NCBI GenBank assembly: GCA_947494705.1
Contig: CANLVN010000002.1
Location: 248,001 to 312,000, forward strand
From: an uncultured Erythrobacter sp.
Lineage (GTDB): Bacteria; Pseudomonadota; Alphaproteobacteria; Sphingomonadales; Sphingomonadaceae
Reading direction: 5' to 3'
DNA: 64,000 nt
The translations under genes and the position numbers were made by a program. Shown in pieces: positions 1 through 64,000 of this stretch. The notes under the pieces were generated by a model. It worked only from the letters and a program-made list of their open reading frames with translations. It had not been told where the DNA came from and did no database searches. Position 1 is the stretch's first letter. Each line of letters opens with the position of its first letter.

Positions 1-455
1 ATGCCGAGCAGGATGCCGTAGAAAATCAGGTTGAACGCGATGAGATCGGTGAACCGGATCGAGGCCATCAGGTCGCCGTCCACAACGGTAATGCCGAAGA
101 AGGTTTCGGCCAATGAGTTGAAAAGCCCCAGCTTGATCGAAAGGCCGAATGCAACCGCAGGGATGGTGCCGAGCACGATCCACCACAACAGCCGCCGCTC
201 CGCCGGAGCCTCGGGCCGGTTGGCACCGATGCCGATCGTCGCGAACCCACCACGCGCGAGAACCACCACGTCCTTGAAGAAATAGACCATGATCGCGAGC
301 AGCGACCCGACATGCACCGCGACATCGATCAGCGGCCCCTGATCGGAGAAATCGGTCAGATAGGGAATGAGGATCAAATGACCCGACGAGGAGATCGGCA
401 GGAATTCGGTGATCCCCTGAACGATCGCGATAATGAGGAGCTGCAAAAACGTCAT
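1..455 (-). CDS. uppP: undecaprenyl-diphosphatase (partial, 3' end outside window)
   Basis: UppP (BacA) is an inner-membrane enzyme that dephosphorylates undecaprenyl pyrophosphate, recycling the lipid carrier for peptidoglycan and glycan synthesis. Translating the minus strand from the ATG at 455 gives MTFLQLLIIAIVQG followed at once by TEFLPISSSGHL, the family's first signature, containing the conserved Glu and the Ser-rich loop. About 151 codons are visible, with hydrophobic segments, before the window ends; the family is about 265 residues. The start is fixed by the signature lying 15 residues in. The ATG sits inside a 12-bp-stem hairpin that is followed by T5, and it overlaps the stop of an 11-codon mini-ORF. 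The M13 peptidase gene lies 73 bp upstream on the same strand. Confidence 0.95.
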   Translation of the reverse strand, partial: MTFLQLLIIAIVQGITEFLPISSSGHLILIPYLTDFSDQGPLIDVAVHVGSLLAIMVYFFKDVVVLARGGFATIGIGANRPEAPAERRLLWWIVLGTIPAVAFGLSIKLGLFNSLAETFFGITVVDGDLMASIRFTDLIAFNLIFYGILLG

Positions 456-488
456 GACCCGCGCCTCTTGGAGGAAGCGCGGGTCATG
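445..488 (-). promoter_or_regulatory. terminator-like hairpin over the uppP start codon
   Basis: A perfect 12-bp inverted repeat (453-464 pairs with 477-488, 12-nt loop) is followed on the minus strand, after 3 nt, by TTTTT at 445-449. This is the layout of an intrinsic terminator, yet the downstream arm contains the uppP ATG (455-453), and the purine stretch AAGAGG that could act as its ribosome-binding site lies at the loop and stem edge. The upstream arm contains an ATG (487) opening an 11-codon ORF whose TGA overlaps the uppP ATG. Either it terminates the upstream peptidase transcript or it regulates uppP; function is inferred. Confidence 0.55.
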
Positions 489-528
489 TCAATTGCCATT
501 CGAATTGCCATCATCGGCGAGCTTCAGA

Positions 529-2715
529 TCACCAGATGCTCACGCGGTCTTCGGGCGGCAGGTACAGCACATCGTCTTCGGTGACATTGAACGCGTCGTA
601 CCATGCATCGATGTGCCGCACCGCATTGTTGAGACGGAATTCGCTAGGCGGGTGGTTGGCGGTCATCACACGGTTGCGCAGGCTTTCCTCACGCTCCATC
701 CCGCGCCAGATCTGGGCGAAGCCGAGGAAGAACCGCTGGTCGCCGGTCAGGCCGTCAATCACCGGAGCTTCTTCGCCATTGAGGCTCATCTTGTAGGCAC
801 GGTAAGCCATTTGAATGCCGACCACGTCGCCAAGGGTCTCGCCCATCGACTGACCCGCGCGCAGGCAGACCGGCCCTTCGGGGCTGTCTACGGGGCAGTA
901 GCTTTCGATAAATTCACCCATCTGCCGGGTGAATTCGACGAAGCCCTCGCGATCTTCATCCTGCCACCAGTTGCGCAGAGTACCGGTCGCGTCGAATTGC
1001 GAGCCCTGATCGTCATAGCCGTGGCCAATCTCGTGACCGATCACAGCACCAATCCCGCCATAATTCACTGCCGGGTCCGCTTCTGCGTTGAAGAACGGCG
1101 GCTGCAGGATCGCAGCAGGGAAGACGATGCGGTTGGTGAGCGGCGAGTAATAGGCGTTCACGGTCTGTGGAGTCATGCCCCACTCGCTCGGATCGACTTT
1201 CTCGTCGAGGCGCGAGCGCATTTCGGCATCCCACCATTTTGCGACCGACATTGAATTGGCAACGGGATCGTCGGCAGTGATGGTCATGCCGTCATAGGTC
1301 TTGAACTCGTCGGGATAGCCGATCATCGGAACAAAGCCGTTCAGCTTCGCCCGCGCTTCCTCGATGGTGGCCGCGGTCATCCAGTCATTGTTGTCGAGCG
1401 CCTCGTTCATCGACTTCGTCAGATTGCCGACAAGCTCGTCCATCCGGGCCTTGCTCTCTGACGGGAAGTATTCCGCCACGTAGAGCGCGCCAAGCTGCTC
1501 GCCGATTGTGCCCTCGACCGCCGCGATTGCGCGTTTCCAGCGCTGCTGCTGCTCTTCCTGGCCGTTGATCGTCTTGCCGTAGAAATCGAAGCTCGCCTGA
1601 TCGAGGTCGCTGCGAAGGACCGGAGCGTAGGAATTGAGCATGCTCTTGGCCATGTAGGCCTTGAGTGTTGCGAGCGGGGTTTCGGTCAGAAGCTCCATCA
1701 TCGCGGGCAGGCCGCCACCGATCATATCGAGCTGTTCCTGAGTCAGCTCCATGTCTTCGATCTCTTCGTCGGTCGGAGGCAGCTGGCGCGCAAGAAAGCG
1801 CTCCTGGCCGGTTAGCTGCGAGGCTTCGAGCACCGCCTGGATCGGGAAATCACCCGCCATCTCGGTCAGCTCTTGAGCGCTGAGCACATTATAGGTCAGC
1901 TGCGGCATGCGCAGAACCGGGCGCGCCCATTCGAGCGCGGCGACCTTGGCTTCGAAAGCATAGACAGCTTCAGCGGCGCCGCTCGCGTCCTGGTAGCCCG
2001 CAGCCTCGAACATGGTGGTGAGGAATGCCTTGTACTTCTCACGAATTTCGAGGTTGCTCTCGGAATCGACGAGATAATAGTCACGGTCGGGCAGACCCAT
2101 GCCGTTGAACCCGACGCCCACCGCATAATCGGTGGGGTTGCGCGCGTCGATGGTGACGCCAGCGCTGACCAGCGAGGGAAAACCGGGCTGTGCCGAGACG
2201 CGCATCAGCGCCTCGAGATCGGCAGCGCCAAAGATTTGCGCAAGATAGGGCTGGACCGGGGCAACGCCGGATGCATCGATGGCCTCGACATCCATATAGG
2301 AATTATAGGCATCGACGATGCGGCGTGCCTGTGTGCCGGGCGCAGGGTCGGAGGCAACGAGGTCCTCGACAAGTTTCCTGACGTCCTGCGTCGCCCCTTC
2401 GCGAAGCATATCGAATGCGCCGTAACGCTGGCGGTCGGCGGGAATCTCGTTTGCGGCGATCCATTTGCCGTTGACGTAGGCGTTGAAGTCGTCGCCGGGA
2501 TCGACCGAAGGATCGATCATGTCGAGACCAACGCCCCAATCGCCGAAATTCATGGTGGGCGCGGCATTCTCTTCGCTGCCCGTATCTTCCATGTGAGCGT
2601 CGAGCGTATGGATTTCGTCGCCCCCATGCACGTGAAGATCATCCTTCGCGACTGCGGCAGTGGTCATGGAAAGTGCGGCGGTGCTGGCAAGCAGCAGCTT
2701 GGTCTTACGGATCAT
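529..2715 (-). CDS. M13 family metallopeptidase (neprilysin/PepO-like), exported
   Basis: Zinc endopeptidase of the neprilysin family (728 aa, close to the usual 650-730). Residues 1-23 form a signal peptide (basic start, hydrophobic core, AxA end), so it probably acts in the periplasm; no lipobox Cys. The zinc motif HEIGH is at residues 561-565 inside VIGHEIGHGYDDQG, and the third ligand is probably Glu626 in GETLGDVVG (the family usually has GExxAD). The NAYYSPLTNRIVFPAAIL stretch before the zinc motif is the typical M13 substrate-binding strand. It ends in the family-like SIW tail. The start at 2715 is the only one giving the signal peptide. The natural substrate cannot be told from sequence. 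Confidence 0.93.
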   Translation of the reverse strand: MIRKTKLLLASTAALSMTTAAVAKDDLHVHGGDEIHTLDAHMEDTGSEENAAPTMNFGDWGVGLDMIDPSVDPGDDFNAYVNGKWIAANEIPADRQRYGAFDMLREGATQDVRKLVEDLVASDPAPGTQARRIVDAYNSYMDVEAIDASGVAPVQPYLAQIFGAADLEALMRVSAQPGFPSLVSAGVTIDARNPTDYAVGVGFNGMGLPDRDYYLVDSESNLEIREKYKAFLTTMFEAAGYQDASGAAEAVYAFEAKVAALEWARPVLRMPQLTYNVLSAQELTEMAGDFPIQAVLEASQLTGQERFLARQLPPTDEEIEDMELTQEQLDMIGGGLPAMMELLTETPLATLKAYMAKSMLNSYAPVLRSDLDQASFDFYGKTINGQEEQQQRWKRAIAAVEGTIGEQLGALYVAEYFPSESKARMDELVGNLTKSMNEALDNNDWMTAATIEEARAKLNGFVPMIGYPDEFKTYDGMTITADDPVANSMSVAKWWDAEMRSRLDEKVDPSEWGMTPQTVNAYYSPLTNRIVFPAAILQPPFFNAEADPAVNYGGIGAVIGHEIGHGYDDQGSQFDATGTLRNWWQDEDREGFVEFTRQMGEFIESYCPVDSPEGPVCLRAGQSMGETLGDVVGIQMAYRAYKMSLNGEEAPVIDGLTGDQRFFLGFAQIWRGMEREESLRNRVMTANHPPSEFRLNNAVRHIDAWYDAFNVTEDDVLYLPPEDRVSIW

Positions 2716-2817
2716 ATGCGTCCCCGAATGTTTCAGATGGAGCCCTGAGGCCTATTTAGTGGCTGGTTCTCGGCCATGTTGCCACTCGTCGCCTGAACGT
2801 AGCATTTGGTCGAGAAA

Positions 2818-4677
2818 TTACGCAGCTTGCGCGGCGAATTGTAGTGCGGCCAGGCGGGCATAGAGACCGCCCGCTGCGGTCAGTTCGGCATGGGTGCCCT
2901 GTTCAGCGATCGCACCGTCTTCGAGCACTACGATCCGATCCGCCGCACGCACGGTTGCGAGGCGGTGGGCGATGACGAGCGTGGTGCGCTCCTTCATCAG
3001 CTCGTCGAGCGCCTGTTGCACCAGCTGTTCGCTCTCGGCGTCCAATGCGCTGGTGGCCTCGTCGAGCAGGAGAATTGGCGCATCGCGCAAGAGCGCACGC
3101 GCAATTGCCACGCGCTGACGCTGACCGCCGGACAATTGCGTGCCGCCCTCTCCCAGATGGGTGTCGAGACCACTTGGCAGCTCGCGCAGGAAGCTCTCGG
3201 CATTGGCAGCGCGCGCCGCGGCCCAGATTTCCTCCTCGCTCGCATCCCAACGGCCATAGCGCAGATTATCGCGCGCATCGGCGCTGAACAGTACGCCGTC
3301 CTGCGGAACGAAAGCGATGCGCCGGCGAATCTCGGCAGGGTCGGCCTTGGTCAAGGGCACACCGTCGAGCCGGATAGTGCCGACCTGCGGATCGTAGAAC
3401 CGCTCGACCAGCTGAAACAGGGTCGACTTGCCAGCACCCGATGGGCCGACAATCGCGACCGTTTCACCCGGTTCGATCTCGAGGCTGAAATCCCGCAAGG
3501 CAGGCGTTTCGGGCCGCGCCGGATAGCGGAAGGTTACGTTGCGAAACGACAGCGATCCGCGCGGCGGCACTGGCAGCGCCTCGGGCCGCGCAGGCGCTGC
3601 GATCTGGGGGCGCGCTTCGAGCAGTTCGGCAAGCCGGCTCGCTGCCCCCGCACCGCGCAACAGGTCGCCATAGACCTCGGTCAGCGAACCCAACGCGCCC
3701 GCAACCAACCCTCCTGTAAGCACGAAGGCGGCGATCGTGCCGCCGCTGATCGCGCCTTCGGAAACGGCAATCGCCCCGCGCCACATGACAAGCGTGATCC
3801 CGCCGAAGACCAGTAAAATGACGATAGAGGTCATCCCGGCGCGCAGCGCAATGCGGCGGCGCGCGGTGTCGAAAGTCCGCTCGACCACCCCGCCAAAACG
3901 CTCGCCTTCGCGGCGTTCCTGGCCAAAGCTCTGCACCACCTTCATCGCCGAGAGCACCTCGGTGACGTATGCCCCGACATCGGCCACCCGGTCCTGGCTC
4001 GACCGCGAGATCGCGCGAATCTTGCGACCGAAAAACACGATTGGAATAATGACCAGCGGAATGCCGATCAGAAGCGAGATCGTGAGCGAGGGTGCCAGAT
4101 AGAATAGCAGGATGATCCCGCCGATCCCTGTCAGCATGTTGCGAAGTGCTACCGAGACAGTCGTGCCCACCACCGTTTCGATGATCGCGGTGTCCGAGGT
4201 CATCCGGCTGGAAATTTCCTTCGGGCTGTTCTCCTCATAGAAGCCAGGAGACAACCGCAACAGGTTCTGTTGCACTTTCAATCGGATATCGGCGACCACC
4301 CGCTCCCCGATCCAGCTCACGAAGTAAAACCGCGCCGCCGTCCCGATCCCGAGGATCACCACGATCATCAGCAGATACTGAAATGCGTGGCCGATATCTT
4401 CGACCCCGGCACTGCCGCTGAATGCCTCGTCGATGATAACCTTGAACCGCCACGGAATCGCAAGCGTCGCCAGCGCCGTTACCAACAGGGCGGCAAGCGC
4501 GTAGAGAATCTGAGCAGGATACTTGCCCGCTTCACGATAGACCATGCGCAAGGGCGCAAGCGAGCGCGGCTGTTTTTTCTGAATCTCAAGTGTGTCGTCA
4601 GCGGCCATGCGCGCTGCATCCTCGCCATCGTCCCCGATCGCGCCCAGATCCCCGGTTTCACCAGTCTTCCCGTTCAT
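2818..4677 (-). CDS. ABC exporter, fused membrane and ATPase domains (MsbA/BmrA type)
   Basis: Half-size ABC exporter of 619 aa in which one polypeptide carries six predicted membrane segments (about residues 55-350) and one nucleotide-binding domain (about 375-610). The Walker A GPSGAGKST lies near residue 410, the LSGGQ signature starts at 515, and Walker B ILLLDEATSALD has its Asp at 539 and catalytic Glu at 540; a switch His is present in VIAHRLATV. It should work as a homodimer exporting a lipid, glycolipid or drug; similarity to MsbA does not prove lipid A transport. A 40-residue acidic N-terminal extension precedes the first membrane segment. It is transcribed away from phaZ, with 161 bp between them. 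Confidence 0.92.
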   Translation of the reverse strand: MNGKTGETGDLGAIGDDGEDAARMAADDTLEIQKKQPRSLAPLRMVYREAGKYPAQILYALAALLVTALATLAIPWRFKVIIDEAFSGSAGVEDIGHAFQYLLMIVVILGIGTAARFYFVSWIGERVVADIRLKVQQNLLRLSPGFYEENSPKEISSRMTSDTAIIETVVGTTVSVALRNMLTGIGGIILLFYLAPSLTISLLIGIPLVIIPIVFFGRKIRAISRSSQDRVADVGAYVTEVLSAMKVVQSFGQERREGERFGGVVERTFDTARRRIALRAGMTSIVILLVFGGITLVMWRGAIAVSEGAISGGTIAAFVLTGGLVAGALGSLTEVYGDLLRGAGAASRLAELLEARPQIAAPARPEALPVPPRGSLSFRNVTFRYPARPETPALRDFSLEIEPGETVAIVGPSGAGKSTLFQLVERFYDPQVGTIRLDGVPLTKADPAEIRRRIAFVPQDGVLFSADARDNLRYGRWDASEEEIWAAARAANAESFLRELPSGLDTHLGEGGTQLSGGQRQRVAIARALLRDAPILLLDEATSALDAESEQLVQQALDELMKERTTLVIAHRLATVRAADRIVVLEDGAIAEQGTHAELTAAGGLYARLAALQFAAQAA

Positions 4678-4762
4678 ATCGCGCTCGCTCTAACCGGCTG
4701 GCGCAAAAAATTCACCTGCAAATATGGCACGCCGCGTTGCCTCCTAGGGACAGGTGAGGTTA

Positions 4763-4779
4763 TTGTGCATTGCACAATG
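4763..4779. promoter_or_regulatory. 17-bp perfect palindrome upstream of phaZ (candidate PhaR operator)
   Basis: ATTGTGCA and TGCACAAT flank a single T, giving a perfect inverted repeat 60 bp upstream of the phaZ start, between two divergent genes. It contains TGC-N3-GCA, the core reported for the PHA-responsive repressor PhaR in alphaproteobacteria (CTGC-N3/4-GCAG type sites). Binding by PhaR is inferred; no phaR gene is in the window. Confidence 0.5.
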
Positions 4780-4838
4780 AATGGTCAGGGTCCATTTAGG
4801 CCATAAAGGCGGCCCTGCCGTGAAAGGACGATCTACCC

Positions 4839-6074
4839 ATGCTCTATCAGGCCTACGAACTCCAGCGCAACTGGCTCAACTCGGTCAGCTCCTTTGCTTC
4901 AATGAGCAAGGAGATGCTGCTCAGCCCGGCCAATCCGTGGAGTCATGTGGGGATCGGCGGGATGACGGCGAACGCTCTGGATGTGCTTGCGCATGCCACC
5001 GCGCACTATGGCAAGCCCGCCTTCGGTATCACCGAAGTCGAGGTCGACGGAGAACTTCACCCGGTCGAGGAAGCCACCGTCATCAACCGCCCGTTCGGCG
5101 ATCTCAAGCGCTTCCGCCACACCGGCCTGCCCGAAACGGCGCCTCGTCTTTTGCTCGTCGCACCGATGAGCGGGCATTATGCGACCTTGCTGCGCGGCAC
5201 GGTCGAACGGATGCTCAAAAGCTCGATCGTTTACATCACCGACTGGGCCGACGCGAAAACCGTTCCCCTGCATGAAGGGCAGTTCGATCTCGACGACTAT
5301 ATCGACTACCTCATCGACTTTCTCGAACAGGTTCGTGTCGAAGGCGATGGAGAGCGGCCCCACATGATGGCCGTTTGCCAGCCCAGTGTGCCGGCATACG
5401 CCGCCACAGCTCTGCTCAATCAGCGCAATTCGCCCGCCGCTCCGGCGACGCTGACCATGATGGGCGGCCCGATTGATACGCGCGAAAGCCCCACTACCGT
5501 CAACGATCACGCGATGAACCGCCCAATCGAATGGTTCCGCCAGTCGGTTATCGCGCGCGTACCCATCAATTATCGCGGCGCGGGTCGGATGGTCTATCCC
5601 GGCTTCATGCAGCTTTCGGCGTTCATGAGCATGAACCTGCAAAGCCACATGATGAGCCATTACGAGATGTTCAAACACCTTACCGCGGGCGACGAGGAAA
5701 GCGCCGATGCGACCAAGGCGTTTTACGACGAATACCGCGCGGTGTGCGACATGACCGCCGAATTCTACCTCCAGACGGTCGAAGAAGTCTTCCAGAAGCA
5801 CTCGATACCCAACGGCACGTTCGAACATCGTGGCGAAGTCGTAGACGTGACGCAGATCACCGACACTGCCCTGCTGGCGATCGAGGGAGAGCGCGACGAT
5901 ATCTCCGGGATCGGCCAGACGAAAGCGGCGCTGAAGCTCGCGACCAAGCTGCCAAAGGCGAAAAAGCGTTATTACCTCGCCGAAGGCGCAGGGCATTACG
6001 GCATCTTCAACGGCAGCAAATGGCGCGGCAAGGTCGCTCCGGTGGTTGAGGAATTCATTGCGGCGCACGGCTGA
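4839..6074 (+). CDS. phaZ: intracellular poly(3-hydroxybutyrate) depolymerase
   Basis: Mobilises stored native PHB granules in the cytoplasm. The 411-aa protein has no signal peptide and starts with MLYQAYELQRNW, typical of the intracellular PhaZ family. In place of a lipase-box serine it has Cys180 in AVCQPSVPA, as in Ralstonia PhaZa1 (Cys183); Asp353 in ERDDISG and His386 in GAGHYG complete the family's C-D-H triad at matching positions. The start follows a purine-rich AAAGGA. It is monocistronic, with a palindromic candidate operator upstream. phaB at 44.7 kb and a thiolase and MaoC hydratase at 18.7-20.4 kb show PHA metabolism elsewhere in the window; no PHA synthase is present here. Confidence 0.93.
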   Translation: MLYQAYELQRNWLNSVSSFASMSKEMLLSPANPWSHVGIGGMTANALDVLAHATAHYGKPAFGITEVEVDGELHPVEEATVINRPFGDLKRFRHTGLPETAPRLLLVAPMSGHYATLLRGTVERMLKSSIVYITDWADAKTVPLHEGQFDLDDYIDYLIDFLEQVRVEGDGERPHMMAVCQPSVPAYAATALLNQRNSPAAPATLTMMGGPIDTRESPTTVNDHAMNRPIEWFRQSVIARVPINYRGAGRMVYPGFMQLSAFMSMNLQSHMMSHYEMFKHLTAGDEESADATKAFYDEYRAVCDMTAEFYLQTVEEVFQKHSIPNGTFEHRGEVVDVTQITDTALLAIEGERDDISGIGQTKAALKLATKLPKAKKRYYLAEGAGHYGIFNGSKWRGKVAPVVEEFIAAHG

Positions 6075-6151
6075 ACGAGGCGTACCGCAACAAGCAAACG
6101 AATGATGTCGAGGGGCTTGGTGAGGGCTCAGATGCGAGCTATCGCAGGCAA

Positions 6152-7126
6152 ATGAGAGAATATTCGGACAGCTATGCCGCCTGGTTAAAACGTATGCGGA
6201 GCGGCGACACCGCAGCCCATGCTCAACTGGAAGACCTAGCGAAAAAAGGTGACCCGCATGCGCTTATGGCATTGGGAGACATGCGCCTGGCGGGAAAGTA
6301 TTTTGAACGCGACCTGGTCAAAGGCTTCAAGAATATTGCCAAGGCTGCCGAAAAAGGACTTCTGGAAGCGCAGCGAGCGCATATCTATCTCACCGGCAAG
6401 GGCATAGGCCGCAAGGCGAACCCGACTCTTGCACGCAACATGCTGTCGCGGCTTGCCGAAACTGACAAGTTCAGCGCCGTTCAGCGCGCCCTGCTCGATC
6501 ATGCGACATCGCGCGAGAAGGTCGGTGAAATCGTTCCCGAAACGATTTCCGACGATCCCTCCATCGTCATCTGGCGGGGACTCTTCAGCGAAGCGGAGTT
6601 TGGCTATCTCCAGCATATTGGTCTGCCGTTAATGCAGCCTGCGCTTGTGGTAGATCCCAAGACCGGGACCGGTCGCCTCGATCCTATCCGGCGCTCCGAC
6701 ACGACTTCATTTCCGCTAATTTCCGAAGATCTCATGCTTCAGGAAATCCTCGGAACCGTTGCTGCGGCAACGGATACAACACCAACCCAGGGCGAGTCGC
6801 TGACGCTGCTGCGTTATCGACCCGGCCAGGAATATCGCCCGCATTACGATGCCTACAACCCCGGCTGGGCCGGCCCTCAGCGCAAATATACATGCATAAT
6901 CTGGATCAATGACGATTATGAAGGGGGTGAGACCCATTTCCCTCGCCTCGACATTACGGTCAAGGGCAAGGCGGGTGACATGCTGGTGTTCGATAACCTC
7001 GATGCCGATGGCAAGCGCAACCCGCTAATGGAGCATGCCGGTCTGCCGGTAACGCGCGGCGAGAAATGGATCGCAACGCGATGGGTTGTCGCGGTCGACA
7101 CGATCGATCTCAAGAAGTTCGGTTAG
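6152..7126 (+). CDS. Sel1-like repeat and 2OG-Fe(II) oxygenase (prolyl 4-hydroxylase-like) protein
   Basis: A 324-aa two-part protein. Residues 1-130 are helical with Sel1-like repeat features (PHALMALGDMRLAGK, then KGLLEAQRAHIYLTGKG). Residues about 145-320 are a prolyl-4-hydroxylase-like dioxygenase domain: the iron ligands are His231 and Asp233 (RPHYDAY) and His295 (MEHAGLPV), and Lys305 in RGEKWIATRW is the expected 2-oxoglutarate contact. It should use Fe(II), O2 and 2-oxoglutarate to hydroxylate a peptidyl or small-molecule substrate, which is unknown. No signal peptide, so cytoplasmic. It ends in a 4-bp convergent stop-codon overlap with the DUF4126 gene. Confidence 0.85.
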   Translation: MREYSDSYAAWLKRMRSGDTAAHAQLEDLAKKGDPHALMALGDMRLAGKYFERDLVKGFKNIAKAAEKGLLEAQRAHIYLTGKGIGRKANPTLARNMLSRLAETDKFSAVQRALLDHATSREKVGEIVPETISDDPSIVIWRGLFSEAEFGYLQHIGLPLMQPALVVDPKTGTGRLDPIRRSDTTSFPLISEDLMLQEILGTVAAATDTTPTQGESLTLLRYRPGQEYRPHYDAYNPGWAGPQRKYTCIIWINDDYEGGETHFPRLDITVKGKAGDMLVFDNLDADGKRNPLMEHAGLPVTRGEKWIATRWVVAVDTIDLKKFG

Positions 7127-7737
7127 ACCTCGGGCGCGCCAACGCCCTTCTTTCGAGCGCGGAAGAACAGGCGGTCCAGCACTTTCTTGGCAAGCCAAAG
7201 CAGCGTCACGACGGCCAGCAACAGCACAGCTGCAATCGCCGCCGCAATTGTGGGATATTCATAGACGAGCCACAACAGGCCGACCGTTGCCACATCTTCC
7301 CCGCTTGAAACCAGCGCGTTGCTCACCGGTTCGGGCGACGTGTTGACCACCGCGCGGGCAGAGGCCTTACCGCCATGCGCGAGCAGGCTTGCCCCGCCGC
7401 CCAACAGGAATGCAACCACTTGCGTCGCCGGATCGGATGGATCGACAATCGCCAGGGCCAGTAACGCGCCGCCGACAGGGCGCACGAGCGTGTGGACCGT
7501 GTCCCAGACACTGTCGAGCCACATCACCTTGTCGGCGAAAAATTCCGCAACAGCGCCTAGGACTGCGATCCCCATTACCCAGGGATTGGCCAGCACCGCG
7601 AGGCTGGCCAAGTGTTCGGGAACGGGCAACGCCTCGAGCCGCATGGCGAGGCCCGTCGCGAAAATGCAAAGGTAGAGCCGCCAGCCAGACAACAGGCTGA
7701 CGCTTCCCGCAATGCCGATGATTTCCATGATCCCCAT
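7123..7737 (-). CDS. DUF4126 family membrane protein
   Basis: Hydrophobic protein of about 204 aa with several membrane helices (GWRLYLCIFATGLAM, NPWVMGIAVLGAVAEFFADK, LLALAIVDP, a Gly/Ala-rich helix, and a C-terminal AAAIAAVLLLAVVTLL segment followed by a basic tail). The GWRLYL and AEFFADKVMWLDSVWD stretches are what I recognise from DUF4126; function unknown. The reading frame stays open to 7920, but that part is not hydrophobic and reaches the promoter region of the divergent gene. I therefore place the start at the ATG at 7737; 7728 is equally possible. It converges on the dioxygenase gene and diverges from the Slam gene. Confidence 0.75.
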   Translation of the reverse strand: MGIMEIIGIAGSVSLLSGWRLYLCIFATGLAMRLEALPVPEHLASLAVLANPWVMGIAVLGAVAEFFADKVMWLDSVWDTVHTLVRPVGGALLALAIVDPSDPATQVVAFLLGGGASLLAHGGKASARAVVNTSPEPVSNALVSSGEDVATVGLLWLVYEYPTIAAAIAAVLLLAVVTLLWLAKKVLDRLFFRARKKGVGAPEV

Positions 7738-7796
7738 GCATCGCTTTTTGCGCGCAACCTGACCTTGGCGCAACAAAAAGCGCTTTTGCAAACACC

Positions 7797-7821
7797 TAAC
7801 AGCAATTGTCATAGCCGTGAC
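7797..7821 (+). promoter_or_regulatory. shared 25-bp upstream element, copy 1 (Slam gene)
   Basis: Begins TAACAGCAATTGTCATA and ends CGTGAC. It matches the copy at 13949-13973 at 23 of 25 positions. It contains GTCA-N6-TGAC, a short inverted repeat. It lies 81 bp before the Slam start codon; copy 2 lies 75 bp before the CsgG-like gene. The matching placement suggests an operator or promoter element recognised by one regulator, possibly the OmpR-type protein encoded at 15112. Confidence 0.55.
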
Positions 7822-7902
7822 GACGCTTGTCAGGGGACAGTTTCTGGCGCCCGCGCCATCTGTGCTTCCGAAAAGTATTTCAGCTTCGGGGGCCAGCATT
7901 CC

Positions 7903-9201
7903 ATGACTCGCATATTCCACGCTTCCTTTGGCACAGCTTTGTTTGGCGCTGCCGCGCTACTCCTGCCGAACGCCGCCGTGGCGCAGCAGGCAGACGAGGC
8001 CCAGGCCGAAGCCGCCTATCAATCGCTCGCCGCCCAGACGCCAACGCGCGCTGGCGATCCGGCCTTCGACTACGAACTCGGGATTGCCGCGCTCGATGCG
8101 GGACGCTTTGGCGAGGCAATCATCGCCTTTCAGCGCGTCCTCGCGGTACAGCCCAACAACGCCGCCGCCCGCGCCGAACTGGCCCGCGCCTATGCCTTGG
8201 CAGGCGATATCGACACGGCGCGAGAGCAATTCGCTACCGTGGTCGACGACCCGAGCCTGCCCGATCCGGTGCGTCAGCGCTTCACTGGCTTCGTACGCCA
8301 GTTCGACCGTGCAATTGGCGGAGGTGGCTCGGATGTCAGCGGTTTCGTCGATGCGAGGGTCGGCTATGATGACAATATCAACACGGCGACCGAGCAGGGC
8401 CAGATCACGATCCCTCTGTTCAGCTTCCTCGGGCCGGGTCAGCTTGGCGCGGGCGCGGTGGCGCAGAGCGACGAGTTCTACGACATCACCGCAGGCATTT
8501 CAGGCGTAACCGCGATCGGTCGCCAGGACCGCCTGTTCGCGTCGGCTCTGGGCAATTGGCGCGACAACCTCTCCAGCGCCGCCTTCGATCAAGCCGCTCT
8601 GACAGGCACAGTGGGTTACGCGCACACTTTCGCCAATCGCGACGTCGTCTCGATCTCGGCGCAGGCGCAGCAATTCTGGCTCGACGATGACGGCTTCCGC
8701 TCTGCGGTCGGGGCGATTGCGCAATACACCAAGCCGCTGGCGCGCGGGCAGGCGCTCAACCTCTCGGCGCAGTGGAACCGGCTCAATTTCGACAACGATC
8801 CGCTGCGCGATGCCGACCGCTTTGCTGTCGGTGTCGGATTGGTCGGCAAGGTATTCGTCGCCAATCTCACCGGCGGCAAGGAAGAGACCCGACGTCAGGC
8901 AGGCGATGCACAAAGCTTCACCTTCGGTTCGGTCAATGTCGGGGCCGAAGTGCCTGTCTCGTCCCGTGTCGCGCTTGTGGGCGGCGCAGCATTCGATCTG
9001 CGCCGCTACGATACCGAAGACGCGCTGTTCCTGACAGAGCGGCAGGACGAACGGCTGGACCTGCGCGGCGGGATCAAGCTTGCCATCACCGACCAGATCT
9101 TCCTCCAGCCCAGCGCCTCCTACACGCGCAACTGGAGCAACATTGCCCTTTTCGATTTCGATCGCTGGACCGTCTCGGTCGGCGCGCGCCTTGAATTCTG
9201 A
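7903..9201 (+). CDS. Slam-like outer-membrane protein (TPR plus DUF560 beta-barrel; type XI secretion)
   Basis: Predicted surface lipoprotein assembly modulator family member, 432 aa. A signal peptide (residues 1-23, ending AVAQ) is followed by TPR-like helices at about 45-130 (FGEAIIAFQRVLAVQPNNAAARAEL is the clearest repeat; positions approximate). A beta-barrel domain runs from about 145 to the C-terminal Phe, opening with a VGYDDNINTAT strand like the GYDSNVN strand of Slam proteins. Slam proteins move TbpB-like barrels across the outer membrane. The next gene, 19 bp on, encodes exactly such barrels, which supports the call. The start at 7903 is chosen because it gives the signal peptide; the frame is open upstream. 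A generic TPR-plus-porin protein is the alternative. Confidence 0.8.
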   Translation: MTRIFHASFGTALFGAAALLLPNAAVAQQADEAQAEAAYQSLAAQTPTRAGDPAFDYELGIAALDAGRFGEAIIAFQRVLAVQPNNAAARAELARAYALAGDIDTAREQFATVVDDPSLPDPVRQRFTGFVRQFDRAIGGGGSDVSGFVDARVGYDDNINTATEQGQITIPLFSFLGPGQLGAGAVAQSDEFYDITAGISGVTAIGRQDRLFASALGNWRDNLSSAAFDQAALTGTVGYAHTFANRDVVSISAQAQQFWLDDDGFRSAVGAIAQYTKPLARGQALNLSAQWNRLNFDNDPLRDADRFAVGVGLVGKVFVANLTGGKEETRRQAGDAQSFTFGSVNVGAEVPVSSRVALVGGAAFDLRRYDTEDALFLTERQDERLDLRGGIKLAITDQIFLQPSASYTRNWSNIALFDFDRWTVSVGARLEF

Positions 9202-9220
9202 TTGCCTCGGGGGACCAGAC

Positions 9221-12200
9221 ATGACTGCCATCGCCACCACTCGCTCACCTTTTGCCAAGCTGCTGTTGATCGGCGCATCGAGCCTTGCGCTCGCCATGCC
9301 AGCCGCCGCGAACGACGTGATCTTCAGTTCGACCGGCGACGAGCCGCAAGCCGGCCAGCGCACGATCCAGACGGAGGGTGTCACCCAGATCGCGCTGACC
9401 AGGGGAGGCACCGTCTCGATCTCGCAGGCCGCCGAATACACCCTCAATGCCGACGGCTCGATCGACCTCCATCGAGGCTCGATCACTGTTGTGGGTGCAG
9501 ATGGAGCGAACGTTATCATCCGCATGCCCAAAGGCCTTCAGGCATCAGTCGCCGGCGAGTCCTCGGCCAGCTTCAGCGTTGCCAATGACGGCGAGGCGAG
9601 CGGCCACACGATGACCGGCGAGGTCATGGTCGGCCAGACCGGCCGCGCCCAGCGCTCGTTCAGGGACGCGACCATGTGGAAAGCGCGTCCGGGACGCGGC
9701 CCGCGCATGGCCATAGCCAATCCAGCAGTGAGCCAGCCGTCCACCAACCCCGTTGCCGCTCCGAACCAGGTAATAGCAATCAGCGGTGATGCAGGGCCAG
9801 TAGCTGCAGCCCTCAACGGCATCCCGGTAACGCTGGGTGAAAACCTGGCAGGCGCTGGCGCATCGGCGGACATCGTCGCTGCCGCAACACGGGTCGAAGT
9901 CGCCGCACAGAACCCGGTACTCGAGACCTTCCCGACCGGCGACCTTGCCGCACTTGTTTCAGCCGCTGTCGAACTCGAAACCCTTTATGGCGGCAGGCCA
10001 TTCAACGCGGCGCAGGCCGACATCATCCGCACCTATCTGCGATTCCTGGCAAGTGGCGCATCGGGGGCAGACTTCCTGTCCGCATACGGCGCCTTCCTCA
10101 CTCAGTATCTCGACCTGATCCGTGACGGCGGAGTTCCCAGCAACTTCGAGAGCGGAGTTGCCGATGTCGTGACGATCAACGCCTATCTGAACTTCATCGC
10201 TCGCAGCGGAGCCATCGCAAACCTCTCCGCCGACGACCGCCAGCTGGTCGAAGACTATCTTGCCTTCCTGGCCGATGGCGGAAGCCCGGACGAATTCGCT
10301 GCAACGTTGAACTTCCCGGATTTTGCGGGCTTCACCGCTTCGCTCACCGCCTATGCGGACTTCCTCGAAAATGGTGGGCTTCCATCGGACTACGACGCGC
10401 AGGACATAGCCGATTTGCAGGCTTTCTATAGCGCGCTGGTGCAGGCAGGACAGGCTAACGACCGCTTGGCCGGCGATTTCGACCTGCTGTCGGCCTACTT
10501 CACTTTCCTCGGAAGCGGGGGCGCCGTTGACGGGTTCGCAGGCCTGCCGATCTATGCCGACTATGCAACCGCGCTTTCTGCCTACGCGCAGTTCCTCGCC
10601 GCGGGCAATTTGCCGAGCGACTACACAGCGCTCGATATCACAGTCCTCGACGCCTATCTCGCGGCGCTGGCCGCGCTGCCGGGTGGAGCGGTTGGATTTG
10701 ACGCGATTGCTGCCGATCAGGCTGCGCTGCTCAAAGCCTATTTCGCGTTCCTCGGAAGTGGCGGCACGATCGACGGTTTTGCAGGCCTACCGATCTATGC
10801 CGATTACGCAGGCGCGCTGTCGGCCTATGCCGAATTCCTCGCCGCAGGAAACCTCCCAAGCGATTATGCGGCACTCGATATTGCAACCCTTCAAGCCTAC
10901 CTTGCCGCGCTTGCTGCCTTGCCGGTCAACCTGACCGACTTTGACGGCCTCGATGGCGATGAGGCAATGCTTCTCAACGCCTATTTCGCCTTTTTGGCGG
11001 GCGGCGGCGATGTCGATGGCTTTGCAGCGCTTCCGATTTACCTGGACTATATCGCGGCGCTGAATGCCTATTTCGCTTTCCTGTCGAATGGCGGTCTGCC
11101 GAGCGAATACACGGAACTCGACCTGGCCGTGATCGAAGCCTATCTCGCCGCGCTCGATGCGCTCGATGGCGGGCTGGGCGGCTTTGACGACCTTGCTGAC
11201 TTCTTCGAAGACTACTTCGCCTTCGTAGAGGGCGGAGGCAATCCGAACCAGTTCCCCGGGCTTCCGGGCGCATCCAGCCCTGTACTCAACAATGCCGTGC
11301 TGGCTCTCGTTTCGCGGAACGGGTTTGATAACCGGACAGGCGTAACCGCCGAGATCGAGCCCGATGGGCAAATCACTGCTGTCACCGGCTCCGATACGGT
11401 CCGTACCGACTATACAGCGGCTGGCGACACCCTGCGCGAACGCGGGCGGATTGGCGACATCGTCGCATGGACCCGGTATGAGCGCGGCGCTTCGGCGGGA
11501 GGTGTCACGAATTTCAACACACACCTCGTGGTCGGCCAGCCAGCCTTCGATTTGCCAGCGAGCGGGCTGGTCCTGTATGACCTGATCGGCGGAACCGAAC
11601 CTACCGATGCATTCGGTGAAGAGGGTTCAACCGGCTTCTTTACCGGCCAACTGGGCGTCGCCTTCGGTGCCTCTCCGACCATCGGAATGAATTTCGATAT
11701 CTACGCCGGGTCGCGCGGCTGGAATGCATCGACCAACGGCGGCGCGGATAACGCCGCAAGCGGCGGCATCTCGATCGATGCGGACAACACGTTTTCGCTT
11801 GGGCTCTTGACGACGGGCATCACGGACAATGCCTGCTTGGACGGATGTTCAACGACCGTGACTGGCGGGCTATTCGGAGATGACGCGAGCCATGTCGGCC
11901 TCACCTACTTCCTTCAGGACAGCCCGGGCAGTGTCGGTCAAAGTCTCGTCAACGGTGTAGCGATCTTCGGCACGGAGGGCACTGCAATCGACGGGCTGGG
12001 CACCCGGCCCGACACTGGCGGAGGGACCGGCACCGATCCATTCGGCCCCGGCGGGCCAACGCTGACCTATACGGGCGGTTTCAACGGCAATGGCACAGGA
12101 CTTTTCGTTCAAGCCACCGCACAGCCGTCCGGCAACGATCCGTTCCTCATCAGAGAACTAATCCAGGGAACGGCGCTGGACGCCATTCTGGACAATGATG

Positions 12201-13915
12201 GCGGGCTTGATCGCTATCGCACGAATGTCGGTACGACCTACAATCGCTTTGATCGTGGAACAGCGAAAGTCGAAGACATTTCAGGCAATGCCGATGTGCT
12301 TATCGGTCGCTGGACGGATGGTGAATACAAGCAGCAATCAACATCCGCATCTCAGCCACAAACCTACTTGCTGAGCGCGAATCAGGGCTTTCATTACATG
12401 CTCTCGGATGGCTTCGTCGGCGCTGCGGCATTCCCGGTCGGACGTATTGAATACGACCTGCTGGCAGCCACGCGGCCCACGACCTTCGATGGATCGCTTG
12501 CACCGGGTACCTTTACCGCCGATGCGGCGATCATCTTCGGGTCCGCCCCGGCAATTGCAATCGAGGGTCAGATCGCTTTCGATGGCCTGGCCTACACCTT
12601 CGCAACGCCCGGCGGGGTTGCTGGTGATGGTCGGCCACTGACCATCAGCGGTCAGGCCGGCTCAACCCCCGGCGGCTATTTCGGTTTCAGGGTGGACGGC
12701 ACGACCGATGATGGCCGCAGCGGCCCGATCTTCTTCGACGCGCGGATGTCCGATGCGCAGGGCAGCTCGTTTGGCACCGTCTACCGTGCAGAAATCTCCA
12801 ACCCCACGACCGGGGCCGACTTCAACGCGCTGCTGGGCGCGGCGATCTTTGGAGCGGTCGACACAGGCGGCGGCGGGAATGGCGGCGGATCTGGCGGAAC
12901 CGGCTTTACCGGCACACGATCGAACCAGGTGTATTACGCCTATCTCGATGGCTCGCTGAACACCGGTTTCGGAGGCTCCGCAGATTTCGTGGATGGCGAG
13001 ATTACCGGGCTGTCATCGATAATCGGCACGGTGACCAACAACGATGCGAGCATCGTCGAAGCCACCGATCTCGAAGAAATCGCATGGGCGCGGTGGACCG
13101 GTGGGACCGTTCAGTCTTCAGGGCTCTTCGGCGATGTCGATTATCCCGTTGGAGCAAATGGCGGCTATCACGTCATGACCGGCGAAGCGACCACCACCCT
13201 TCCCGGCGGTACGATCGCCTACGAATTGATCGGCGGCACCTCCGCCACCGACAATCAGGGGTCGGCACCTGGCACGGTAACCGGAGATCTTGCGATCGCT
13301 TTCGGTTCGACCAGCCTCGTCGGATACGACCTGAGCATGGCGGTCGGCGGGCGCAGCTGGGCGGTGTCGACACCCGGCGGTGCAGCCAATCCCGCTGCAA
13401 GCAACATCAACCTCGTGATTGGCAGCGGCGTGTGGACCTTCGGCGGCACATTCACCAGCACCTCGAACACCGTAACTGCCGGTGGCAACGCGTGTTCGGC
13501 AACGTGCATCGTCAATATCGGCGGCGTCCTTTATGGTGACAATGCGGCCTATGCCGGGGTGGCCTTCAACGTTACCGATGCGAGCAATTCGGCGACTGTG
13601 GGCGCCTCGGGCCTGGCGATCTTCGGACAGGAGGGGGGCACGGCAAGCGCGATCGCTCCCTCGATCATGGCAGCGCCAACCGCGTCGGTTGGAGACTGGA
13701 GCCGGTGGTCGGGCACGCAATCCACCACGACTGATGTGTTCGAAGAGGGTAGGGGCGGCATTGTCGGAAGCGCGATGAGCGCTACCCTCGCCGACCCGTC
13801 CTCCTCACATTTGGACGCAGATGCCTTGGCGGACGGTCAACGTGCCGTTGCCATCGAACGAGCGCAGCAGATGTTTGGCGGCTCGATCACCTGGCCTTCC
13901 GATCTGGGGCGCTGA
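9221..13915 (+). CDS. giant exported protein: FecR-like domain, helical repeats, three TbpB-like barrel modules
   Basis: 1564 aa with a signal peptide (residues 1-29, AMPAAAN) and no lipobox Cys. Domains seen: FecR-like beta domain at about 38-130; helical repeats at about 265-690, including three units of exactly 81 aa (422-502, 503-583, 584-664) built on AYFAFLGSGG and GLPIYADY; barrel modules at about 745-915, 1028-1212 and 1288-1470. Modules 1 and 3 carry G-L/Y-FG-DxA-x3-G, close to the FYGPxAxExGG motif of TbpB-type barrels, and a CxxxC pair (872/876 and 1425/1429); module 2 is diverged and lacks both. A Gly-rich linker precedes module 3. Downstream of and probably co-transcribed with the Slam gene (GGGGGACC upstream of the ATG), so it is the likely Slam cargo. 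Ligand unknown. The frame is open back to 9080, but the start at 9221 gives the signal peptide. Confidence 0.8.
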   Translation: MTAIATTRSPFAKLLLIGASSLALAMPAAANDVIFSSTGDEPQAGQRTIQTEGVTQIALTRGGTVSISQAAEYTLNADGSIDLHRGSITVVGADGANVIIRMPKGLQASVAGESSASFSVANDGEASGHTMTGEVMVGQTGRAQRSFRDATMWKARPGRGPRMAIANPAVSQPSTNPVAAPNQVIAISGDAGPVAAALNGIPVTLGENLAGAGASADIVAAATRVEVAAQNPVLETFPTGDLAALVSAAVELETLYGGRPFNAAQADIIRTYLRFLASGASGADFLSAYGAFLTQYLDLIRDGGVPSNFESGVADVVTINAYLNFIARSGAIANLSADDRQLVEDYLAFLADGGSPDEFAATLNFPDFAGFTASLTAYADFLENGGLPSDYDAQDIADLQAFYSALVQAGQANDRLAGDFDLLSAYFTFLGSGGAVDGFAGLPIYADYATALSAYAQFLAAGNLPSDYTALDITVLDAYLAALAALPGGAVGFDAIAADQAALLKAYFAFLGSGGTIDGFAGLPIYADYAGALSAYAEFLAAGNLPSDYAALDIATLQAYLAALAALPVNLTDFDGLDGDEAMLLNAYFAFLAGGGDVDGFAALPIYLDYIAALNAYFAFLSNGGLPSEYTELDLAVIEAYLAALDALDGGLGGFDDLADFFEDYFAFVEGGGNPNQFPGLPGASSPVLNNAVLALVSRNGFDNRTGVTAEIEPDGQITAVTGSDTVRTDYTAAGDTLRERGRIGDIVAWTRYERGASAGGVTNFNTHLVVGQPAFDLPASGLVLYDLIGGTEPTDAFGEEGSTGFFTGQLGVAFGASPTIGMNFDIYAGSRGWNASTNGGADNAASGGISIDADNTFSLGLLTTGITDNACLDGCSTTVTGGLFGDDASHVGLTYFLQDSPGSVGQSLVNGVAIFGTEGTAIDGLGTRPDTGGGTGTDPFGPGGPTLTYTGGFNGNGTGLFVQATAQPSGNDPFLIRELIQGTALDAILDNDGGLDRYRTNVGTTYNRFDRGTAKVEDISGNADVLIGRWTDGEYKQQSTSASQPQTYLLSANQGFHYMLSDGFVGAAAFPVGRIEYDLLAATRPTTFDGSLAPGTFTADAAIIFGSAPAIAIEGQIAFDGLAYTFATPGGVAGDGRPLTISGQAGSTPGGYFGFRVDGTTDDGRSGPIFFDARMSDAQGSSFGTVYRAEISNPTTGADFNALLGAAIFGAVDTGGGGNGGGSGGTGFTGTRSNQVYYAYLDGSLNTGFGGSADFVDGEITGLSSIIGTVTNNDASIVEATDLEEIAWARWTGGTVQSSGLFGDVDYPVGANGGYHVMTGEATTTLPGGTIAYELIGGTSATDNQGSAPGTVTGDLAIAFGSTSLVGYDLSMAVGGRSWAVSTPGGAANPAASNINLVIGSGVWTFGGTFTSTSNTVTAGGNACSATCIVNIGGVLYGDNAAYAGVAFNVTDASNSATVGASGLAIFGQEGGTASAIAPSIMAAPTASVGDWSRWSGTQSTTTDVFEEGRGGIVGSAMSATLADPSSSHLDADALADGQRAVAIERAQQMFGGSITWPSDLGR
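10484..11212 (+). repeat. three tandem 243-bp repeats inside the giant gene
   Basis: Matching Leu-Leu or Met-Leu codons fall at 10484, 10727 and 10970, giving an exact 243-bp (81-codon) period. Units share AYFAFLGSGG, DGFAGLPIYADY, ALSAYAQFLAAGNLPSDY and AYLAALAALP. Units 1 and 2 are nearest in sequence; unit 3 has drifted. Each unit contains two related half-units of about 40 residues, and weaker copies extend upstream to about 10020 and downstream to about 11260. Confidence 0.9.
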
Positions 13916-13948
13916 ATGACGCACGAATAGCAGGGCAGATCGCCGGCA

Positions 13949-13973
13949 TAACAGCAATTGTCATATTCGTGAC
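13949..13973 (+). promoter_or_regulatory. shared 25-bp upstream element, copy 2 (CsgG-like gene)
   Basis: Differs from the copy at 7797-7821 only in two adjacent bases (TT here, GC there). In this copy the inverted repeat is a full TGTCA-N6-TGACA. It lies 75 bp before the start of the CsgG-like gene and 33 bp after the stop of the giant gene, so it points to a separate transcript starting here. Confidence 0.55.
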
Positions 13974-14048
13974 AGGCGGTGTGTGTGGTCAGGTTTCGCG
14001 AAACGCGCAAGTCTCCGACCCACTGATACGCAATGGGGAGTACTACCG

Positions 14049-14939
14049 ATGAAGAATGCATTTTTGCGCGCAACCTGCGGCCTTGCCATGGTCGCCGCGT
14101 TGTCCGCCGCCGTCGCACCGGCACCGGCCTTCGCCAAGAAGGGCGATGTGGAGCTCGTCACTTGCGAGGAAAGCCTCGGCACGATCGCCGTGGTCGATGG
14201 CGACACGCAGGGCTGGGCAGAATATGACCTGGGCAGCCCGCGAGCCCTCATCAACACGCTCGCTACCGAAAGCGGCTGCTTCACACCGCACAGTACGGCA
14301 TCGGGCGTGCCAGCAGACTTCCTGATGAACGTGGTCGCCGGCAGCAGCGAAGAGGTCGACCAGTCGATTGAAGTCGCCAAATCCGCAGCGATGGAAGGGC
14401 TCGTTCGTTCGGGCGCTGCATCCTCGATGCTCAGCCGGGTTCCCGGAGCAGGCGCCGTGCTGGGCATGTTCGGAGGCTTTGGCGGCAAGAAGAAACGGCT
14501 TGCTGCCGGTATCAAGCTGCTCAGCCCGATGAACGGCATGACCATCGTCACCGGACAGGGCGTTGTGAAGAAGAGCACGCTCAATTTCCGCGGCGCAGGT
14601 GCCTGGACCGCCGGAGCGCAGGCCGCTGGTTATGGCGACAGCAAGAATGGCAAGATGCTGGTCGAGGCCTTTATCCTCGCCTTCAACGATGTCGTAGCTC
14701 AGGAAGCCGTCATCGCATCGGTGCCAAAGGCGCAGCCCGCAGCAGCCGCCGAGCCCTCCTACGCAACGGTTGCGACGGCAACGTCGATGATGGCCACGCC
14801 CGCCGCCGACGGCGAAGTGGTGCGCGGCCTGATGGTCGGCACGACGCTCAGCCCGACCGGCAAGCGCGAAGGCCTGTTCGTCGAGGTCGAAGATAATTTC
14901 GGCACGAAGGGCTGGGTAAGCGTCGAGGCGCTCAATTAA
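14049..14939 (+). CDS. exported CsgG-like protein with C-terminal SH3-like domain
   Basis: 296 aa with a signal peptide (residues about 1-30, ending APAFAKKG). The early part (GTIAVVDGD, ALINTLATESGCFT) and middle part (GMTIVTGQGVVKKSTLNF, then NGKMLVEAFILAFNDVV) resemble the CsgG/HfaB family of outer-membrane secretion or anchoring proteins. The mature N-terminus lacks a lipobox Cys, so it is not a standard CsgG lipoprotein. The last 50 residues (VGTTLSPTGKREGLFVEVED, GWVSVEALN) look like a bacterial SH3 fold. The start at 14049 gives the signal peptide; the frame is open to 13983. It sits between the Slam cargo gene and a two-component pair and shares an upstream element with the Slam gene. 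The family call is tentative. Confidence 0.55.
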   Translation: MKNAFLRATCGLAMVAALSAAVAPAPAFAKKGDVELVTCEESLGTIAVVDGDTQGWAEYDLGSPRALINTLATESGCFTPHSTASGVPADFLMNVVAGSSEEVDQSIEVAKSAAMEGLVRSGAASSMLSRVPGAGAVLGMFGGFGGKKKRLAAGIKLLSPMNGMTIVTGQGVVKKSTLNFRGAGAWTAGAQAAGYGDSKNGKMLVEAFILAFNDVVAQEAVIASVPKAQPAAAAEPSYATVATATSMMATPAADGEVVRGLMVGTTLSPTGKREGLFVEVEDNFGTKGWVSVEALN

Positions 14940-14952
14940 TCCATAGCGAACA

Positions 14953-14984
14953 GGGCGGGAGGGGCCGCGTGGTCGCTCCCGCCC
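14953..14984 (+). terminator. hairpin after the CsgG-like gene
   Basis: GGGCGGGAG (14953-14961) pairs perfectly with CTCCCGCCC (14976-14984) across a 14-nt loop, starting 14 bp after the stop codon. There is no T-run, so it may be a weak terminator or an RNA-stabilising hairpin. Confidence 0.4.
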
Positions 14985-15111
14985 GATTGTGCGCGCTTGC
15001 AGGGACATCACGATCATGGCAGCATTTCGCGCGACGCCTCACGGACAGCAGCCCGTTCGGCATGAAGGGCTTCCCGCGATGCAAACGGGCGGCGCACAGG
15101 GGGAAGTGGCA

Positions 15112-15804
15112 ATGGCGAACCCGCAGCTCAGGATCCTCTATGTCGAAGACGATGCGCGTTCGGCAAGCGCGGTGAGCGAAGTCGCTTCGAACAACGGCGA
15201 CGCACTGGTATGGGAGGAAACGGGCGGCGCAGCGCTGCTGAGGGCGGGAATGGAAGCCTTTGACGTTATCATCCTCGACCGGATGCTGGGCGATATGGAC
15301 GGGCTCACCATCACTCGGCGATTGCGCGAAAGCGGGATCGGCACGCCGATCCTCATGCTCTCCGCTCTGGGACGAAGTTCCGACCGCGCCGATGGACTCG
15401 ATGCGGGCGCGGACGATTACATGGCAAAGCCATTTGAGCCGCAGGAACTGATGGCCAGGCTGCGTGCACTGCACCGCCGCTCCGCAGGAAAAGAGCACAG
15501 CGCGGTGATCATCTACGGCGCTTTCGAATGCCATCTCAAGGCACGCACCGCCTTTCGCCACAACCGCCATCTGCCCCTCAGCCCCAAGGAATTCGACCTG
15601 TTCCGCTACTTCATGGAGAATGCGGGAGAGACGGTCACGCGCGAGATGTTGCTGCGCGATGTGTGGAAGATGGATTTCGACCCGCAGACCAATGTTGTCG
15701 ACGTGAATATCGGGCGACTGCGCCGCAAGCTCGAAGACGGTTTTCAAAGCCCTGCTCTCGAAACGATCTGGGGCTCGGGCTATCGCATTCTCGAAGGGAA
15801 GTGA
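15112..15804 (+). CDS. OmpR-family response regulator
   Basis: 230-aa DNA-binding response regulator. The receiver domain (residues 1-120) has acidic residues in YVEDDAR, phosphoacceptor Asp56 in ILDRMLGDMDG, the conserved Ser/Thr position in MLSALG and Lys in AKPF. The C-terminal winged helix (about 130-228) has LSPKEFDLFRYFMENAGE and the VDVNIGRLRRKLE recognition helix. The start at 15112 follows GGGGGA at good spacing; the frame is open to 14989, so ATG 15079 is an alternative. Its TGA overlaps the GTG of the kinase gene, so the two are translationally coupled. Likely regulator of the neighbouring Slam and CsgG-like genes, by context only. Confidence 0.92.
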   Translation: MANPQLRILYVEDDARSASAVSEVASNNGDALVWEETGGAALLRAGMEAFDVIILDRMLGDMDGLTITRRLRESGIGTPILMLSALGRSSDRADGLDAGADDYMAKPFEPQELMARLRALHRRSAGKEHSAVIIYGAFECHLKARTAFRHNRHLPLSPKEFDLFRYFMENAGETVTREMLLRDVWKMDFDPQTNVVDVNIGRLRRKLEDGFQSPALETIWGSGYRILEGK

Positions 15805-17147
15805 AAATCGAAGCGCGGCGGTCGATCTTTTCGCGCATCGTCCTGGCGGCGATCGGCCTGTCGGTCGTCCTGGTGCTGGCGCTGTGGTTCGTGACTCATC
15901 AGACCATCGGGGCGACGCTCGACGAGGGCGCGCAGAAGGAAATCGACGTCGATATTGCCGGACTGGTGGATATTTACGCCACCGGCGGCCTGCCCGATCT
16001 GCAACAGCGCATTGCAGACCGCATTGCGCTCACTCCGTCAGAAGGCAACACGCCGCATTACCTGCTCGCCAACGATGCCGGTAAAGTGATCGCAGGCGAC
16101 CTCGCCAGGTGGCCCGATCTCGATCCGATGATTTCCGAATCGGGCAGGATCACGTTGGGCGAAAATTCGGAAGGGTTTGCGCGCGCAGTCCAGCTCGGCC
16201 CCGACCTGCGCATGACAGTGGCGCGCCGGATCGAGAACAACACGGCCGTGCTCGACAACGTGGCGCTTGCCTTCGGCGTGGGCGGAGCGGTGTTCGTACT
16301 GCTGGTGGCGCTGCTGGGTCGGATCGCGGCAATCGGACTTCAGCGCCGCATTGGAGAGATCAATCTCGCCTTCCGCGATCCGGAGAAGCACCGCGAAGAG
16401 CTGAGCGCGTTCTCGCCAGTCGAGAACGCGGACGAGATCGACGAGCTGACCGCCCACAGCGCCGCCGCGCTAACGCGGCAGCGTTCGTTGATGGAAGCCT
16501 ACAAGGAGACAAGCGAACAACTCGCACACGAAATGCGCACCCCGCTTTCGCATCTCGACAATCGGCTGATCAAGGCACTGGAGGCTGGCCCTTCGCCCGA
16601 AGTCGGAGAGCGGTTGGTAGAGGCGCGGACCGAGATCCGGCGGCTGGTGCAAACGCTCGAATCGCTCCTCGACATCGCCGCGAGCAAGACCCGGCGCGGC
16701 GACCGTGCCGGACTCGAACCGGTCGATTTCAGCGACATGGTCGCGCGGATTTGCGAGCTTTATGCAGGCAGCGCGGAAGAGACAGGATACGAACTGGTCT
16801 GGGACGTCGAACCCGGCGTCATCGTCGACGGCGATGGCAGTCAGCTGAGCCGGTTGGTCACGAACCTGCTCGACAATGCGCTCAAATATGTGCCGCCGGG
16901 TGGTCGGATCGCGGTTTCGCTGGCAGCCGGGCCCGTCCTGGTGGTCGCCGACAACGGCCCCGGCATCGCGCCCGCCGACCGCGCGCGCATATTCGAGCGA
17001 TTCTATCGTGGGCGCTCGAACCCGGGGAGCGATGAGCATGGCAGCGGGCTGGGCCTCGCTCTGGCCCGCGCAATTGCAGAGAGGCATGGGCTCACGTTGA
17101 ATCTGGACGATACCGACAGGGGAGCGAGCTTTCGGTTGCAACCGTGA
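15801..17147 (+). CDS. sensor histidine kinase, partner of the OmpR-type regulator
   Basis: 448 aa, with a GTG start overlapping the regulator's stop by 4 bp. Membrane segments at about 9-31 and 155-178 enclose a periplasmic sensor region of some 120 residues. A HAMP-like linker leads to the HisKA domain with phosphorylated His243 in LAHEMRTPLSHLDNRL, then a HATPase_c domain with the N box NLLDNALKYVP, G1 DNGPGI and G2 GSGLGLALA. It should sense an envelope or periplasmic signal and phosphorylate the regulator encoded upstream. The sensed signal cannot be read from the sequence. The longer open frame to 15528 is antisense-like overlap with the regulator gene and was rejected as a start. Confidence 0.9.
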   Translation: MKIEARRSIFSRIVLAAIGLSVVLVLALWFVTHQTIGATLDEGAQKEIDVDIAGLVDIYATGGLPDLQQRIADRIALTPSEGNTPHYLLANDAGKVIAGDLARWPDLDPMISESGRITLGENSEGFARAVQLGPDLRMTVARRIENNTAVLDNVALAFGVGGAVFVLLVALLGRIAAIGLQRRIGEINLAFRDPEKHREELSAFSPVENADEIDELTAHSAAALTRQRSLMEAYKETSEQLAHEMRTPLSHLDNRLIKALEAGPSPEVGERLVEARTEIRRLVQTLESLLDIAASKTRRGDRAGLEPVDFSDMVARICELYAGSAEETGYELVWDVEPGVIVDGDGSQLSRLVTNLLDNALKYVPPGGRIAVSLAAGPVLVVADNGPGIAPADRARIFERFYRGRSNPGSDEHGSGLGLALARAIAERHGLTLNLDDTDRGASFRLQP

Positions 17148-17207
17148 TCCGAAGCGTCGAGTTTCTATGGTGTGATGTCGCCGCCCGTCGCTCAATTAGG
17201 AAAAGAG

Positions 17208-17804
17208 ATGATGAAAAGACTGCGCTCAATTTCCGCCCCGCTGACCATGCTCGCGCTGGTCGTGACAGCCTGCGCGCCGGTCGTTCCCGTGGCCCAGGCC
17301 TCCGATGAAGCCGCAACGCGTGCAGACCGTGTGGCCGAAGCTCTCGCCCAAGCAGAAGCCGCGCACGATAGCGGCGCTCACGACCAGCTGTCAGAGCTTA
17401 TCGCGGCGCTGCAAGCCAGCGGCGCTGCCCCGCAAGGCGAGGGCGAGGCGGATCTCGTTGCGCAATGGTCGAAGAGCGCGGGGATCGAGAGCCTGCCATA
17501 TCGTGGTCGGTTGCTCGGCCCGGCCTATGTGCGCGGCGAGCTCGCGCCGGGTGAAAGCTGGCGCAGCGCGCAGACTTTCAAATCGGGTGTGCCGTCGACC
17601 CTTGCCGTTTCGCACAGGGGCGCAGGGCCGGTTCGCATGCGAGTTTCCGACCAGAGCGAGCACCTCGTTTGCGCGGCGAACGAAGCGGCCAACGGGGCTG
17701 CAAAGCCAGCCTGCCGCTTCACTCCGCTCTACACCCAGCGATACGATATCGAACTGAGCAATGAGGGGCCGGGACGAGCGGTCTATTTCCTCGTCTTCGA
17801 CTAG
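17208..17804 (+). CDS. putative lipoprotein of unknown function
   Basis: 198 aa, opening with tandem ATGs preceded by AGGAAAAG. The N-terminus is a lipoprotein signal: basic start, hydrophobic stretch and VTAC with the modifiable Cys at about residue 22. After it come an Ala/Glu-rich helical part (DRVAEALAQAEAAHDSG) and a C-terminal half that looks beta-rich (GPAYVRGELAPGESW to YDIELSNEGPGRAVYFLVFD), with two Cys that could pair (LVCAANE, KPACRFT). I do not recognise the family. It lies 60 bp after the kinase gene on the same strand and may belong to the Slam/CsgG neighbourhood; whether it shares their transcript is unknown. Confidence 0.75.
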   Translation: MMKRLRSISAPLTMLALVVTACAPVVPVAQASDEAATRADRVAEALAQAEAAHDSGAHDQLSELIAALQASGAAPQGEGEADLVAQWSKSAGIESLPYRGRLLGPAYVRGELAPGESWRSAQTFKSGVPSTLAVSHRGAGPVRMRVSDQSEHLVCAANEAANGAAKPACRFTPLYTQRYDIELSNEGPGRAVYFLVFD

Positions 17805-17885
17805 GACCGCTCGAATTGCGGGCTGCTTCCAGCCAATGCAGCGCTGGCAAGCTTTGTGACAATCTGCCGGGAGAGGTTCCCCGGC

Positions 17886-18560
17886 TTAGTTTTCGCGCGT
17901 TCCCGTGACCACGTACAGCATTTCCTGCGCGATGTTCGTGGCGTAGTCGCCGACACGTTCGAGCTGTTTGCCGATCGAGATGATTTCGACCCCGTGGCGC
18001 ACCTTGAGATGACCGGCATCCATCGCCTCGATACAGGATTCGACGAGGTTGCGGTTCATTCCATTGAGCTCCGCATCGTCACGAATGACCTGCTCGGCGG
18101 TTTTGGCGTCGGACGTGTTGAAGCTCTCGATGGACCGTTCGACCATGTCGCTGGCATAGCGGGCCATCGTCCGGATCAAGGTAAGGTCCTTGGCGATCTC
18201 GCCCGGCTCGATCCCCTTCACACGGCGGGCGATCCGCTTCGCCTGGTCGCCGGTACGCTCAAGCATGGTGCCGATGCGGATCGCGACGATGAGATAACGC
18301 AGGTCTTCGCCCATCGGTCCACGCGACGTGATGATCAGGTTGACGAGCCGCTCCAGGGACAGTTCGAGCTCGTCGATCCGCTTGTCATTGGCAACGATGG
18401 CTTTTGCAGCGTCATGATCGGCCGTCTCCAGCGCAACAAGAGCGTCGCTGAGCGAACGCTGCGCCAGATCGGCCATCCCGTTAATCGTCGAACGGACCTC
18501 TGCAAGCTGGAGGTCGTAGGAGGAAACGGTATGCGGACGGTCGAGTACAGAAGGTTTCAT
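17886..18560 (-). CDS. phoU: phosphate signalling protein PhoU
   Basis: 224 aa, made of two similar three-helix PhoU domains. Metal-binding E/DxxxD-type stretches are visible in both (RIGTMLERTGDQAKRIARRV in the first, IGKQLERVGDYATNIAQEM in the second). PhoU links the Pst phosphate transporter to the PhoR kinase and represses the Pho regulon when phosphate is plentiful. No pst, phoB or phoR gene is next to it here, unlike the usual pstSCAB-phoU-phoB order. The ATG at 18560 begins MKPSVLDRPHTVSSYD, a common PhoU start; the frame is open to 18683 but lacks family similarity. Confidence 0.93.
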   Translation of the reverse strand: MKPSVLDRPHTVSSYDLQLAEVRSTINGMADLAQRSLSDALVALETADHDAAKAIVANDKRIDELELSLERLVNLIITSRGPMGEDLRYLIVAIRIGTMLERTGDQAKRIARRVKGIEPGEIAKDLTLIRTMARYASDMVERSIESFNTSDAKTAEQVIRDDAELNGMNRNLVESCIEAMDAGHLKVRHGVEIISIGKQLERVGDYATNIAQEMLYVVTGTREN

Positions 18561-18646
18561 CCCTCTTATATGGCATTTTTGTGACGGTATGCCAAGCCCT
18601 GTAACATTACTGAAATATGACCGCTCGTCCTGTCGGTTTTTACATG

Positions 18647-18681
18647 AAAAAGGGCGCGGCAACAGTTCCGTTGCCGCGCCC
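18647..18681 (-). terminator. intrinsic terminator after the thiolase gene
   Basis: A 12-bp perfect GC-rich stem (18652-18663 with 18670-18681) with a 6-nt loop is followed on the minus strand by T5 (18647-18651). It lies 25 bp past the thiolase stop and separates that transcript from phoU. Confidence 0.88.
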
Positions 18682-18705
18682 ATTCTTCTTTGACTTTCGG
18701 GTCGA

Positions 18706-19887
18706 TCAGAAGACTTCGAACAGGCCCGCTGCGCCCATGCCGCCGCCGACGCACATGGTCACGACGACATATTTCGCACCGCGGCGCTTGCCTTCGATCA
18801 GTGCGTGGCCGGTGCAGCGTGCGCCGGTCATGCCATAGGGGTGGCCGATCGAGATCGAGCCGCCATTGACGTTCAGGATGTCGTTGTCGATGCCGAGCTT
18901 GTCACGGCAATAGAGCACCTGCACTGCGAAGGCTTCGTTCAGCTCCCACAGGCCGATATCGTCCATCTTGAGGCCGGTCTGCTTGAGCAGCTTCGGAATG
19001 GCGAAGACCGGTCCGATGCCCATCTCGTCGGGCTCGGTGCCAGCAACCGCCATGCCGACATAGCGGCCGAGCGGCTCAAGGCCCTTCTGTTCGGCGACCT
19101 TTGCTTCCATCAGCACGCTGGCCGACGAGCCATCGGAAAGCTGCGAGGCGTTGCCGGCGGTGATGACCTTGCCGGGACCCATCACCGGGTTGAGGCTCTG
19201 CAGGCCTTCAAGTGTGGTCGAGGGACGGTTGCCCTCGTCCTTGGTGATGGTGACTTCCTGCTTGGAAACCTCGCCGGTTTCCTTGTCTTTCACCATCATC
19301 GTGGTGGTGACGGGCACGATTTCGTCGTCGAACTTGCCCGCTTCCTGACCTGCTGCGGTGCGCTGCTGCGACTGCAGGGCGTATTCGTCCTGCGCTTCCC
19401 GGCTGATGTTGTAGCGCGCGGCGACTGTCTCGGCAGTACCGAGCATCGGCATGTAAACGTCCTTATGCATTTCGATCAGCGAGGGATCGGGAGCGACGCG
19501 CATTTCGGGCGTCTGCACGAGGCTGATCGAGTCCTGCCCGCCGCCGACAACCACGTCCATGTTGTCGACGATGATCTGCTTGGCTGCGGTGGCAATCGCC
19601 ATGAGGCCCGAGGAGCACTGACGGTCGATGGTCTGCGCCGGAACGCTGACCGGAGCACCGCCGCGAAGCGCGACCTGGCGACCGATATTGCCGGCCTGCG
19701 TGCCCTGCGCGAGAACGCAGCCCCACACGACATCGTCGACTTCACCGCCGTCGATACCGGCGCGTTCTACCGCCGCCTTGTAGGAAAACGAGCCGAGCGT
19801 TGCGCCCGGAGTGGCATTGAAGCCGCCCTTGTAGGCGCGGCCGATGGGGGTACGGGCTGTGGAGACGATGACTGCGTCACGTGACAT
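18706..19887 (-). CDS. acetyl-CoA C-acyltransferase (thiolase)
   Basis: 393-aa thiolase catalysing reversible condensation or cleavage of acyl-CoA with acetyl-CoA. The acylated nucleophile is Cys91 in [10 protein letters not shown]; the C-terminal catalytic residues are in [10 protein letters not shown] (His) and [13 protein letters not shown] (Cys). The length and the [16 protein letters not shown]-terminus suit the degradative (FadA-like) branch rather than PhaA, but a role in PHA precursor supply cannot be excluded. The MaoC-type hydratase gene lies 110 bp upstream on the same strand, so the two may form an operon for beta-oxidation or (R)-3-hydroxyacyl-CoA supply. A strong terminator follows. 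Confidence 0.93.
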
Positions 19888-19997
19888 AATGAAGAGGTCC
19901 TTTGGTTAGCTGCGAGACCCCGCAAAGGCAGGTGTCCCGATAGGGGTTCGGTCCAGACTGTTGAGTATCCCCGCGATCGCGAGGATTCATGACTGGC

Positions 19998-20447
19998 TCA
20001 GACGAAGAACTGGGTGATCCATTCGCAGATCAGGGCGGGCTTGTCCTCGCCTTCGATCTCGATCGTGATTTCAGCGGTCTGCTGCCACTGACCGGGGCGC
20101 TTTTCGATCATCTCGACGAGCTTCCAGTGGCCACGGATGCGCTTGCCGACGCGCACGGGCGCGATGAAGCGGGTTTTGTTGCCGCCATAATTCACGCCCA
20201 TCTTGATGTTATCGATCTTGGGCATGTCGCTGTTGGCGGAAAGGTAGGGGATCATCGAGAGGGTCATGAAGCCATGAACGATGGTGCCGCCAAACGGGGT
20301 CATCTTGGCTTTTTCTTCGTCGATATGGATGAACTGGTGATCGCCGGTCGCATCAGCGAACATGTTGACCTTGTCCTGCGTCATCTCGACCCACTCGCTG
20401 GTGCCGATGTTTTCGCCGACCTTTGCGGCCATATCCTGCGGTGTCAT
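19998..20447 (-). CDS. MaoC-family (R)-specific enoyl-CoA hydratase
   Basis: 149-aa single-hotdog hydratase. The hydratase-2 motif FADATGDHQFIHIDEEKA (about residues 31-48) gives catalytic Asp and His, and PFGGTIVHGFMTLSM is the following conserved helix. Such proteins hydrate trans-2-enoyl-CoA to (R)-3-hydroxyacyl-CoA; PhaJ proteins use this to feed PHA synthesis, but the subclass cannot be fixed here. Upstream of a thiolase gene on the same strand. The promoter region contains a TTACGT direct repeat at 20501-20517 that could be an operator. Confidence 0.9.
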   Translation of the reverse strand: MTPQDMAAKVGENIGTSEWVEMTQDKVNMFADATGDHQFIHIDEEKAKMTPFGGTIVHGFMTLSMIPYLSANSDMPKIDNIKMGVNYGGNKTRFIAPVRVGKRIRGHWKLVEMIEKRPGQWQQTAEITIEIEGEDKPALICEWITQFFV

Positions 20448-20500
20448 GTAATGCGTCTCCTCTGCCTGGCGGGCCGCATCCTGATCCGGAGTGCGCTCGC

Positions 20501-20517
20501 TTTACGTTTACGTTAAC
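20501..20517 (-). promoter_or_regulatory. TTACGT direct repeat upstream of the MaoC/thiolase genes
   Basis: TTTACGTTTACGTTAAC, 54 bp before the MaoC start. ACGT occurs twice at a 6-bp period, and TTTACGT resembles half-sites reported for MerR-type regulators of acyl-CoA and branched-chain amino acid degradation (LiuR-like). Assignment to a regulator is inference. Confidence 0.35.
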
Positions 20518-20573
20518 TGAGCCAAACATGGCAGTCGGCAGGCCATAACGCAACGATAAAGGCTGGAACAGGT

Positions 20574-21992
20574 CTATGCCGTTACGGCACCGCGACTCCC
20601 GCCCGGCCGATCGTGTCGGCCAGCGCGACGCCGGTCGCGATCACCCGTCGGATCGGGGTCTGTTTCCCTTTCGCCGAGGGGTTTTGCCGATTCGAGCCGG
20701 GCGACATAGGAATGCAGCCCGATCTGCAGCCCCACGATCATGAGCATCACAGGCTGGTATGCAATGCCCTGAAACAGCGCTCCGGCAAGATAGATCAGGC
20801 TCGCGATCTGCAGTGCGGCGGCAAGCGGGGAAATCCAGGCCTCGCTCTCGGCGGTTGCGCCTTTCCATCGGCGATAGGTCCGCTCCATCTGCCACACGCC
20901 CAATCCATGCAGCAGGAGCCAGATCGCGAGACCGGGATAGCCCTGCTCGCCCAGAAGTTCGAAGATCGCCGAGTGGAAAGCGCGCGCTTCGTCTGTAACT
21001 TCGCGATACTCGACACTGACTGTGTTGCCGAGTTCTTCCCTGACCGGCATGCGGTAGGTGAAGGAATTGGAACGGTAGCTGTCGAAACCGCCGCCAAACG
21101 GATGCTCCTCGACGTAATCGAGCGTCCATTGCCAAACCTGCATCCGTGTCGAAGCACTCTCGTCACCGCCGGGCTGGGCGATGGTTGCCATCCGGTCGTA
21201 ATAGCTTTGCGGCAAGAAAGGCAATGCGGCCAGCCCGATCGCGCCAGCCGCCGCCATCACGAGGAACCGCCGCTGGGTGTAGCGCAGCAAGAGAACGCCC
21301 AGCACCGCGATGCAGACAAGTCCCGTGCGCGCCTCGGTCCCTACCGGGATCAGCAGGCAGGCGAACACGAGCGCAACAGCGAACAGGTTCACGGTCCAGT
21401 GCGGGCGGAACACAGTGCCATAGCGAGTGAACCAGAATATCATCGGAATGAGCGCAATGGCCACCGTTGCCAGCGTCGAGCTTTCGTAAATCCCGCTATT
21501 GTCGTTCACGAGGAAATGCAGGCTTTCATAGCCTCCGCCGCCCAAAATCGTCTTCATCCCGGTTCCGATCACGATGGTCGCAACCGACAGGGTCAAAGTC
21601 AGCGCTAGCGCTTCAATCCGAGCACGGGTCGTAAGGGTCAGCGGCAGGAAGATCGCAAACAACAACGCCTTCCACACCCAGTCCCACTTGGTCGAGGCCG
21701 GTTCGGGGAAGTCGGCCCACGACAGCGTCCAACCGCAATAGAGCAACAGCGCCAGCATCAGGAATTGTCGCAAGGTAAAGCGGGCACCCTCCTTGCGATC
21801 GAGCACCAGCCAACCACCGAAAGCGGCAGCGAAGGCTATCAGCGAGACCGGGACCGACGTAATGAGACCGTAACCGATCCGCTGCGGCGCCACGATGTCG
21901 ATGTAAACGTACAGCAGCACCCACAGGTAAGGGCGCCTCAGGCCCAGCATCAGCACATAGCCGATAAATGCGATGAGGATCAGGTCGATCAC
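20574..21992 (-). CDS. O-antigen ligase-like protein (putative O-glycosylation ligase, exosortase A associated)
   Basis: 472-aa polytopic inner-membrane protein with about 10-12 hydrophobic helices and a long central loop holding EHPFGGGFDSYRSN, the Wzy/WaaL-type ligase region. The opening (MLGLRRPYLWVLLYVYIDIVAPQRIGYG) matches the putative O-glycosylation ligase family found with exosortase A. It would transfer an undecaprenyl-linked glycan to an acceptor. The last 45 residues are charged, rich in Arg and Asp, and probably cytoplasmic. It starts with GTG, which overlaps the stop of the small upstream gene by 4 bp. No exosortase gene is in the window. Confidence 0.85.
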   Translation of the reverse strand: MIDLILIAFIGYVLMLGLRRPYLWVLLYVYIDIVAPQRIGYGLITSVPVSLIAFAAAFGGWLVLDRKEGARFTLRQFLMLALLLYCGWTLSWADFPEPASTKWDWVWKALLFAIFLPLTLTTRARIEALALTLTLSVATIVIGTGMKTILGGGGYESLHFLVNDNSGIYESSTLATVAIALIPMIFWFTRYGTVFRPHWTVNLFAVALVFACLLIPVGTEARTGLVCIAVLGVLLLRYTQRRFLVMAAAGAIGLAALPFLPQSYYDRMATIAQPGGDESASTRMQVWQWTLDYVEEHPFGGGFDSYRSNSFTYRMPVREELGNTVSVEYREVTDEARAFHSAIFELLGEQGYPGLAIWLLLHGLGVWQMERTYRRWKGATAESEAWISPLAAALQIASLIYLAGALFQGIAYQPVMLMIVGLQIGLHSYVARLESAKPLGERETDPDPTGDRDRRRAGRHDRPGGSRGAVTA

Positions 21993-22186
21993 GGCATTTG
22001 CCGATCGGTTCGGGCCCGCCGCTTCGCATTGCGTCCCGCAGCGCTGGTCGCCTCGCGCCCCGCCTTGTTTTCCTGCTTGAGCTCTTCGATCGCCGGGTCG
22101 CTGTCGACATCCTCGCGCATCACCAGCCGCAACAGCGCAAGCGCCAGCAGGCCATGACCAATCGCGAGGGAAATGTAGTCGATCAT
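21989..22186 (-). CDS. small membrane protein upstream of the O-ligase gene
   Basis: 65 aa: one hydrophobic helix (YISLAIGHGLLALALLRLVM, residues 4-23) followed by a charged tail (EDVDSDPAIEELKQEN, then Arg/Lys-rich). Its TGA overlaps the GTG of the ligase gene, so translational coupling argues that it is real. I do not recognise the family; it probably accompanies the exosortase-associated ligase. Confidence 0.7.
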   Translation of the reverse strand: MIDYISLAIGHGLLALALLRLVMREDVDSDPAIEELKQENKAGREATSAAGRNAKRRARTDRQMP

Positions 22187-22251
22187 CGAATGCCCCTTAC
22201 GCGCGCGGAGTTGACGCCGCGTTAAGCACGCTTGCGCTAAGGCATGGCCCC

Positions 22252-23517
22252 ATGACCCGGATTCTCCATGTCCTCGACCATTCGCTGCCGCTCCATTCCG
22301 GCTATACCTTTCGCACGCGCGCCATCCTGAAGGCGCAGGAGCAACTCGGCCTCGAGGTGCGCGGGCTGACTTCGCAAAAGCACAACGCCGAGGCCGATTG
22401 GGAACAGACGAGAGAGGTTTTCGACGGCCTCACATTCCACCGCACGCCCCGAATATCGGGCGGTCCGGCAGGCTTGCGCGAATTGCGCGAGATGGCCGCG
22501 ACCTATCGTGCGATCCGCGCCCTGGCCAAGGAGTGGCGGCCCGATATCATCCACGCCCACTCGCCCGCCCTCAACGGTGGAGGTGCATTGCGCGCAGCGC
22601 GCTCGCTCGGCATCCCGCTCGTCTACGAAATCCGGGCCTTCTGGGAAGATGCCGCAGTCGGCAATCGCAGCGGCACGCACGGCTCCGCCAAATATCGCCT
22701 CACCCGCAGCCTGGAAACGCAGGTGGCCAAGTCCGCCGATGCGCTTTTCACGATCTGCAACGGCCTGCGCGACGATCTGATCGCTCGCGGCATTCCCGGT
22801 GGGCGCATCGGGGTGATGCCAAATGGCGTCGACCTGACCCTGTTCGGCGAGCCGGCGCCGCGCGACACGGCCCTCGCGCAGGAACTGGGCATCCCCGACG
22901 GCGCGCCAGTGATCGGCTATATCGGCAGCTTTTACGATTACGAAGGTCTCGACGACCTGATCGCGGCAATGCCGATCCTGCGCAAAACCCATCCGGATGC
23001 GCGCCTGCTGCTCATTGGCGCGGGCGAGATGGAGCACGAATTGCGCGCCGCTGCCTCGGCGCTGCCCTGCAAGGATGCGATCCTGTTCGCAGGCCGCGTG
23101 CCGCATACCGAGGTGGAGCGCTATTATTCGCTGATCGACGTCCTCGCCTATCCGCGTAAGGCTTCGCGCCTTACCGACCTTGTCACGCCGCTCAAACCTC
23201 TCGAAGCGATGGCGCAGCGGCGCATCGTCGCCGCGTCCAATGTCGGCGGACACCGCGAACTTATCACTCATGGCAAAACCGGGTTCCTTTTCGCGCCCGA
23301 CGATCCGCAGAGCTGCGCCGCGACGCTCTCCGAAACACTCGATGCACGTGAAGGATGGGACGCGGTGCGCCAAGCGGGGCTTGCTCATGTGCGCACGCGA
23401 CATGACTGGGCCAAAAATGCGCGTCGTTATCTCGACGTTTACCATCACTTGTTAACGCAGGGCGAAAGCGTGGAAAGCCTTGCGGCGTCCGCGCACCAAC
23501 ACGGTCTGCAGGCATAG
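22252..23517 (+). CDS. GT4-type glycosyltransferase, exosortase A system-associated
   Basis: 421 aa with a GT-B fold. The opening RILHVLDHSLPLHSGYTFRT is characteristic of the glycosyltransferase family that accompanies exosortase A/PEP-CTERM EPS loci. The N-terminal acceptor domain has DIIHAHSPALNG; the C-terminal donor domain has GVMPNGVDLTLF, IGYIGSFYDYEGLDDLI and the PLKPLEAMAQRRIVAASNVGG sugar-nucleotide site with its EX7E-like glutamates. It is divergent from the ligase/small-protein pair, with a 65-bp gap likely holding both promoters. The donor sugar is not identifiable. Confidence 0.88.
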   Translation: MTRILHVLDHSLPLHSGYTFRTRAILKAQEQLGLEVRGLTSQKHNAEADWEQTREVFDGLTFHRTPRISGGPAGLRELREMAATYRAIRALAKEWRPDIIHAHSPALNGGGALRAARSLGIPLVYEIRAFWEDAAVGNRSGTHGSAKYRLTRSLETQVAKSADALFTICNGLRDDLIARGIPGGRIGVMPNGVDLTLFGEPAPRDTALAQELGIPDGAPVIGYIGSFYDYEGLDDLIAAMPILRKTHPDARLLLIGAGEMEHELRAAASALPCKDAILFAGRVPHTEVERYYSLIDVLAYPRKASRLTDLVTPLKPLEAMAQRRIVAASNVGGHRELITHGKTGFLFAPDDPQSCAATLSETLDAREGWDAVRQAGLAHVRTRHDWAKNARRYLDVYHHLLTQGESVESLAASAHQHGLQA

Positions 23518-23571
23518 GCCACGCGCAAGGTTCCGGAGCGCGTTTCCATGACCTGGCAAACAGGGGGCAAA

Positions 23572-24804
23572 ATGCGACTGAGCCAGTATATCGAGCACCA
23601 ACCGGAGCGGCGCAGGTCTTCGCGCAAGAAGACAGCCGGCAGCGTGTCGGTTGTGAAGCATGCCAGCTTCATTCCGATGGTCACGGCGTGGGGCGCAGCG
23701 CTTTTCGGATTGAGCGTGATGGTCCTGCCCGCCACAGCAATCGGGCGGATGGCGATCCTGACCGGCTTGGCCGCCGATGGCGTCTTCACGCGCTTCGTTC
23801 TTGCCGGGCTTGCCGCGCTGATCGGTGGTGCGTTTGGATTTATGGCAGCCGGTGCTATTCGCTCGACCATGGCGGCGCGCAGCGGCGAAAGCCTGCTGAT
23901 TACGGCGATGCACTCACGACGCCCTCAACCGATCGACCCTGCATCCGAATTGGGCAGCGAGAGTTTCGATGCACCGCTTGAGACGATGCCTTTCGATGCG
24001 GTTCCGGTCAAAGAGGATACGCTCGAGCTGACCCACGAAACCAGCGAGTCCACCGCGGATAGCGGGCACGATGCGCACGACCAGCCGCTGTTGGCGCGCA
24101 AACCATCCGATGCCGGCGATCGCGCCCCGACGCTGGGAGAGCTGGCGAAACGCGGTTACGAGATGGAGGCTCCCGAGGACGCTGTGCCCGCAAAGGGCAA
24201 AGAGACCGAGATGTCCTTCACCCACAAGCAGTTCCAGAGGGCGCTGATCGAATCGTGCGAAGCGGCCACCTGCGAGGCGGCAGCCGAGAGCGAAACGCCG
24301 GCCCCTTCCGAAGCGGAGAAGCAGCCGCACAATTACTCGACCTTGCCCGAGCGTCCGCAGGAACTCGACTTGGCCGAATTTGCCGAGCTCCCCGGACGCA
24401 ATGGCGTCTGGGTGGAAGAACAGCCTAAGGTCGATGCCGAGCCAGCGCGGATTGCCCGCGAACCCCGCCCCGCACCGCCAGCCGCTGGCGCGCTCGAAAA
24501 GCTGCGCCAGACCCCGCCCGAGCAGCTGAGCTTGGTCGAAATGGTCGAGCGATTCGCCGCAGCCCTGCACGAACGCCAGCAGGCCGATCGCCAGCGCGCA
24601 TCGAACAGCGGACCGGCCCGCGATGCCGCATTGGCCGAAGCCCTCAAGGCGCTGACCTTCTTCACTTCGCAGGACAGCCAAGTGAGCCAGACCGCTACCG
24701 GGCAGGTCGCCAAACCGCACGCCGAAGACCCGCGAATTGCCTCGACCGAACGGGAATTGCGCGAGGCGCTTGCCAAATTGCAGGATCTGCGCGGAGCGGC
24801 CTGA
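23572..24804 (+). CDS. membrane-anchored protein of unknown function
   Basis: 410 aa. After a basic N-terminus (RRRSSRKK) come two hydrophobic helices at about residues 33-56 and 70-96, then a long acidic, Pro/Glu/Ala-rich and probably disordered cytoplasmic region, ending in a more helical part (about 330-410; EREL REALAKLQDL). No catalytic motif seen. I chose ATG 23572 because GGGGG precedes it at suitable spacing; ATG 23548 is in frame. 54 bp behind the glycosyltransferase gene and perhaps in its transcript. Family not recognised; it looks conserved-hypothetical. Confidence 0.65.
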   Translation: MRLSQYIEHQPERRRSSRKKTAGSVSVVKHASFIPMVTAWGAALFGLSVMVLPATAIGRMAILTGLAADGVFTRFVLAGLAALIGGAFGFMAAGAIRSTMAARSGESLLITAMHSRRPQPIDPASELGSESFDAPLETMPFDAVPVKEDTLELTHETSESTADSGHDAHDQPLLARKPSDAGDRAPTLGELAKRGYEMEAPEDAVPAKGKETEMSFTHKQFQRALIESCEAATCEAAAESETPAPSEAEKQPHNYSTLPERPQELDLAEFAELPGRNGVWVEEQPKVDAEPARIAREPRPAPPAAGALEKLRQTPPEQLSLVEMVERFAAALHERQQADRQRASNSGPARDAALAEALKALTFFTSQDSQVSQTATGQVAKPHAEDPRIASTERELREALAKLQDLRGAA

Positions 24805-25051
24805 ACTTTACGGTGCGGGTCTTTTCGGGCAGTTGCACGCAACGAAACTAAAGCGCAGCTTTATTGCAGCGAAACAAACGTTCGCTTTTCGCGGTTGCAA
24901 TATGAGCTTTCCATCTGCATTAGTGTGCCGAACCGAAGCGCGGCCTCGGCAATTTGCCGTGTGCGCTCGATAGACCCGCCACTGCCGCCCTCTGCACGGG
25001 CTTTTTCCGCGCAACCTTGGTAGTCGGCATCTGACAGGATGGAAGCTCACC

Positions 25052-29692
<4,641 letters not shown>

Positions 29693-29705
29693 GGGTCACA
29701 CGAAG

Positions 29706-31142
29706 ATGGGCAAGGACACAGGATTTCTTGAACTGGATCGGCGCGAACGCGACTATCTCGATCCCAAGGAACGGTTGAACAATTACCGCGAATTCGTGGT
29801 CCAGCCGGACGACGACACGCTCGCCGCGCAGGCGTCGCGCTGCATGGATTGCGGCATTCCCTATTGTCACAACGGCTGTCCGGTGAACAACCTGATCCCG
29901 GACTGGAACCACCTGATCTACGAACAGGACTGGAAGAACGCGCTCGACCTGCTGCACAGCACGAACAACTTCCCCGAGTTCACCGGCCGCATCTGCCCCG
30001 CTCCCTGCGAGGCATCGTGCACGCTCAACATCGTCGACCAGCCCGTGACTATCAAATCGATCGAATGCGCAATCATCGATCGGGGGTGGGAAGAAGGCTG
30101 GGTCACGCCGCAAGTGCCCGAGAAAAAGACCGGCAAGTCGGTCGCCGTCATCGGCTCCGGCCCCGCCGGCATGGCTTGCGCGCAACAGCTCGCCCGCGCC
30201 GGGCACAGCGTCACCCTGTTCGAAAAGTCGGACCGCGTGGGCGGTTTGCTGCGTTACGGCATCCCCGACTTCAAGATGGAAAAACACCTCATCAATCGCC
30301 GCTGCGTGCAGATGGAAGCGGAAGGTGTGACCTTCAAAACCAACAAGGAAGTCGGCGTCGACATCTCCTTCGCGACGCTGAAGGAAAATTACGACGCGGT
30401 CGTGCTGGCCGGTGGATCAGAGGATGCGCGCGCGCTTACTATTCCCGGTGCCGAAATGCCCGGCGTTCGGCTCGCGATGGAATTCCTGACCCAGCAGAAC
30501 AAGCGCAATGCAGGCGACGACGAAGTGCGCGCGGCCCCGCGCGGTTCCTTGCTGGCGACCGGCAAGCATGTGGTCGTAATCGGCGGCGGTGATACCGGCT
30601 CGGATTGTGTCGGCACCTCAAACCGGCAGGGCGCAGCCTCGGTCACCCAGCTTGAGATCATGCCCAAGCCGCCCGAGAAAGAGGACAAGGCGCTGACCTG
30701 GCCCGACTGGCCGATGAAGCTGCGCACCTCCTCCAGCCACGAGGAAGGCGTCGAGCGCGACTGGGCTGTCCTGACCAAGCGGGTCGTGGGCGATGGCGAG
30801 AAAATCACCGGCCTCGAATGCGCTCGAGTCGAATGGAAGGACGGCGAGATGCGCGAGGTCGTGGGCAGCGAATTCACGCTCAAGGCCGATCTCATCCTGC
30901 TTGCCATGGGCTTTGTCGGCCCGAAAAAGGCCGGCCTGCTCGAACAGGCTGGCGTCGCACTGACGGATCGCGGCAATGTCGACGCGGATACGAACAGCTA
31001 TCGCACAAATGTCGAGAACGTGTTTGCCTGCGGCGACATGCGGCGCGGACAGAGCCTTGTGGTCTGGGCGATCCGCGAAGGCCGACAGACCGCGCGCGCA
31101 GTGGACGAAGCGTTGATGGGCGTATCCGAGCTGCCGCGCTGA
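29706..31142 (+). CDS. gltD: glutamate synthase (NADPH) small subunit
   Basis: 478-aa GOGAT beta subunit, which takes electrons from NADPH and passes them through FAD and 4Fe-4S clusters to GltB. The N-terminal cluster cysteines are Cys46, 49, 54 and 58 ([13 protein letters not shown]), with a second set in [11 protein letters not shown]. The FAD site is [19 protein letters not shown] and the NADPH site [16 protein letters not shown]; the C-terminal [19 protein letters not shown] closes the FAD fold. Start 29706 gives the family's [15 protein letters not shown]; the frame is open to 29526 inside gltB. Operon with gltB. Confidence 0.96.
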
Positions 31143-31163
31143 GGGCACACTCGCCAGCAAAGC

Positions 31164-31184
31164 GGACAGCTGTCCCCCTATAAT
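31164..31184 (+). promoter_or_regulatory. palindrome next to a TATAAT box upstream of the OprB porin
   Basis: GGACAGCTGTCC (31164-31175) is a perfect 12-bp palindrome; TATAAT follows at 31179-31184, about 90 bp before the porin ATG. A repressor bound here would sit in the -35/-10 spacer. No convincing -35 box is present, so this is tentative. Confidence 0.35.
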
Positions 31185-31273
31185 TGCTTGACCCGGAATC
31201 GCGCGAGTGGTTCACGTTAAGCAAGGGAGCGCGCATCGGATCGTAAGCGCGCCAGGGGAGATAGGGGGTCGCC

Positions 31274-32602
31274 ATGTCCACAAACAGCCGCCGCGCTGGC
31301 GCGCCGAGATTCGCCGGGAAAGTTGTCCAGCTTCTGGCTGCGAGCGCAATCGCACTCGCCGCTTCACCCGCTTTGGCCGATACGAACGGGATCAGCCTCG
31401 ACGCGGTTTCGTCGGAGACTTTCGAACTGGCAGCAAGCGGCGAGGCCTCGTCCGCACAAGCCAGCCCCGCTCCGGCTCCCGCCGCACCTCCCGCCCAGCG
31501 ACCGGCTCCGCCGCAGCCCAAGACCTTCGAGACGAAGATCGTCGCCTCGCAATTCGTGGACGCACCCGTTGGCGGCGATGCACGCAGCTTTGCTCGCTAT
31601 GGCGGACGCGTCGATGGCTATTTCACTTTCAACGCTTCGCCCAAATTCGCGATCAAGCTGCGGCCTGAATTCACCTGGGGCGAGACATCCAATGGCGAAA
31701 TCGGGTTGATTCCGGCCAACACTGCGCTGTTTCGGCCCGAAGGCGCAGGCGATTTCGACCTTTCGGCCAGCGCGCTTTTCAAGTTCGGCAAAGGCGCGAC
31801 GCTCGAAGTCGGGAAGATGAACCTTCTCGACACGTCCGGCGAGCTGCCTATCGTAGCTAGCAACGGTCATTACGGCTTCCAGAATCTCGGCATCGCCCTG
31901 CCGCCGACTGCCGTGGTGCCCAACACACTGACCGGTGCGATGCTGACCGTGCCGAGCGGCAAGATGATCTACCGCGCCTGGGTCTTCGACCCGGACAGCC
32001 AGTATGAGCGCACCGGCTTCGAAACAGCCTTCGAAAGCGGCGTGGGCTTCCTTGCAGCCGCCGCGCGGCGCACCAGCATCGGTGGCAAGCCCGGCGTCGT
32101 CAATCTCGCCGTCGTCGGATCGACGCGCGACAGCTACGCGGTCGACATCCTGCCGCGCGCACTTACCCCGCCGCCGCAACCGATCGGCAATTTCGGGAAC
32201 GAGAGCGGCGAACTCGCCATGCAGCTTTCGTTCTACCAGTATCTCAACCTCTTTCCCGAAGCGCCGGGCAAGGGATGGGGCATCCTCGCACGCTTCCAGG
32301 CGTCGAGCGGCGATCCGACCTTTCTCGACTATTCGGGTTATTTCGGCTTTTCCGGCAACCCGCGCTGGCGGCCCCAGGATCGCTTTGGCGTCGCCTATTT
32401 CCACTATTCGCTGACCGACGAGCTGGTCGAGGATATCGCCTTTCGCCTGCCGCTGGAGGACGAGGACGGGGTCGAGCTGTTCTACACCTACCAGTTCGCC
32501 AAGGGCCTTGGACTGACCGGCAGCATGCAGGTGGTCGACAGCGCCGTGGCGTTTCGCGATGTCGGCGTGACGCTCGGTGCGCGGCTGACAGCAGGGTTCT
32601 AG
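31274..32602 (+). CDS. OprB-family carbohydrate porin
   Basis: 442-aa outer-membrane beta-barrel. The signal peptide (about residues 1-36, ASPALADT) is followed by an Ala/Pro-rich linker (about 50-85), then the barrel. The C-terminal third has recognisable OprB features: a GYFGFSGNPRWRPQDRFGVAYFHYSL stretch (about 355-380), EDGVELFYTYQFAKG, and a final strand ending in Phe. OprB porins let sugars diffuse across the outer membrane. No transporter or sugar gene is next to it. SD-like AGGGGG precedes the ATG. A palindrome close to a -10-like box lies upstream. Confidence 0.82.
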   Translation: MSTNSRRAGAPRFAGKVVQLLAASAIALAASPALADTNGISLDAVSSETFELAASGEASSAQASPAPAPAAPPAQRPAPPQPKTFETKIVASQFVDAPVGGDARSFARYGGRVDGYFTFNASPKFAIKLRPEFTWGETSNGEIGLIPANTALFRPEGAGDFDLSASALFKFGKGATLEVGKMNLLDTSGELPIVASNGHYGFQNLGIALPPTAVVPNTLTGAMLTVPSGKMIYRAWVFDPDSQYERTGFETAFESGVGFLAAAARRTSIGGKPGVVNLAVVGSTRDSYAVDILPRALTPPPQPIGNFGNESGELAMQLSFYQYLNLFPEAPGKGWGILARFQASSGDPTFLDYSGYFGFSGNPRWRPQDRFGVAYFHYSLTDELVEDIAFRLPLEDEDGVELFYTYQFAKGLGLTGSMQVVDSAVAFRDVGVTLGARLTAGF

Positions 32603-32605
32603 CGC

Positions 32606-33616
32606 CTAGCCGCGCACTTCTTCCAGAGCCTCGACCAGTTCAGGCACTTCGGCAACGGGCGTCTGCCAAAGCTGGTAAAGCCCGGCATCGCGCCCACGCA
32701 CCGGACGGTCGGAGGTAAAGACGAGGGTCTTTCCATCGGGCGTGATGCGGCCTGCGAACGCGGCAAAATCGGAATCGAGGCTGCCTGTTAGCTCACGAGG
32801 CTCGCTCCAGCTTCCCTCGCGCATGACGGAAACGTGCAGCCTCGCTGGTGCAGTGCTGCCGCGCGCGGAGGTGGTGAACAGCATCAGAAGACCATCGGGC
32901 GAAACCCACGATCCGTCATTTTCGCCCGCATCGTTGATCGGAGCGGGCAGCAGTTCGGGTCGCTCGAACCCACCGGCGCCATCGGAGCGCGCGCGATAGA
33001 TGTCGCGCAGGCCCGCACCATCCAGACGCTCGCTCCAGAAATAGAGGTCGCCCGATTGGGTTACGACCGGCGCTGTCTCGTTGTTGACGAAACGGGTCTT
33101 TCGGATCGCGCCGCCGCGAATGCGGTTGATGTCGGGATCGTCGACCGGCTGCGGCACGGCCCCCGGTATGGTGAGGTCGAGCCGGAACAGGTCGAAATCC
33201 TCGTTGACGTTCCGGCCCTCATGCCGGGCGCGGTCGGGTGCCCAAGAGAACCATAGCGTCCTCCCATCGGGCGATACGCTGGGCCAGTCGGCGCGCGCGA
33301 CCTGCGGCAAGTCGACGCGAACCGGCTTCGACCACCCATCGCGCGTCCGGTCCGAGCGCATCAGCAATTGCGGACACTGCCAGATCTTTTCGCAATCAGC
33401 CTGCGTGAAATAGATCGTGTTGCCGTCGGGGGTGAAAGCGGGGCTCAGCGTCACCCGGCCCGCCTGTTCGAGATCTTCCGGGGCAAACGGGATCACGCCC
33501 TGCGGTGCCATGGCTTCAGCGGATGCTGGCGCAGCTCCGGACTCGCTCGTCGCAAGCGACGCACAGGGGCCGAGCGACAGCATCAGCACGGGGAGCGGGG
33601 TAAGCAGGCAATGCAT
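32606..33616 (-). CDS. exported TolB-like (PD40) beta-propeller protein
   Basis: 336 aa. A hydrophobic N-terminus (MHCLLTPLPVLMLSLGPCAS) serves as signal peptide; Cys18 follows Gly-Pro, so lipidation is uncertain. The body holds repeated blades of the WD40-like PD40 type: LSPAFTPDGNTIYFTQ, PSVSPDGRTLWFSWAP, GSWVSPDGLLMLFT and RITPDGKTLVFTSD. No catalytic domain is seen, so it is probably a binding propeller. ATG 33616 is preceded by AAGGAAG; the frame is open to 33724 without an SD. Convergent with the porin gene, divergent from the Lrp gene. Confidence 0.78.
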   Translation of the reverse strand: MHCLLTPLPVLMLSLGPCASLATSESGAAPASAEAMAPQGVIPFAPEDLEQAGRVTLSPAFTPDGNTIYFTQADCEKIWQCPQLLMRSDRTRDGWSKPVRVDLPQVARADWPSVSPDGRTLWFSWAPDRARHEGRNVNEDFDLFRLDLTIPGAVPQPVDDPDINRIRGGAIRKTRFVNNETAPVVTQSGDLYFWSERLDGAGLRDIYRARSDGAGGFERPELLPAPINDAGENDGSWVSPDGLLMLFTTSARGSTAPARLHVSVMREGSWSEPRELTGSLDSDFAAFAGRITPDGKTLVFTSDRPVRGRDAGLYQLWQTPVAEVPELVEALEEVRG

Positions 33617-33737
33617 GAGTCTATCTTCCTTGGTGGGTGAGTTTCCGATCTCCATCAGGATGTTAGCCTCGAACTTCGACACATCGCGCGCGAATTGCGT
33701 CATTGCATGATTGGTTTCACGCAACTATCCGCTGTAT

Positions 33738-34208
33738 ATGAGCGCAATCGATCAACCGATGCTCGACGCAGCCGATCGCCGCATCCTCGCCGAGGTTCAG
33801 CGCGACTTCGGACGCTCGCCCGATGCGATTGCCGAAGCGGCGGGTCTTTCGGTTTCCAGCTACCGCCGCCGCCTCAAGCGTCTTCGGCAAAGCGGCGTGA
33901 TCGCGCGCGAAGTGGCGCTTGTCGAAGCCGGGCGGCTCGGGATCGAGGTGATCGTGATGGTCAGTCTCGTCGACGAACGCGGGCCTGAATATGACCGACT
34001 CAAGCGCCGCTGGCGCGCCTCGCCCGCCGTGACCCAATGCTACTCTGTCACCGGCGAGGCCGACCTCGTCCTGCACGTCCACATGCCCGACATGGCGAGT
34101 TTCGAGGCATGGATCGAGGAAAGCATCATCCAGGACGAGGCAGTCAAACGCTGCACCAGCCACGTGGTCTATTCACGTGTGAAGTTCGAGACGGCGGTCC
34201 CGGTCTAG
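33738..34208 (+). CDS. Lrp/AsnC family transcriptional regulator
   Basis: 156 aa. N-terminal winged helix (LDAADRRILAEVQRDFGRSP, then IAEAAGLSVSSYRRRLKRL as recognition helix) and C-terminal RAM domain (EVIVMVSLVDE to HVVYSRVKFET) with the effector-binding beta-alpha fold. Target genes are unknown; the divergent beta-propeller gene, with a 121-bp shared region, is a candidate, and such regulators commonly autoregulate. The inverted repeat TTGCGT/ACGCAA (33695-33700 and 33719-33724) in that region could be its site. Start uncertain: ATG 33738 fits the family length, but the frame is open to 33711. Confidence 0.9.
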   Translation: MSAIDQPMLDAADRRILAEVQRDFGRSPDAIAEAAGLSVSSYRRRLKRLRQSGVIAREVALVEAGRLGIEVIVMVSLVDERGPEYDRLKRRWRASPAVTQCYSVTGEADLVLHVHMPDMASFEAWIEESIIQDEAVKRCTSHVVYSRVKFETAVPV

Positions 34209-34216
34209 ATGCCGGT

Positions 34217-34543
34217 CTAGCCCGCACACCCCACGCAGCGCGCGACGCTGGGATCGTGGCTCAGGCGTGCTTGCGCGATCTCCTCGCCGCACTGCATACA
34301 ATAGCCCCATTCGCCTTGATCCAGCCGTTCTAGCGCAGCCTTGATCCGCGCTCGTTCGGCCTTGCGCCTGCGTTCCTGAGCCTGGGCCATCGCCTGCTGT
34401 TGCATCGCATCCATGCGAGACAGCCGGCCGACGCTGTCCTGTTGCAGGGTGACCGGCGCGCGCGATTCGCCGGAGATTCGATCTTCCTCTGCCAGTTCAG
34501 CTTCGCGGGCGAGCAGCGCTTTGCGGGCCTCATCTTCCGTCAT
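34217..34543 (-). CDS. DksA/TraR-type zinc-finger protein
   Basis: 108 aa. A long charged helical region (coiled-coil-like, about 1-75) leads to the C4 zinc finger YCMQCGEEI with ARCVGC, the signature of DksA/TraR proteins, which bind RNA polymerase's secondary channel. It is shorter than DksA (about 150 aa) and the acidic tip is unclear, so it may be a DksA-like accessory regulator. The start ATG overlaps the ung stop codon by 4 bp. Confidence 0.88.
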   Translation of the reverse strand: MTEDEARKALLAREAELAEEDRISGESRAPVTLQQDSVGRLSRMDAMQQQAMAQAQERRRKAERARIKAALERLDQGEWGYCMQCGEEIAQARLSHDPSVARCVGCAG

Positions 34544-35226
34544 AACGACCAGTCCACCACTCCCCGCCCCTGCCGCTCCAGAAACGCGTTTGCCTGGCTG
34601 AAGGGGCGAGAGCCGAAGAAGCCTCGGTGGGCGGAGAGGGGCGAAGGGTGCGGCGATTTCAGGATGAGGTGGTGATCGGCCGCCCCGAGGCCGCGCACGC
34701 GCCCTGCCTTTTTCTGCGCATGGCTGCCCCACAGGATGAAGACGCATGGCTTCCCCTGTTCGACCACCGCCGCGACGCACGCATCGGTAATCATGTCCCA
34801 GCCGCGTCCTGCATGGCTACCCGCCTGTCCGGCCTCAACCGTCAGCGTGTTGTTGAGCAGCAGCACGCCCTGCTTTGCCCAGGGCGTCAGGTTGCCGGTC
34901 TGCGGGCGCGGGATGCCGCAATCGCTCTCGAGCTCCTTGAAAATATTGACCAGCGAAGGCGGCGGGGCGACCCCATCCTGCACTGAAAAGGCAAGGCCAT
35001 GCGCCTGACCCGGCCCGTGATAGGGGTCCTGCCCGAGGATCACGACGCGCACTTCTTCGAGCGGGGTCGCCTGCAGCGCGTTGAGCCTTTGTCCGCGTAG
35101 CGGATAGATCGCCTTGCCCGCTTTTTCCTCTGCCTGCAGCCAGCCGCCCAGCTTGCGCGCTTCGGGAGTTGCCAGCACCGGTTCGAGCGCCGCGCGCCAG
35201 CTTTGGGGGATCTCGTCGCCTGCCAT
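34540..35226 (-). CDS. ung: uracil-DNA glycosylase (family 1)
   Basis: 228-aa DNA repair enzyme removing uracil from DNA. The water-activating motif GQDPYHGPGQAHG has catalytic Asp67, and HPSPLSAHRGFFG is the minor-groove/His motif; LLLNNTLTVEAGQAGSH is also typical. Length matches the family. I use ATG 35226 (MAGDEIPQSW); the frame is open to 35289. It is coupled to the DksA-type gene by a 4-bp overlap and diverges from the RNase D-like gene, with 83 bp between them. Confidence 0.96.
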   Translation of the reverse strand: MAGDEIPQSWRAALEPVLATPEARKLGGWLQAEEKAGKAIYPLRGQRLNALQATPLEEVRVVILGQDPYHGPGQAHGLAFSVQDGVAPPPSLVNIFKELESDCGIPRPQTGNLTPWAKQGVLLLNNTLTVEAGQAGSHAGRGWDMITDACVAAVVEQGKPCVFILWGSHAQKKAGRVRGLGAADHHLILKSPHPSPLSAHRGFFGSRPFSQANAFLERQGRGVVDWSL

Positions 35227-35309
35227 CTTCGCGGATGTTACACGCCCTTTCAGGGCAAGCGCGAGACAGGCCTTCCCCTCTATCCCCAATCGGCGTATTG
35301 CGCGCGGGC

Positions 35310-35945
35310 ATGACAGTTCATTTCCACGAAGAAGACCTCCCCGACGGCGTCCTTGAAGGGACGAGCGACCTTGCGGTCGATACCGAGACCATGGGGCTAA
35401 TCACTCACCGCGACCGGCTCTGCGTCGTACAGATCAGCGACGGGAGCGGCGACGAGCACCTTGTGCGCTTCAACCCGGGCAGCACCTACGAGGCGCCCAA
35501 CCTGACTGCGATCCTCGCGGATCAGAACCGCACCAAACTGTATCATTTCGGCCGTTTCGACCTCGCCGCGATCCAGTATTATCTCGGCGTTACCGCCGGC
35601 CCGGTCTTCTGCACCAAGATCGCCAGCAAGCTGGTGCGCACCTATACCGATCGTCACGGGCTCAAGAACCTGACCGAAGAACTGCTCGGAGAGAGCATCT
35701 CGAAACAACAGCAGTTGAGCGACTGGGGCGGTCCGGAACTGAGCGACGCGCAGCGCGAATATGCCGCGAGCGACGTGCGCTTCCTGCACCGGCTGCGCGA
35801 CGAACTGATCGTGCGGCTGGAACGCGAAGGTCGCATGGAGATCGCGCAGGCTTGCTTCGACTTCCTGCCGACCCGCGCCGCGCTGGATATCGCTGGCTGG
35901 GACGGGCGAGACATATTCAGCCACAATGAAGGTTTCACTTCCTAG
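35310..35945 (+). CDS. RNase D-like 3'-5' exonuclease
   Basis: 211-aa DEDDy-type exonuclease domain alone: ExoI motif VDTETMGL (Asp24, Glu26), ExoII in LYHFGRFDLAAI, ExoIII with YAASDVRFL. It lacks the HRDC domains of full RNase D. It probably trims RNA 3' ends. In sphingomonads a gene of this type often precedes lptC; here lptC begins 9 bp after its stop. Start 35310 gives MTVHFHEEDLPDG; the frame is open to 35169, overlapping ung on the other strand. Confidence 0.92.
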   Translation: MTVHFHEEDLPDGVLEGTSDLAVDTETMGLITHRDRLCVVQISDGSGDEHLVRFNPGSTYEAPNLTAILADQNRTKLYHFGRFDLAAIQYYLGVTAGPVFCTKIASKLVRTYTDRHGLKNLTEELLGESISKQQQLSDWGGPELSDAQREYAASDVRFLHRLRDELIVRLEREGRMEIAQACFDFLPTRAALDIAGWDGRDIFSHNEGFTS

Positions 35946-35954
35946 GCCAAATGC

Positions 35955-36623
35955 ATGGTCATTAAACGCCGCATCGAAACCAGCGAAGCCAAGGCGCTGC
36001 GCAACAAGCGGCAGCATTTCGCGACGCCCGGCGGGAGCCATGACAAGCTCGTCGCATTCCTCGCGCGTGCCCTGCCCATGGGCGTCGGGGTCGTAGCCGC
36101 GCTGATGGTCATAACGCCGCTTTCCCCGCGCGGCGAAGTCAGCTTCCTGCTCGACCGCAATTCTGTCGCCGTCATCAACGAACGGCTGAGTGTCGATAAC
36201 GCCATGTATCGCGGACGCGACAATATGGGCCGGCCCTTTTCCATCGAAGCGGGCGAGGCAGTCCAGCGATCGAGCGCTGAGGGGCTTGTGCGGATGAGGG
36301 ACCTGATGGCGCAATTGCTGCTCGAAGACGGCCCCGCGCGGCTCTCCGCGCCCGGCGGCGTCTACGATATCGACGCCGAGGTGGTTTCGGTAGACGGCAC
36401 CATCCAGGTACGCACTGCAGACGGCTATTCGATGACCGCGAGCGGTGTGTCTTTCGATCTCGACGAACGCACCATGTCGGGCGATGGCGGGGTCGAAGGA
36501 GCGGTGCCGGCGGGGACTTTTTCGGGCAACTCGATGCGCGCCGATCTCGACACCCGCATAATCAGGCTGCAAGGGAATGCGAAGATGCGAATGGTCCCCG
36601 GTGAATTGAGGTTGCCGCAATGA
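35955..36623 (+). CDS. lptC: LPS export periplasmic protein LptC
   Basis: 222 aa. A single N-terminal membrane anchor (about residues 37-55, LPMGVGVVAALMVITPL) is followed by a periplasmic beta-jellyroll (GGVYDIDAEVVSVDG, GYSMTASGVSFDLDERTMSGDGGV). LptC takes LPS from LptB2FG and passes it to LptA. It is longer at the N-terminus than the E. coli protein, as is usual for alphaproteobacteria. Its stop overlaps the lptA start by 4 bp. Confidence 0.9.
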   Translation: MVIKRRIETSEAKALRNKRQHFATPGGSHDKLVAFLARALPMGVGVVAALMVITPLSPRGEVSFLLDRNSVAVINERLSVDNAMYRGRDNMGRPFSIEAGEAVQRSSAEGLVRMRDLMAQLLLEDGPARLSAPGGVYDIDAEVVSVDGTIQVRTADGYSMTASGVSFDLDERTMSGDGGVEGAVPAGTFSGNSMRADLDTRIIRLQGNAKMRMVPGELRLPQ

Positions 36624-37180
36624 AGGCAGTGAACGGATCGAAACTCGGCACGATAGCGCTCGGTTGGGCGCTGGGCGGCGTGGCACTGGGCGCGGTGATG
36701 GCGGGCGGGATGACCCTGCGCGCGCAGGCGCTCGCCTCGCACAACACGAATGCACCGATCGCCTTCGATGCCGGCTCGATCGAACTCGACGACCGCGCGA
36801 ACCAGGTGGTGCTGTCGGGCGGTGTAGTCGTCAATCAGGCCGGGCTGACCGTCCGCTCCAACCGGATGCTGGCGACCTATAGCGACGATGGATCGCTCGA
36901 TGTCGACCGCATCACAGCCAATGGCAACGTAGTCGTGACACGCGGCAATGAACGCGCGAGCGGCGATGTGGCGGTCTACGATTTCGGTCGGCGGGTCATT
37001 ACCATGGCGGGGAACGTCTCGCTGCGCCGCGCCAACGACACGCTGAGCGGCGGACGGCTGGTGATCGACCTCGACCGCGGCGTTTCCAGCGTCGACGGCC
37101 GCTCCGGCGGCAGCGCGGCTCCCGGCTCCACCGGATCGGATGGGCGCGTGAGAGGTGTGCTCAATCCCTCCGAGAATTGA
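36620..37180 (+). CDS. lptA: LPS export bridge protein LptA (OstA domain)
   Basis: 186 aa with an N-terminal hydrophobic signal segment (about 10-32) and an OstA/LptA beta-jellyroll: IAFDAGSIELDDRANQVVLSGGVVVNQ, then DGSLDVDRITANGNVVVTRG and GRRVITMAGNVSLRRANDTLSGGRL. It polymerises to span the periplasm and carry LPS to LptD. The C-terminus is Gly/Ser-rich. lptB does not follow; the next gene is convergent. Confidence 0.92.
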   Translation: MKAVNGSKLGTIALGWALGGVALGAVMAGGMTLRAQALASHNTNAPIAFDAGSIELDDRANQVVLSGGVVVNQAGLTVRSNRMLATYSDDGSLDVDRITANGNVVVTRGNERASGDVAVYDFGRRVITMAGNVSLRRANDTLSGGRLVIDLDRGVSSVDGRSGGSAAPGSTGSDGRVRGVLNPSEN

Positions 37181-37214
37181 GTTTCTATTGATTTTCGCGT
37201 TCTGAGCGTTTGCC

Positions 37215-37240
37215 TTCGCTAGCCCGGAGGGGCGAGCGAA
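37215..37240. terminator. hairpin between convergent lptA and sugar transferase genes
   Basis: TTCGCT (37215-37220) pairs with AGCGAA (37235-37240); after one A-G mismatch, GCCC (37222-37225) pairs with GGGC (37230-37233) around loop GGAG. No clear T-run on either strand, but its position 4 bp from the transferase stop suits a bidirectional terminator. Confidence 0.5.
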
Positions 37241-37243
37241 ATA

Positions 37244-38662
37244 CTAATACGCCTTGTCGTGTCGCAGCACGAAGACGGTCGCGAACACGATCTCGACATC
37301 GCGCCGCAGCGACCAGTCCGAGATATATTCGAGGTCGGAACGCAAGCGGTCTGTCAGATCCTTCTCGACCTCGGTCGCACCGCGGTGTCCGCGCACCTGC
37401 GCCAGTCCGGTCAGGCCCGGCTTCAGGCAGTGCCTGCGCCAATATTGCGCGTCGATGTCCCAGAAGAACTTGTTGTTGGCCCGACTGCCCAGCGCGTGAG
37501 GCCGCGGCCCGACGATCGACATGTCGCCGCGCAGGACGTTGATCAGTTGCGGCAGTTCGTCGATGCTGGTCCGGCGGATGAAGGCGCCGAGCTTGGTTAT
37601 CCGGTCGTCGTCGCGCCCGGTCGAGCGGTCGCCATTCGCGTCGTTCTGGTCGATCCTCATCGAGCGAAACTTGAGCATGTTGAAGAACTGGTTCCCGCGG
37701 CCCAGCCGTCGCTGGATGAAGAGAGCCGGCCCGCCATCGTCCAACCGGATGAGCAAGGCGACCAACAGCAACAGCGGCGACAGCACCACGAGCGCCGCGC
37801 CGGCGACCGCGACATCGAACAACCGCTTGGTGATCCGAGCGCGCAGCCCCAGCGGACCGGTCGAAACGACCAGCGTGGTGCGGTCCTGTTCATCGTAATG
37901 GTGCAAGCCTATCGCCCCCAGCGAGTGTGCCGGTTCGCTTACCACTTCACCGTACACCCCAGTCGACTTGAGCATGATCGCCCATTGCGAGCGTCGCTCA
38001 ATCGGGGTGCTGATGACGACCTTGTCCTGGTTCTGCAGGAGACGGCCCAGGCGGTCGAGCATGAAGGGATCGTGGCTCGACGGGTCCAGCCCGTAATCCG
38101 CCGCCGACACAGTCGCCGCATTGTCGAGTGCGAAGCTCGGCCCGCCATCGTCGATCACGAGGCGATTGTGCGTTCGCCCGTTCCAGAACTTCTCGATCAC
38201 GACAGGGACCATCTTGCGCGTCGCCACCATCACAAGCGCAGTCAGACCGAGTCCCAGCGTTACAGAAACGCGCGAAAACTCCGCATTCGACTTGGTGTAG
38301 AACGCTACGAAGTTCAAAAGCGCCGCGCTAACCAGCAGTGCGGTCAACGCCTGTCTGGTCGCGAACAGCCAGTCGACAAGCGCCCGGCCACCGTAAGAGC
38401 CGTTGTAAAGAGCGATGGTAAAGAACAGCGGCAGCAAGGTCTGCGCGGCGAGCATGTTGCGCGCGTGCCACCATTGCCCTTCGTAGATCAGCCCGGCGAA
38501 CGCGAATGACACATTGAGCACCAATGCATCGAACAGCATCATGAGTACGAAAGCGCGCAGACGGCGGCGTTCGAGCGACGGCGCGATCTCGCGCGGTTCA
38601 AGCGTCGCCTGATTGGGGTCCAGGAGTCCTGTCGAAAGCTTATTCATGCTTGTCGCGCGCAT
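37244..38662 (-). CDS. polyprenyl-phosphate sugar phosphotransferase (EPS initiating enzyme)
   Basis: 472 aa. Four or five N-terminal membrane helices (about 35-140), a Rossmann-like central region with a DRTTLVVSTGP end, a further helix (about 280-305) and the C-terminal bacterial sugar transferase domain: FQ-type LGRGNQFFNMLKFRSM, RRTSIDELPQLINVLRGDMS, VGPRPHAL and CLKPGLTGLAQVRG. It transfers a sugar-1-phosphate to undecaprenyl phosphate, starting EPS or glycan repeat-unit assembly; it may serve the exosortase-associated ligase at 20.6 kb. ATG 38647 is an alternative start. Confidence 0.92.
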   Translation of the reverse strand: MRATSMNKLSTGLLDPNQATLEPREIAPSLERRRLRAFVLMMLFDALVLNVSFAFAGLIYEGQWWHARNMLAAQTLLPLFFTIALYNGSYGGRALVDWLFATRQALTALLVSAALLNFVAFYTKSNAEFSRVSVTLGLGLTALVMVATRKMVPVVIEKFWNGRTHNRLVIDDGGPSFALDNAATVSAADYGLDPSSHDPFMLDRLGRLLQNQDKVVISTPIERRSQWAIMLKSTGVYGEVVSEPAHSLGAIGLHHYDEQDRTTLVVSTGPLGLRARITKRLFDVAVAGAALVVLSPLLLLVALLIRLDDGGPALFIQRRLGRGNQFFNMLKFRSMRIDQNDANGDRSTGRDDDRITKLGAFIRRTSIDELPQLINVLRGDMSIVGPRPHALGSRANNKFFWDIDAQYWRRHCLKPGLTGLAQVRGHRGATEVEKDLTDRLRSDLEYISDWSLRRDVEIVFATVFVLRHDKAY

Positions 38663-38799
38663 TCCCCCGAAAGCGCCCCTTTTTCAATATTACATCCTGT
38701 CGGCTACGCATTTACACATAAAAGCGAATTTATTGCGACTGCGAAATGCCTATCTGTCCGAAAACGCGACCGTTTCGTGGCAATTTATAGGAGCCAAGG

Positions 38800-39864
38800 C
38801 TAACCTTTAGCAGCATATCTCGCGATTTCCGTCAGGTCCTGCGCCAATAGCAGTTCAGCCGCCTGGCTGTTCGAGAGCAGGTTCTGGTGCAGCGCCACGA
38901 TGCGGGGCACCAAGCGATCCAGCCGCTTTTCGGGCTGGCCCCGACGCATCGGGCGCTGCCACAATTCGACCTGGTGGCGGATGTCACGCTCTTCCTTCCA
39001 GAAAATGCCCAGCCGCATCTTGGCGCCCCGGTCGAGATCGTCGAATGACCCGCGCGGGCCGAGCTGCGAGGCGATCTGCGCCACTTGCGCCACCCGCCGC
39101 TCTATGGCGAGCAAGAGGCCGACCGGGTTGAGGCCGAGTTCGCGCATGCGGCGCAATTCGCCGGGTAGCTTCTGCAATTCCCCGCCCAGGACCGCGTTCA
39201 CGACCGGGCCGAACCCCTCTTCCTCCGTGCCCGCGCCGATCGCTGCATAATCCTCGACCGAAGCGTTGCGCGGCGCCTGCGAAGAGGCATCGAGATAGAG
39301 CGCAAGCTTGTCGACTTCGCTCTGGGCCAGTCGCACGTCGAGGCCGCTGGCGCGCGCGATCCGCTCTGCCAGGTCGCCGCCCAGGCGCAGGCCCGCCGTG
39401 TCTGCCATCATCCGCACCGACGCTGCCACGCTCATCAGATCGGGCGGATAGAACATCGCGACAAGCGCATCCTTGCGCTTTTCCAGCAGCTTCGCGGTGC
39501 GCGACTTGTCGGTCGCCGAGGTGGCGACCACCAGAACCGGGGCAGCCTCGCCCGCGCCCGCTTCGTTGGTCTCGATCAGGGCCTTCAGCGCGTCATGCGC
39601 CTCATCGCCGCTGGCGCGCACGAAGATATGGCGGGCATCGCCGAAAAGTGAATTCGTTCGAGCCTCGTCCCCGAGCATTGCGGGATCGCGCTTGAGGTCG
39701 GCGCCCATGATCTCGACCCGTTCGCCCGCATTGGGCATTGCGGTCACGATCTTTTCGGCGGCTGCGCTGGCTCCGGCTTCATCGGGACCGCAGAAGAAGA
39801 AGATAGAAGCCTGCGATGCGGATTTCGGCAGGCCGCGGGCGAAGTCCTGTTGCTTGGCTTTCAT
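38800..39864 (-). CDS. holA: DNA polymerase III subunit delta
   Basis: 354-aa clamp-loader subunit that opens the beta sliding clamp. The N-terminus has FFFCGPDEAGASAAAEKI, the degenerate P-loop-like start of HolA, with domain III helices at the C-terminus (AAIGAGTEEEGFGPVVNAVLGGE). It stands 18 bp after lptE on the same strand, completing the sphingomonad order leuS-lptE-holA. Confidence 0.9.
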   Translation of the reverse strand: MKAKQQDFARGLPKSASQASIFFFCGPDEAGASAAAEKIVTAMPNAGERVEIMGADLKRDPAMLGDEARTNSLFGDARHIFVRASGDEAHDALKALIETNEAGAGEAAPVLVVATSATDKSRTAKLLEKRKDALVAMFYPPDLMSVAASVRMMADTAGLRLGGDLAERIARASGLDVRLAQSEVDKLALYLDASSQAPRNASVEDYAAIGAGTEEEGFGPVVNAVLGGELQKLPGELRRMRELGLNPVGLLLAIERRVAQVAQIASQLGPRGSFDDLDRGAKMRLGIFWKEERDIRHQVELWQRPMRRGQPEKRLDRLVPRIVALHQNLLSNSQAAELLLAQDLTEIARYAAKG

Positions 39865-39882
39865 CGGGCTCTCATCGGCCCT

Positions 39883-40389
39883 TCACTGCCCCGCCTCGCG
39901 CTGGCGGTTGCGCAAGGTCAGCGCGACCCGGCGCGTCATCCGGTCGGCGACATCGCGGGCGAGGTTTTCCAGCGCGGTCTGTTCGGCGGCGATGGTGGCG
40001 TATTCGCTGGAGACCACGTCGATCCCCGCATCCGATCCCGCCGTCGCATCGAGCAGGATTTCGCCGGTGGCCAGCTCGACGAGCTGGAACCGCGAGCGCA
40101 GGATACGCCGTTCGCGGCTGGTCGTGTCATCGTTGAGGACGCCCAGCGCCTCGAGCGAATCGTCGAGACGCACATCGAGCCGGTATTGCGCCGGAGCATC
40201 CCCGGCAACGCCGAACCTCTCCGTCAGGGCACTGTGCACGAGCCACCCGTCGCGCCCCGGAATCGGCGGAATATTCACCGCCGCCAGCCCCTGCGCCACC
40301 GGGCTCGACGCACCGCCACCATACATCGGTTGAAGGCCGCAGGCGGTCAACGGCGCGAGCGCCAGCAGGGCAGCGAACAGCCGCGTCAT
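39883..40389 (-). CDS. lptE: LPS-assembly lipoprotein LptE
   Basis: 168 aa with lipoprotein signal LTAC (Cys17) followed by GLQPMYGG, the typical LptE start GF/LxP-x-Y. It is the plug and chaperone of the LptD barrel for LPS insertion in the outer membrane. The start overlaps the leuS stop by 4 bp. With lptC and lptA 3 kb away, three Lpt genes are in this window. Confidence 0.9.
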
Positions 40390-42890
40390 GTGACGATATT
40401 CACCAGTCGGTCGGGCACCACGATCACCTTGCGTATCTCCGCTCCGTCGATCGAACGCTGGACCTTCTCGGAGGCGAGCGCAAGCGCCTCGAGGTCCTCT
40501 TTCGATGCGCCTTTGGGCACGGTGAGCGTGTCGCGCAGCTTGCCCTTGTGCTGGACCGCAATGGTAACCTCGTCCTCGACGAGCATGGCCTCGTCGTGCT
40601 CTGGCCAGTGGGCATCGGCAATCAGGCCGGATGCCATACGCGCATGGGCTTCTTCGGCTAGGTGCGGCATCATCGGCGCAATCAGGTGCAGAATCGTGCG
40701 GATCGCGAAATTGCGGCTCTCGCTCGGCTTCGCCTTTTCCGCCGCGCCGGTCAGTTCGTAGATGCGCGCCACTGCCTTGTTGAAGGACAGCGCCTCGATA
40801 TCCTCGGCCACCGCGACTATCGCCTGGTGCGCCTTGCGGGCCAGCGCCTTGTCCTCACCGGTCGCCGTCTGGTCGATCTGGTCAAACAGCCGCCACAATC
40901 GCTGGACGAAGCGCCAGCAGCCCTCGATCCCGGCCTCGGACCACGGAAGGTCGCGTTCCGGAGGACTGTCGGACAGCATGAACCAGCGCACCGAGTCCGC
41001 GCCATATTTTTCGATGATGTTGTCCGGGTCGACGACGTTCTTCTTCGACTTCGACATCTTGACGACGCGGCCGGCGGTAACCGGTGCGCCATCCTCGATC
41101 CGAATCCAGTCTGCGCCGTCCTTGCGAACCTCGTCCGGCGAAAGCCAGCTGCCATCACCGAGGCTATAGGTCTCGTGCGTCACCATCCCCTGCGTGAACA
41201 GCGAGGCAAAGGGCTCTTTCACCTCGAACTTGCCCAGCCGCGCCAGAGCGCGCGTCCAGAAACGGGCGTAGAGCAGGTGCAGGATCGCGTGTTCGATCCC
41301 GCCAATATAATGCTCGACCGGCATCCACTTGGCGATCTCTTCGGGATCGAAAGGCTTGTCCTCTGGCTGCGAGGCGAAGCGCAGGAAATACCACGAGGAG
41401 TTGGTGAAGGTATCGAGCGTGTCGGTCTCGCGCCGCGCCTTGCCGCCGCAGGTGGGGCAGTCGACGTGCTTCCATGTCGGATGGCGCTCGAGCGGGTTGC
41501 CCGGCGTCTCGAAATCGACGTCCTCGGGCAGCTTGACCGGGAGCTGGTCCTTGGGGACCGGGACGATGCCGCAAGTCTCGCAATGGATGAACGGGATCGG
41601 CGTGCCCCAATAGCGCTGGCGCGAAACGCCCCAGTCGCGCAGGCGCCAAACGGTCGTGCCTTCGCCCCAGCCGCCATCTTCGGCCCGATTGATGACATCG
41701 GCCTTGGCATGCTCGACGCTCAGGCCGTTGAGGAAGTCCGAATGGATGATTACGCCATCGCCCGGCTCGGCCTCATCGCCCATCGGCGCGTCGGCGCTTT
41801 CGAGATCCTTTGCAACGACGCGCTGGATCGGCAGGTCATATTTGGTCGCGAATTCGAAGTCTCGCTGGTCGTGGCCGGGCACACCCATCACCGCGCCGGT
41901 GCCATAATCCATCAGCACGAAGTTCGCGATGAACACCGGCAGCGGCTCTCCGGTGAAGGGGTGCTTAGCGGTGATATCGGTGCGGTATCCCAGCTTCTCC
42001 GCGGTTTCGAGTGCGGCCGCGGTGGTCCCGCCGCGTTTGCACTCCTCGATGAAGGCGGCAACCGCCGGGTCATCGGCAAGGCCTTGCGAAATAGGGTGGT
42101 CGGCGGCGATGGCGCAAAAACTCGCGCCGAAGATCGTGTCGGGCCGCGTGGTGTAGACCGGCAGTTTCTCACCATTCGACAGCTCGAAGCTGAACTCCAG
42201 GCCCTGCGACTTGCCGATCCAGTTTTCCTGCATCAGCTTGACCTTTTCAGGCCAGTGGTCGAGCTCGCCCAGCCCGTCGAGCAGGTCCTCGGCAAAGTCC
42301 GTGATCTTGAGGAACCACTGGTCGAGCTTGCGCTTCTCGACTTCGGCACCCGAGCGCCAGCCCTTGCCGTCGATCACCTGTTCGTTGGCGAGCACGGTCA
42401 TGTCGACCGGGTCCCAGTTCACTTCGGACGAGCGGCGATAGACCATCCCGGCCTCGTACATGTCGAGGAACAGCGCCTGTTCGTGGCCGTAATATTCGGG
42501 GTCGCAGGTCGCGAATTCCCGGGTCCAGTCGAGCGCGAAGCCGATGCGCTTGAGCTGCGCCTTCATCGCCTCGATATTCGAACGGGTCCAACTGCCCGGA
42601 TGGACCTTCTTCTCCATCGCGGCGTTTTCCGCCGGCATCCCGAACGCGTCCCAGCCCATCGGGTGCAGCACTTCGTGTCCGCGCATCTTCTTGTAGCGCG
42701 CAAGCACGTCGCCCATCGTATAGTTGCGCACATGGCCCATGTGGATGCGCCCGCTGGGATAGGGGAACATCTCGAGCACGTAGCTCTTGGGCTTGTCGCT
42801 GTTCGAATCGGCGGTGAATGTGCCCGCCTCGTCCCACGCGCGCTGCCAGCGCCCGTCGGCGGAGGACGGATCGAATCGGTTATCGGTCAT
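40386..42890 (-). CDS. leuS: leucyl-tRNA synthetase
   Basis: 834-aa class-I aminoacyl-tRNA synthetase. HIGH-type motif [14 protein letters not shown] near residue 50, CP1 editing domain with [17 protein letters not shown] and a [13 protein letters not shown] threonine/aspartate editing site, a zinc-binding [16 protein letters not shown] region, and the KMSKS loop [12 protein letters not shown]. Anticodon-binding and C-terminal domains are complete. First gene of the leuS-lptE-holA operon; the DUF3576 gene lies 24 bp upstream on the same strand. Confidence 0.97.
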
Positions 42891-42914
42891 GCGGAACCGC
42901 TAGTGCGAAACGGC

Positions 42915-43358
42915 TCAGCCCGCCACAGCCTTGCGGCGCAGATCGCGGGCGCGGGTGAGGATGATGTCTTCGAGCTTCTGGATCGTCGCCGCCTGGACGG
43001 GCGCTTCGACCCAGCCCGACCCTTGCGCAACCTGGCGCGAGGCCGCGACCCGCAGTGCATCGGCGCGCAGGTCCTGGTCGAGGATGGTGACGGTCACCTT
43101 GACCCGCTCATTCGGGTTCGACGGGTTTGCGTACCAGTCGGTCACGATCACACCGCCCGCGCTGTCGGTCGAAACCAGCGGCGCAAAGCTGAGCGTGTCG
43201 AGTGCGCCGCGCCACAGATAGGCGTTCACGCCGATCGTGTTGAGCTGGGCTGCAGCGAGTTCGGTCTTCGGACGGTCATTGCCGCCGCAGGCCGCGAGGC
43301 TGCCGATGGCAGCAGCGGCGATGGCAATGCGAAGCGGCGTATTGATTGCGCGTGTCAC
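42915..43358 (-). CDS. DUF3576 family lipoprotein
   Basis: 147 aa with a GTG start (GAGGA at proper spacing) and lipobox SLAAC (Cys24). NTIGVNAYLWRGALDTLSFAPL and YANPSNPNERVKVTV are the DUF3576 hallmarks; the family is alphaproteobacterial and its function unknown. Its conserved place directly upstream of leuS, which is seen here, suggests co-transcription with the LPS assembly genes. Confidence 0.88.
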   Translation of the reverse strand: MTRAINTPLRIAIAAAAIGSLAACGGNDRPKTELAAAQLNTIGVNAYLWRGALDTLSFAPLVSTDSAGGVIVTDWYANPSNPNERVKVTVTILDQDLRADALRVAASRQVAQGSGWVEAPVQAATIQKLEDIILTRARDLRRKAVAG

Positions 43359-43764
43359 GTAGAAAAGTCCTCGTTTCGTCCCTCGGTCCGTCGTTGCCCG
43401 CCTCTATAGCGGGCTGGGCATTCCCGACAAGACCAAGTCGGCCAGCCACTGTTGGCGGTTTGCAAGCGATTTGCAGGCGAGTCCAGCAGAGCCTTGCGGC
43501 AATGTACGGGGGCTTAACTGAGCCTGCGAATCGGCAATTGTGTGTGCCGGACGCAACAGGTCGATGCCTTACCAACACCGGGCTTGTGGAAAATATTGCA
43601 AGACCCGGTGGAACAGACCTAAGGTTTCTTCGTCGTATCAATGGATTCGGAGTCGCTCCGCATCCGACTCACACTGGGTTCAGGTACGATCCGCTTTAGT
43701 ACGGGCCGCCATTTTCGCCGTGGCTTTGCAAGGGTGGCAACAAGTCGAGTTTGGGCAGGGACAC
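43359..43764. other. 406-bp intergenic region between divergent genes
   Basis: No gene supported. It holds the promoters of the DUF3576/leuS operon (left) and the exported protein gene (right). Visible structure: a tandem 11-bp direct repeat TTTGCA[A/G]GCGA at 43459-43480, and a hairpin with GGAT/ATCC and CGGAG/CTCCG stems at 43642-43664 in the likely 5' leader of the right-hand gene. Confidence 0.5.
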
Positions 43765-44544
43765 ATGACGCACCGCATGAACACTCCGAAAGCAGGATCG
43801 CAGCGCAAGCTGCCGCTGCTCGGTGTGCTCGCGGCATTTGCGCTCGGCATCCCGTCGGCAGGCCTCGCGGTCGCCGGGCTGAACGAGACGAGCGTTTCCG
43901 AATCGGCCTCTTTCGGTTTCTTCACCCCGACTTCGGTCGACCCCGAACTCGCCGCCCGCGTCGCCGAAAAGGCGCGCGAACGTGGCATCCGCTTCACTCC
44001 TGCCGGCGCAAATGTCGCGCGCAGCGAACGCACTGTAACGGTTGCGGTCCGCATCGATGGCGATGCGGCCAAGGCAATCTCCGTGCGCACGGCAGCCGAC
44101 TCGGTTCCGGGCAAGGGCATCGGCATCGCCAGCCTCCCGGCAAACCGCTTCAACCTCGGCACCGCGCGCGGGTATCAAAGCTTTGCCCGCACTCAGATCG
44201 AACGGACAGGCGCGAGCGCCGTTTCGCTCGACAGCAGGCTGAGCAATCTCTCGGTCCCTGACCTTGCAGAATTCGCCCCTGAGCGTTCGAGCGCGCCCGA
44301 CAAGCCCAGTCGTCTTCAGCCGCGCATCGCGATCAAGGACACCAATCGTGCGGGCGCTTCGCCCAACACGCTCGACGCACTCTCCTCGCAGACGGTCGAT
44401 CTCGGCGGCAGCTATTCGCTGTCGCCCAATCTCGACGTGACCGCCGGTGTGCGCCTGTCGCAGGAACGCGACCGGATCGATCCGCTGACCAATTCGGTGC
44501 AGGACAGCCAAGCCGTCTACGTGGGCACGCAGATCCGCTTCTGA
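43765..44544 (+). CDS. exported protein of unknown function with beta-barrel-like C-terminus
   Basis: 259 aa. The signal peptide spans about residues 1-38 (LGVLAAFALGIPSAGLAVAG). The middle is polar and Ser/Ala/Arg-rich. The last 60 residues (VDLGGSYSLSPNLDVTAGVRLSQERDRI, then VYVGTQIRF) alternate like two or three outer-membrane strands and end in Phe, the usual BAM recognition residue, so an outer-membrane location is likely. Family not recognised. ATG 43765 is preceded by AGGGA; the frame is open to 43540. A textbook terminator follows. Confidence 0.7.
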   Translation: MTHRMNTPKAGSQRKLPLLGVLAAFALGIPSAGLAVAGLNETSVSESASFGFFTPTSVDPELAARVAEKARERGIRFTPAGANVARSERTVTVAVRIDGDAAKAISVRTAADSVPGKGIGIASLPANRFNLGTARGYQSFARTQIERTGASAVSLDSRLSNLSVPDLAEFAPERSSAPDKPSRLQPRIAIKDTNRAGASPNTLDALSSQTVDLGGSYSLSPNLDVTAGVRLSQERDRIDPLTNSVQDSQAVYVGTQIRF

Positions 44545-44590
44545 TCGCACAAGCTGGCCAGGCCAGTTCTTCAGACGTCCGATCAAGAGA

Positions 44591-44612
44591 CCCTGCTTCG
44601 GCAGGGTTTTTT
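44591..44612 (+). terminator. intrinsic terminator with TTCG tetraloop
   Basis: CCCTGC-TTCG-GCAGGG followed directly by TTTTTT; 46 bp after the exported-protein stop and before phaB. Confidence 0.95.
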
Positions 44613-44668
44613 GTTGCCTGTCGCAATGGCGCAGTTACGGTTGGGCCAAATAGGACGGGAGATGTGAT

Positions 44669-45391
44669 ATGGGTAGAGTGGCGATTGTAACCGGGGGAAC
44701 GCGCGGTATCGGGGAGGCGATCTGCCACCGCCTCAAGAAGCAGGGCCACACGGTCATCGCCAATTACGGCGGCAATGACGAAAAGGCGAAGGCCTTTGCC
44801 GACGAAACCGGAATCGCCGTGCGCAAATGGGATGTCGGCGATCACGAGGCCTGCCTTGAGGGATGCGCCAGCGTCGAGGAAGAATTCGGACCTGTCGACA
44901 TCGTCATCAATAATGCCGGGATCACCCGCGACGGCACCCTCCACAAGATGACCTTCGACGACTGGAACGACGTCATGCGGGTCAATCTGGGCGGGTGTTT
45001 CAACATGGCCAAGGCGACCTTCCCCGGCATGCGCGAGCGCAAGTGGGGCCGGATCGTCAATATCGGCTCGATCAACGGGCAGATGGGGCAATACGGGCAG
45101 GTCAATTACGCCGCGGCGAAATCGGGCATCCACGGCTTTACCAAGGCGTTGGCGCAGGAAGGCGCGAAATTCGGGGTTACCGTCAACGCCATCGCGCCGG
45201 GCTACGTCGACACCGACATGGTCGCTGCCGTGCCGGATGCCGTGCTCGAAAAGATCGTCGCCAAGATTCCGGTCGGCCGCCTTGGCCATGCAGAGGAAAT
45301 CGCTCGCGGCGTTGCCTTTCTGACCAGCGACAATGGTGCCTTCGTCACCGGCTCTACCATGAGCATCAATGGCGGCCAGCACATGTATTGA
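44669..45391 (+). CDS. phaB: acetoacetyl-CoA reductase (NADPH)
   Basis: 240-aa short-chain dehydrogenase reducing acetoacetyl-CoA to (R)-3-hydroxybutyryl-CoA, the PHB monomer. Cofactor motif TGGTRGIGEAI, NNAG at residues about 87-90, catalytic Ser in NIGSINGQMGQ, Tyr147 and Lys151 in NYAAAKSG. NGQMGQYGQVNY is the PhaB-specific substrate loop, separating it from FabG. Alone here, flanked by a terminator upstream and a convergent EcsC gene downstream. Confidence 0.93.
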   Translation: MGRVAIVTGGTRGIGEAICHRLKKQGHTVIANYGGNDEKAKAFADETGIAVRKWDVGDHEACLEGCASVEEEFGPVDIVINNAGITRDGTLHKMTFDDWNDVMRVNLGGCFNMAKATFPGMRERKWGRIVNIGSINGQMGQYGQVNYAAAKSGIHGFTKALAQEGAKFGVTVNAIAPGYVDTDMVAAVPDAVLEKIVAKIPVGRLGHAEEIARGVAFLTSDNGAFVTGSTMSINGGQHMY

Positions 45392-45413
45392 CCCGTCGCT
45401 GACGGGCGCGGCG

Positions 45414-46154
45414 TCACACGGTGGCGGGCAGCCCTTCGGCGCGCTTCAATGCGCGGGCCTGGAATGCGAAGCGTGCGGCCTTGCCGACATCGGACTGGAA
45501 CGAGGAATTCACCAGCCCGCCGACGATCGACCCGGCGAGGGGCACGACCATGCCCAGCCTGCTGCGAAACGCGCTGAAGGCGATGGCGCGCGAGATGCGT
45601 TCGACCGCCTGATCGACCAGCGGCACGATCGTATCGTCGCCGGAAATGAGCAGGGCTCCGTCGGCGCCGATCCGTCCCTCGATCTCGGCGATGCGCTGGG
45701 CGCGCAGCTCTTCGCCGTCGAGCGCGGCGAGTTCGAGCACCTGCAGGCGGAACATCTTCTCTTCCTCGCCTTCGCCGTCGAAGCCGAACGCGCGGCCCGT
45801 GTCGCGGATCGAGCGAAGTGCGATGGCGAGCGTTGCGGGAATATCCGCACCCATGGTCAGCGCGCCGCCAAGGCCCGCCGCCGCTCCGGTCGAGGCATTT
45901 ACGCCCTGAGCCGTGCGGGACACCCGCTTTGCCGCGCGGTGCGCAGCCTCGAGGTCGAGCGGATCGTGGTCGAATTCGGTAAGAGCGGGCATCCCGACGG
46001 CCTTGTCGATGCCCTTGAGCACGGTCTTGACCATGCCGGACGGGACCATGTCGCCCAGCGCCTTCCCCATCGGATGGGTGAATCGCTCGATCCCGCGACC
46101 CAGACGGGAAGGGGTCGAGTTACGATAGCGCTCTTGCTCGCGTTGTATATCCAT
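45414..46154 (-). CDS. EcsC family protein
   Basis: 246 aa. The stretch THPMGKALGDMVPSGMVKTVLKGIDKAVG and the later ATGAAAGLGGALTMGADIPATLAIALRSI helix are EcsC-family features, with a hydrophobic GMVVPLAGSIVGGLVNSSF helix near the end. In Bacillus, EcsC is named from an ABC operon, but its function is unknown. Convergent with phaB and divergent from the PilZ gene. Confidence 0.85.
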   Translation of the reverse strand: MDIQREQERYRNSTPSRLGRGIERFTHPMGKALGDMVPSGMVKTVLKGIDKAVGMPALTEFDHDPLDLEAAHRAAKRVSRTAQGVNASTGAAAGLGGALTMGADIPATLAIALRSIRDTGRAFGFDGEGEEEKMFRLQVLELAALDGEELRAQRIAEIEGRIGADGALLISGDDTIVPLVDQAVERISRAIAFSAFRSRLGMVVPLAGSIVGGLVNSSFQSDVGKAARFAFQARALKRAEGLPATV

Positions 46155-46335
46155 ACATGATCAATCGCCGGCGACGCGCGCGGTTCCTGAGCATGTAGTG
46201 TTATAGGGATCAGGCCGAACCGCCGAGAGGCTTGTTTGTAAACCAAATCTTAACTGCGTTCGGCTAGTTTCGCTTAGGGAATCGCTCGATTCTCATCCGG
46301 GGTTTGCATTTCTGCGGGGGGCAGGAGGAACGACG

Positions 46336-46998
46336 GTGGACAAGCGAACAAAGCAACGGGTGATCCCGACCGACACGGACGGGGTAGAGACCCATTACAC
46401 ACACGGCGCGGCGATGAAGCTGCGCCGGGCCAAGCTCGTGTGCCAGTCGGGCGAGTATCTCACCCTGATCCGCGACGTTTCGGAAATCGGCATCGGCCTT
46501 GGCTTTTGCCACGAGGTTCCGCCCGAACCGCGCACGCTGCTGCAATTATCCAATGACTTCACCTACCCGGTAGAGCGGGTCTGGACCGGGCAGCGACAGG
46601 CGGGATACCGGTTTGCCGGAAGCATCAGCCTGAACGAGTTCCTGCGCGAGCAATCGCCCTTCCCCAACCGTCCGCTGCGGCTGCAATTCTCCGCACCGGT
46701 GCGCATTCAGGACCGCACCCAGGTCTTTGACGCGCGGTTGCTCGACCTGTCCTGCGGCGGCGCCAAGCTGGCATCACCGGCCAAGGTCGAGACCGGACGG
46801 CTGATCAGCTTCACGATAGAGGGTATGGAGCCCCAACTGGCGCAGGTTCGCTGGGGCGCGGACGGCAAGTTCGGCGTCAGTTTCCACCACCCGCTCACGA
46901 CCGAGGAATTCTCGCTGGCAGCCTTGCGGCACCAGCCCTTCGACAAGACGCGCTCAAGCGGTTTCTCACGCCTGCTGGCAAAAGCACGCGCGGCCTAA
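46336..46998 (+). CDS. tandem PilZ-domain protein
   Basis: 220 aa with a GTG start behind AGGAGGA. Two PilZ-like halves: the first ends in RDVSEIGIGLGF (about 48-59), the second in LDLSCGGAKLAS (about 137-148), both matching the D/NxSxxG element. The RxxxR element needed for c-di-GMP binding is not clear before either one, so binding is uncertain. Cytoplasmic. A GGDEF/EAL protein is encoded 3 kb away at 50-52.3 kb. Confidence 0.82.
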   Translation: MDKRTKQRVIPTDTDGVETHYTHGAAMKLRRAKLVCQSGEYLTLIRDVSEIGIGLGFCHEVPPEPRTLLQLSNDFTYPVERVWTGQRQAGYRFAGSISLNEFLREQSPFPNRPLRLQFSAPVRIQDRTQVFDARLLDLSCGGAKLASPAKVETGRLISFTIEGMEPQLAQVRWGADGKFGVSFHHPLTTEEFSLAALRHQPFDKTRSSGFSRLLAKARAA

Positions 46999-47063
46999 GC
47001 CAACCGTCTTCGGCACTAAATTTTCAGTATCGCGCATCGCGGATGGTGATTATCGCATAGAGG

Positions 47064-47321
47064 ATGCGACCGGCTCCCTCGTCCACGCCCTATCATCCGC
47101 CAGTCAAGCGCTCGATCCAGATCGACGGTCACAAGACCTCGATCAGTTTGGAACCGGTTTTCTGGGAGATGCTGCGCGCTGCGGCTCAGCGAGAGGGGGA
47201 AGCGATCAACGCGCTCGTCGCGCGGATCGATGCCGAACGGATCGGGGCCGAGACCCCGCCCGGGCTGGCTAGCGCGATCCGTGTCTGGCTGGTTAGCCAG
47301 ACCGGACCGCACCTACCTTAA
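47064..47321 (+). CDS. ribbon-helix-helix domain protein
   Basis: 85 aa. KRSIQIDGHKTSISLEPVFWEMLRAAAQREGEAINALVARID is the RHH_4-type fold (one beta strand and two helices), probably DNA binding. No toxin gene neighbours it, so an antitoxin role is not supported. Its stop abuts a 14-bp AT-rich palindrome (47328-47341) shared with the convergent small gene. Confidence 0.75.
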   Translation: MRPAPSSTPYHPPVKRSIQIDGHKTSISLEPVFWEMLRAAAQREGEAINALVARIDAERIGAETPPGLASAIRVWLVSQTGPHLP

Positions 47322-47327
47322 ATACGA

Positions 47328-47341
47328 AAATACTAGTATTT
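47328..47341. terminator. AT-rich palindrome between convergent small genes
   Basis: AAATACTAGTATTT is a perfect palindrome lying over the stop of the minus-strand gene (TAG at 47335-47333). It may act in both directions; there is no GC-rich stem, so this is weak. Confidence 0.3.
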
Positions 47342-47557
47342 CGCGGTCGCGTCGCTTGCCGGGAAGGTTTCGTCGAGCGCTTCGTCCTGCTTCGACATCG
47401 TGTCCTTTGTCGCCGTTGCATCTGCACCGGCATTGCGGACCGAACCCTCAGGTTCGCCTTCGGCAAAAGCGACGCCGTTCCTGTCGGTGCGCTTCTTCTG
47501 GAAAAGCCTGTAGCCGCCAAATCCGATCGCGCCGAGCGCTGCCATTCTCAATAACAT
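47333..47557 (-). CDS. small membrane-anchored protein of unknown function
   Basis: 74 aa. Short hydrophobic N-terminus (LLRMAALGAIGFGGYRLF), then a polar tail (EGEPEGSVRNAGADAT) and a DEALDETFPASDATAKY C-terminus. The DETFPASDP-like ending recurs in small sphingomonad proteins, in my recollection. ATG 47557 has GGAG at 8 nt; a TTG start at 47587 would add 10 residues. Function unknown. Confidence 0.65.
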   Translation of the reverse strand: MLLRMAALGAIGFGGYRLFQKKRTDRNGVAFAEGEPEGSVRNAGADATATKDTMSKQDEALDETFPASDATAKY

Positions 47558-47658
47558 AGTCGTTCTCCGTTGGTTGTCTTCAAACAACCGACGCTTGGGA
47601 ATGGTGCTTTGTTCCTCGGTTCGCAGCGAAGACGCGACGAGCAGCGGCGAAACCGTGG

Positions 47659-48942
47659 CTAGTCGTCGCCTACACGCTGGATATCGGCACCGACCAGCTG
47701 CAGCTTTTCCTCGAGCCGCTCATAACCGCGATCGAGGTGATAGATGCGCCGCACCGTCGTCTCGCCCTCGGCAGCGAGCGCGGCGATGATAAGGCTCATC
47801 GACGCGCGCAGGTCGGTCGCCATGACTTCCGCGCCGGTCAGGTCCGCCGGACCCTTTACGATCGCCGTGCGTCCCTCGGTCGAGATGTCCGCGCCCATAC
47901 GGGCGAGTTCGGGAACGTGCATGAAACGGTTCTCGAAGATCGTCTCCTTGAGAACGCTGGTGCCTTCCGCCTTGGTCAGCAGGCTCATCAGCTGTGCCTG
48001 CATGTCGGTGGCGAGGCCCGGGAAGGGGGCAGTGGTGAGGTCAGTGGGCTTGAGCGCGCCATTTGCAGCGACGCTGACGCCCTTCTTGTCCTCTTCGATA
48101 TGCAGGCCGATATTGCGCAGCGCGTGGATGGTGGAGGCCATGTCGTGCGCGTTGGCGCCTTCCAGCCGCACTTCACCCCCGGTAATCGCCGCCGCGCAGG
48201 CATAGGAGCCGGCCTCGATCCGGTCGGCCATCACGCGATAGGTCGCGCCATGCAGCCGATCGACCCCGTGGATGGTGAGGTCGCTCGTGCCGATTCCCTC
48301 GATCTCCGCACCCATTGCGCTCAGGAGGTTGCAAAGGTCGACGATCTCTGGCTCGCGTGCGGCGTTGAACAGCCGGCTGGTGCCGTTGGCCAGAACGGCG
48401 GTCATCAGCGCATTCTCGGTCGCGCCGACGCTGACTACGGGGAAGTCGAAGTCCCCGCCGGGCAGACCGCCATCGGGCTGCATCGCCTTTACATAGCCCT
48501 GCGTCAGTTCGATCTCCGCCCCGAACGCCTCGAGCGCCTTGAGATGGAGGTCGATGGGCCGGTTGCCGATCGCACAGCCGCCGGGCATCGACACGGTTGC
48601 CTCGCCCATGCGCGCGAGCATCGGGCCGAGCACCAGGATCGAGGCGCGCATCTTGCGCACGAGATCGTAGGGCGCGACGGTCGAGGTGATGCGCGATGCT
48701 TCGAAGGTGACGACCCGGCCGAACTCCTCGGCGCGCTTGCCGTGGATCTCGGTCGAGATGCCGAATTGCGTCATCAGGTGCTGGAACCCGTCGATATCGG
48801 CAAGTCGCGGCAGGTTGCGCAGGGTCATCGGCTCTTCGGTCAGAAGGGCGCAGGGAATAAGCGTGAGCGCGGCGTTCTTCGCGCCCGAGATCGGGATCGT
48901 GCCCGACAGGCGGTTGCCGCCGCGAATGATCAGTTTGTCCAT
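47659..48942 (-). CDS. murA: UDP-N-acetylglucosamine 1-carboxyvinyltransferase
   Basis: 427 aa; the first committed peptidoglycan step (PEP plus UDP-GlcNAc). The opening [25 protein letters not shown] is the family signature with the catalytic Lys-Asn pair; the active-site loop has Cys123 in [15 protein letters not shown], the fosfomycin target (Asp in resistant enzymes). The start at 48942 gives MDKLIIRGG; the frame is open to 49032. Divergent from galU with 110 bp between. Confidence 0.97.
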
Positions 48943-49052
48943 GGCATCCGTCCTTAGCGAAACGCGCGGCCCGCGCAACATGCGCGCCATTGACCTTGCG
49001 TCGCGGGCAAGGCACGTCGCTTGGTAAGCCAACTTAAATCTGGAGATCCCCC

Positions 49053-49931
49053 ATGAGCCAGAAACCGATCAAGAAAGCCGTCTTCCCCGTTGCCGGTCTG
49101 GGCACCCGTTTCCTGCCCGCGACCAAGGCGATTCCCAAGGAATTGCTCCCGATCGTCGACCGCCCGCTGATCCAGTATGCGGTGGACGAAGCGCGCGAGG
49201 CGGGGATCGAGCAGATGATCTTCGTCACCGGGCGCGGCAAGACCGCCATCGTCGAGCATTTCGATATCGCCTATGAGCTCGAGGACACGATGGGCGAGCG
49301 CGGCAAGGACCTTTCGGTTCTCGATTCCAGCCGCTTTACCCCCGGCGATATCATCACCGTTCGCCAGCAGGTTCCGCTGGGCCTTGGCCATGCGATCTGG
49401 TGCGCGCGCGCTATCGTGGGTGACGAGCCCTTCGCGATCTTCCTGCCCGACGAATTGATGATCGGGAACAAGGGCGGGACCGGCTGCATGAAACAGATGG
49501 TCGAGGCCTATGACAACGTCGGTGGCAATCTCATCAGCGTGCTCGAAGTGCCGTGGGAGAATGTCTCCAGCTATGGCGTGATCGAGCCGGGGGCGGAAAA
49601 CGGCGCGCTGACCGAGGTGACGGGCCTTGTCGAGAAGCCCCCGCGCGAAGAGGCTCCGTCGAACAAGGTGCTGACCGGTCGCTACATCCTCCAACCCGAA
49701 GTCATGCGCACTCTGGAAACGCAGGGCAAAGGGGCAGGCGGAGAGATCCAGTTGACCGATGCGATGGCGCGGATGATCGGGAACCAGCCGTTCCACGCCG
49801 TGACCTTCGACGGCGAGCGCTACGATTGCGGCAGCAAGCTGGGCTTCGTCGAGGCGACGCTCGCTCTGGCGCTGGAGCGTGAGGACATGGGCGACGACGT
49901 GCGCGCGATGGCGAAGCGCCTGCTCGCCTGA
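49053..49931 (+). CDS. galU: UTP-glucose-1-phosphate uridylyltransferase
   Basis: 292 aa. Makes UDP-glucose for LPS, EPS and periplasmic glucans. Nucleotide-binding [20 protein letters not shown] (with the GxGTRxLPxTK loop) at about 14-33, [19 protein letters not shown], and [19 protein letters not shown] near the end are all typical of GalU. Full length. Confidence 0.96.
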
Positions 49932-49987
49932 CCGTCACGTCTCGGTAAGAGATCGATCCGAGCGGAATTTCGCGTCCGCCGACGCGT

Positions 49988-52300
49988 TCAACCGGCAGCG
50001 CGCTTTTTCGTTTCGTCGGCCCGTTCGTCTTCTTCACGGCCGGGATCGCCGGGATCGAAGGCGACAGCATCATTATTGTGCGGCCTCTGCAACTGCTCGA
50101 AAGTCTGCGGTCTCGAAATGAAGTAGCCCTGGCCCGCCGTGCATCCGGCTTCCTTGAGCCAGTCGAACTGCTCCTGCGTCTCGATCCCTTCAGCGACCGT
50201 CGACATCGACAATTCGTCCGCAAGGGCGACGGTCGCGCGGATGATCGCCTGGCAGTCGGGCCGGTTCATCAGGTCCTGCACGAAGCAGCGATCGATCTTG
50301 ATCGTGTCGAAGGGGAATTTGCGCAGGTAGTTGAGCGACGAATATCCGGTTCCGAAGTCGTCGAGCGCAATGCGCACACCCAGATCGCGTAACCGGTGCA
50401 GCGTCTGAACGTTCTGTGCCGTGTCGTGCAGCAGCGCGGTTTCGGTAATCTCCACCTCGATCCGTTCGGTCGGGATTCCGCTGGCGGCAATGGTCTGGAC
50501 CAGCGCCACGACGAACCGCTCCGAACGCATCTGCAGTGGGGACAGGTTCAGGGCCAGCTTGATCGGCGCGCGCCAGCCCGCAGCCTGGCGGATGGCGTCG
50601 CGCGCGATCCATTCCCCGATATCGGAGATCAGTCCCGCTTCTTCGGCGATGCCTATGAATTCGTCGGGCATGATCATGCCGAGCTCGGGATGGTTCCAGC
50701 GCACCAACGCCTCCATCCCTGACATCTGGCGCGAGGCGAAATCGAGCTGGGGCTGAAAAACGAGCGAGAATTGCCCGTCGGACAGGGCGCTGCGCAGATC
50801 GAGTTCAAGCTTCCTGCGCCTGCGCTCCATTTCGTGCAGCTCGGCGCTGAAATAGCGGTGGCAGTTCCTGCCATCATCCTTGGCGGCATACAGCGCAAGA
50901 TCGGCCCTGCGCATCACGTCTTCGGCTTCGATTTCGTCGTCATCGATAGTCGAAGTGCCGATGCTCGCCGACACGCGGATGACCCGGCCTGAAAGCTGGA
51001 AGGGATCGGACAGGCACGAGACGAGCCGCTTGGCAAGGTCGTGCGCCTGATCGGCCTGCCTGACGATAATGGCGAACTCATCGCCGCCCAGGCGCGCGAC
51101 CAGGTCGTCGGCATCCGCCTCTCGGACGATACGCCTTGCGGCCGACCTTAGCAGTTCGTCGCCGATATTATGGCCCAGCGTGTCGTTGACGATCTTGAAC
51201 CGGTCGAGGTCGATCAGCATCAACGCACATTGTGCGTCGCTCTCACGAGGCAGTTTCGCAAGCCCTTCGTGAAAGCCCAGGCGATTGGCCAACCCGGTCA
51301 ACACGTCGGTCCGCGCCATGCGCGTGAGGCGCTTTTCGGCGACGATCTGCGCGGAGATATCGCTCATCACCCCGCGCATTGCCCCTCCGCCAACGGGTTT
51401 TGCAGAAACGGACCACCAGGTTTCATCGTCGCAGCCTGCAACGCGCGCGGCCAGGTCGCGGAACGGTTTGCGCCGGGTGAGGAGCACTTCCAGGCGGTCA
51501 CGCTCGGCCCCCTCTTCGAAGAGCGATACAAGGGGTTTGCCGGCCAGATCGGACGCATCGCGCCGCGCAGCCTCTGCGAAGCGGTCGCTGATGTCCAAGA
51601 GCGAGCCGGATGCGTCGACCTCCCACAGCCAGTCGGAAGCCGATTCCTCGTATTCGTGAAGCAGCAGGCGCACCGTCTGCTCCGATTTTTCCAGCTCGAA
51701 TTCCTCGATCAGCCGCGTCTTGTAGAAGCGCGCATGATCCAAGACACCGAGAATGATCACTACGCCGTGAAGCCAGGTCAGGATGATGATCGGCAGGGCG
51801 AATTGCAGCGGATAAAGGAAGGCTATTCCCGTGGCCGATACGATGCACGCCCCCATGAGAATAAGCGCGGAAGGCGTGAAGTGCCGGTATTGCAGGAGAG
51901 CGGTCGACATGATCCCCGCGGCCAGGACCGTCAGGAGCAGGTATTCCGCGGGCTGCGTAACGTGTTGCCACATGACGACGAAAGCGACCGACCAGCTGAC
52001 CCCGCACCCCAGCGCAAGCGTGGTGGCGTAGATCGAATGGGCGCGCAGATTGAGGCTGCCCTCGTCGACCTTATAGAAATCGTAAGCCTGCTTTACCCGC
52101 AAACCGTCGAGCGAGAGCTGAACCAGTAACCAACCGACCCAGAACGATGCATCTTCGGGACGCGCCATCGTGGCGATGATGATGATCGAACTGCACACAG
52201 TACCGAACGCGGCGCCACGCACGTTCGATATGAAGTCCTTCAATTGCCGGAAAAGCAAGCGCTCTTCGAGGCTGTTATGGCTCGCATAGGGCCGTGGCAT
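49988..52300 (-). CDS. membrane GGDEF/EAL protein (c-di-GMP turnover)
   Basis: 770 aa. An N-terminal domain with about five or six hydrophobic helices (about 25-180), a PAS-like region (about 210-320), GGDEF with intact LGGDEF (GGDEF at 405-409; diguanylate cyclase) and EAL with EALVRW (EAL at 530-532) and DDFGTGYSSLNYLRKFPFD, so both synthesis and breakdown of c-di-GMP are possible. AAGGAGG gives a strong RBS. Monocistronic; the PilZ protein 3 kb away is a candidate effector. Confidence 0.94.
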   Translation of the reverse strand: MPRPYASHNSLEERLLFRQLKDFISNVRGAAFGTVCSSIIIIATMARPEDASFWVGWLLVQLSLDGLRVKQAYDFYKVDEGSLNLRAHSIYATTLALGCGVSWSVAFVVMWQHVTQPAEYLLLTVLAAGIMSTALLQYRHFTPSALILMGACIVSATGIAFLYPLQFALPIIILTWLHGVVIILGVLDHARFYKTRLIEEFELEKSEQTVRLLLHEYEESASDWLWEVDASGSLLDISDRFAEAARRDASDLAGKPLVSLFEEGAERDRLEVLLTRRKPFRDLAARVAGCDDETWWSVSAKPVGGGAMRGVMSDISAQIVAEKRLTRMARTDVLTGLANRLGFHEGLAKLPRESDAQCALMLIDLDRFKIVNDTLGHNIGDELLRSAARRIVREADADDLVARLGGDEFAIIVRQADQAHDLAKRLVSCLSDPFQLSGRVIRVSASIGTSTIDDDEIEAEDVMRRADLALYAAKDDGRNCHRYFSAELHEMERRRRKLELDLRSALSDGQFSLVFQPQLDFASRQMSGMEALVRWNHPELGMIMPDEFIGIAEEAGLISDIGEWIARDAIRQAAGWRAPIKLALNLSPLQMRSERFVVALVQTIAASGIPTERIEVEITETALLHDTAQNVQTLHRLRDLGVRIALDDFGTGYSSLNYLRKFPFDTIKIDRCFVQDLMNRPDCQAIIRATVALADELSMSTVAEGIETQEQFDWLKEAGCTAGQGYFISRPQTFEQLQRPHNNDAVAFDPGDPGREEDERADETKKRAAG

Positions 52301-52404
52301 GGGGCTGCGCCTCCTTCAGCGTGCCCCATCCCATGATTCACTTAAGTAATTCTTTCTGCTGGATAAGTAAGGTAGAAAGCATAACCGCCCCGCGGTCCGG
52401 CAAA

Positions 52405-52424
52405 GGGGGCGCCGCAGCGCCCCC
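52405..52424. terminator. GC hairpin between flotillin and GGDEF/EAL genes
   Basis: GGGGGCGC-CGCA-GCGCCCCC, 8-bp stem and tetraloop, 26 bp after the flotillin stop (minus strand), followed by only TTT on that strand. GGTCCG (52394-52399) and CGGACC (52434-52439) could extend it as an outer stem. Confidence 0.6.
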
Positions 52425-52449
52425 ATCACCGTTCGGACCAACCCCCGGA

Positions 52450-54174
52450 TCAGGCGTCGGCGGACGCCTCCTCACCCTCGAGACCCTCGTCCCCGGATGC
52501 CTCGTCCTCCTCGTGCGACAGCTCTGACAATTTCTCGCCCGCGTCGCCCTTCGTCTCCTGTGCGGCCGCCGACACCAGCGTGCCAAGCGAGGAACCGTCC
52601 AGCCCAAGCTCCTTCATCAGGCCGTCGAGTACGGGCGCCTGCGCACGGTAAGCGAGGGCAGCCGACATCGCATCGTTGGCGAGGTTGCCGCTTCCGCCAC
52701 CCGCAACGTTGTTTCCGCCCGACTTGCCGCCATTGGTAAGCCCGTCGACCTGCACGATCTTGATCGAATCGATCGCTTCCATCGGCTTGGCGCTTTCGCG
52801 GATGACCTCGGGCAGGACCTTGAGCAGGGCCAGCTTGGTCTGCAGGCTGATCTGGTCGTTGGACAGGAGGTTCGCCGCCTCGTTGACTGCGCGCTGACCG
52901 GCGGCCTCGACTTCGAAGCGCACGCGATCGGCTTCGGCGCGGAAGCGGGTTGCGTCGGCCTCGCCCTCTGCCTCGCGGCGAGCGGCTTCGGCGCGGTTGG
53001 TCGCGGCGTCGCGGTCGGCCTCGGCATCGACGCGGATCTTGATCGCGTCGCGCTCGGCCTGCTTGGCGGCCTCGATCAGTTCGATCTTTTTCTGACGTTC
53101 GGCGATTTCGCTCTCACGCGAGGTCGCCACACGCTCTTCCGCTTCGACCGCCTTTGCGCGAGCCTCGTCGGCTTCGGCCTTGGCCTGGCTTTCTTCGCGG
53201 CTCTTGTTCTGGACAGCGATCTGCTGTTCCTGCCGGGCGATTTCAAGCGCGCGCTGCTGGTCGATACGGGCCTCTTCGACAAGGCGGTCAGCCTCGATCT
53301 GCTGGGCATCGACCTGCTTCTTGGCTTCGATCTTGGCAGCATCGGCCTCGCGCTGGCGCTCCGCCTGTTCGCGGGCGATTTCCGCCATCTGACCGGCGCG
53401 ACGCACTTCGACCTCGCGCTCCTGTTCGAGCCGGGCATATTCCTGGTCGCGACTGATCTCGAACGAACGCTGGCTCGCCTCGAGGTTCTTTGTCTCCATC
53501 TGCACGCGGGTATCCTGCTCGATATCGTTGCGCAGCTTCTTGCGCGCCTCGATCTGCTCGGTGAGCTTGGTCAGGCCTTCCGCGTCGAAAGCGTTGTTGG
53601 CGTTGAAGTGTTCGATGCTGGTCTGGTCGAGTCCGGTCAGCGAGACCGATTCCAGTTCCAGACCGTTCATGGCGAGGTCGTTGGACGAAACCTGCTGCAC
53701 CTTTTGCACGAAGTCGGCGCGCTGTTCGTGCAGCTCGTTCATGCTCATTCCCGCCGCGACCGAACGCAGCGCGTCGACGAACTTGCCCTCGACCAGGTCC
53801 TTGAGCATTTCGGGCTGCATCGTGCGCTGGCCCAGCGTTTGCGCCGCCATCGCGATCGCGCCGGCATCGGGACGCACGCGGACGTAGAATTCCGCCTTCA
53901 CATCGATACGCAGTCGGTCGAGCGTGATCAGCGCCTCGCCATCACGGCGCACGACCGAGAGGACGAGAGTGTTCATGTTGACGGGCATCGTCTCATGCAG
54001 GACCGGCAGCACCACCGCGCCGCCGTTCATCACCACCTTCTCGCCGCCGACGCCGGTCCGCACGAACGCGATCTCCTTCGACGCGCGTCGATAGAGCGAC
54101 ATCAGCATGATTAAGATGATGAGCAGCAGTGCGATCCCGCCGCCTGCCAGCATTGCGATAGTCAGAAGATCCAT
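52450..54174 (-). CDS. flotillin family protein (SPFH domain)
   Basis: 574 aa. N-terminal membrane hairpin (LLTIAMLAGGGIALLLIILIML region, about 3-26), then SPFH/band-7 domain (KEIAFVRTGVGGEKVVMNGGAVVLP to about residue 200), a long Glu/Ala/Arg coiled coil (about 210-440) and a Gly-rich, acidic C-terminus. Organises membrane microdomains. Same operon as the upstream YqiJ gene (66-bp gap), the order known from E. coli yqiJ-yqiK. Confidence 0.93.
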   Translation of the reverse strand: MDLLTIAMLAGGGIALLLIILIMLMSLYRRASKEIAFVRTGVGGEKVVMNGGAVVLPVLHETMPVNMNTLVLSVVRRDGEALITLDRLRIDVKAEFYVRVRPDAGAIAMAAQTLGQRTMQPEMLKDLVEGKFVDALRSVAAGMSMNELHEQRADFVQKVQQVSSNDLAMNGLELESVSLTGLDQTSIEHFNANNAFDAEGLTKLTEQIEARKKLRNDIEQDTRVQMETKNLEASQRSFEISRDQEYARLEQEREVEVRRAGQMAEIAREQAERQREADAAKIEAKKQVDAQQIEADRLVEEARIDQQRALEIARQEQQIAVQNKSREESQAKAEADEARAKAVEAEERVATSRESEIAERQKKIELIEAAKQAERDAIKIRVDAEADRDAATNRAEAARREAEGEADATRFRAEADRVRFEVEAAGQRAVNEAANLLSNDQISLQTKLALLKVLPEVIRESAKPMEAIDSIKIVQVDGLTNGGKSGGNNVAGGGSGNLANDAMSAALAYRAQAPVLDGLMKELGLDGSSLGTLVSAAAQETKGDAGEKLSELSHEEDEASGDEGLEGEEASADA

Positions 54175-54240
54175 GTTCCCTCCAGTTTCAAATTCCTGGC
54201 CGCGACGCTCCGGTGACCGGCGCGGCGTGAAGACCCCCCA

Positions 54241-54882
54241 TCAGGGTCGAAGATTCGGGCTTTGGTAAGCGACCCCGAAAAACAGTTCCCCCTCGCGCCG
54301 CACCAGCAGGACGGTTTCGCCCTCGCCCAGCTGCGTGGTGGGATCGTGCGGTTCGACCATCACGAAATGCGGCTGGCCGTAGGCGTCCTTTACCTTGGCG
54401 CGCGCAGGCGAGGCCTGGCGCGCGGTGCCGGTCTGGATGACGGCGTCACGACGAATGAGGCTTTCGAGGCCGACCGCGCTCGTCTCGTCCTTTGGCAACA
54501 GCGCACCGATCGGTCGCACGAACAGCCCATTGAGCGGCAAGGCCGCAACGCCTGCGAGCAGGGCGGCGAGCCCGGCACCCAATGGCGATCCGGTGGCGCT
54601 ATCCACGATCCACTGTCCGACCACTCCGACAACGGAAAACACGAGTAGCAGGCTCGAAAGCCAGATCAGGAACGGCACCTTGCCGAGCCCAAGCAGCGTC
54701 GCGACACCATCCATGAAGCCGCTCGCTTCGAGACCATCCGCGACATCGGCGTCGATTTCGATCTCGACATCACCGGCACCGTCGAAGAGGTCGCCAGCGC
54801 TGATCACCTGCAGGAAGGCGATCACGAACAACGCGGCCAGCGAGATGGCGAAGGGTAGGTTGTATGGTTCAAGTAAAGTCAT
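54241..54882 (-). CDS. YqiJ family (OB-fold) membrane protein
   Basis: 213 aa. Three hydrophobic segments (about 10-28, 68-92, 96-118), with an acidic loop GAGDVEIEIDADVADG, then a soluble OB/NfeD-like beta domain (AVIQTGTARQASPARAKVKD). YqiJ and the flotillin YqiK are paired partners; NfeD-type domains support flotillin assembly. First gene of the pair. The region upstream is gene-free for 624 bp. Confidence 0.85.
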   Translation of the reverse strand: MTLLEPYNLPFAISLAALFVIAFLQVISAGDLFDGAGDVEIEIDADVADGLEASGFMDGVATLLGLGKVPFLIWLSSLLLVFSVVGVVGQWIVDSATGSPLGAGLAALLAGVAALPLNGLFVRPIGALLPKDETSAVGLESLIRRDAVIQTGTARQASPARAKVKDAYGQPHFVMVEPHDPTTQLGEGETVLLVRREGELFFGVAYQSPNLRP

Positions 54883-55261
54883 GCGATCCCCTCCCCCTTA
54901 TGCTTGCCGACAAAACGCTACGCAACTGTTTCGGACTTACCAAAAGGCTCCGCCGCAAATGCTGCGACGAAGCGTTCTGCCGAATATTGGTCATGCAATG
55001 ATTGTTAGCAGATATTGTGCGAAATTGACAGTAAAATCGATCATTGCGCGTCGATAGTTCGCACATGCATTATCATTGGTCGCTTTTGCCTTGTATTATT
55101 GCGCGCGGTCCCCATATCAGAAGCTTCGGCCGGGTTGTTCGCGATCGTTTTCCTACTCGGGCCCTCACCGTTACGTCGTCCCGGTATGGAAACCGCCAAC
55201 CCTCTTCAGGGTCCAATCCAAAGTGTCGCCTGCCGCTTGCCAATGCGCGCCTATTTCGTGC

Positions 55262-55440
55262 GTCGCAGGGTGACACTTTGCGCGCGGGAAAGTGACAGGA
55301 GTGGGGTGGCAAAGTCACACTTGTGGCAACCAAGGATGACACTCGGCAGCAAGAAAGGTCACGCTTTGAGCGAAAAGGGTGACACTTTGCGCGACAAGGT
55401 CACACTTTCGGGCCGTAAGGTTACACTTGCGTGCCTTTTC
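55262..55440 (+). repeat. array of eight helically phased iteron-like repeats
   Basis: Eight direct copies of a word with consensus AAGGTSACACTTTG begin (G of GT) at 55270, 55292, 55314, 55336, 55358, 55379, 55399 and 55420, i.e. at intervals of 22, 22, 22, 22, 21, 20 and 21 bp, about two helical turns. Copies at 55270 and 55379 are identical over GGGTGACACTTTGCGCG. The second (55292) is degenerate after GTGACA. Spacers differ, so only the word and phase are kept. The pattern is like iterons of replication origins or a cooperative operator. Confidence 0.85.
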
Positions 55441-55479
55441 GCCCTGGACCGTGTTCCATGTGCTCCATCCTGTAGGAGA

Positions 55480-55497
55480 CCGGCGGCCAGCCGCCGG
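55480..55497 (-). terminator. GC palindrome after the P450 gene
   Basis: CCGGCGGC-CA-GCCGCCGG, perfect, 10 bp past the P450 stop on the minus strand. No T-run follows. Confidence 0.5.
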
Positions 55498-55506
55498 CCC
55501 CGTTCG

Positions 55507-56796
55507 TCAACTCGCGCGGATGCGAAGCGGCAGCGTCTTGAGCCCGCCAACGAAGGTCGAAGTGGCGCGCTTCGCCTCTCCCGCCGGCTCGACGCTCTCG
55601 ACCCGGTCGAGCAGCGCCTCGAACAGGATGCGCATCTCAAGGCGGGCAAGATGCAGCCCAAGGCACTGATGCGCGCCCGCCCCGAAGGCGAGATGCCGGT
55701 TGGGCGAACGCGCGGCATCGAAACGGCGCGGATCGTCGAACTGGGCGGGGTCGTGATTGGCTGCGACGTAGTTGATCATCATCCAGTCGCCCTCCCGGAC
55801 TTGCTGCCCGCCAACCTCCACATCGCGCGCGGCAGTGCGCATGAAGTGCTGCACCGGACTGGTCCAGCGGATCGCCTCTTCGACGATGCCGGGAAGCAGC
55901 GAGCGGTCGGCCTTGACCCGCGCGAACTGCTCCGAGTCGTTGGCCAGGGCCAGCATCGCGCCTGCGGTCGAGGCGCTGGTCGTGTCGTGTCCGGCGGTTG
56001 CGACGATGATGTAGTAGCCCGCCATGTCGCGCGGCGGCAGCGGCTCGCCATCGACGGTGGCATTGGCGATAACGCTCGCGACGTCGTCGGTCGGATTGGC
56101 GCGGCGCTGCTCGGCAAGAGCGGCGAAGTAGTCTTCGAAGCTGGAGACCGCCCCGGCAACAAGCTGCACCACCTGCTCGGGGCTCATCTTGTCCATGCCG
56201 CTGCCCGAAAGGTCGGCATCCTGACCGCCGAACAGCTGCTGCGTGAGCATCGCCATGCGCGGCTCGTCCTCCGGCGGAACGCCGAGAATCTGCATCACCA
56301 CGCGCAAGGGATAGGGGCCGGCCACCTCCTTCACGAAGTCGAGTTCGGGACCTGCTTCCACCATCCGGTCGACGGTACGGTGGGCGAGCGCGCGGATCTC
56401 GTCCTCGATCTGGCGCAGGTTGCGCGGCATGAACCAGTCCTGCGTGAGCTTGCGGTACTTGGGATGCACCGGCGCATCGAACACCACGAGCGAGTCGACC
56501 AGCATGTCCGAGCCTGTCGCGGCGCGGCTGAACTCGATCGCCTGCTTGAACGAGAACACCACCGGCTTGGGGTTGTTGAGGAAGGTCGCGTTGTCCTTCG
56601 AGATGCGCATCACGTCGTCATACCCGGTGACAAGCCAGAACGGCTCGAACAGCTCGGGGTCCTCGGGCACGACCTTGGCGACCGGGGTGGCGGCGCGGAT
56701 GGCGTCGAAGGTATCGAGCAGGCTGTCCCACTGCGCATAGGAGTGCGGGTCGATCACCGCCTTGGCCTGCGCGGTGGGAAGGACCGCTTCGCTCAT
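55507..56796 (-). CDS. cytochrome P450
   Basis: 429-aa soluble bacterial P450 monooxygenase. I-helix AGHDTTSAST (oxygen activation), ExxR in EEAIRWTSP, and heme loop FGAGAHQCLG with thiolate Cys378 are all present. No membrane anchor. The ATG at 56796 overlaps the stop of the acyl-CoA synthetase gene by 4 bp, so the pair are one operon; the frame is open to 57018. The pairing suggests oxidation and CoA activation of the same type of substrate (terpenoid, steroid or fatty acid); the real substrate is unknown. Ferredoxin genes are absent here. Confidence 0.93.
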   Translation of the reverse strand: MSEAVLPTAQAKAVIDPHSYAQWDSLLDTFDAIRAATPVAKVVPEDPELFEPFWLVTGYDDVMRISKDNATFLNNPKPVVFSFKQAIEFSRAATGSDMLVDSLVVFDAPVHPKYRKLTQDWFMPRNLRQIEDEIRALAHRTVDRMVEAGPELDFVKEVAGPYPLRVVMQILGVPPEDEPRMAMLTQQLFGGQDADLSGSGMDKMSPEQVVQLVAGAVSSFEDYFAALAEQRRANPTDDVASVIANATVDGEPLPPRDMAGYYIIVATAGHDTTSASTAGAMLALANDSEQFARVKADRSLLPGIVEEAIRWTSPVQHFMRTAARDVEVGGQQVREGDWMMINYVAANHDPAQFDDPRRFDAARSPNRHLAFGAGAHQCLGLHLARLEMRILFEALLDRVESVEPAGEAKRATSTFVGGLKTLPLRIRAS

Positions 56797-58331
56797 GCCT
56801 CGGCCTTCGCGGCGAACTCGTCGCGCAGCTCGCGCTTGTACAGCTTGCCGTTGGCCTCGCGCGGAAGGTCGGGGCGGAAGTCGAAGAGCTTGGGCATCTT
56901 GACCCGCGAAAGGCTGGGAGCGAGGAAGTCGCGCAGTTCGGCCTCGAAGGCATCTCCAGCGTCGTTCATGTCCATCGGCTGCACCACCGCGACCACCTTC
57001 TCGCCAAGGTCGGGACACGGCGCGCCGATGACGGCGGCGTCCATCACCTTGTCATGAGTAACCAGCAGGTTCTCGATCTCCTGAGGGTAGATGTTGACCC
57101 CGCCCGAGATGATCATGTGGCTCTTGCGATCGGTGAGATAGAGGAACCCGTCCTCGTCGACATGGCCGATATCGCCCAGCGTCATCCAGCCCTTGGGATG
57201 CATGGCCTCGCGCGTTTTGTCGGGGTCGTTGTGATAGGTCGGGAGCAGGTCGTTTTCGAAGTAGATCAGACCATCCTGCCCCGCCGGCAGCTCTTCACCA
57301 TCCGGGCCGCAGATATGGACCTTGCCATAGATCGCAGGGCCGACGCTGCCCTCGTGGGTGAGCCAGTCTTCTGCCTTGACCAGCGTCATCCCGATGCCTT
57401 CGCTTCCTGCGTAGTACTCGTTGATGATCGGCCCCCACCACTCGATCATCTCGCGCTTGATCGGGATGGGACAGGGGGCCGCGGCGTGGAGCGCGCGCTG
57501 GTGGCTGGACAGGTCGTAACGGCTCCGGATCTCGGGATCGAGCTTGAGGAAGCGTACGAAATGGGTGGGCACCCATTGGCTGTCAGTGACCCCGTACTGC
57601 TCGATCGCGGCAAGCGCTGCCTCCGGCTCGAACTTCTCCATCTGCACGACTGTCCCGCCGAGACGATGCACGGTCGAACTCCACCCGATGGGAGCGGCAT
57701 GGTAAAGCGGCGCAGGCGACAGATAGACCATCGACCCATCGGTCGGCATTCCGGCACCCATGATCGCCAGTCCCATCAAGGGCACAGCGGCCTGGACATC
57801 GGGGTCGGAGGGAGGCGCGGGGCGAATCCCCTTGGGCCTACCGGTGGTGCCAGATGAATAGAGCATCACCATTCCCGCGCTCTGGTCCGCGAACGGCTCG
57901 CTCGGCTGCGCGTCGAGCGCGGCGGCGAAGCTCTCGTTGCCTTCACCACCCGCGACAAGCACCCTGAGCTCGGGCAGTTCGGCCCGCACATCCTCGACGA
58001 CGTCGGCATAGCTTGGCGAGGTGATCAGCATCTTCGCCCCGGCATCGCGGATGATATAGGCGATCTCGGGCGCGGTCAGGCGGGTGGAGATGGGCACGAG
58101 CATCGCGCCTGCTCGCTGCGAACCCCATATCAAGGTGAAGAACTCGATCCGGTTCTCAAGCAAAACCGCAAACGCTTCGTTCGCGCCGACACCTGCGTCG
58201 CGCAACAGGTGTGCAAAGCGATTGGCGGCCTCGTCCATCTGCTTGAAGGACATTTGTTCACCGCTGCCAGCCATTATCACAGCGGGATGGTCGGGCCGAT
58301 TGGCCGCGTGGGCGATCGGATGCATGCTCAT
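56793..58331 (-). CDS. acyl-CoA synthetase (AMP-forming)
   Basis: 512-aa adenylate-forming ligase. P-loop-like A3 motif YSSGTTGRPKGIRP (about 156-169), A5 YYAGSEGIG, A7 TLGDIGHVDEDGFLYLTDRK and A10 PREANGKLYKRELR with the catalytic Lys. Makes acyl-CoA from a carboxylic acid, ATP and CoA. Upstream and coupled to a P450 gene by a 4-bp overlap. No signal peptide. The substrate could be a fatty, terpenoid or steroid-derived acid; sequence does not decide. Confidence 0.93.
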   Translation of the reverse strand: MSMHPIAHAANRPDHPAVIMAGSGEQMSFKQMDEAANRFAHLLRDAGVGANEAFAVLLENRIEFFTLIWGSQRAGAMLVPISTRLTAPEIAYIIRDAGAKMLITSPSYADVVEDVRAELPELRVLVAGGEGNESFAAALDAQPSEPFADQSAGMVMLYSSGTTGRPKGIRPAPPSDPDVQAAVPLMGLAIMGAGMPTDGSMVYLSPAPLYHAAPIGWSSTVHRLGGTVVQMEKFEPEAALAAIEQYGVTDSQWVPTHFVRFLKLDPEIRSRYDLSSHQRALHAAAPCPIPIKREMIEWWGPIINEYYAGSEGIGMTLVKAEDWLTHEGSVGPAIYGKVHICGPDGEELPAGQDGLIYFENDLLPTYHNDPDKTREAMHPKGWMTLGDIGHVDEDGFLYLTDRKSHMIISGGVNIYPQEIENLLVTHDKVMDAAVIGAPCPDLGEKVVAVVQPMDMNDAGDAFEAELRDFLAPSLSRVKMPKLFDFRPDLPREANGKLYKRELRDEFAAKAEA

Positions 58332-58453
58332 AGGTCTCTCCCCTGCATCGGGGACGATGGGCCCCGTGCGCGTGTTCTCTCGACGCCGAACCTAACGCAC
58401 AGCGCAGCCCACTCAAGCCATTAAATGCGGAAATGAAACTGATTTACGGACAT

Positions 58454-58482
58454 AAAAAAAGGCGGCGGGTAAACCCGCCGCC
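58454..58482 (-). terminator. intrinsic terminator after the M23 peptidase gene
   Basis: GGCGGCGGG-TAAA-CCCGCCGCC on the plus strand (perfect 9-bp stem) precedes T7 on the minus strand (A at 58454-58460). 65 bp past the M23 stop. A second hairpin, CGGACA/TGTCCG (58489-58494 and 58505-58510), lies between. Confidence 0.93.
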
Positions 58483-58546
58483 CAATCTCGGACACCCTCT
58501 CCAATGTCCGACCCGCTTCCAGGCGGGCAACTCGTGGCGAAGGCGT

Positions 58547-59278
58547 TTACATGCCGCCTGCGCCAGCGCGGCGGCGTCCGTCGAGCAGATTGCTCTCATT
58601 CGCTGCCACCTGAATTTCGGTTTCCACCATATAAGGAATTGGATTTACCGCAACCCCATCAATGCGAACTTCATAATGAAGGTGCGGGCCGGTGGAACGT
58701 CCGGTCGATCCGACATAGCCGATCACGTCGCCCTTCTTCACCGTGTCGCCCGCTGCAACCGCGAGACGCGACATATGAGCATAGCGGGTTTCGAGCTCCG
58801 CGCCGTGATCGATGCTGACATAGAGGCCATAGCTCGAGAACCGGTCGGCGCGGCCAACGATGCCGTCGGCAGTGGCATAGATCGGAGTCCCGGTCGGCGC
58901 GGCGAGATCGACACCGTTGTGACGCTTGCGCTTACGCAGCACCGGGTGATCGCGCATCCCATAAGAACTGCTCATCCGCGCTCCATCGAGCGGCATCCGC
59001 GACGGAACCGACACGACAGGTCGTTCGAAGATGGTCGCGGGAGTGCCGGCGGTCGTGGTATCCGCCGTGTCGAGAGCCGACCAGCTGGCATACAGTTCGC
59101 GGAAACGCTGATCGCCATTGGCGAGCGTTTCGGCCTTCGCTTCGCGGACCGGCTCGGTCACGTCGACAGCGGCATTGGCGGAGGTGTTGGCGAGAGCAGG
59201 GCTCGCGGCGATTAGGGGAGCTGCGGCGCAAAGAGCGGCGGCTACCTTCGAAATGGAACGCTTGGAAAGCGATTTCAT
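58547..59278 (-). CDS. M23 family metallopeptidase (LytM domain)
   Basis: 243 aa. Signal peptide (residues 1-31, ASPALAN). LytM domain with HNGVDLAAPTGTP (first zinc His and Asp), ARYAH-type middle strand TRYAHMS, and HLHYEVRIDG (catalytic and zinc His). Cleaves peptidoglycan peptide bridges or activates amidases in the periplasm. All zinc ligands are present, so active rather than EnvC-like. Monocistronic with a strong terminator. Confidence 0.93.
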   Translation of the reverse strand: MKSLSKRSISKVAAALCAAAPLIAASPALANTSANAAVDVTEPVREAKAETLANGDQRFRELYASWSALDTADTTTAGTPATIFERPVVSVPSRMPLDGARMSSSYGMRDHPVLRKRKRHNGVDLAAPTGTPIYATADGIVGRADRFSSYGLYVSIDHGAELETRYAHMSRLAVAAGDTVKKGDVIGYVGSTGRSTGPHLHYEVRIDGVAVNPIPYMVETEIQVAANESNLLDGRRRAGAGGM

Positions 59279-59438
59279 AATGACCCGGTCCTATCTGGCG
59301 CTTCGCGCCTGTCCTAAGGATGCCCTGCGTTGTTTTTTCGAGATTTTCGGGAACCGATGCCCCGTCTCACGCTTTGGCTATGTAACAGGGCAATCTGTTT
59401 GCCCCTTGTTGTGTCCTGAGACTTATCGGGTCGATTCG

Positions 59439-60242
59439 TTAATTCGCAACATCTTCGTAAAAGTCTCGCGATAAACCGGCTGCGAGACGGGCTGAGTCGT
59501 TGAATGGTGGTTTAACGGGACCCCGAAAGTGCCTGCGAACTAAGGATTTCCACTTGGCTTCGGGTGGCTCGCCCAAGCTCTCGCTGACTCGCAGAAAATG
59601 CTTGGTGCCAAACCGGACATGCCGGATTTCGTCGTCAAGGATACGGGCGAGAATCCTTGCTCCGTGTTCGTCGCCTGCGCCTTTGACACGCTCGAGAGTG
59701 GCTGGCGTGACGTCGAGACCGCGTGCTTCCAGAACCATCGGAACCACGGCGAGCCGCGCGGCGACGTCATGGCGCGTATCATGCGCGGCCTGCCAAAGTC
59801 CGCCATGCGCAGGCAGGGCGCCATAATGGCTACCAAGCGATTCGAGTTTGCGGGCGAGCAGGGCGAAATGCATCGCTTCATCCGCAGCGACTCCGAGGAA
59901 GTCGGTGACGAACTCCTCGCCCATCTCCCCACCGAATCGCCCCGCCATGTCGAGCGCGAGATCGATGGCAACGAATTCGATATGCGCGAGGCTGTGCCAC
60001 AGGGCTATACGGCCTCGCTCGGAGCCGAACTTTCCGCGTTTGGGCATCCGGGCCGGCGCGAGCAATTCGGGCGTCGCCGGCCTCGCGGGTTCTTCAGGCA
60101 TCTCTACATCGAAAGAGAAAGTCAGCTTTCCCATGCGCCAGCGCCGCGCGACATCGCGCGCGGCAAAGCACTTGGCGCGCGGTTCGCCGGTCAGAAGCGC
60201 ATCGCGGATGGCCGAGGCGACGCTTTGCATCGTAGCGGTCAC
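59439..60242 (-). CDS. DUF455 family ferritin-like protein
   Basis: 267 aa. Diiron-type helices with HIEFVAIDLALD, ADEAMHFALLARKLE and LDDEIRHVRFG (ExxH-like ligands), the DUF455 signature; the family is ferritin-like and its function is not settled. GTG start overlapping the bcp stop by 4 bp (ATG 60230 is an alternative). Third gene of the glnE-bcp-DUF455 operon. Confidence 0.85.
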   Translation of the reverse strand: MTATMQSVASAIRDALLTGEPRAKCFAARDVARRWRMGKLTFSFDVEMPEEPARPATPELLAPARMPKRGKFGSERGRIALWHSLAHIEFVAIDLALDMAGRFGGEMGEEFVTDFLGVAADEAMHFALLARKLESLGSHYGALPAHGGLWQAAHDTRHDVAARLAVVPMVLEARGLDVTPATLERVKGAGDEHGARILARILDDEIRHVRFGTKHFLRVSESLGEPPEAKWKSLVRRHFRGPVKPPFNDSARLAAGLSRDFYEDVAN

Positions 60243-60712
60243 AAAGCCTTGGCGGCGGCGAGCACTTCTTCGGCGTGACCCTTGACCTTCACCTTGTTCC
60301 AGACCTGCGCAATCGTGCCATCCGCATCGACGAGGTACGTTGTGCGCACCATGCCCATGAAGGTCTTCCCGTACATCTTCTTCTCGGTCCAGATGCCGAG
60401 AGCGTCGGACAGGCCGCTTTCCTGTGCATCGGTCGCCAGGGGAGTCTTGAGGTCGTGCTTGGCGATGAAATTCTGGTGCTTTTTCGCCGAATCCTTGCTG
60501 ACGCCCAGCAGCTCCACGCCTGCCGCGTCAAACTCGCTCTTGAGCGCGGTAAAGTCCTTCGCCTCGGTGGTGCAGCCGGGGGTGTTGTCCTTGGGATAGA
60601 AGAAGATCACCAGCTTGCTGCCTTTGAAATCTGACGGCTTGACCGTACCGCCATCGGGCGTTTCCATCGCGATGTCGGGCATGGGATCACCGGCCTGGGG
60701 AAGAGTGCTCAT
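60239..60712 (-). CDS. bcp: peroxiredoxin (Bcp/PrxQ family), without the usual resolving Cys
   Basis: 157 aa. Thioredoxin-fold peroxidase with TPGCTTE; the peroxidatic Cys47 is present. At +5, where PrxQ/Bcp proteins such as E. coli Bcp have the resolving Cys (PGCTxxAC), there is Lys52, and I see no other Cys in the protein. It would therefore act as a 1-Cys enzyme needing an external thiol, or be less active. Coupled on both sides by 4-bp overlaps, with glnE upstream and DUF455 downstream. Confidence 0.92.
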   Translation of the reverse strand: MSTLPQAGDPMPDIAMETPDGGTVKPSDFKGSKLVIFFYPKDNTPGCTTEAKDFTALKSEFDAAGVELLGVSKDSAKKHQNFIAKHDLKTPLATDAQESGLSDALGIWTEKKMYGKTFMGMVRTTYLVDADGTIAQVWNKVKVKGHAEEVLAAAKAL

Positions 60713-63429
60713 CGATCTGTCTCCAATGTCTCGTCGAAAATTGCGGTCCAGCTTGCGGCCACCGCTTCGCGGGCAGCGGCAAGGTCGTCCATCAGTTGAG
60801 CATAGCTAGCGCGGTCACAGGCAGTCGCAAGGGCTCGTGCGGCCGCTTCGGGCGGCTTTTGTCCCTCTGGCGCGAGCAGACGCCCGGCAACCAATATGTC
60901 GGTCAACAGGTCGTAGGCATGCCACAATTGCCGGTCCAGAAGCCCGTGCTTTTCCAGCGCCGGTATCGCTTGCGCAAAGTCGGGCGACAGGAATGCAGCT
61001 TCTCCATCGGTGGCTTCGCTACCGTGGCGCAGTTGCAGGAAGTGGACGAGAAATTCGACATCGACCAGTCCGCCGCGCAGCAGCTTCACATCGAGTTCGC
61101 CGCGCGCCGGTTTGTGCTGTGCAATCTCGCCTCGCATGGCGAGCACATCGGTGCGCAACTTATCCGGATCTCGCTCCAGTCGCTGCACTTCCGCTATAAT
61201 GCCCTCGACCCTGGCGCGGGCGTCATCCGACCCGGCCAGAACCCGCGCGCGGTTGATCGCCATATGCTCCCAGGTCCACGCACTCTCGCGCTGGTACTTG
61301 GCGAACGCCTCCACTGAGACCGCTAGCGGCCCTTGTTTACCTTGCGGGCGCAGCCGGGTGTCGACTTCATATAAAGGCCCTTGCGCGGTCGGAACCGACA
61401 GAGCCGCGCTGACCCGGCTGGCGAGGCGATTGTAATACATCGTCGCGCCAAGCGAGCGCTCGCCGTCCGACTGAGCTGCGAAATCCCCGGTGAACAGGTA
61501 GATCATATCGAGATCGGAGGCGTGGGTGAGAGCACCGCCGCCCAGGCGTCCGAGGCCCACCACGACCAGCTCGCTATCGTCGATGGTCCCATGCTTGACC
61601 GCAAATTCCGCCACCGCCGCTTCGTGCGCCGCGGCAATCGCCGCCTGCGCAGTTTGCGAAAGCGCCGCGCCGATGCGCGAAGGCTTGTACTCGCCGACGA
61701 TGAGGCTGATCCCCAGATTGAAGCGCGCCTCGCTCGTCACCTGGCGGATCGCGTCGAGCTGCGCTTCGTAGTCGTCTCGTTCAGGCCCGGTGCGCATCTG
61801 TTCGAGCGTGTTTTCGAACAGGCCGTCGAAGTCGATCGCGTCGCGTTCGAGCAGAACGTCGAGCGTTTCAGGTCGCCGCGCGATTTCGTCCGCGAGAATG
61901 CGCGAAAGCGTCAGCGCTGCAACTAGACGATCGAGCAATTCGGGCTCTGCAACCAGCAGGCGGAACAGGGTGATGGCGGATTGAGAGCGTTCGAGAATGC
62001 CCTGCCAACGCGCAATCGCGCGCGTCGGATCGTCGCTTGCGGCGAAGGCTTCGAGCAGCAGCGGCAGGAGCCGGTCGAACGCCTCGAGTGCCTGCGGGCT
62101 GCGCACGCAAGCGTAGCGGCCATCGCGCCATTCCTCGATCCGCGCAGCAAGTGCCTCCGGGTCGTCGAAGCCGAGCCGAGCCAGTTCGGTGGCGCGCTCG
62201 CTTGGTTCTTGAGGTGCGGGCGTTGCGACCTGCTCCTGTCCAATGAGGGATTCGTAGATTGCACCGGTCTGCGCAGTCAGCTCGGTCAATTCCTCGATCA
62301 GCCGGTCGCCGCTGCCCATGCCGTCGAGCCAAGCAACCGCATCGAGCGCCTCGCCCTCGGGAAGTGTGTGAGTCTGGCGATCGTTGATCATCTGCAACCG
62401 GTGCTCGACCGTGCGCAACCGATCATATCCATCGCCCAGTATTCGAGCTTCGCTAGCCTCGATGCGTCCCTCGTCCGCAAGCGCGTCGAGTGCATCGCGC
62501 GTTCCCCTGACCCTGAGCGAGCGCTCGCGTCCGCCATGGATGAGCTGGTGCGTCTGCGCAAAGAACTCGATCTCGCGGATGCCCCCGCGCCCCCGCTTCA
62601 CATCGAAACCCGGACCGGGCCGCGCAGGACCTTCGCTGCTTTCGCGGATGCGCAGGGTGAGCTCGCGGATTTCCTCGATCGCGCCAAAATCAAGTGCCTG
62701 TCGCCAGACAAAGGGAGCGACCTCGGAAAGAAACGCCTCGCCCGCCGCCACGTCGCCTGCCGCGGCGCGGGCACGGATGAATGCCGCACGCTCCCATGCC
62801 AGCGCCTGCCCCTGATAGTGAGTGAGTGCCGATGCGCGCGGCACCACCAGAGGGCTGATTTCCGCAGCCGGGCGCAGGCGCAGATCGACGCGCAGGACGT
62901 ATCCCTCGGATGTATTGGCCGAGAGCAGCTTGACGACCCGCCGCGCATAACGCTGAGCCGCTTCGCCCGGATCGTCGCTCTCGCGGCAGGATAGCGTCGA
63001 AGGCTCGTAAAGCAGGATCGGGTCGATGTCCGAGGAATAATTGAGTTCGCACGCCCCCTGCTTTCCCAATGCGAGCGCGATCATCCCGTCGGTCCGCGCT
63101 TCCCCTGTGCGCTCCTCGATGGCGGTTCGGATTGCGGTGTCTAGCGCATGGTCTGCAAAGGCGCTCAGTTCAGCCATGACGCGCGCCAGCGGGAATGCAC
63201 CAGCGAGGTCTCCGATTGCCAGCGCGGTTGCCAGCGCAAGCCGATGCCGTCGCAGACCGGTGTCGACATCCTCATGCTGACCGCGCTTCGCGGCCCATCG
63301 CAGCGCCTCCTCTCCGCGCCCCTGTTCGAGCAATTTCGCGAGTTCGTCCTGCCGATCAAGTGATCGCGCAAGGAAGGGCGCATTTGCGCGGGCGCGCTCG
63401 ATCGCTCCGGTCCAGTCGGGTGAAGTCAT
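60709..63429 (-). CDS. glnE: bifunctional glutamine synthetase adenylyltransferase/deadenylyltransferase
   Basis: 906 aa. Adds or removes AMP on glutamine synthetase in response to PII. Two nucleotidyltransferase domains, each with DxD-type metal site: YSSDIDPILLY near residue 140 (deadenylylation half) and ASDLDMIYLF near residue 640 (adenylylation half), with the linker regulatory region and GKQGPLAVSVEAF in between. Start 63429 gives MTSPDWTGAI; the frame is open to 63522. First gene of the operon; with gltBD it represents nitrogen assimilation in the window. Confidence 0.93.
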   Translation of the reverse strand: MTSPDWTGAIERARANAPFLARSLDRQDELAKLLEQGRGEEALRWAAKRGQHEDVDTGLRRHRLALATALAIGDLAGAFPLARVMAELSAFADHALDTAIRTAIEERTGEARTDGMIALALGKQGACELNYSSDIDPILLYEPSTLSCRESDDPGEAAQRYARRVVKLLSANTSEGYVLRVDLRLRPAAEISPLVVPRASALTHYQGQALAWERAAFIRARAAAGDVAAGEAFLSEVAPFVWRQALDFGAIEEIRELTLRIRESSEGPARPGPGFDVKRGRGGIREIEFFAQTHQLIHGGRERSLRVRGTRDALDALADEGRIEASEARILGDGYDRLRTVEHRLQMINDRQTHTLPEGEALDAVAWLDGMGSGDRLIEELTELTAQTGAIYESLIGQEQVATPAPQEPSERATELARLGFDDPEALAARIEEWRDGRYACVRSPQALEAFDRLLPLLLEAFAASDDPTRAIARWQGILERSQSAITLFRLLVAEPELLDRLVAALTLSRILADEIARRPETLDVLLERDAIDFDGLFENTLEQMRTGPERDDYEAQLDAIRQVTSEARFNLGISLIVGEYKPSRIGAALSQTAQAAIAAAHEAAVAEFAVKHGTIDDSELVVVGLGRLGGGALTHASDLDMIYLFTGDFAAQSDGERSLGATMYYNRLASRVSAALSVPTAQGPLYEVDTRLRPQGKQGPLAVSVEAFAKYQRESAWTWEHMAINRARVLAGSDDARARVEGIIAEVQRLERDPDKLRTDVLAMRGEIAQHKPARGELDVKLLRGGLVDVEFLVHFLQLRHGSEATDGEAAFLSPDFAQAIPALEKHGLLDRQLWHAYDLLTDILVAGRLLAPEGQKPPEAAARALATACDRASYAQLMDDLAAAREAVAASWTAIFDETLETDR

Positions 63430-63534
63430 GGCGCACGTCTTTGGCCGTGAGCGAGCAGCGCTGCAACCCGCTTGCGGGCGAGGTGACACTCTGCAAGAAG
63501 CTGCGCAACAGATCCGAGACAAGAGGACACTCCC

Positions 63535-64000
63535 ATGATCAAACGCGCAATCGCACTGGGGCTTGCGACAATGGCGCTGGCCGGATGCGACGCCATGCCG
63601 GGCGGCGAGACCGCACCGACGCTCGACATTCCCGAGGTCGAGGATGGCGATATCAGCCAGGCAACGATGGTCGACATCACGCGCGAGCTGTCTTCCGACG
63701 AATTCGAAGGGCGCATGCCCGGGACGAAAGGTGAGGAACTCACAGTCGCGCTGCTGACCGAACGTTTCGAGGCCGCAGGGCTGCAGCCGGGCAACGGGGA
63801 CAGCTGGGTGCAGGAGGTCCCGCTGGTCGAGATCACCGGCAAGAATTTCGCCCCACTCACCATTACCAATGGAGACACCGATCTCGTCTACGATTTTGGC
63901 GATGAATGGGTCGGCGTGACCTATCGCGAGGACGAGCGCACCCAGTTGGCCAACAGCGAGCTGGTCTTTGTCGGATACGGCATCAACGCGCCGGAGCGCG
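63535..64000 (+). CDS. M28 family peptidase lipoprotein (partial, runs off the window)
   Basis: About 155 residues visible. Lipoprotein signal ALAGC (Cys18) followed by an acidic linker. ELSSDEFEGRMPGTKGEEL and LTERFEAAGLQPGNGDSWVQEVPLVEI are the standard N-terminus of Zn-dependent M28 aminopeptidases that carry a PA insert; the zinc-binding HxD and EE residues lie beyond the window. Divergent from glnE. The word AGGTGACACTCTG at 63481-63493 upstream resembles the repeat word of the 55.3-kb array. Confidence 0.85.
   Translation, partial: MIKRAIALGLATMALAGCDAMPGGETAPTLDIPEVEDGDISQATMVDITRELSSDEFEGRMPGTKGEELTVALLTERFEAAGLQPGNGDSWVQEVPLVEITGKNFAPLTITNGDTDLVYDFGDEWVGVTYREDERTQLANSELVFVGYGINAPER

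Follow-up and report, generated by a model that had tools for sequence, protein, structure and literature searches.

A predicted type 11 (Slam) secretion pair with an unlipidated, multi-barrel cargo and a linked two-component system in an uncultured Erythrobacter sp.

Can a very long protein that carries no lipobox be the cargo of a Slam-type secretor encoded beside it, and what might control such a pair? We considered this question for a locus of an uncultured Erythrobacter sp., using a 64,000-nucleotide stretch of contig CANLVN010000002.1 (hereafter the window), in which all the features described here lie on the forward strand. The first gene (7903..9201, from its ATG to the end of its stop codon) encodes 432 aa and the second, after a gap of 19 nt, encodes 1,564 aa (9221..13915, likewise), so both genes stand where the initial annotation had placed them. 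In our judgement the locus probably encodes a type 11 (Slam) secretion pair with an unlipidated cargo, the barrel modules of which are the probable signal, and with a two-component system that probably controls it.

The product of the first gene is supported as a Slam/T11SS-type outer-membrane protein by Pfam matches, its predicted structure and its relatives. By inspection it starts with a signal peptide, followed by TPR helices (residues 25-138), in which TPR_16 and TPR_19 score above cut-off, and a predicted barrel (residues 144-431) that includes VGYDDNINTAT at residues 153-163. The AlphaFold model, a prediction with a pLDDT of 78, has TPR helices and 14 long strands. The earlier proposal that this protein ends in a DUF560-type barrel (PF04575) agrees with that strand number and with PF04575 in relatives. 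The PF04575 model itself has no match in the window secretor alone, but it matches 20 of the 46 secretor family members at E <= 0.01 (the window protein being one of the 46 and outside the 20), and it is above its cut-off of 22 bits in two distant secretors, those of loci L041 and L043 (44.2 and 40.6 bits). PF04575 was also found at the close secretors of genomes G117, G053, G047, G254 and G076. TPR_Slam is found in 44/46 family members at E <= 0.01 and is below cut-off in the window secretor, and the generic barrel families PF13505 and PF11059 are found in 41/46 and 43/46. A Foldseek search with the secretor model returned E. coli cellulose synthase subunit C first and PelBC at rank 20, with no Slam structure among the PDB matches listed. 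Scanned directly against Pfam and NCBIfam, neither window protein was assigned a Slam barrel, TbpB or FecR domain, and PDB sequence searches with both proteins, and with module and FecR profiles, gave nothing beyond TPR designs and chance matches.

The large neighbour is a predicted T11SS cargo on the basis of its sequence, a family HMM, AlphaFold and fold searches. Its start (9221..9310) resembles a Sec signal peptide by inspection and, as first noted, the window protein lacks a lipobox cysteine. Strings resembling a lipobox occur in 11 of 113 cargo homologues, near the start of the hydrophobic core, and one of the 34 locus cargos has one too. Three TbpB-like barrels had been proposed, and the HMM built on the cargo family does find three modules, at 11426..11995 (residues 736-925), 12281..12868 (residues 1021-1216) and 13052..13642 (residues 1278-1474). 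Their repetition is observed directly in pairwise comparisons within the cargo: residues 690-935 match 1240-1564 at E 3e-28, residues 935-1240 match 1240-1564 at E 4e-17, and residues 690-935 match 935-1240 at E 5e-9. The G-L/Y-FG-DxA motif first described for the modules is intact in module 1 and close in module 3 (GGVLYGDNAAYAG), but it has degenerated in module 2, which also has no CX3C pair.

The AlphaFold models of the modules are of a handle and an eight-stranded barrel, the fold of T11SS cargo, although their placement relative to each other is uncertain (pTM 0.45). With these models, all 15 Foldseek matches at E <= 0.001, and all 50 of the VIA-align matches listed, are TbpB, LbpB, fHbp, NHBA, HpuA or haemophilin structures by title. 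PF01298 has no match in the window cargo and scored in two of the 50 modules, with E 0.062 at best; PLCC, an unrelated family, was stronger, also in 2/50 (0.005). The module profile compared with local PF01298 (TbpB-type) barrels gave E 7.3e-7, versus 0.3-0.5 for controls.

Upstream of the modules lies a repeat region, or stalk, at 9923..11287 (about residues 235-689), with 81-aa (243-bp) tandem repeats in three copies at 10484, 10727 and 10970; another count gives two. Of the long helical repeats described initially, the repetition is real, and the helicity is suggested by sequence alone; PF02899, a helical SAM-like family, was met in 13 of 28 cargo homologues at E <= 1 (best 2e-10). Across 32 loci the stalk ranges from 224 to 1,026 aa, and cargo homologues carry from 1 to 5 modules. 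Such variation is adhesin-like, and four homologues are labelled ‘trimeric autotransporter adhesin’ by their JGI source; the large protein might therefore be an ordinary surface adhesin, with the TPR-barrel gene as its dedicated exporter and modules that bind rather than act as secretion signals. We regard this as unlikely, because at least one module is kept in 113/113 homologues found, the short cargo of L041 (560 aa) keeps a FecR domain and one C-terminal module, and profile and fold evidence ties both modules and secretor to T11SS families. The preferred reading, of a T11SS pair, makes the TbpB-like modules the probable secretion signal, and any choice among them would be conjectural. After the modules comes a tail that AlphaFold models with low confidence (13643..13912), in which the family survey points to a W-R-W and GG-I-T/S-W/F motif. 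We gave no weight to the presence of this motif in 62/113 homologues, as the regular expression misses the window protein, and below-cut-off matches to BAC, SslE and TonB were likewise set aside.

What, then, is the head of the cargo? A FecR-like fold had been suggested for the N-terminus, and remote matches to PF04773 uphold it for residues 31-155 (9311..9685). A family HMM of this domain was found in 112 of 113 cargo homologues. When 28 N-domains were scanned alone, with matches to E <= 10 listed, PF04773 was met in five (best 2.6e-4) and Cupin_3 in six (best 0.0088), and none of 28 whole cargos matched PF04773 at E <= 1. An hhalign comparison of the N-domain with FecR gave a probability of 48 and E 1.9e-4, versus 0.31 for the control. 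Furthermore, PF04773 is above cut-off in the L041 cargo (38.4 bits versus 24), the secretor of which is a PF04575 protein; the family HMM matches that FecR domain at E 0.087 only. The head thus appears to be a remote homologue of PF04773, as judged from profile matches.

The expected co-occurrence of the two genes holds in relatives: of 36 related loci, 34 have secretor and cargo side by side and the remaining two stop at contig ends. An unexpected observation, outside the coordinates covered by the initial annotation and missed there, is a linked two-component system. Downstream of the cargo gene lie an exported protein (14049..14939; signal by inspection) with a C-terminal SH3_3-like domain below the Pfam cut-off, an OmpR/PhoB-type response regulator (15121..15804, start provisional in an ORF that opens at 14989; PF00072 and PF00486 above cut-off), a sensor histidine kinase (15798..17147, start provisional; PF02518 above cut-off) and a predicted small lipoprotein (17172..17804; VTAC lipobox by inspection). 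These four accompany the pair in most relatives: among the 36 related loci, homologues were found in 19 for the SH3-like protein, 31 for the regulator, 31 for the kinase and 26 for the lipoprotein. The regulator is at least 60% identical in 28 loci and merely 37-39% identical in the other three, where it may be unrelated. At E <= 1e-60 the kinase is absent from 5 of 13 close-secretor genomes (G047, G076, G199, G253 and G256) and occurs in 17 genomes that have no close secretor, so its link to the pair is not obligatory.

A predicted operator lies upstream of the secretor at 7796..7834, with TAAC, TGTC, TGAC and TGTC half-sites spaced at about 10-11 bp. A second copy, at 13948..13986, precedes the SH3-regulator-kinase unit; a 25-nt repeat is common to 7796 and 13949. 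The element scores at least 11/14 in 31 of 36 related loci and in the window, versus 0/37 for the reversed pattern, and carries 1.25 bits per column versus 0.07 in the left flank (in an alignment anchored on the element). Where the regulator is at least 60% identical, the element stands upstream of the secretor in every locus (28/28), and where the regulator is divergent, in none (0/3), a co-variation to be read with the consensus having come from some of the same loci and the relatives not being independent. A generic scan for sigma-70 promoters and terminators did no better than shuffles. It is likely that the OmpR-type regulator controls the secretor-cargo pair through this shared element, to which it would bind, and the kinase may sense something relevant to the cargo. 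Control by the Pho regulon was considered for the PhoU gene at 17886 and rejected: PhoU is in 0/36 loci, which is weak evidence because, of the 15 loci where the lipoprotein follows in the same orientation, just 11 extend far enough to show it. DUF4126 was likewise in 0/36 loci, and the ABC transporter had a single match at 34%. Thiolase and O-antigen ligase were also in 0/36 loci, at the limit of the 10-kb flanks or past it, and were excluded as controls.

With a FecR-like domain so close to a kinase and a regulator, the pair could be taken for FecR-type cell-surface signalling, the domain being a periplasmic sensor arm and the barrel merely an outer-membrane receptor; we think this very unlikely, as no sigma factor or TonB receptor is present among the neighbouring ORFs scanned (part of the window's genes) and the kinase unit occurs without the pair. 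Least probable is a polysaccharide exporter of the PgaA, BcsC or PelB kind, or a porin, with the neighbour surfacing by another route: the fold-search ranking, the generic barrel families and the PF04575 shared by some PgaA homologues (available text of PMC8406197) favour it, but 14 long strands are predicted versus the 16 given there for PgaA, no polysaccharide synthase is among the scanned neighbours adjoining the pair (farther away, 20574-23514 encodes a glycosyltransferase and an O-antigen ligase), and the secretor is consistently paired with a TbpB-type barrel protein.

We therefore return to the T11SS pair and propose how it might work. Some signal would activate the histidine kinase, the OmpR-type regulator would bind the half-sites at 7796 and 13948, and both units would be transcribed. 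Sec would take the cargo over the inner membrane, and the secretor would move it across the outer membrane, its TPR domain handing the C-terminal handle-barrels into the barrel for folding outside. The repeat region would be a spacer, and the FecR-like domain would form an N-terminal head. Lacking a lipobox, the cargo is probably either set free or held non-covalently. An elaboration, which we consider quite unlikely, is a signal-gated T11SS in which the two-component system, dedicated to it, senses a cue from the envelope or surface and turns on the secretor, export runs C-terminus first, the FecR head is a non-lipid periplasmic plug and anchor, the barrels stand out on the stalk, and binding is reported to the same kinase.

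How does this locus compare with known systems? Like Slam1, Slam2 and other T11SS proteins, the secretor has TPR helices, a predicted 14-stranded C-terminal barrel and an adjoining cargo gene, with homology seen via relatives; it differs in falling below the PF04575 model, and its gene has a conserved promoter element and a neighbouring two-component system. TbpB, fHbp, NHBA and HpuA are lipidated binders of host ligands with one or two barrels; the window cargo shares their predicted handle-barrel fold, but has three barrels and no lipobox. The haemophilins HphA, Hpl and HrpC, soluble T11SS cargo, are similarly non-lipidated handle-barrel proteins (8gmm, 7re4 and 6om5 were matched), but have about 250 aa and one barrel. 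Unlike in FecR regulators, the window's FecR-like domain forms the N-terminus of a protein that has barrels and an apparent export signal. The initial annotation suggested that a non-lipidated, modular Slam cargo would be unusual and might define a new class. This must be narrowed, since the available text of PMC12282271 describes cargo of the soluble and multi-barrel kinds, among them the ‘Sphingomonas surface proteins’, predicted T11SS cargo with two to three handle-barrel pairs, some of them soluble, and that of PMC8406197 also describes soluble cargo. Those sphingomonad proteins, as far as that text goes, were found by barrel similarity and have N-terminal proline-threonine repeats, which are absent from the window cargo; its family has instead a FecR-like head, an 81-aa-repeat stalk and 1 to 5 modules, and its barrels are too diverged for PF01298. 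This FecR-headed, repeat-stalked layout was not found in the literature searched.

The surveys, in the portions available (PMC12282271; PMC8406197), find cargo via PF04575 and known barrel domains. The present family lies largely below PF01298 and partly below PF04575, although neighbourhood and fold suggest the same machine, and because it escapes these models T11SS are probably undercounted in sphingomonads. With this locus one can also study, outside pathogens, how a very long cargo with several barrels and no lipid gets through a 14-stranded barrel, and which of the cargo's own barrels serves as the signal.

Among regulators of T11SS genes, Fur acts on tbpB and NilR/Lrp on nilBC. Among the literature searched, papers that mention both two-component systems and T11SS name T11SS in overviews only. 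The locus supplies a candidate for a dedicated two-component regulator of a T11SS that can be put to the test. A third copy of the element in the genome, in a looser form (TTGTCAN6TGACR), lies by eye inside an apparent TonB-receptor coding sequence and was taken as chance.

On predicted fold, homology and linkage, we consider it likely that this secretor-cargo pair is of T11SS type; it is probably controlled by the nearby two-component system, a verdict tempered because the kinase is missing from five of 13 sampled genomes and some neighbour controls were out of reach. The secretor (7903-9201) and the 1,564-aa cargo (9221-13915) lie on the plus strand with 19 nt between them, as the initial annotation had placed them, and each has one match in its own genome. 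The best matches come from Qipengyuania, Erythrobacter and Porphyrobacter, so the source is probably an Erythrobacter-like sphingomonad. Co-occurrence in relatives, which the initial annotation had proposed to check, was found: the cargo lies directly 3' of the secretor in 34 of 36 genome loci, at -1 to 32 nt measured to the first ATG, and in the two exceptions (L033 and L034) the sequence runs out at a contig end. In a set of 296 genomes from the order, a close secretor (E < 1e-50) is present in 13 and a cargo match (E <= 0.001) in 12; 11 contain both, adjacent by coordinates. The close secretor of genome G256 stands at a contig end. In G253 the secretor (locus L040) is truncated, matched only over residues 9-183 and accompanied by no cargo match, and is likely a decaying remnant of the pair, and G139 has a weak N-domain match containing stops and no secretor match.

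The cargo N-domain had been called FecR-like by eye, and Pfam scans, profile comparison and a related ORF lend this putative assignment support, although the similarity is remote. Scanned alone and listed to E 10, the N-domains matched PF04773 in 5 of 28 cases (best 2.6e-4) and Cupin_3 in six (best 0.0088); in whole cargos, neither FecR nor PF01298 was matched in any of the 28 at E <= 1. The N-domain profile aligned with canonical FecR domains at a probability of 48 (E 1.9e-4), the control giving 0.2. In genome G076, a 560-aa ORF adjoining a PF04575 secretor combines FecR (38.4 bits versus a cut-off of 24) with one C-terminal module and reads as a pared-down version of this architecture; the family N-domain HMM matched its FecR domain only at E 0.087. 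The stalk contains 81-aa repeats and spans 224 to 1,026 aa across 32 loci.

As initially noted, no lipobox is present in the window cargo. Strings resembling one were found in 11 of 113 cargo homologues, where they sit near the start of the hydrophobic core, and in one of 34 locus cargos; we read such strings as probable chance matches, and a lipidated minority is possible. The sole cysteines of the window cargo are the CX3C pairs of module 1 (11426-11995; Cys 872/876) and module 3 (13052-13642; Cys 1425/1429). Module 2 (12281-12868) has no such pair, which is seen again in many of the aligned family modules and is a possible disulphide or metal site. Four homologues (P0151, P0161, P0207 and P0229) are named 'trimeric autotransporter adhesin' by a source, a name that the barrel modules do not support.

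The combination of FecR-like head, repeat stalk and modules was not found in the papers searched. About ten cargo architectures are described in the text available from PMC12282271, including Sphingomonas surface proteins (18 lipidated, 12 soluble) that carry two to three handle-barrel pairs, and that of PMC8406197 gives a Sphingomonadaceae subcluster 1C and a soluble cargo with a single barrel. Neither main text contains the terms FecR, Erythrobacter, two-component, histidine kinase or response regulator. Four reviews (PMC13391677, PMC13243786, PMC13113151 and PMC12607715) contain both 'two-component system' and 'T11SS'; in their available text T11SS appears in overviews only, and FecR does not appear. 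A search by title and start of abstract, with supplements and most subscription papers outside its scope, found no such locus. Canonical T11SS is common in this order: 63 of the 296 genomes have a PF04575 match and 41 a PF01298 match (E <= 1e-5), and neither was matched in any of 14 control genomes. At L057 (7292-9946), an 885-aa ORF with PF01298 and FHBP_C matches and a TonB-like N-terminal match below cut-off adjoins a secretor relative; it is likely a T11SS cargo, and may belong to the Sphingomonas surface proteins already described.

Downstream of the window pair follow an SH3-like exported protein (14049-14939), an OmpR-type response regulator (15121-15804), a histidine kinase (15798-17147) and a predicted lipoprotein (17172-17804), present in 19, 31, 31 and 26 of the 36 loci, respectively. 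Neither regulator nor kinase had an NCBIfam name above cut-off among the best 25 shown for each. The regulator is 61-88% identical to that of the window in 28 loci and 37-39% in three (L027, L029 and L030); it lies downstream on the same strand in 18, downstream on the other strand in eight and upstream in five. The five loci without it are L016, with full flanks, and L020, L033, L034 and L038, whose right flank is cut by the contig. As controls, the DUF4126, 2OG oxygenase and PHB depolymerase genes just upstream of the window pair were found in none of the 36 loci (36, 36 and 34 of them long enough to show each), and an ABC transporter gave a single match, at 34%.

A 25-nt repeat, its copies 92% identical, stands upstream of both the secretor and the SH3 unit (element copies at 7796-7834 and 13948-13986), and TTGTCAN6TGACR occurs twice in the window versus 0.01 expected. 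Across 17 loci, the window counted in, the best stretch common to these two upstream regions beat all 60 shuffles in 10 and was of TAAC/TTGTCA type in 13. Upstream of the secretor, the consensus CTAACNGCNNTTGTCAT scored at least 11/14 in the window and in 31 of the 36 loci, and its reversed pattern in 0 of 37, a partly circular scoring in that the consensus was drawn from some of these loci. Over 29 promoters, with look-alike flanks dropped and columns anchored on the element, it holds 1.25 bits per column versus 0.07 in the left flank, and more half-sites follow 3' of it, spaced about 11 bp. Such spacing is the usual geometry for OmpR/PhoB-type regulators.

The element tracks regulator identity, standing before the secretor in all 28 loci whose regulator shares 60% identity or more and in none of the three with a divergent one. 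Regulator-less L016 scores 10, and three of the four contig-cut loci, not L020, carry the element. Within the window's genome, the exact 16-mer has two occurrences, and both lie at this locus. Lone matches in other genomes mean little, because a match is present somewhere in 42 of 296 genomes and one to the reversed pattern in 20 (counted from the listing). An identical 16-mer, TAACTGCCGTTGTCAT, occurs once each in G027, G072, G075, G081 and G098, genomes of another family of the order without a close secretor, and possibly marks another regulon of a related regulator.

The kinase was found in 25 of the 296 genomes (E <= 1e-60): in eight with a close secretor, on the pair's contig and, by coordinates, no more than about 5 kb away from it, and in 17 without a close secretor (Fisher p 8e-7 for the association, kinship ignored). 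The close-secretor genomes missing it at this threshold are G047, G076, G199, G253 and G256. In stretches of about 17 kb around the pair-less kinase, examined in 11 of the 17 genomes, there were no secretor, module or N-domain matches; the element scored at least 12 near the regulator unit in nine of these 11, the reversed pattern reaching 10-11. Since the kinase unit exists without the pair and the element sits near the regulator unit there, we infer that a two-component unit that already existed, and is probably autoregulated, recruited the secretion pair to its regulon within one branch of the order. The SH3-like protein stays with the kinase unit even without the pair, as at L092-L095, L098 and L101, and weakly at L099.
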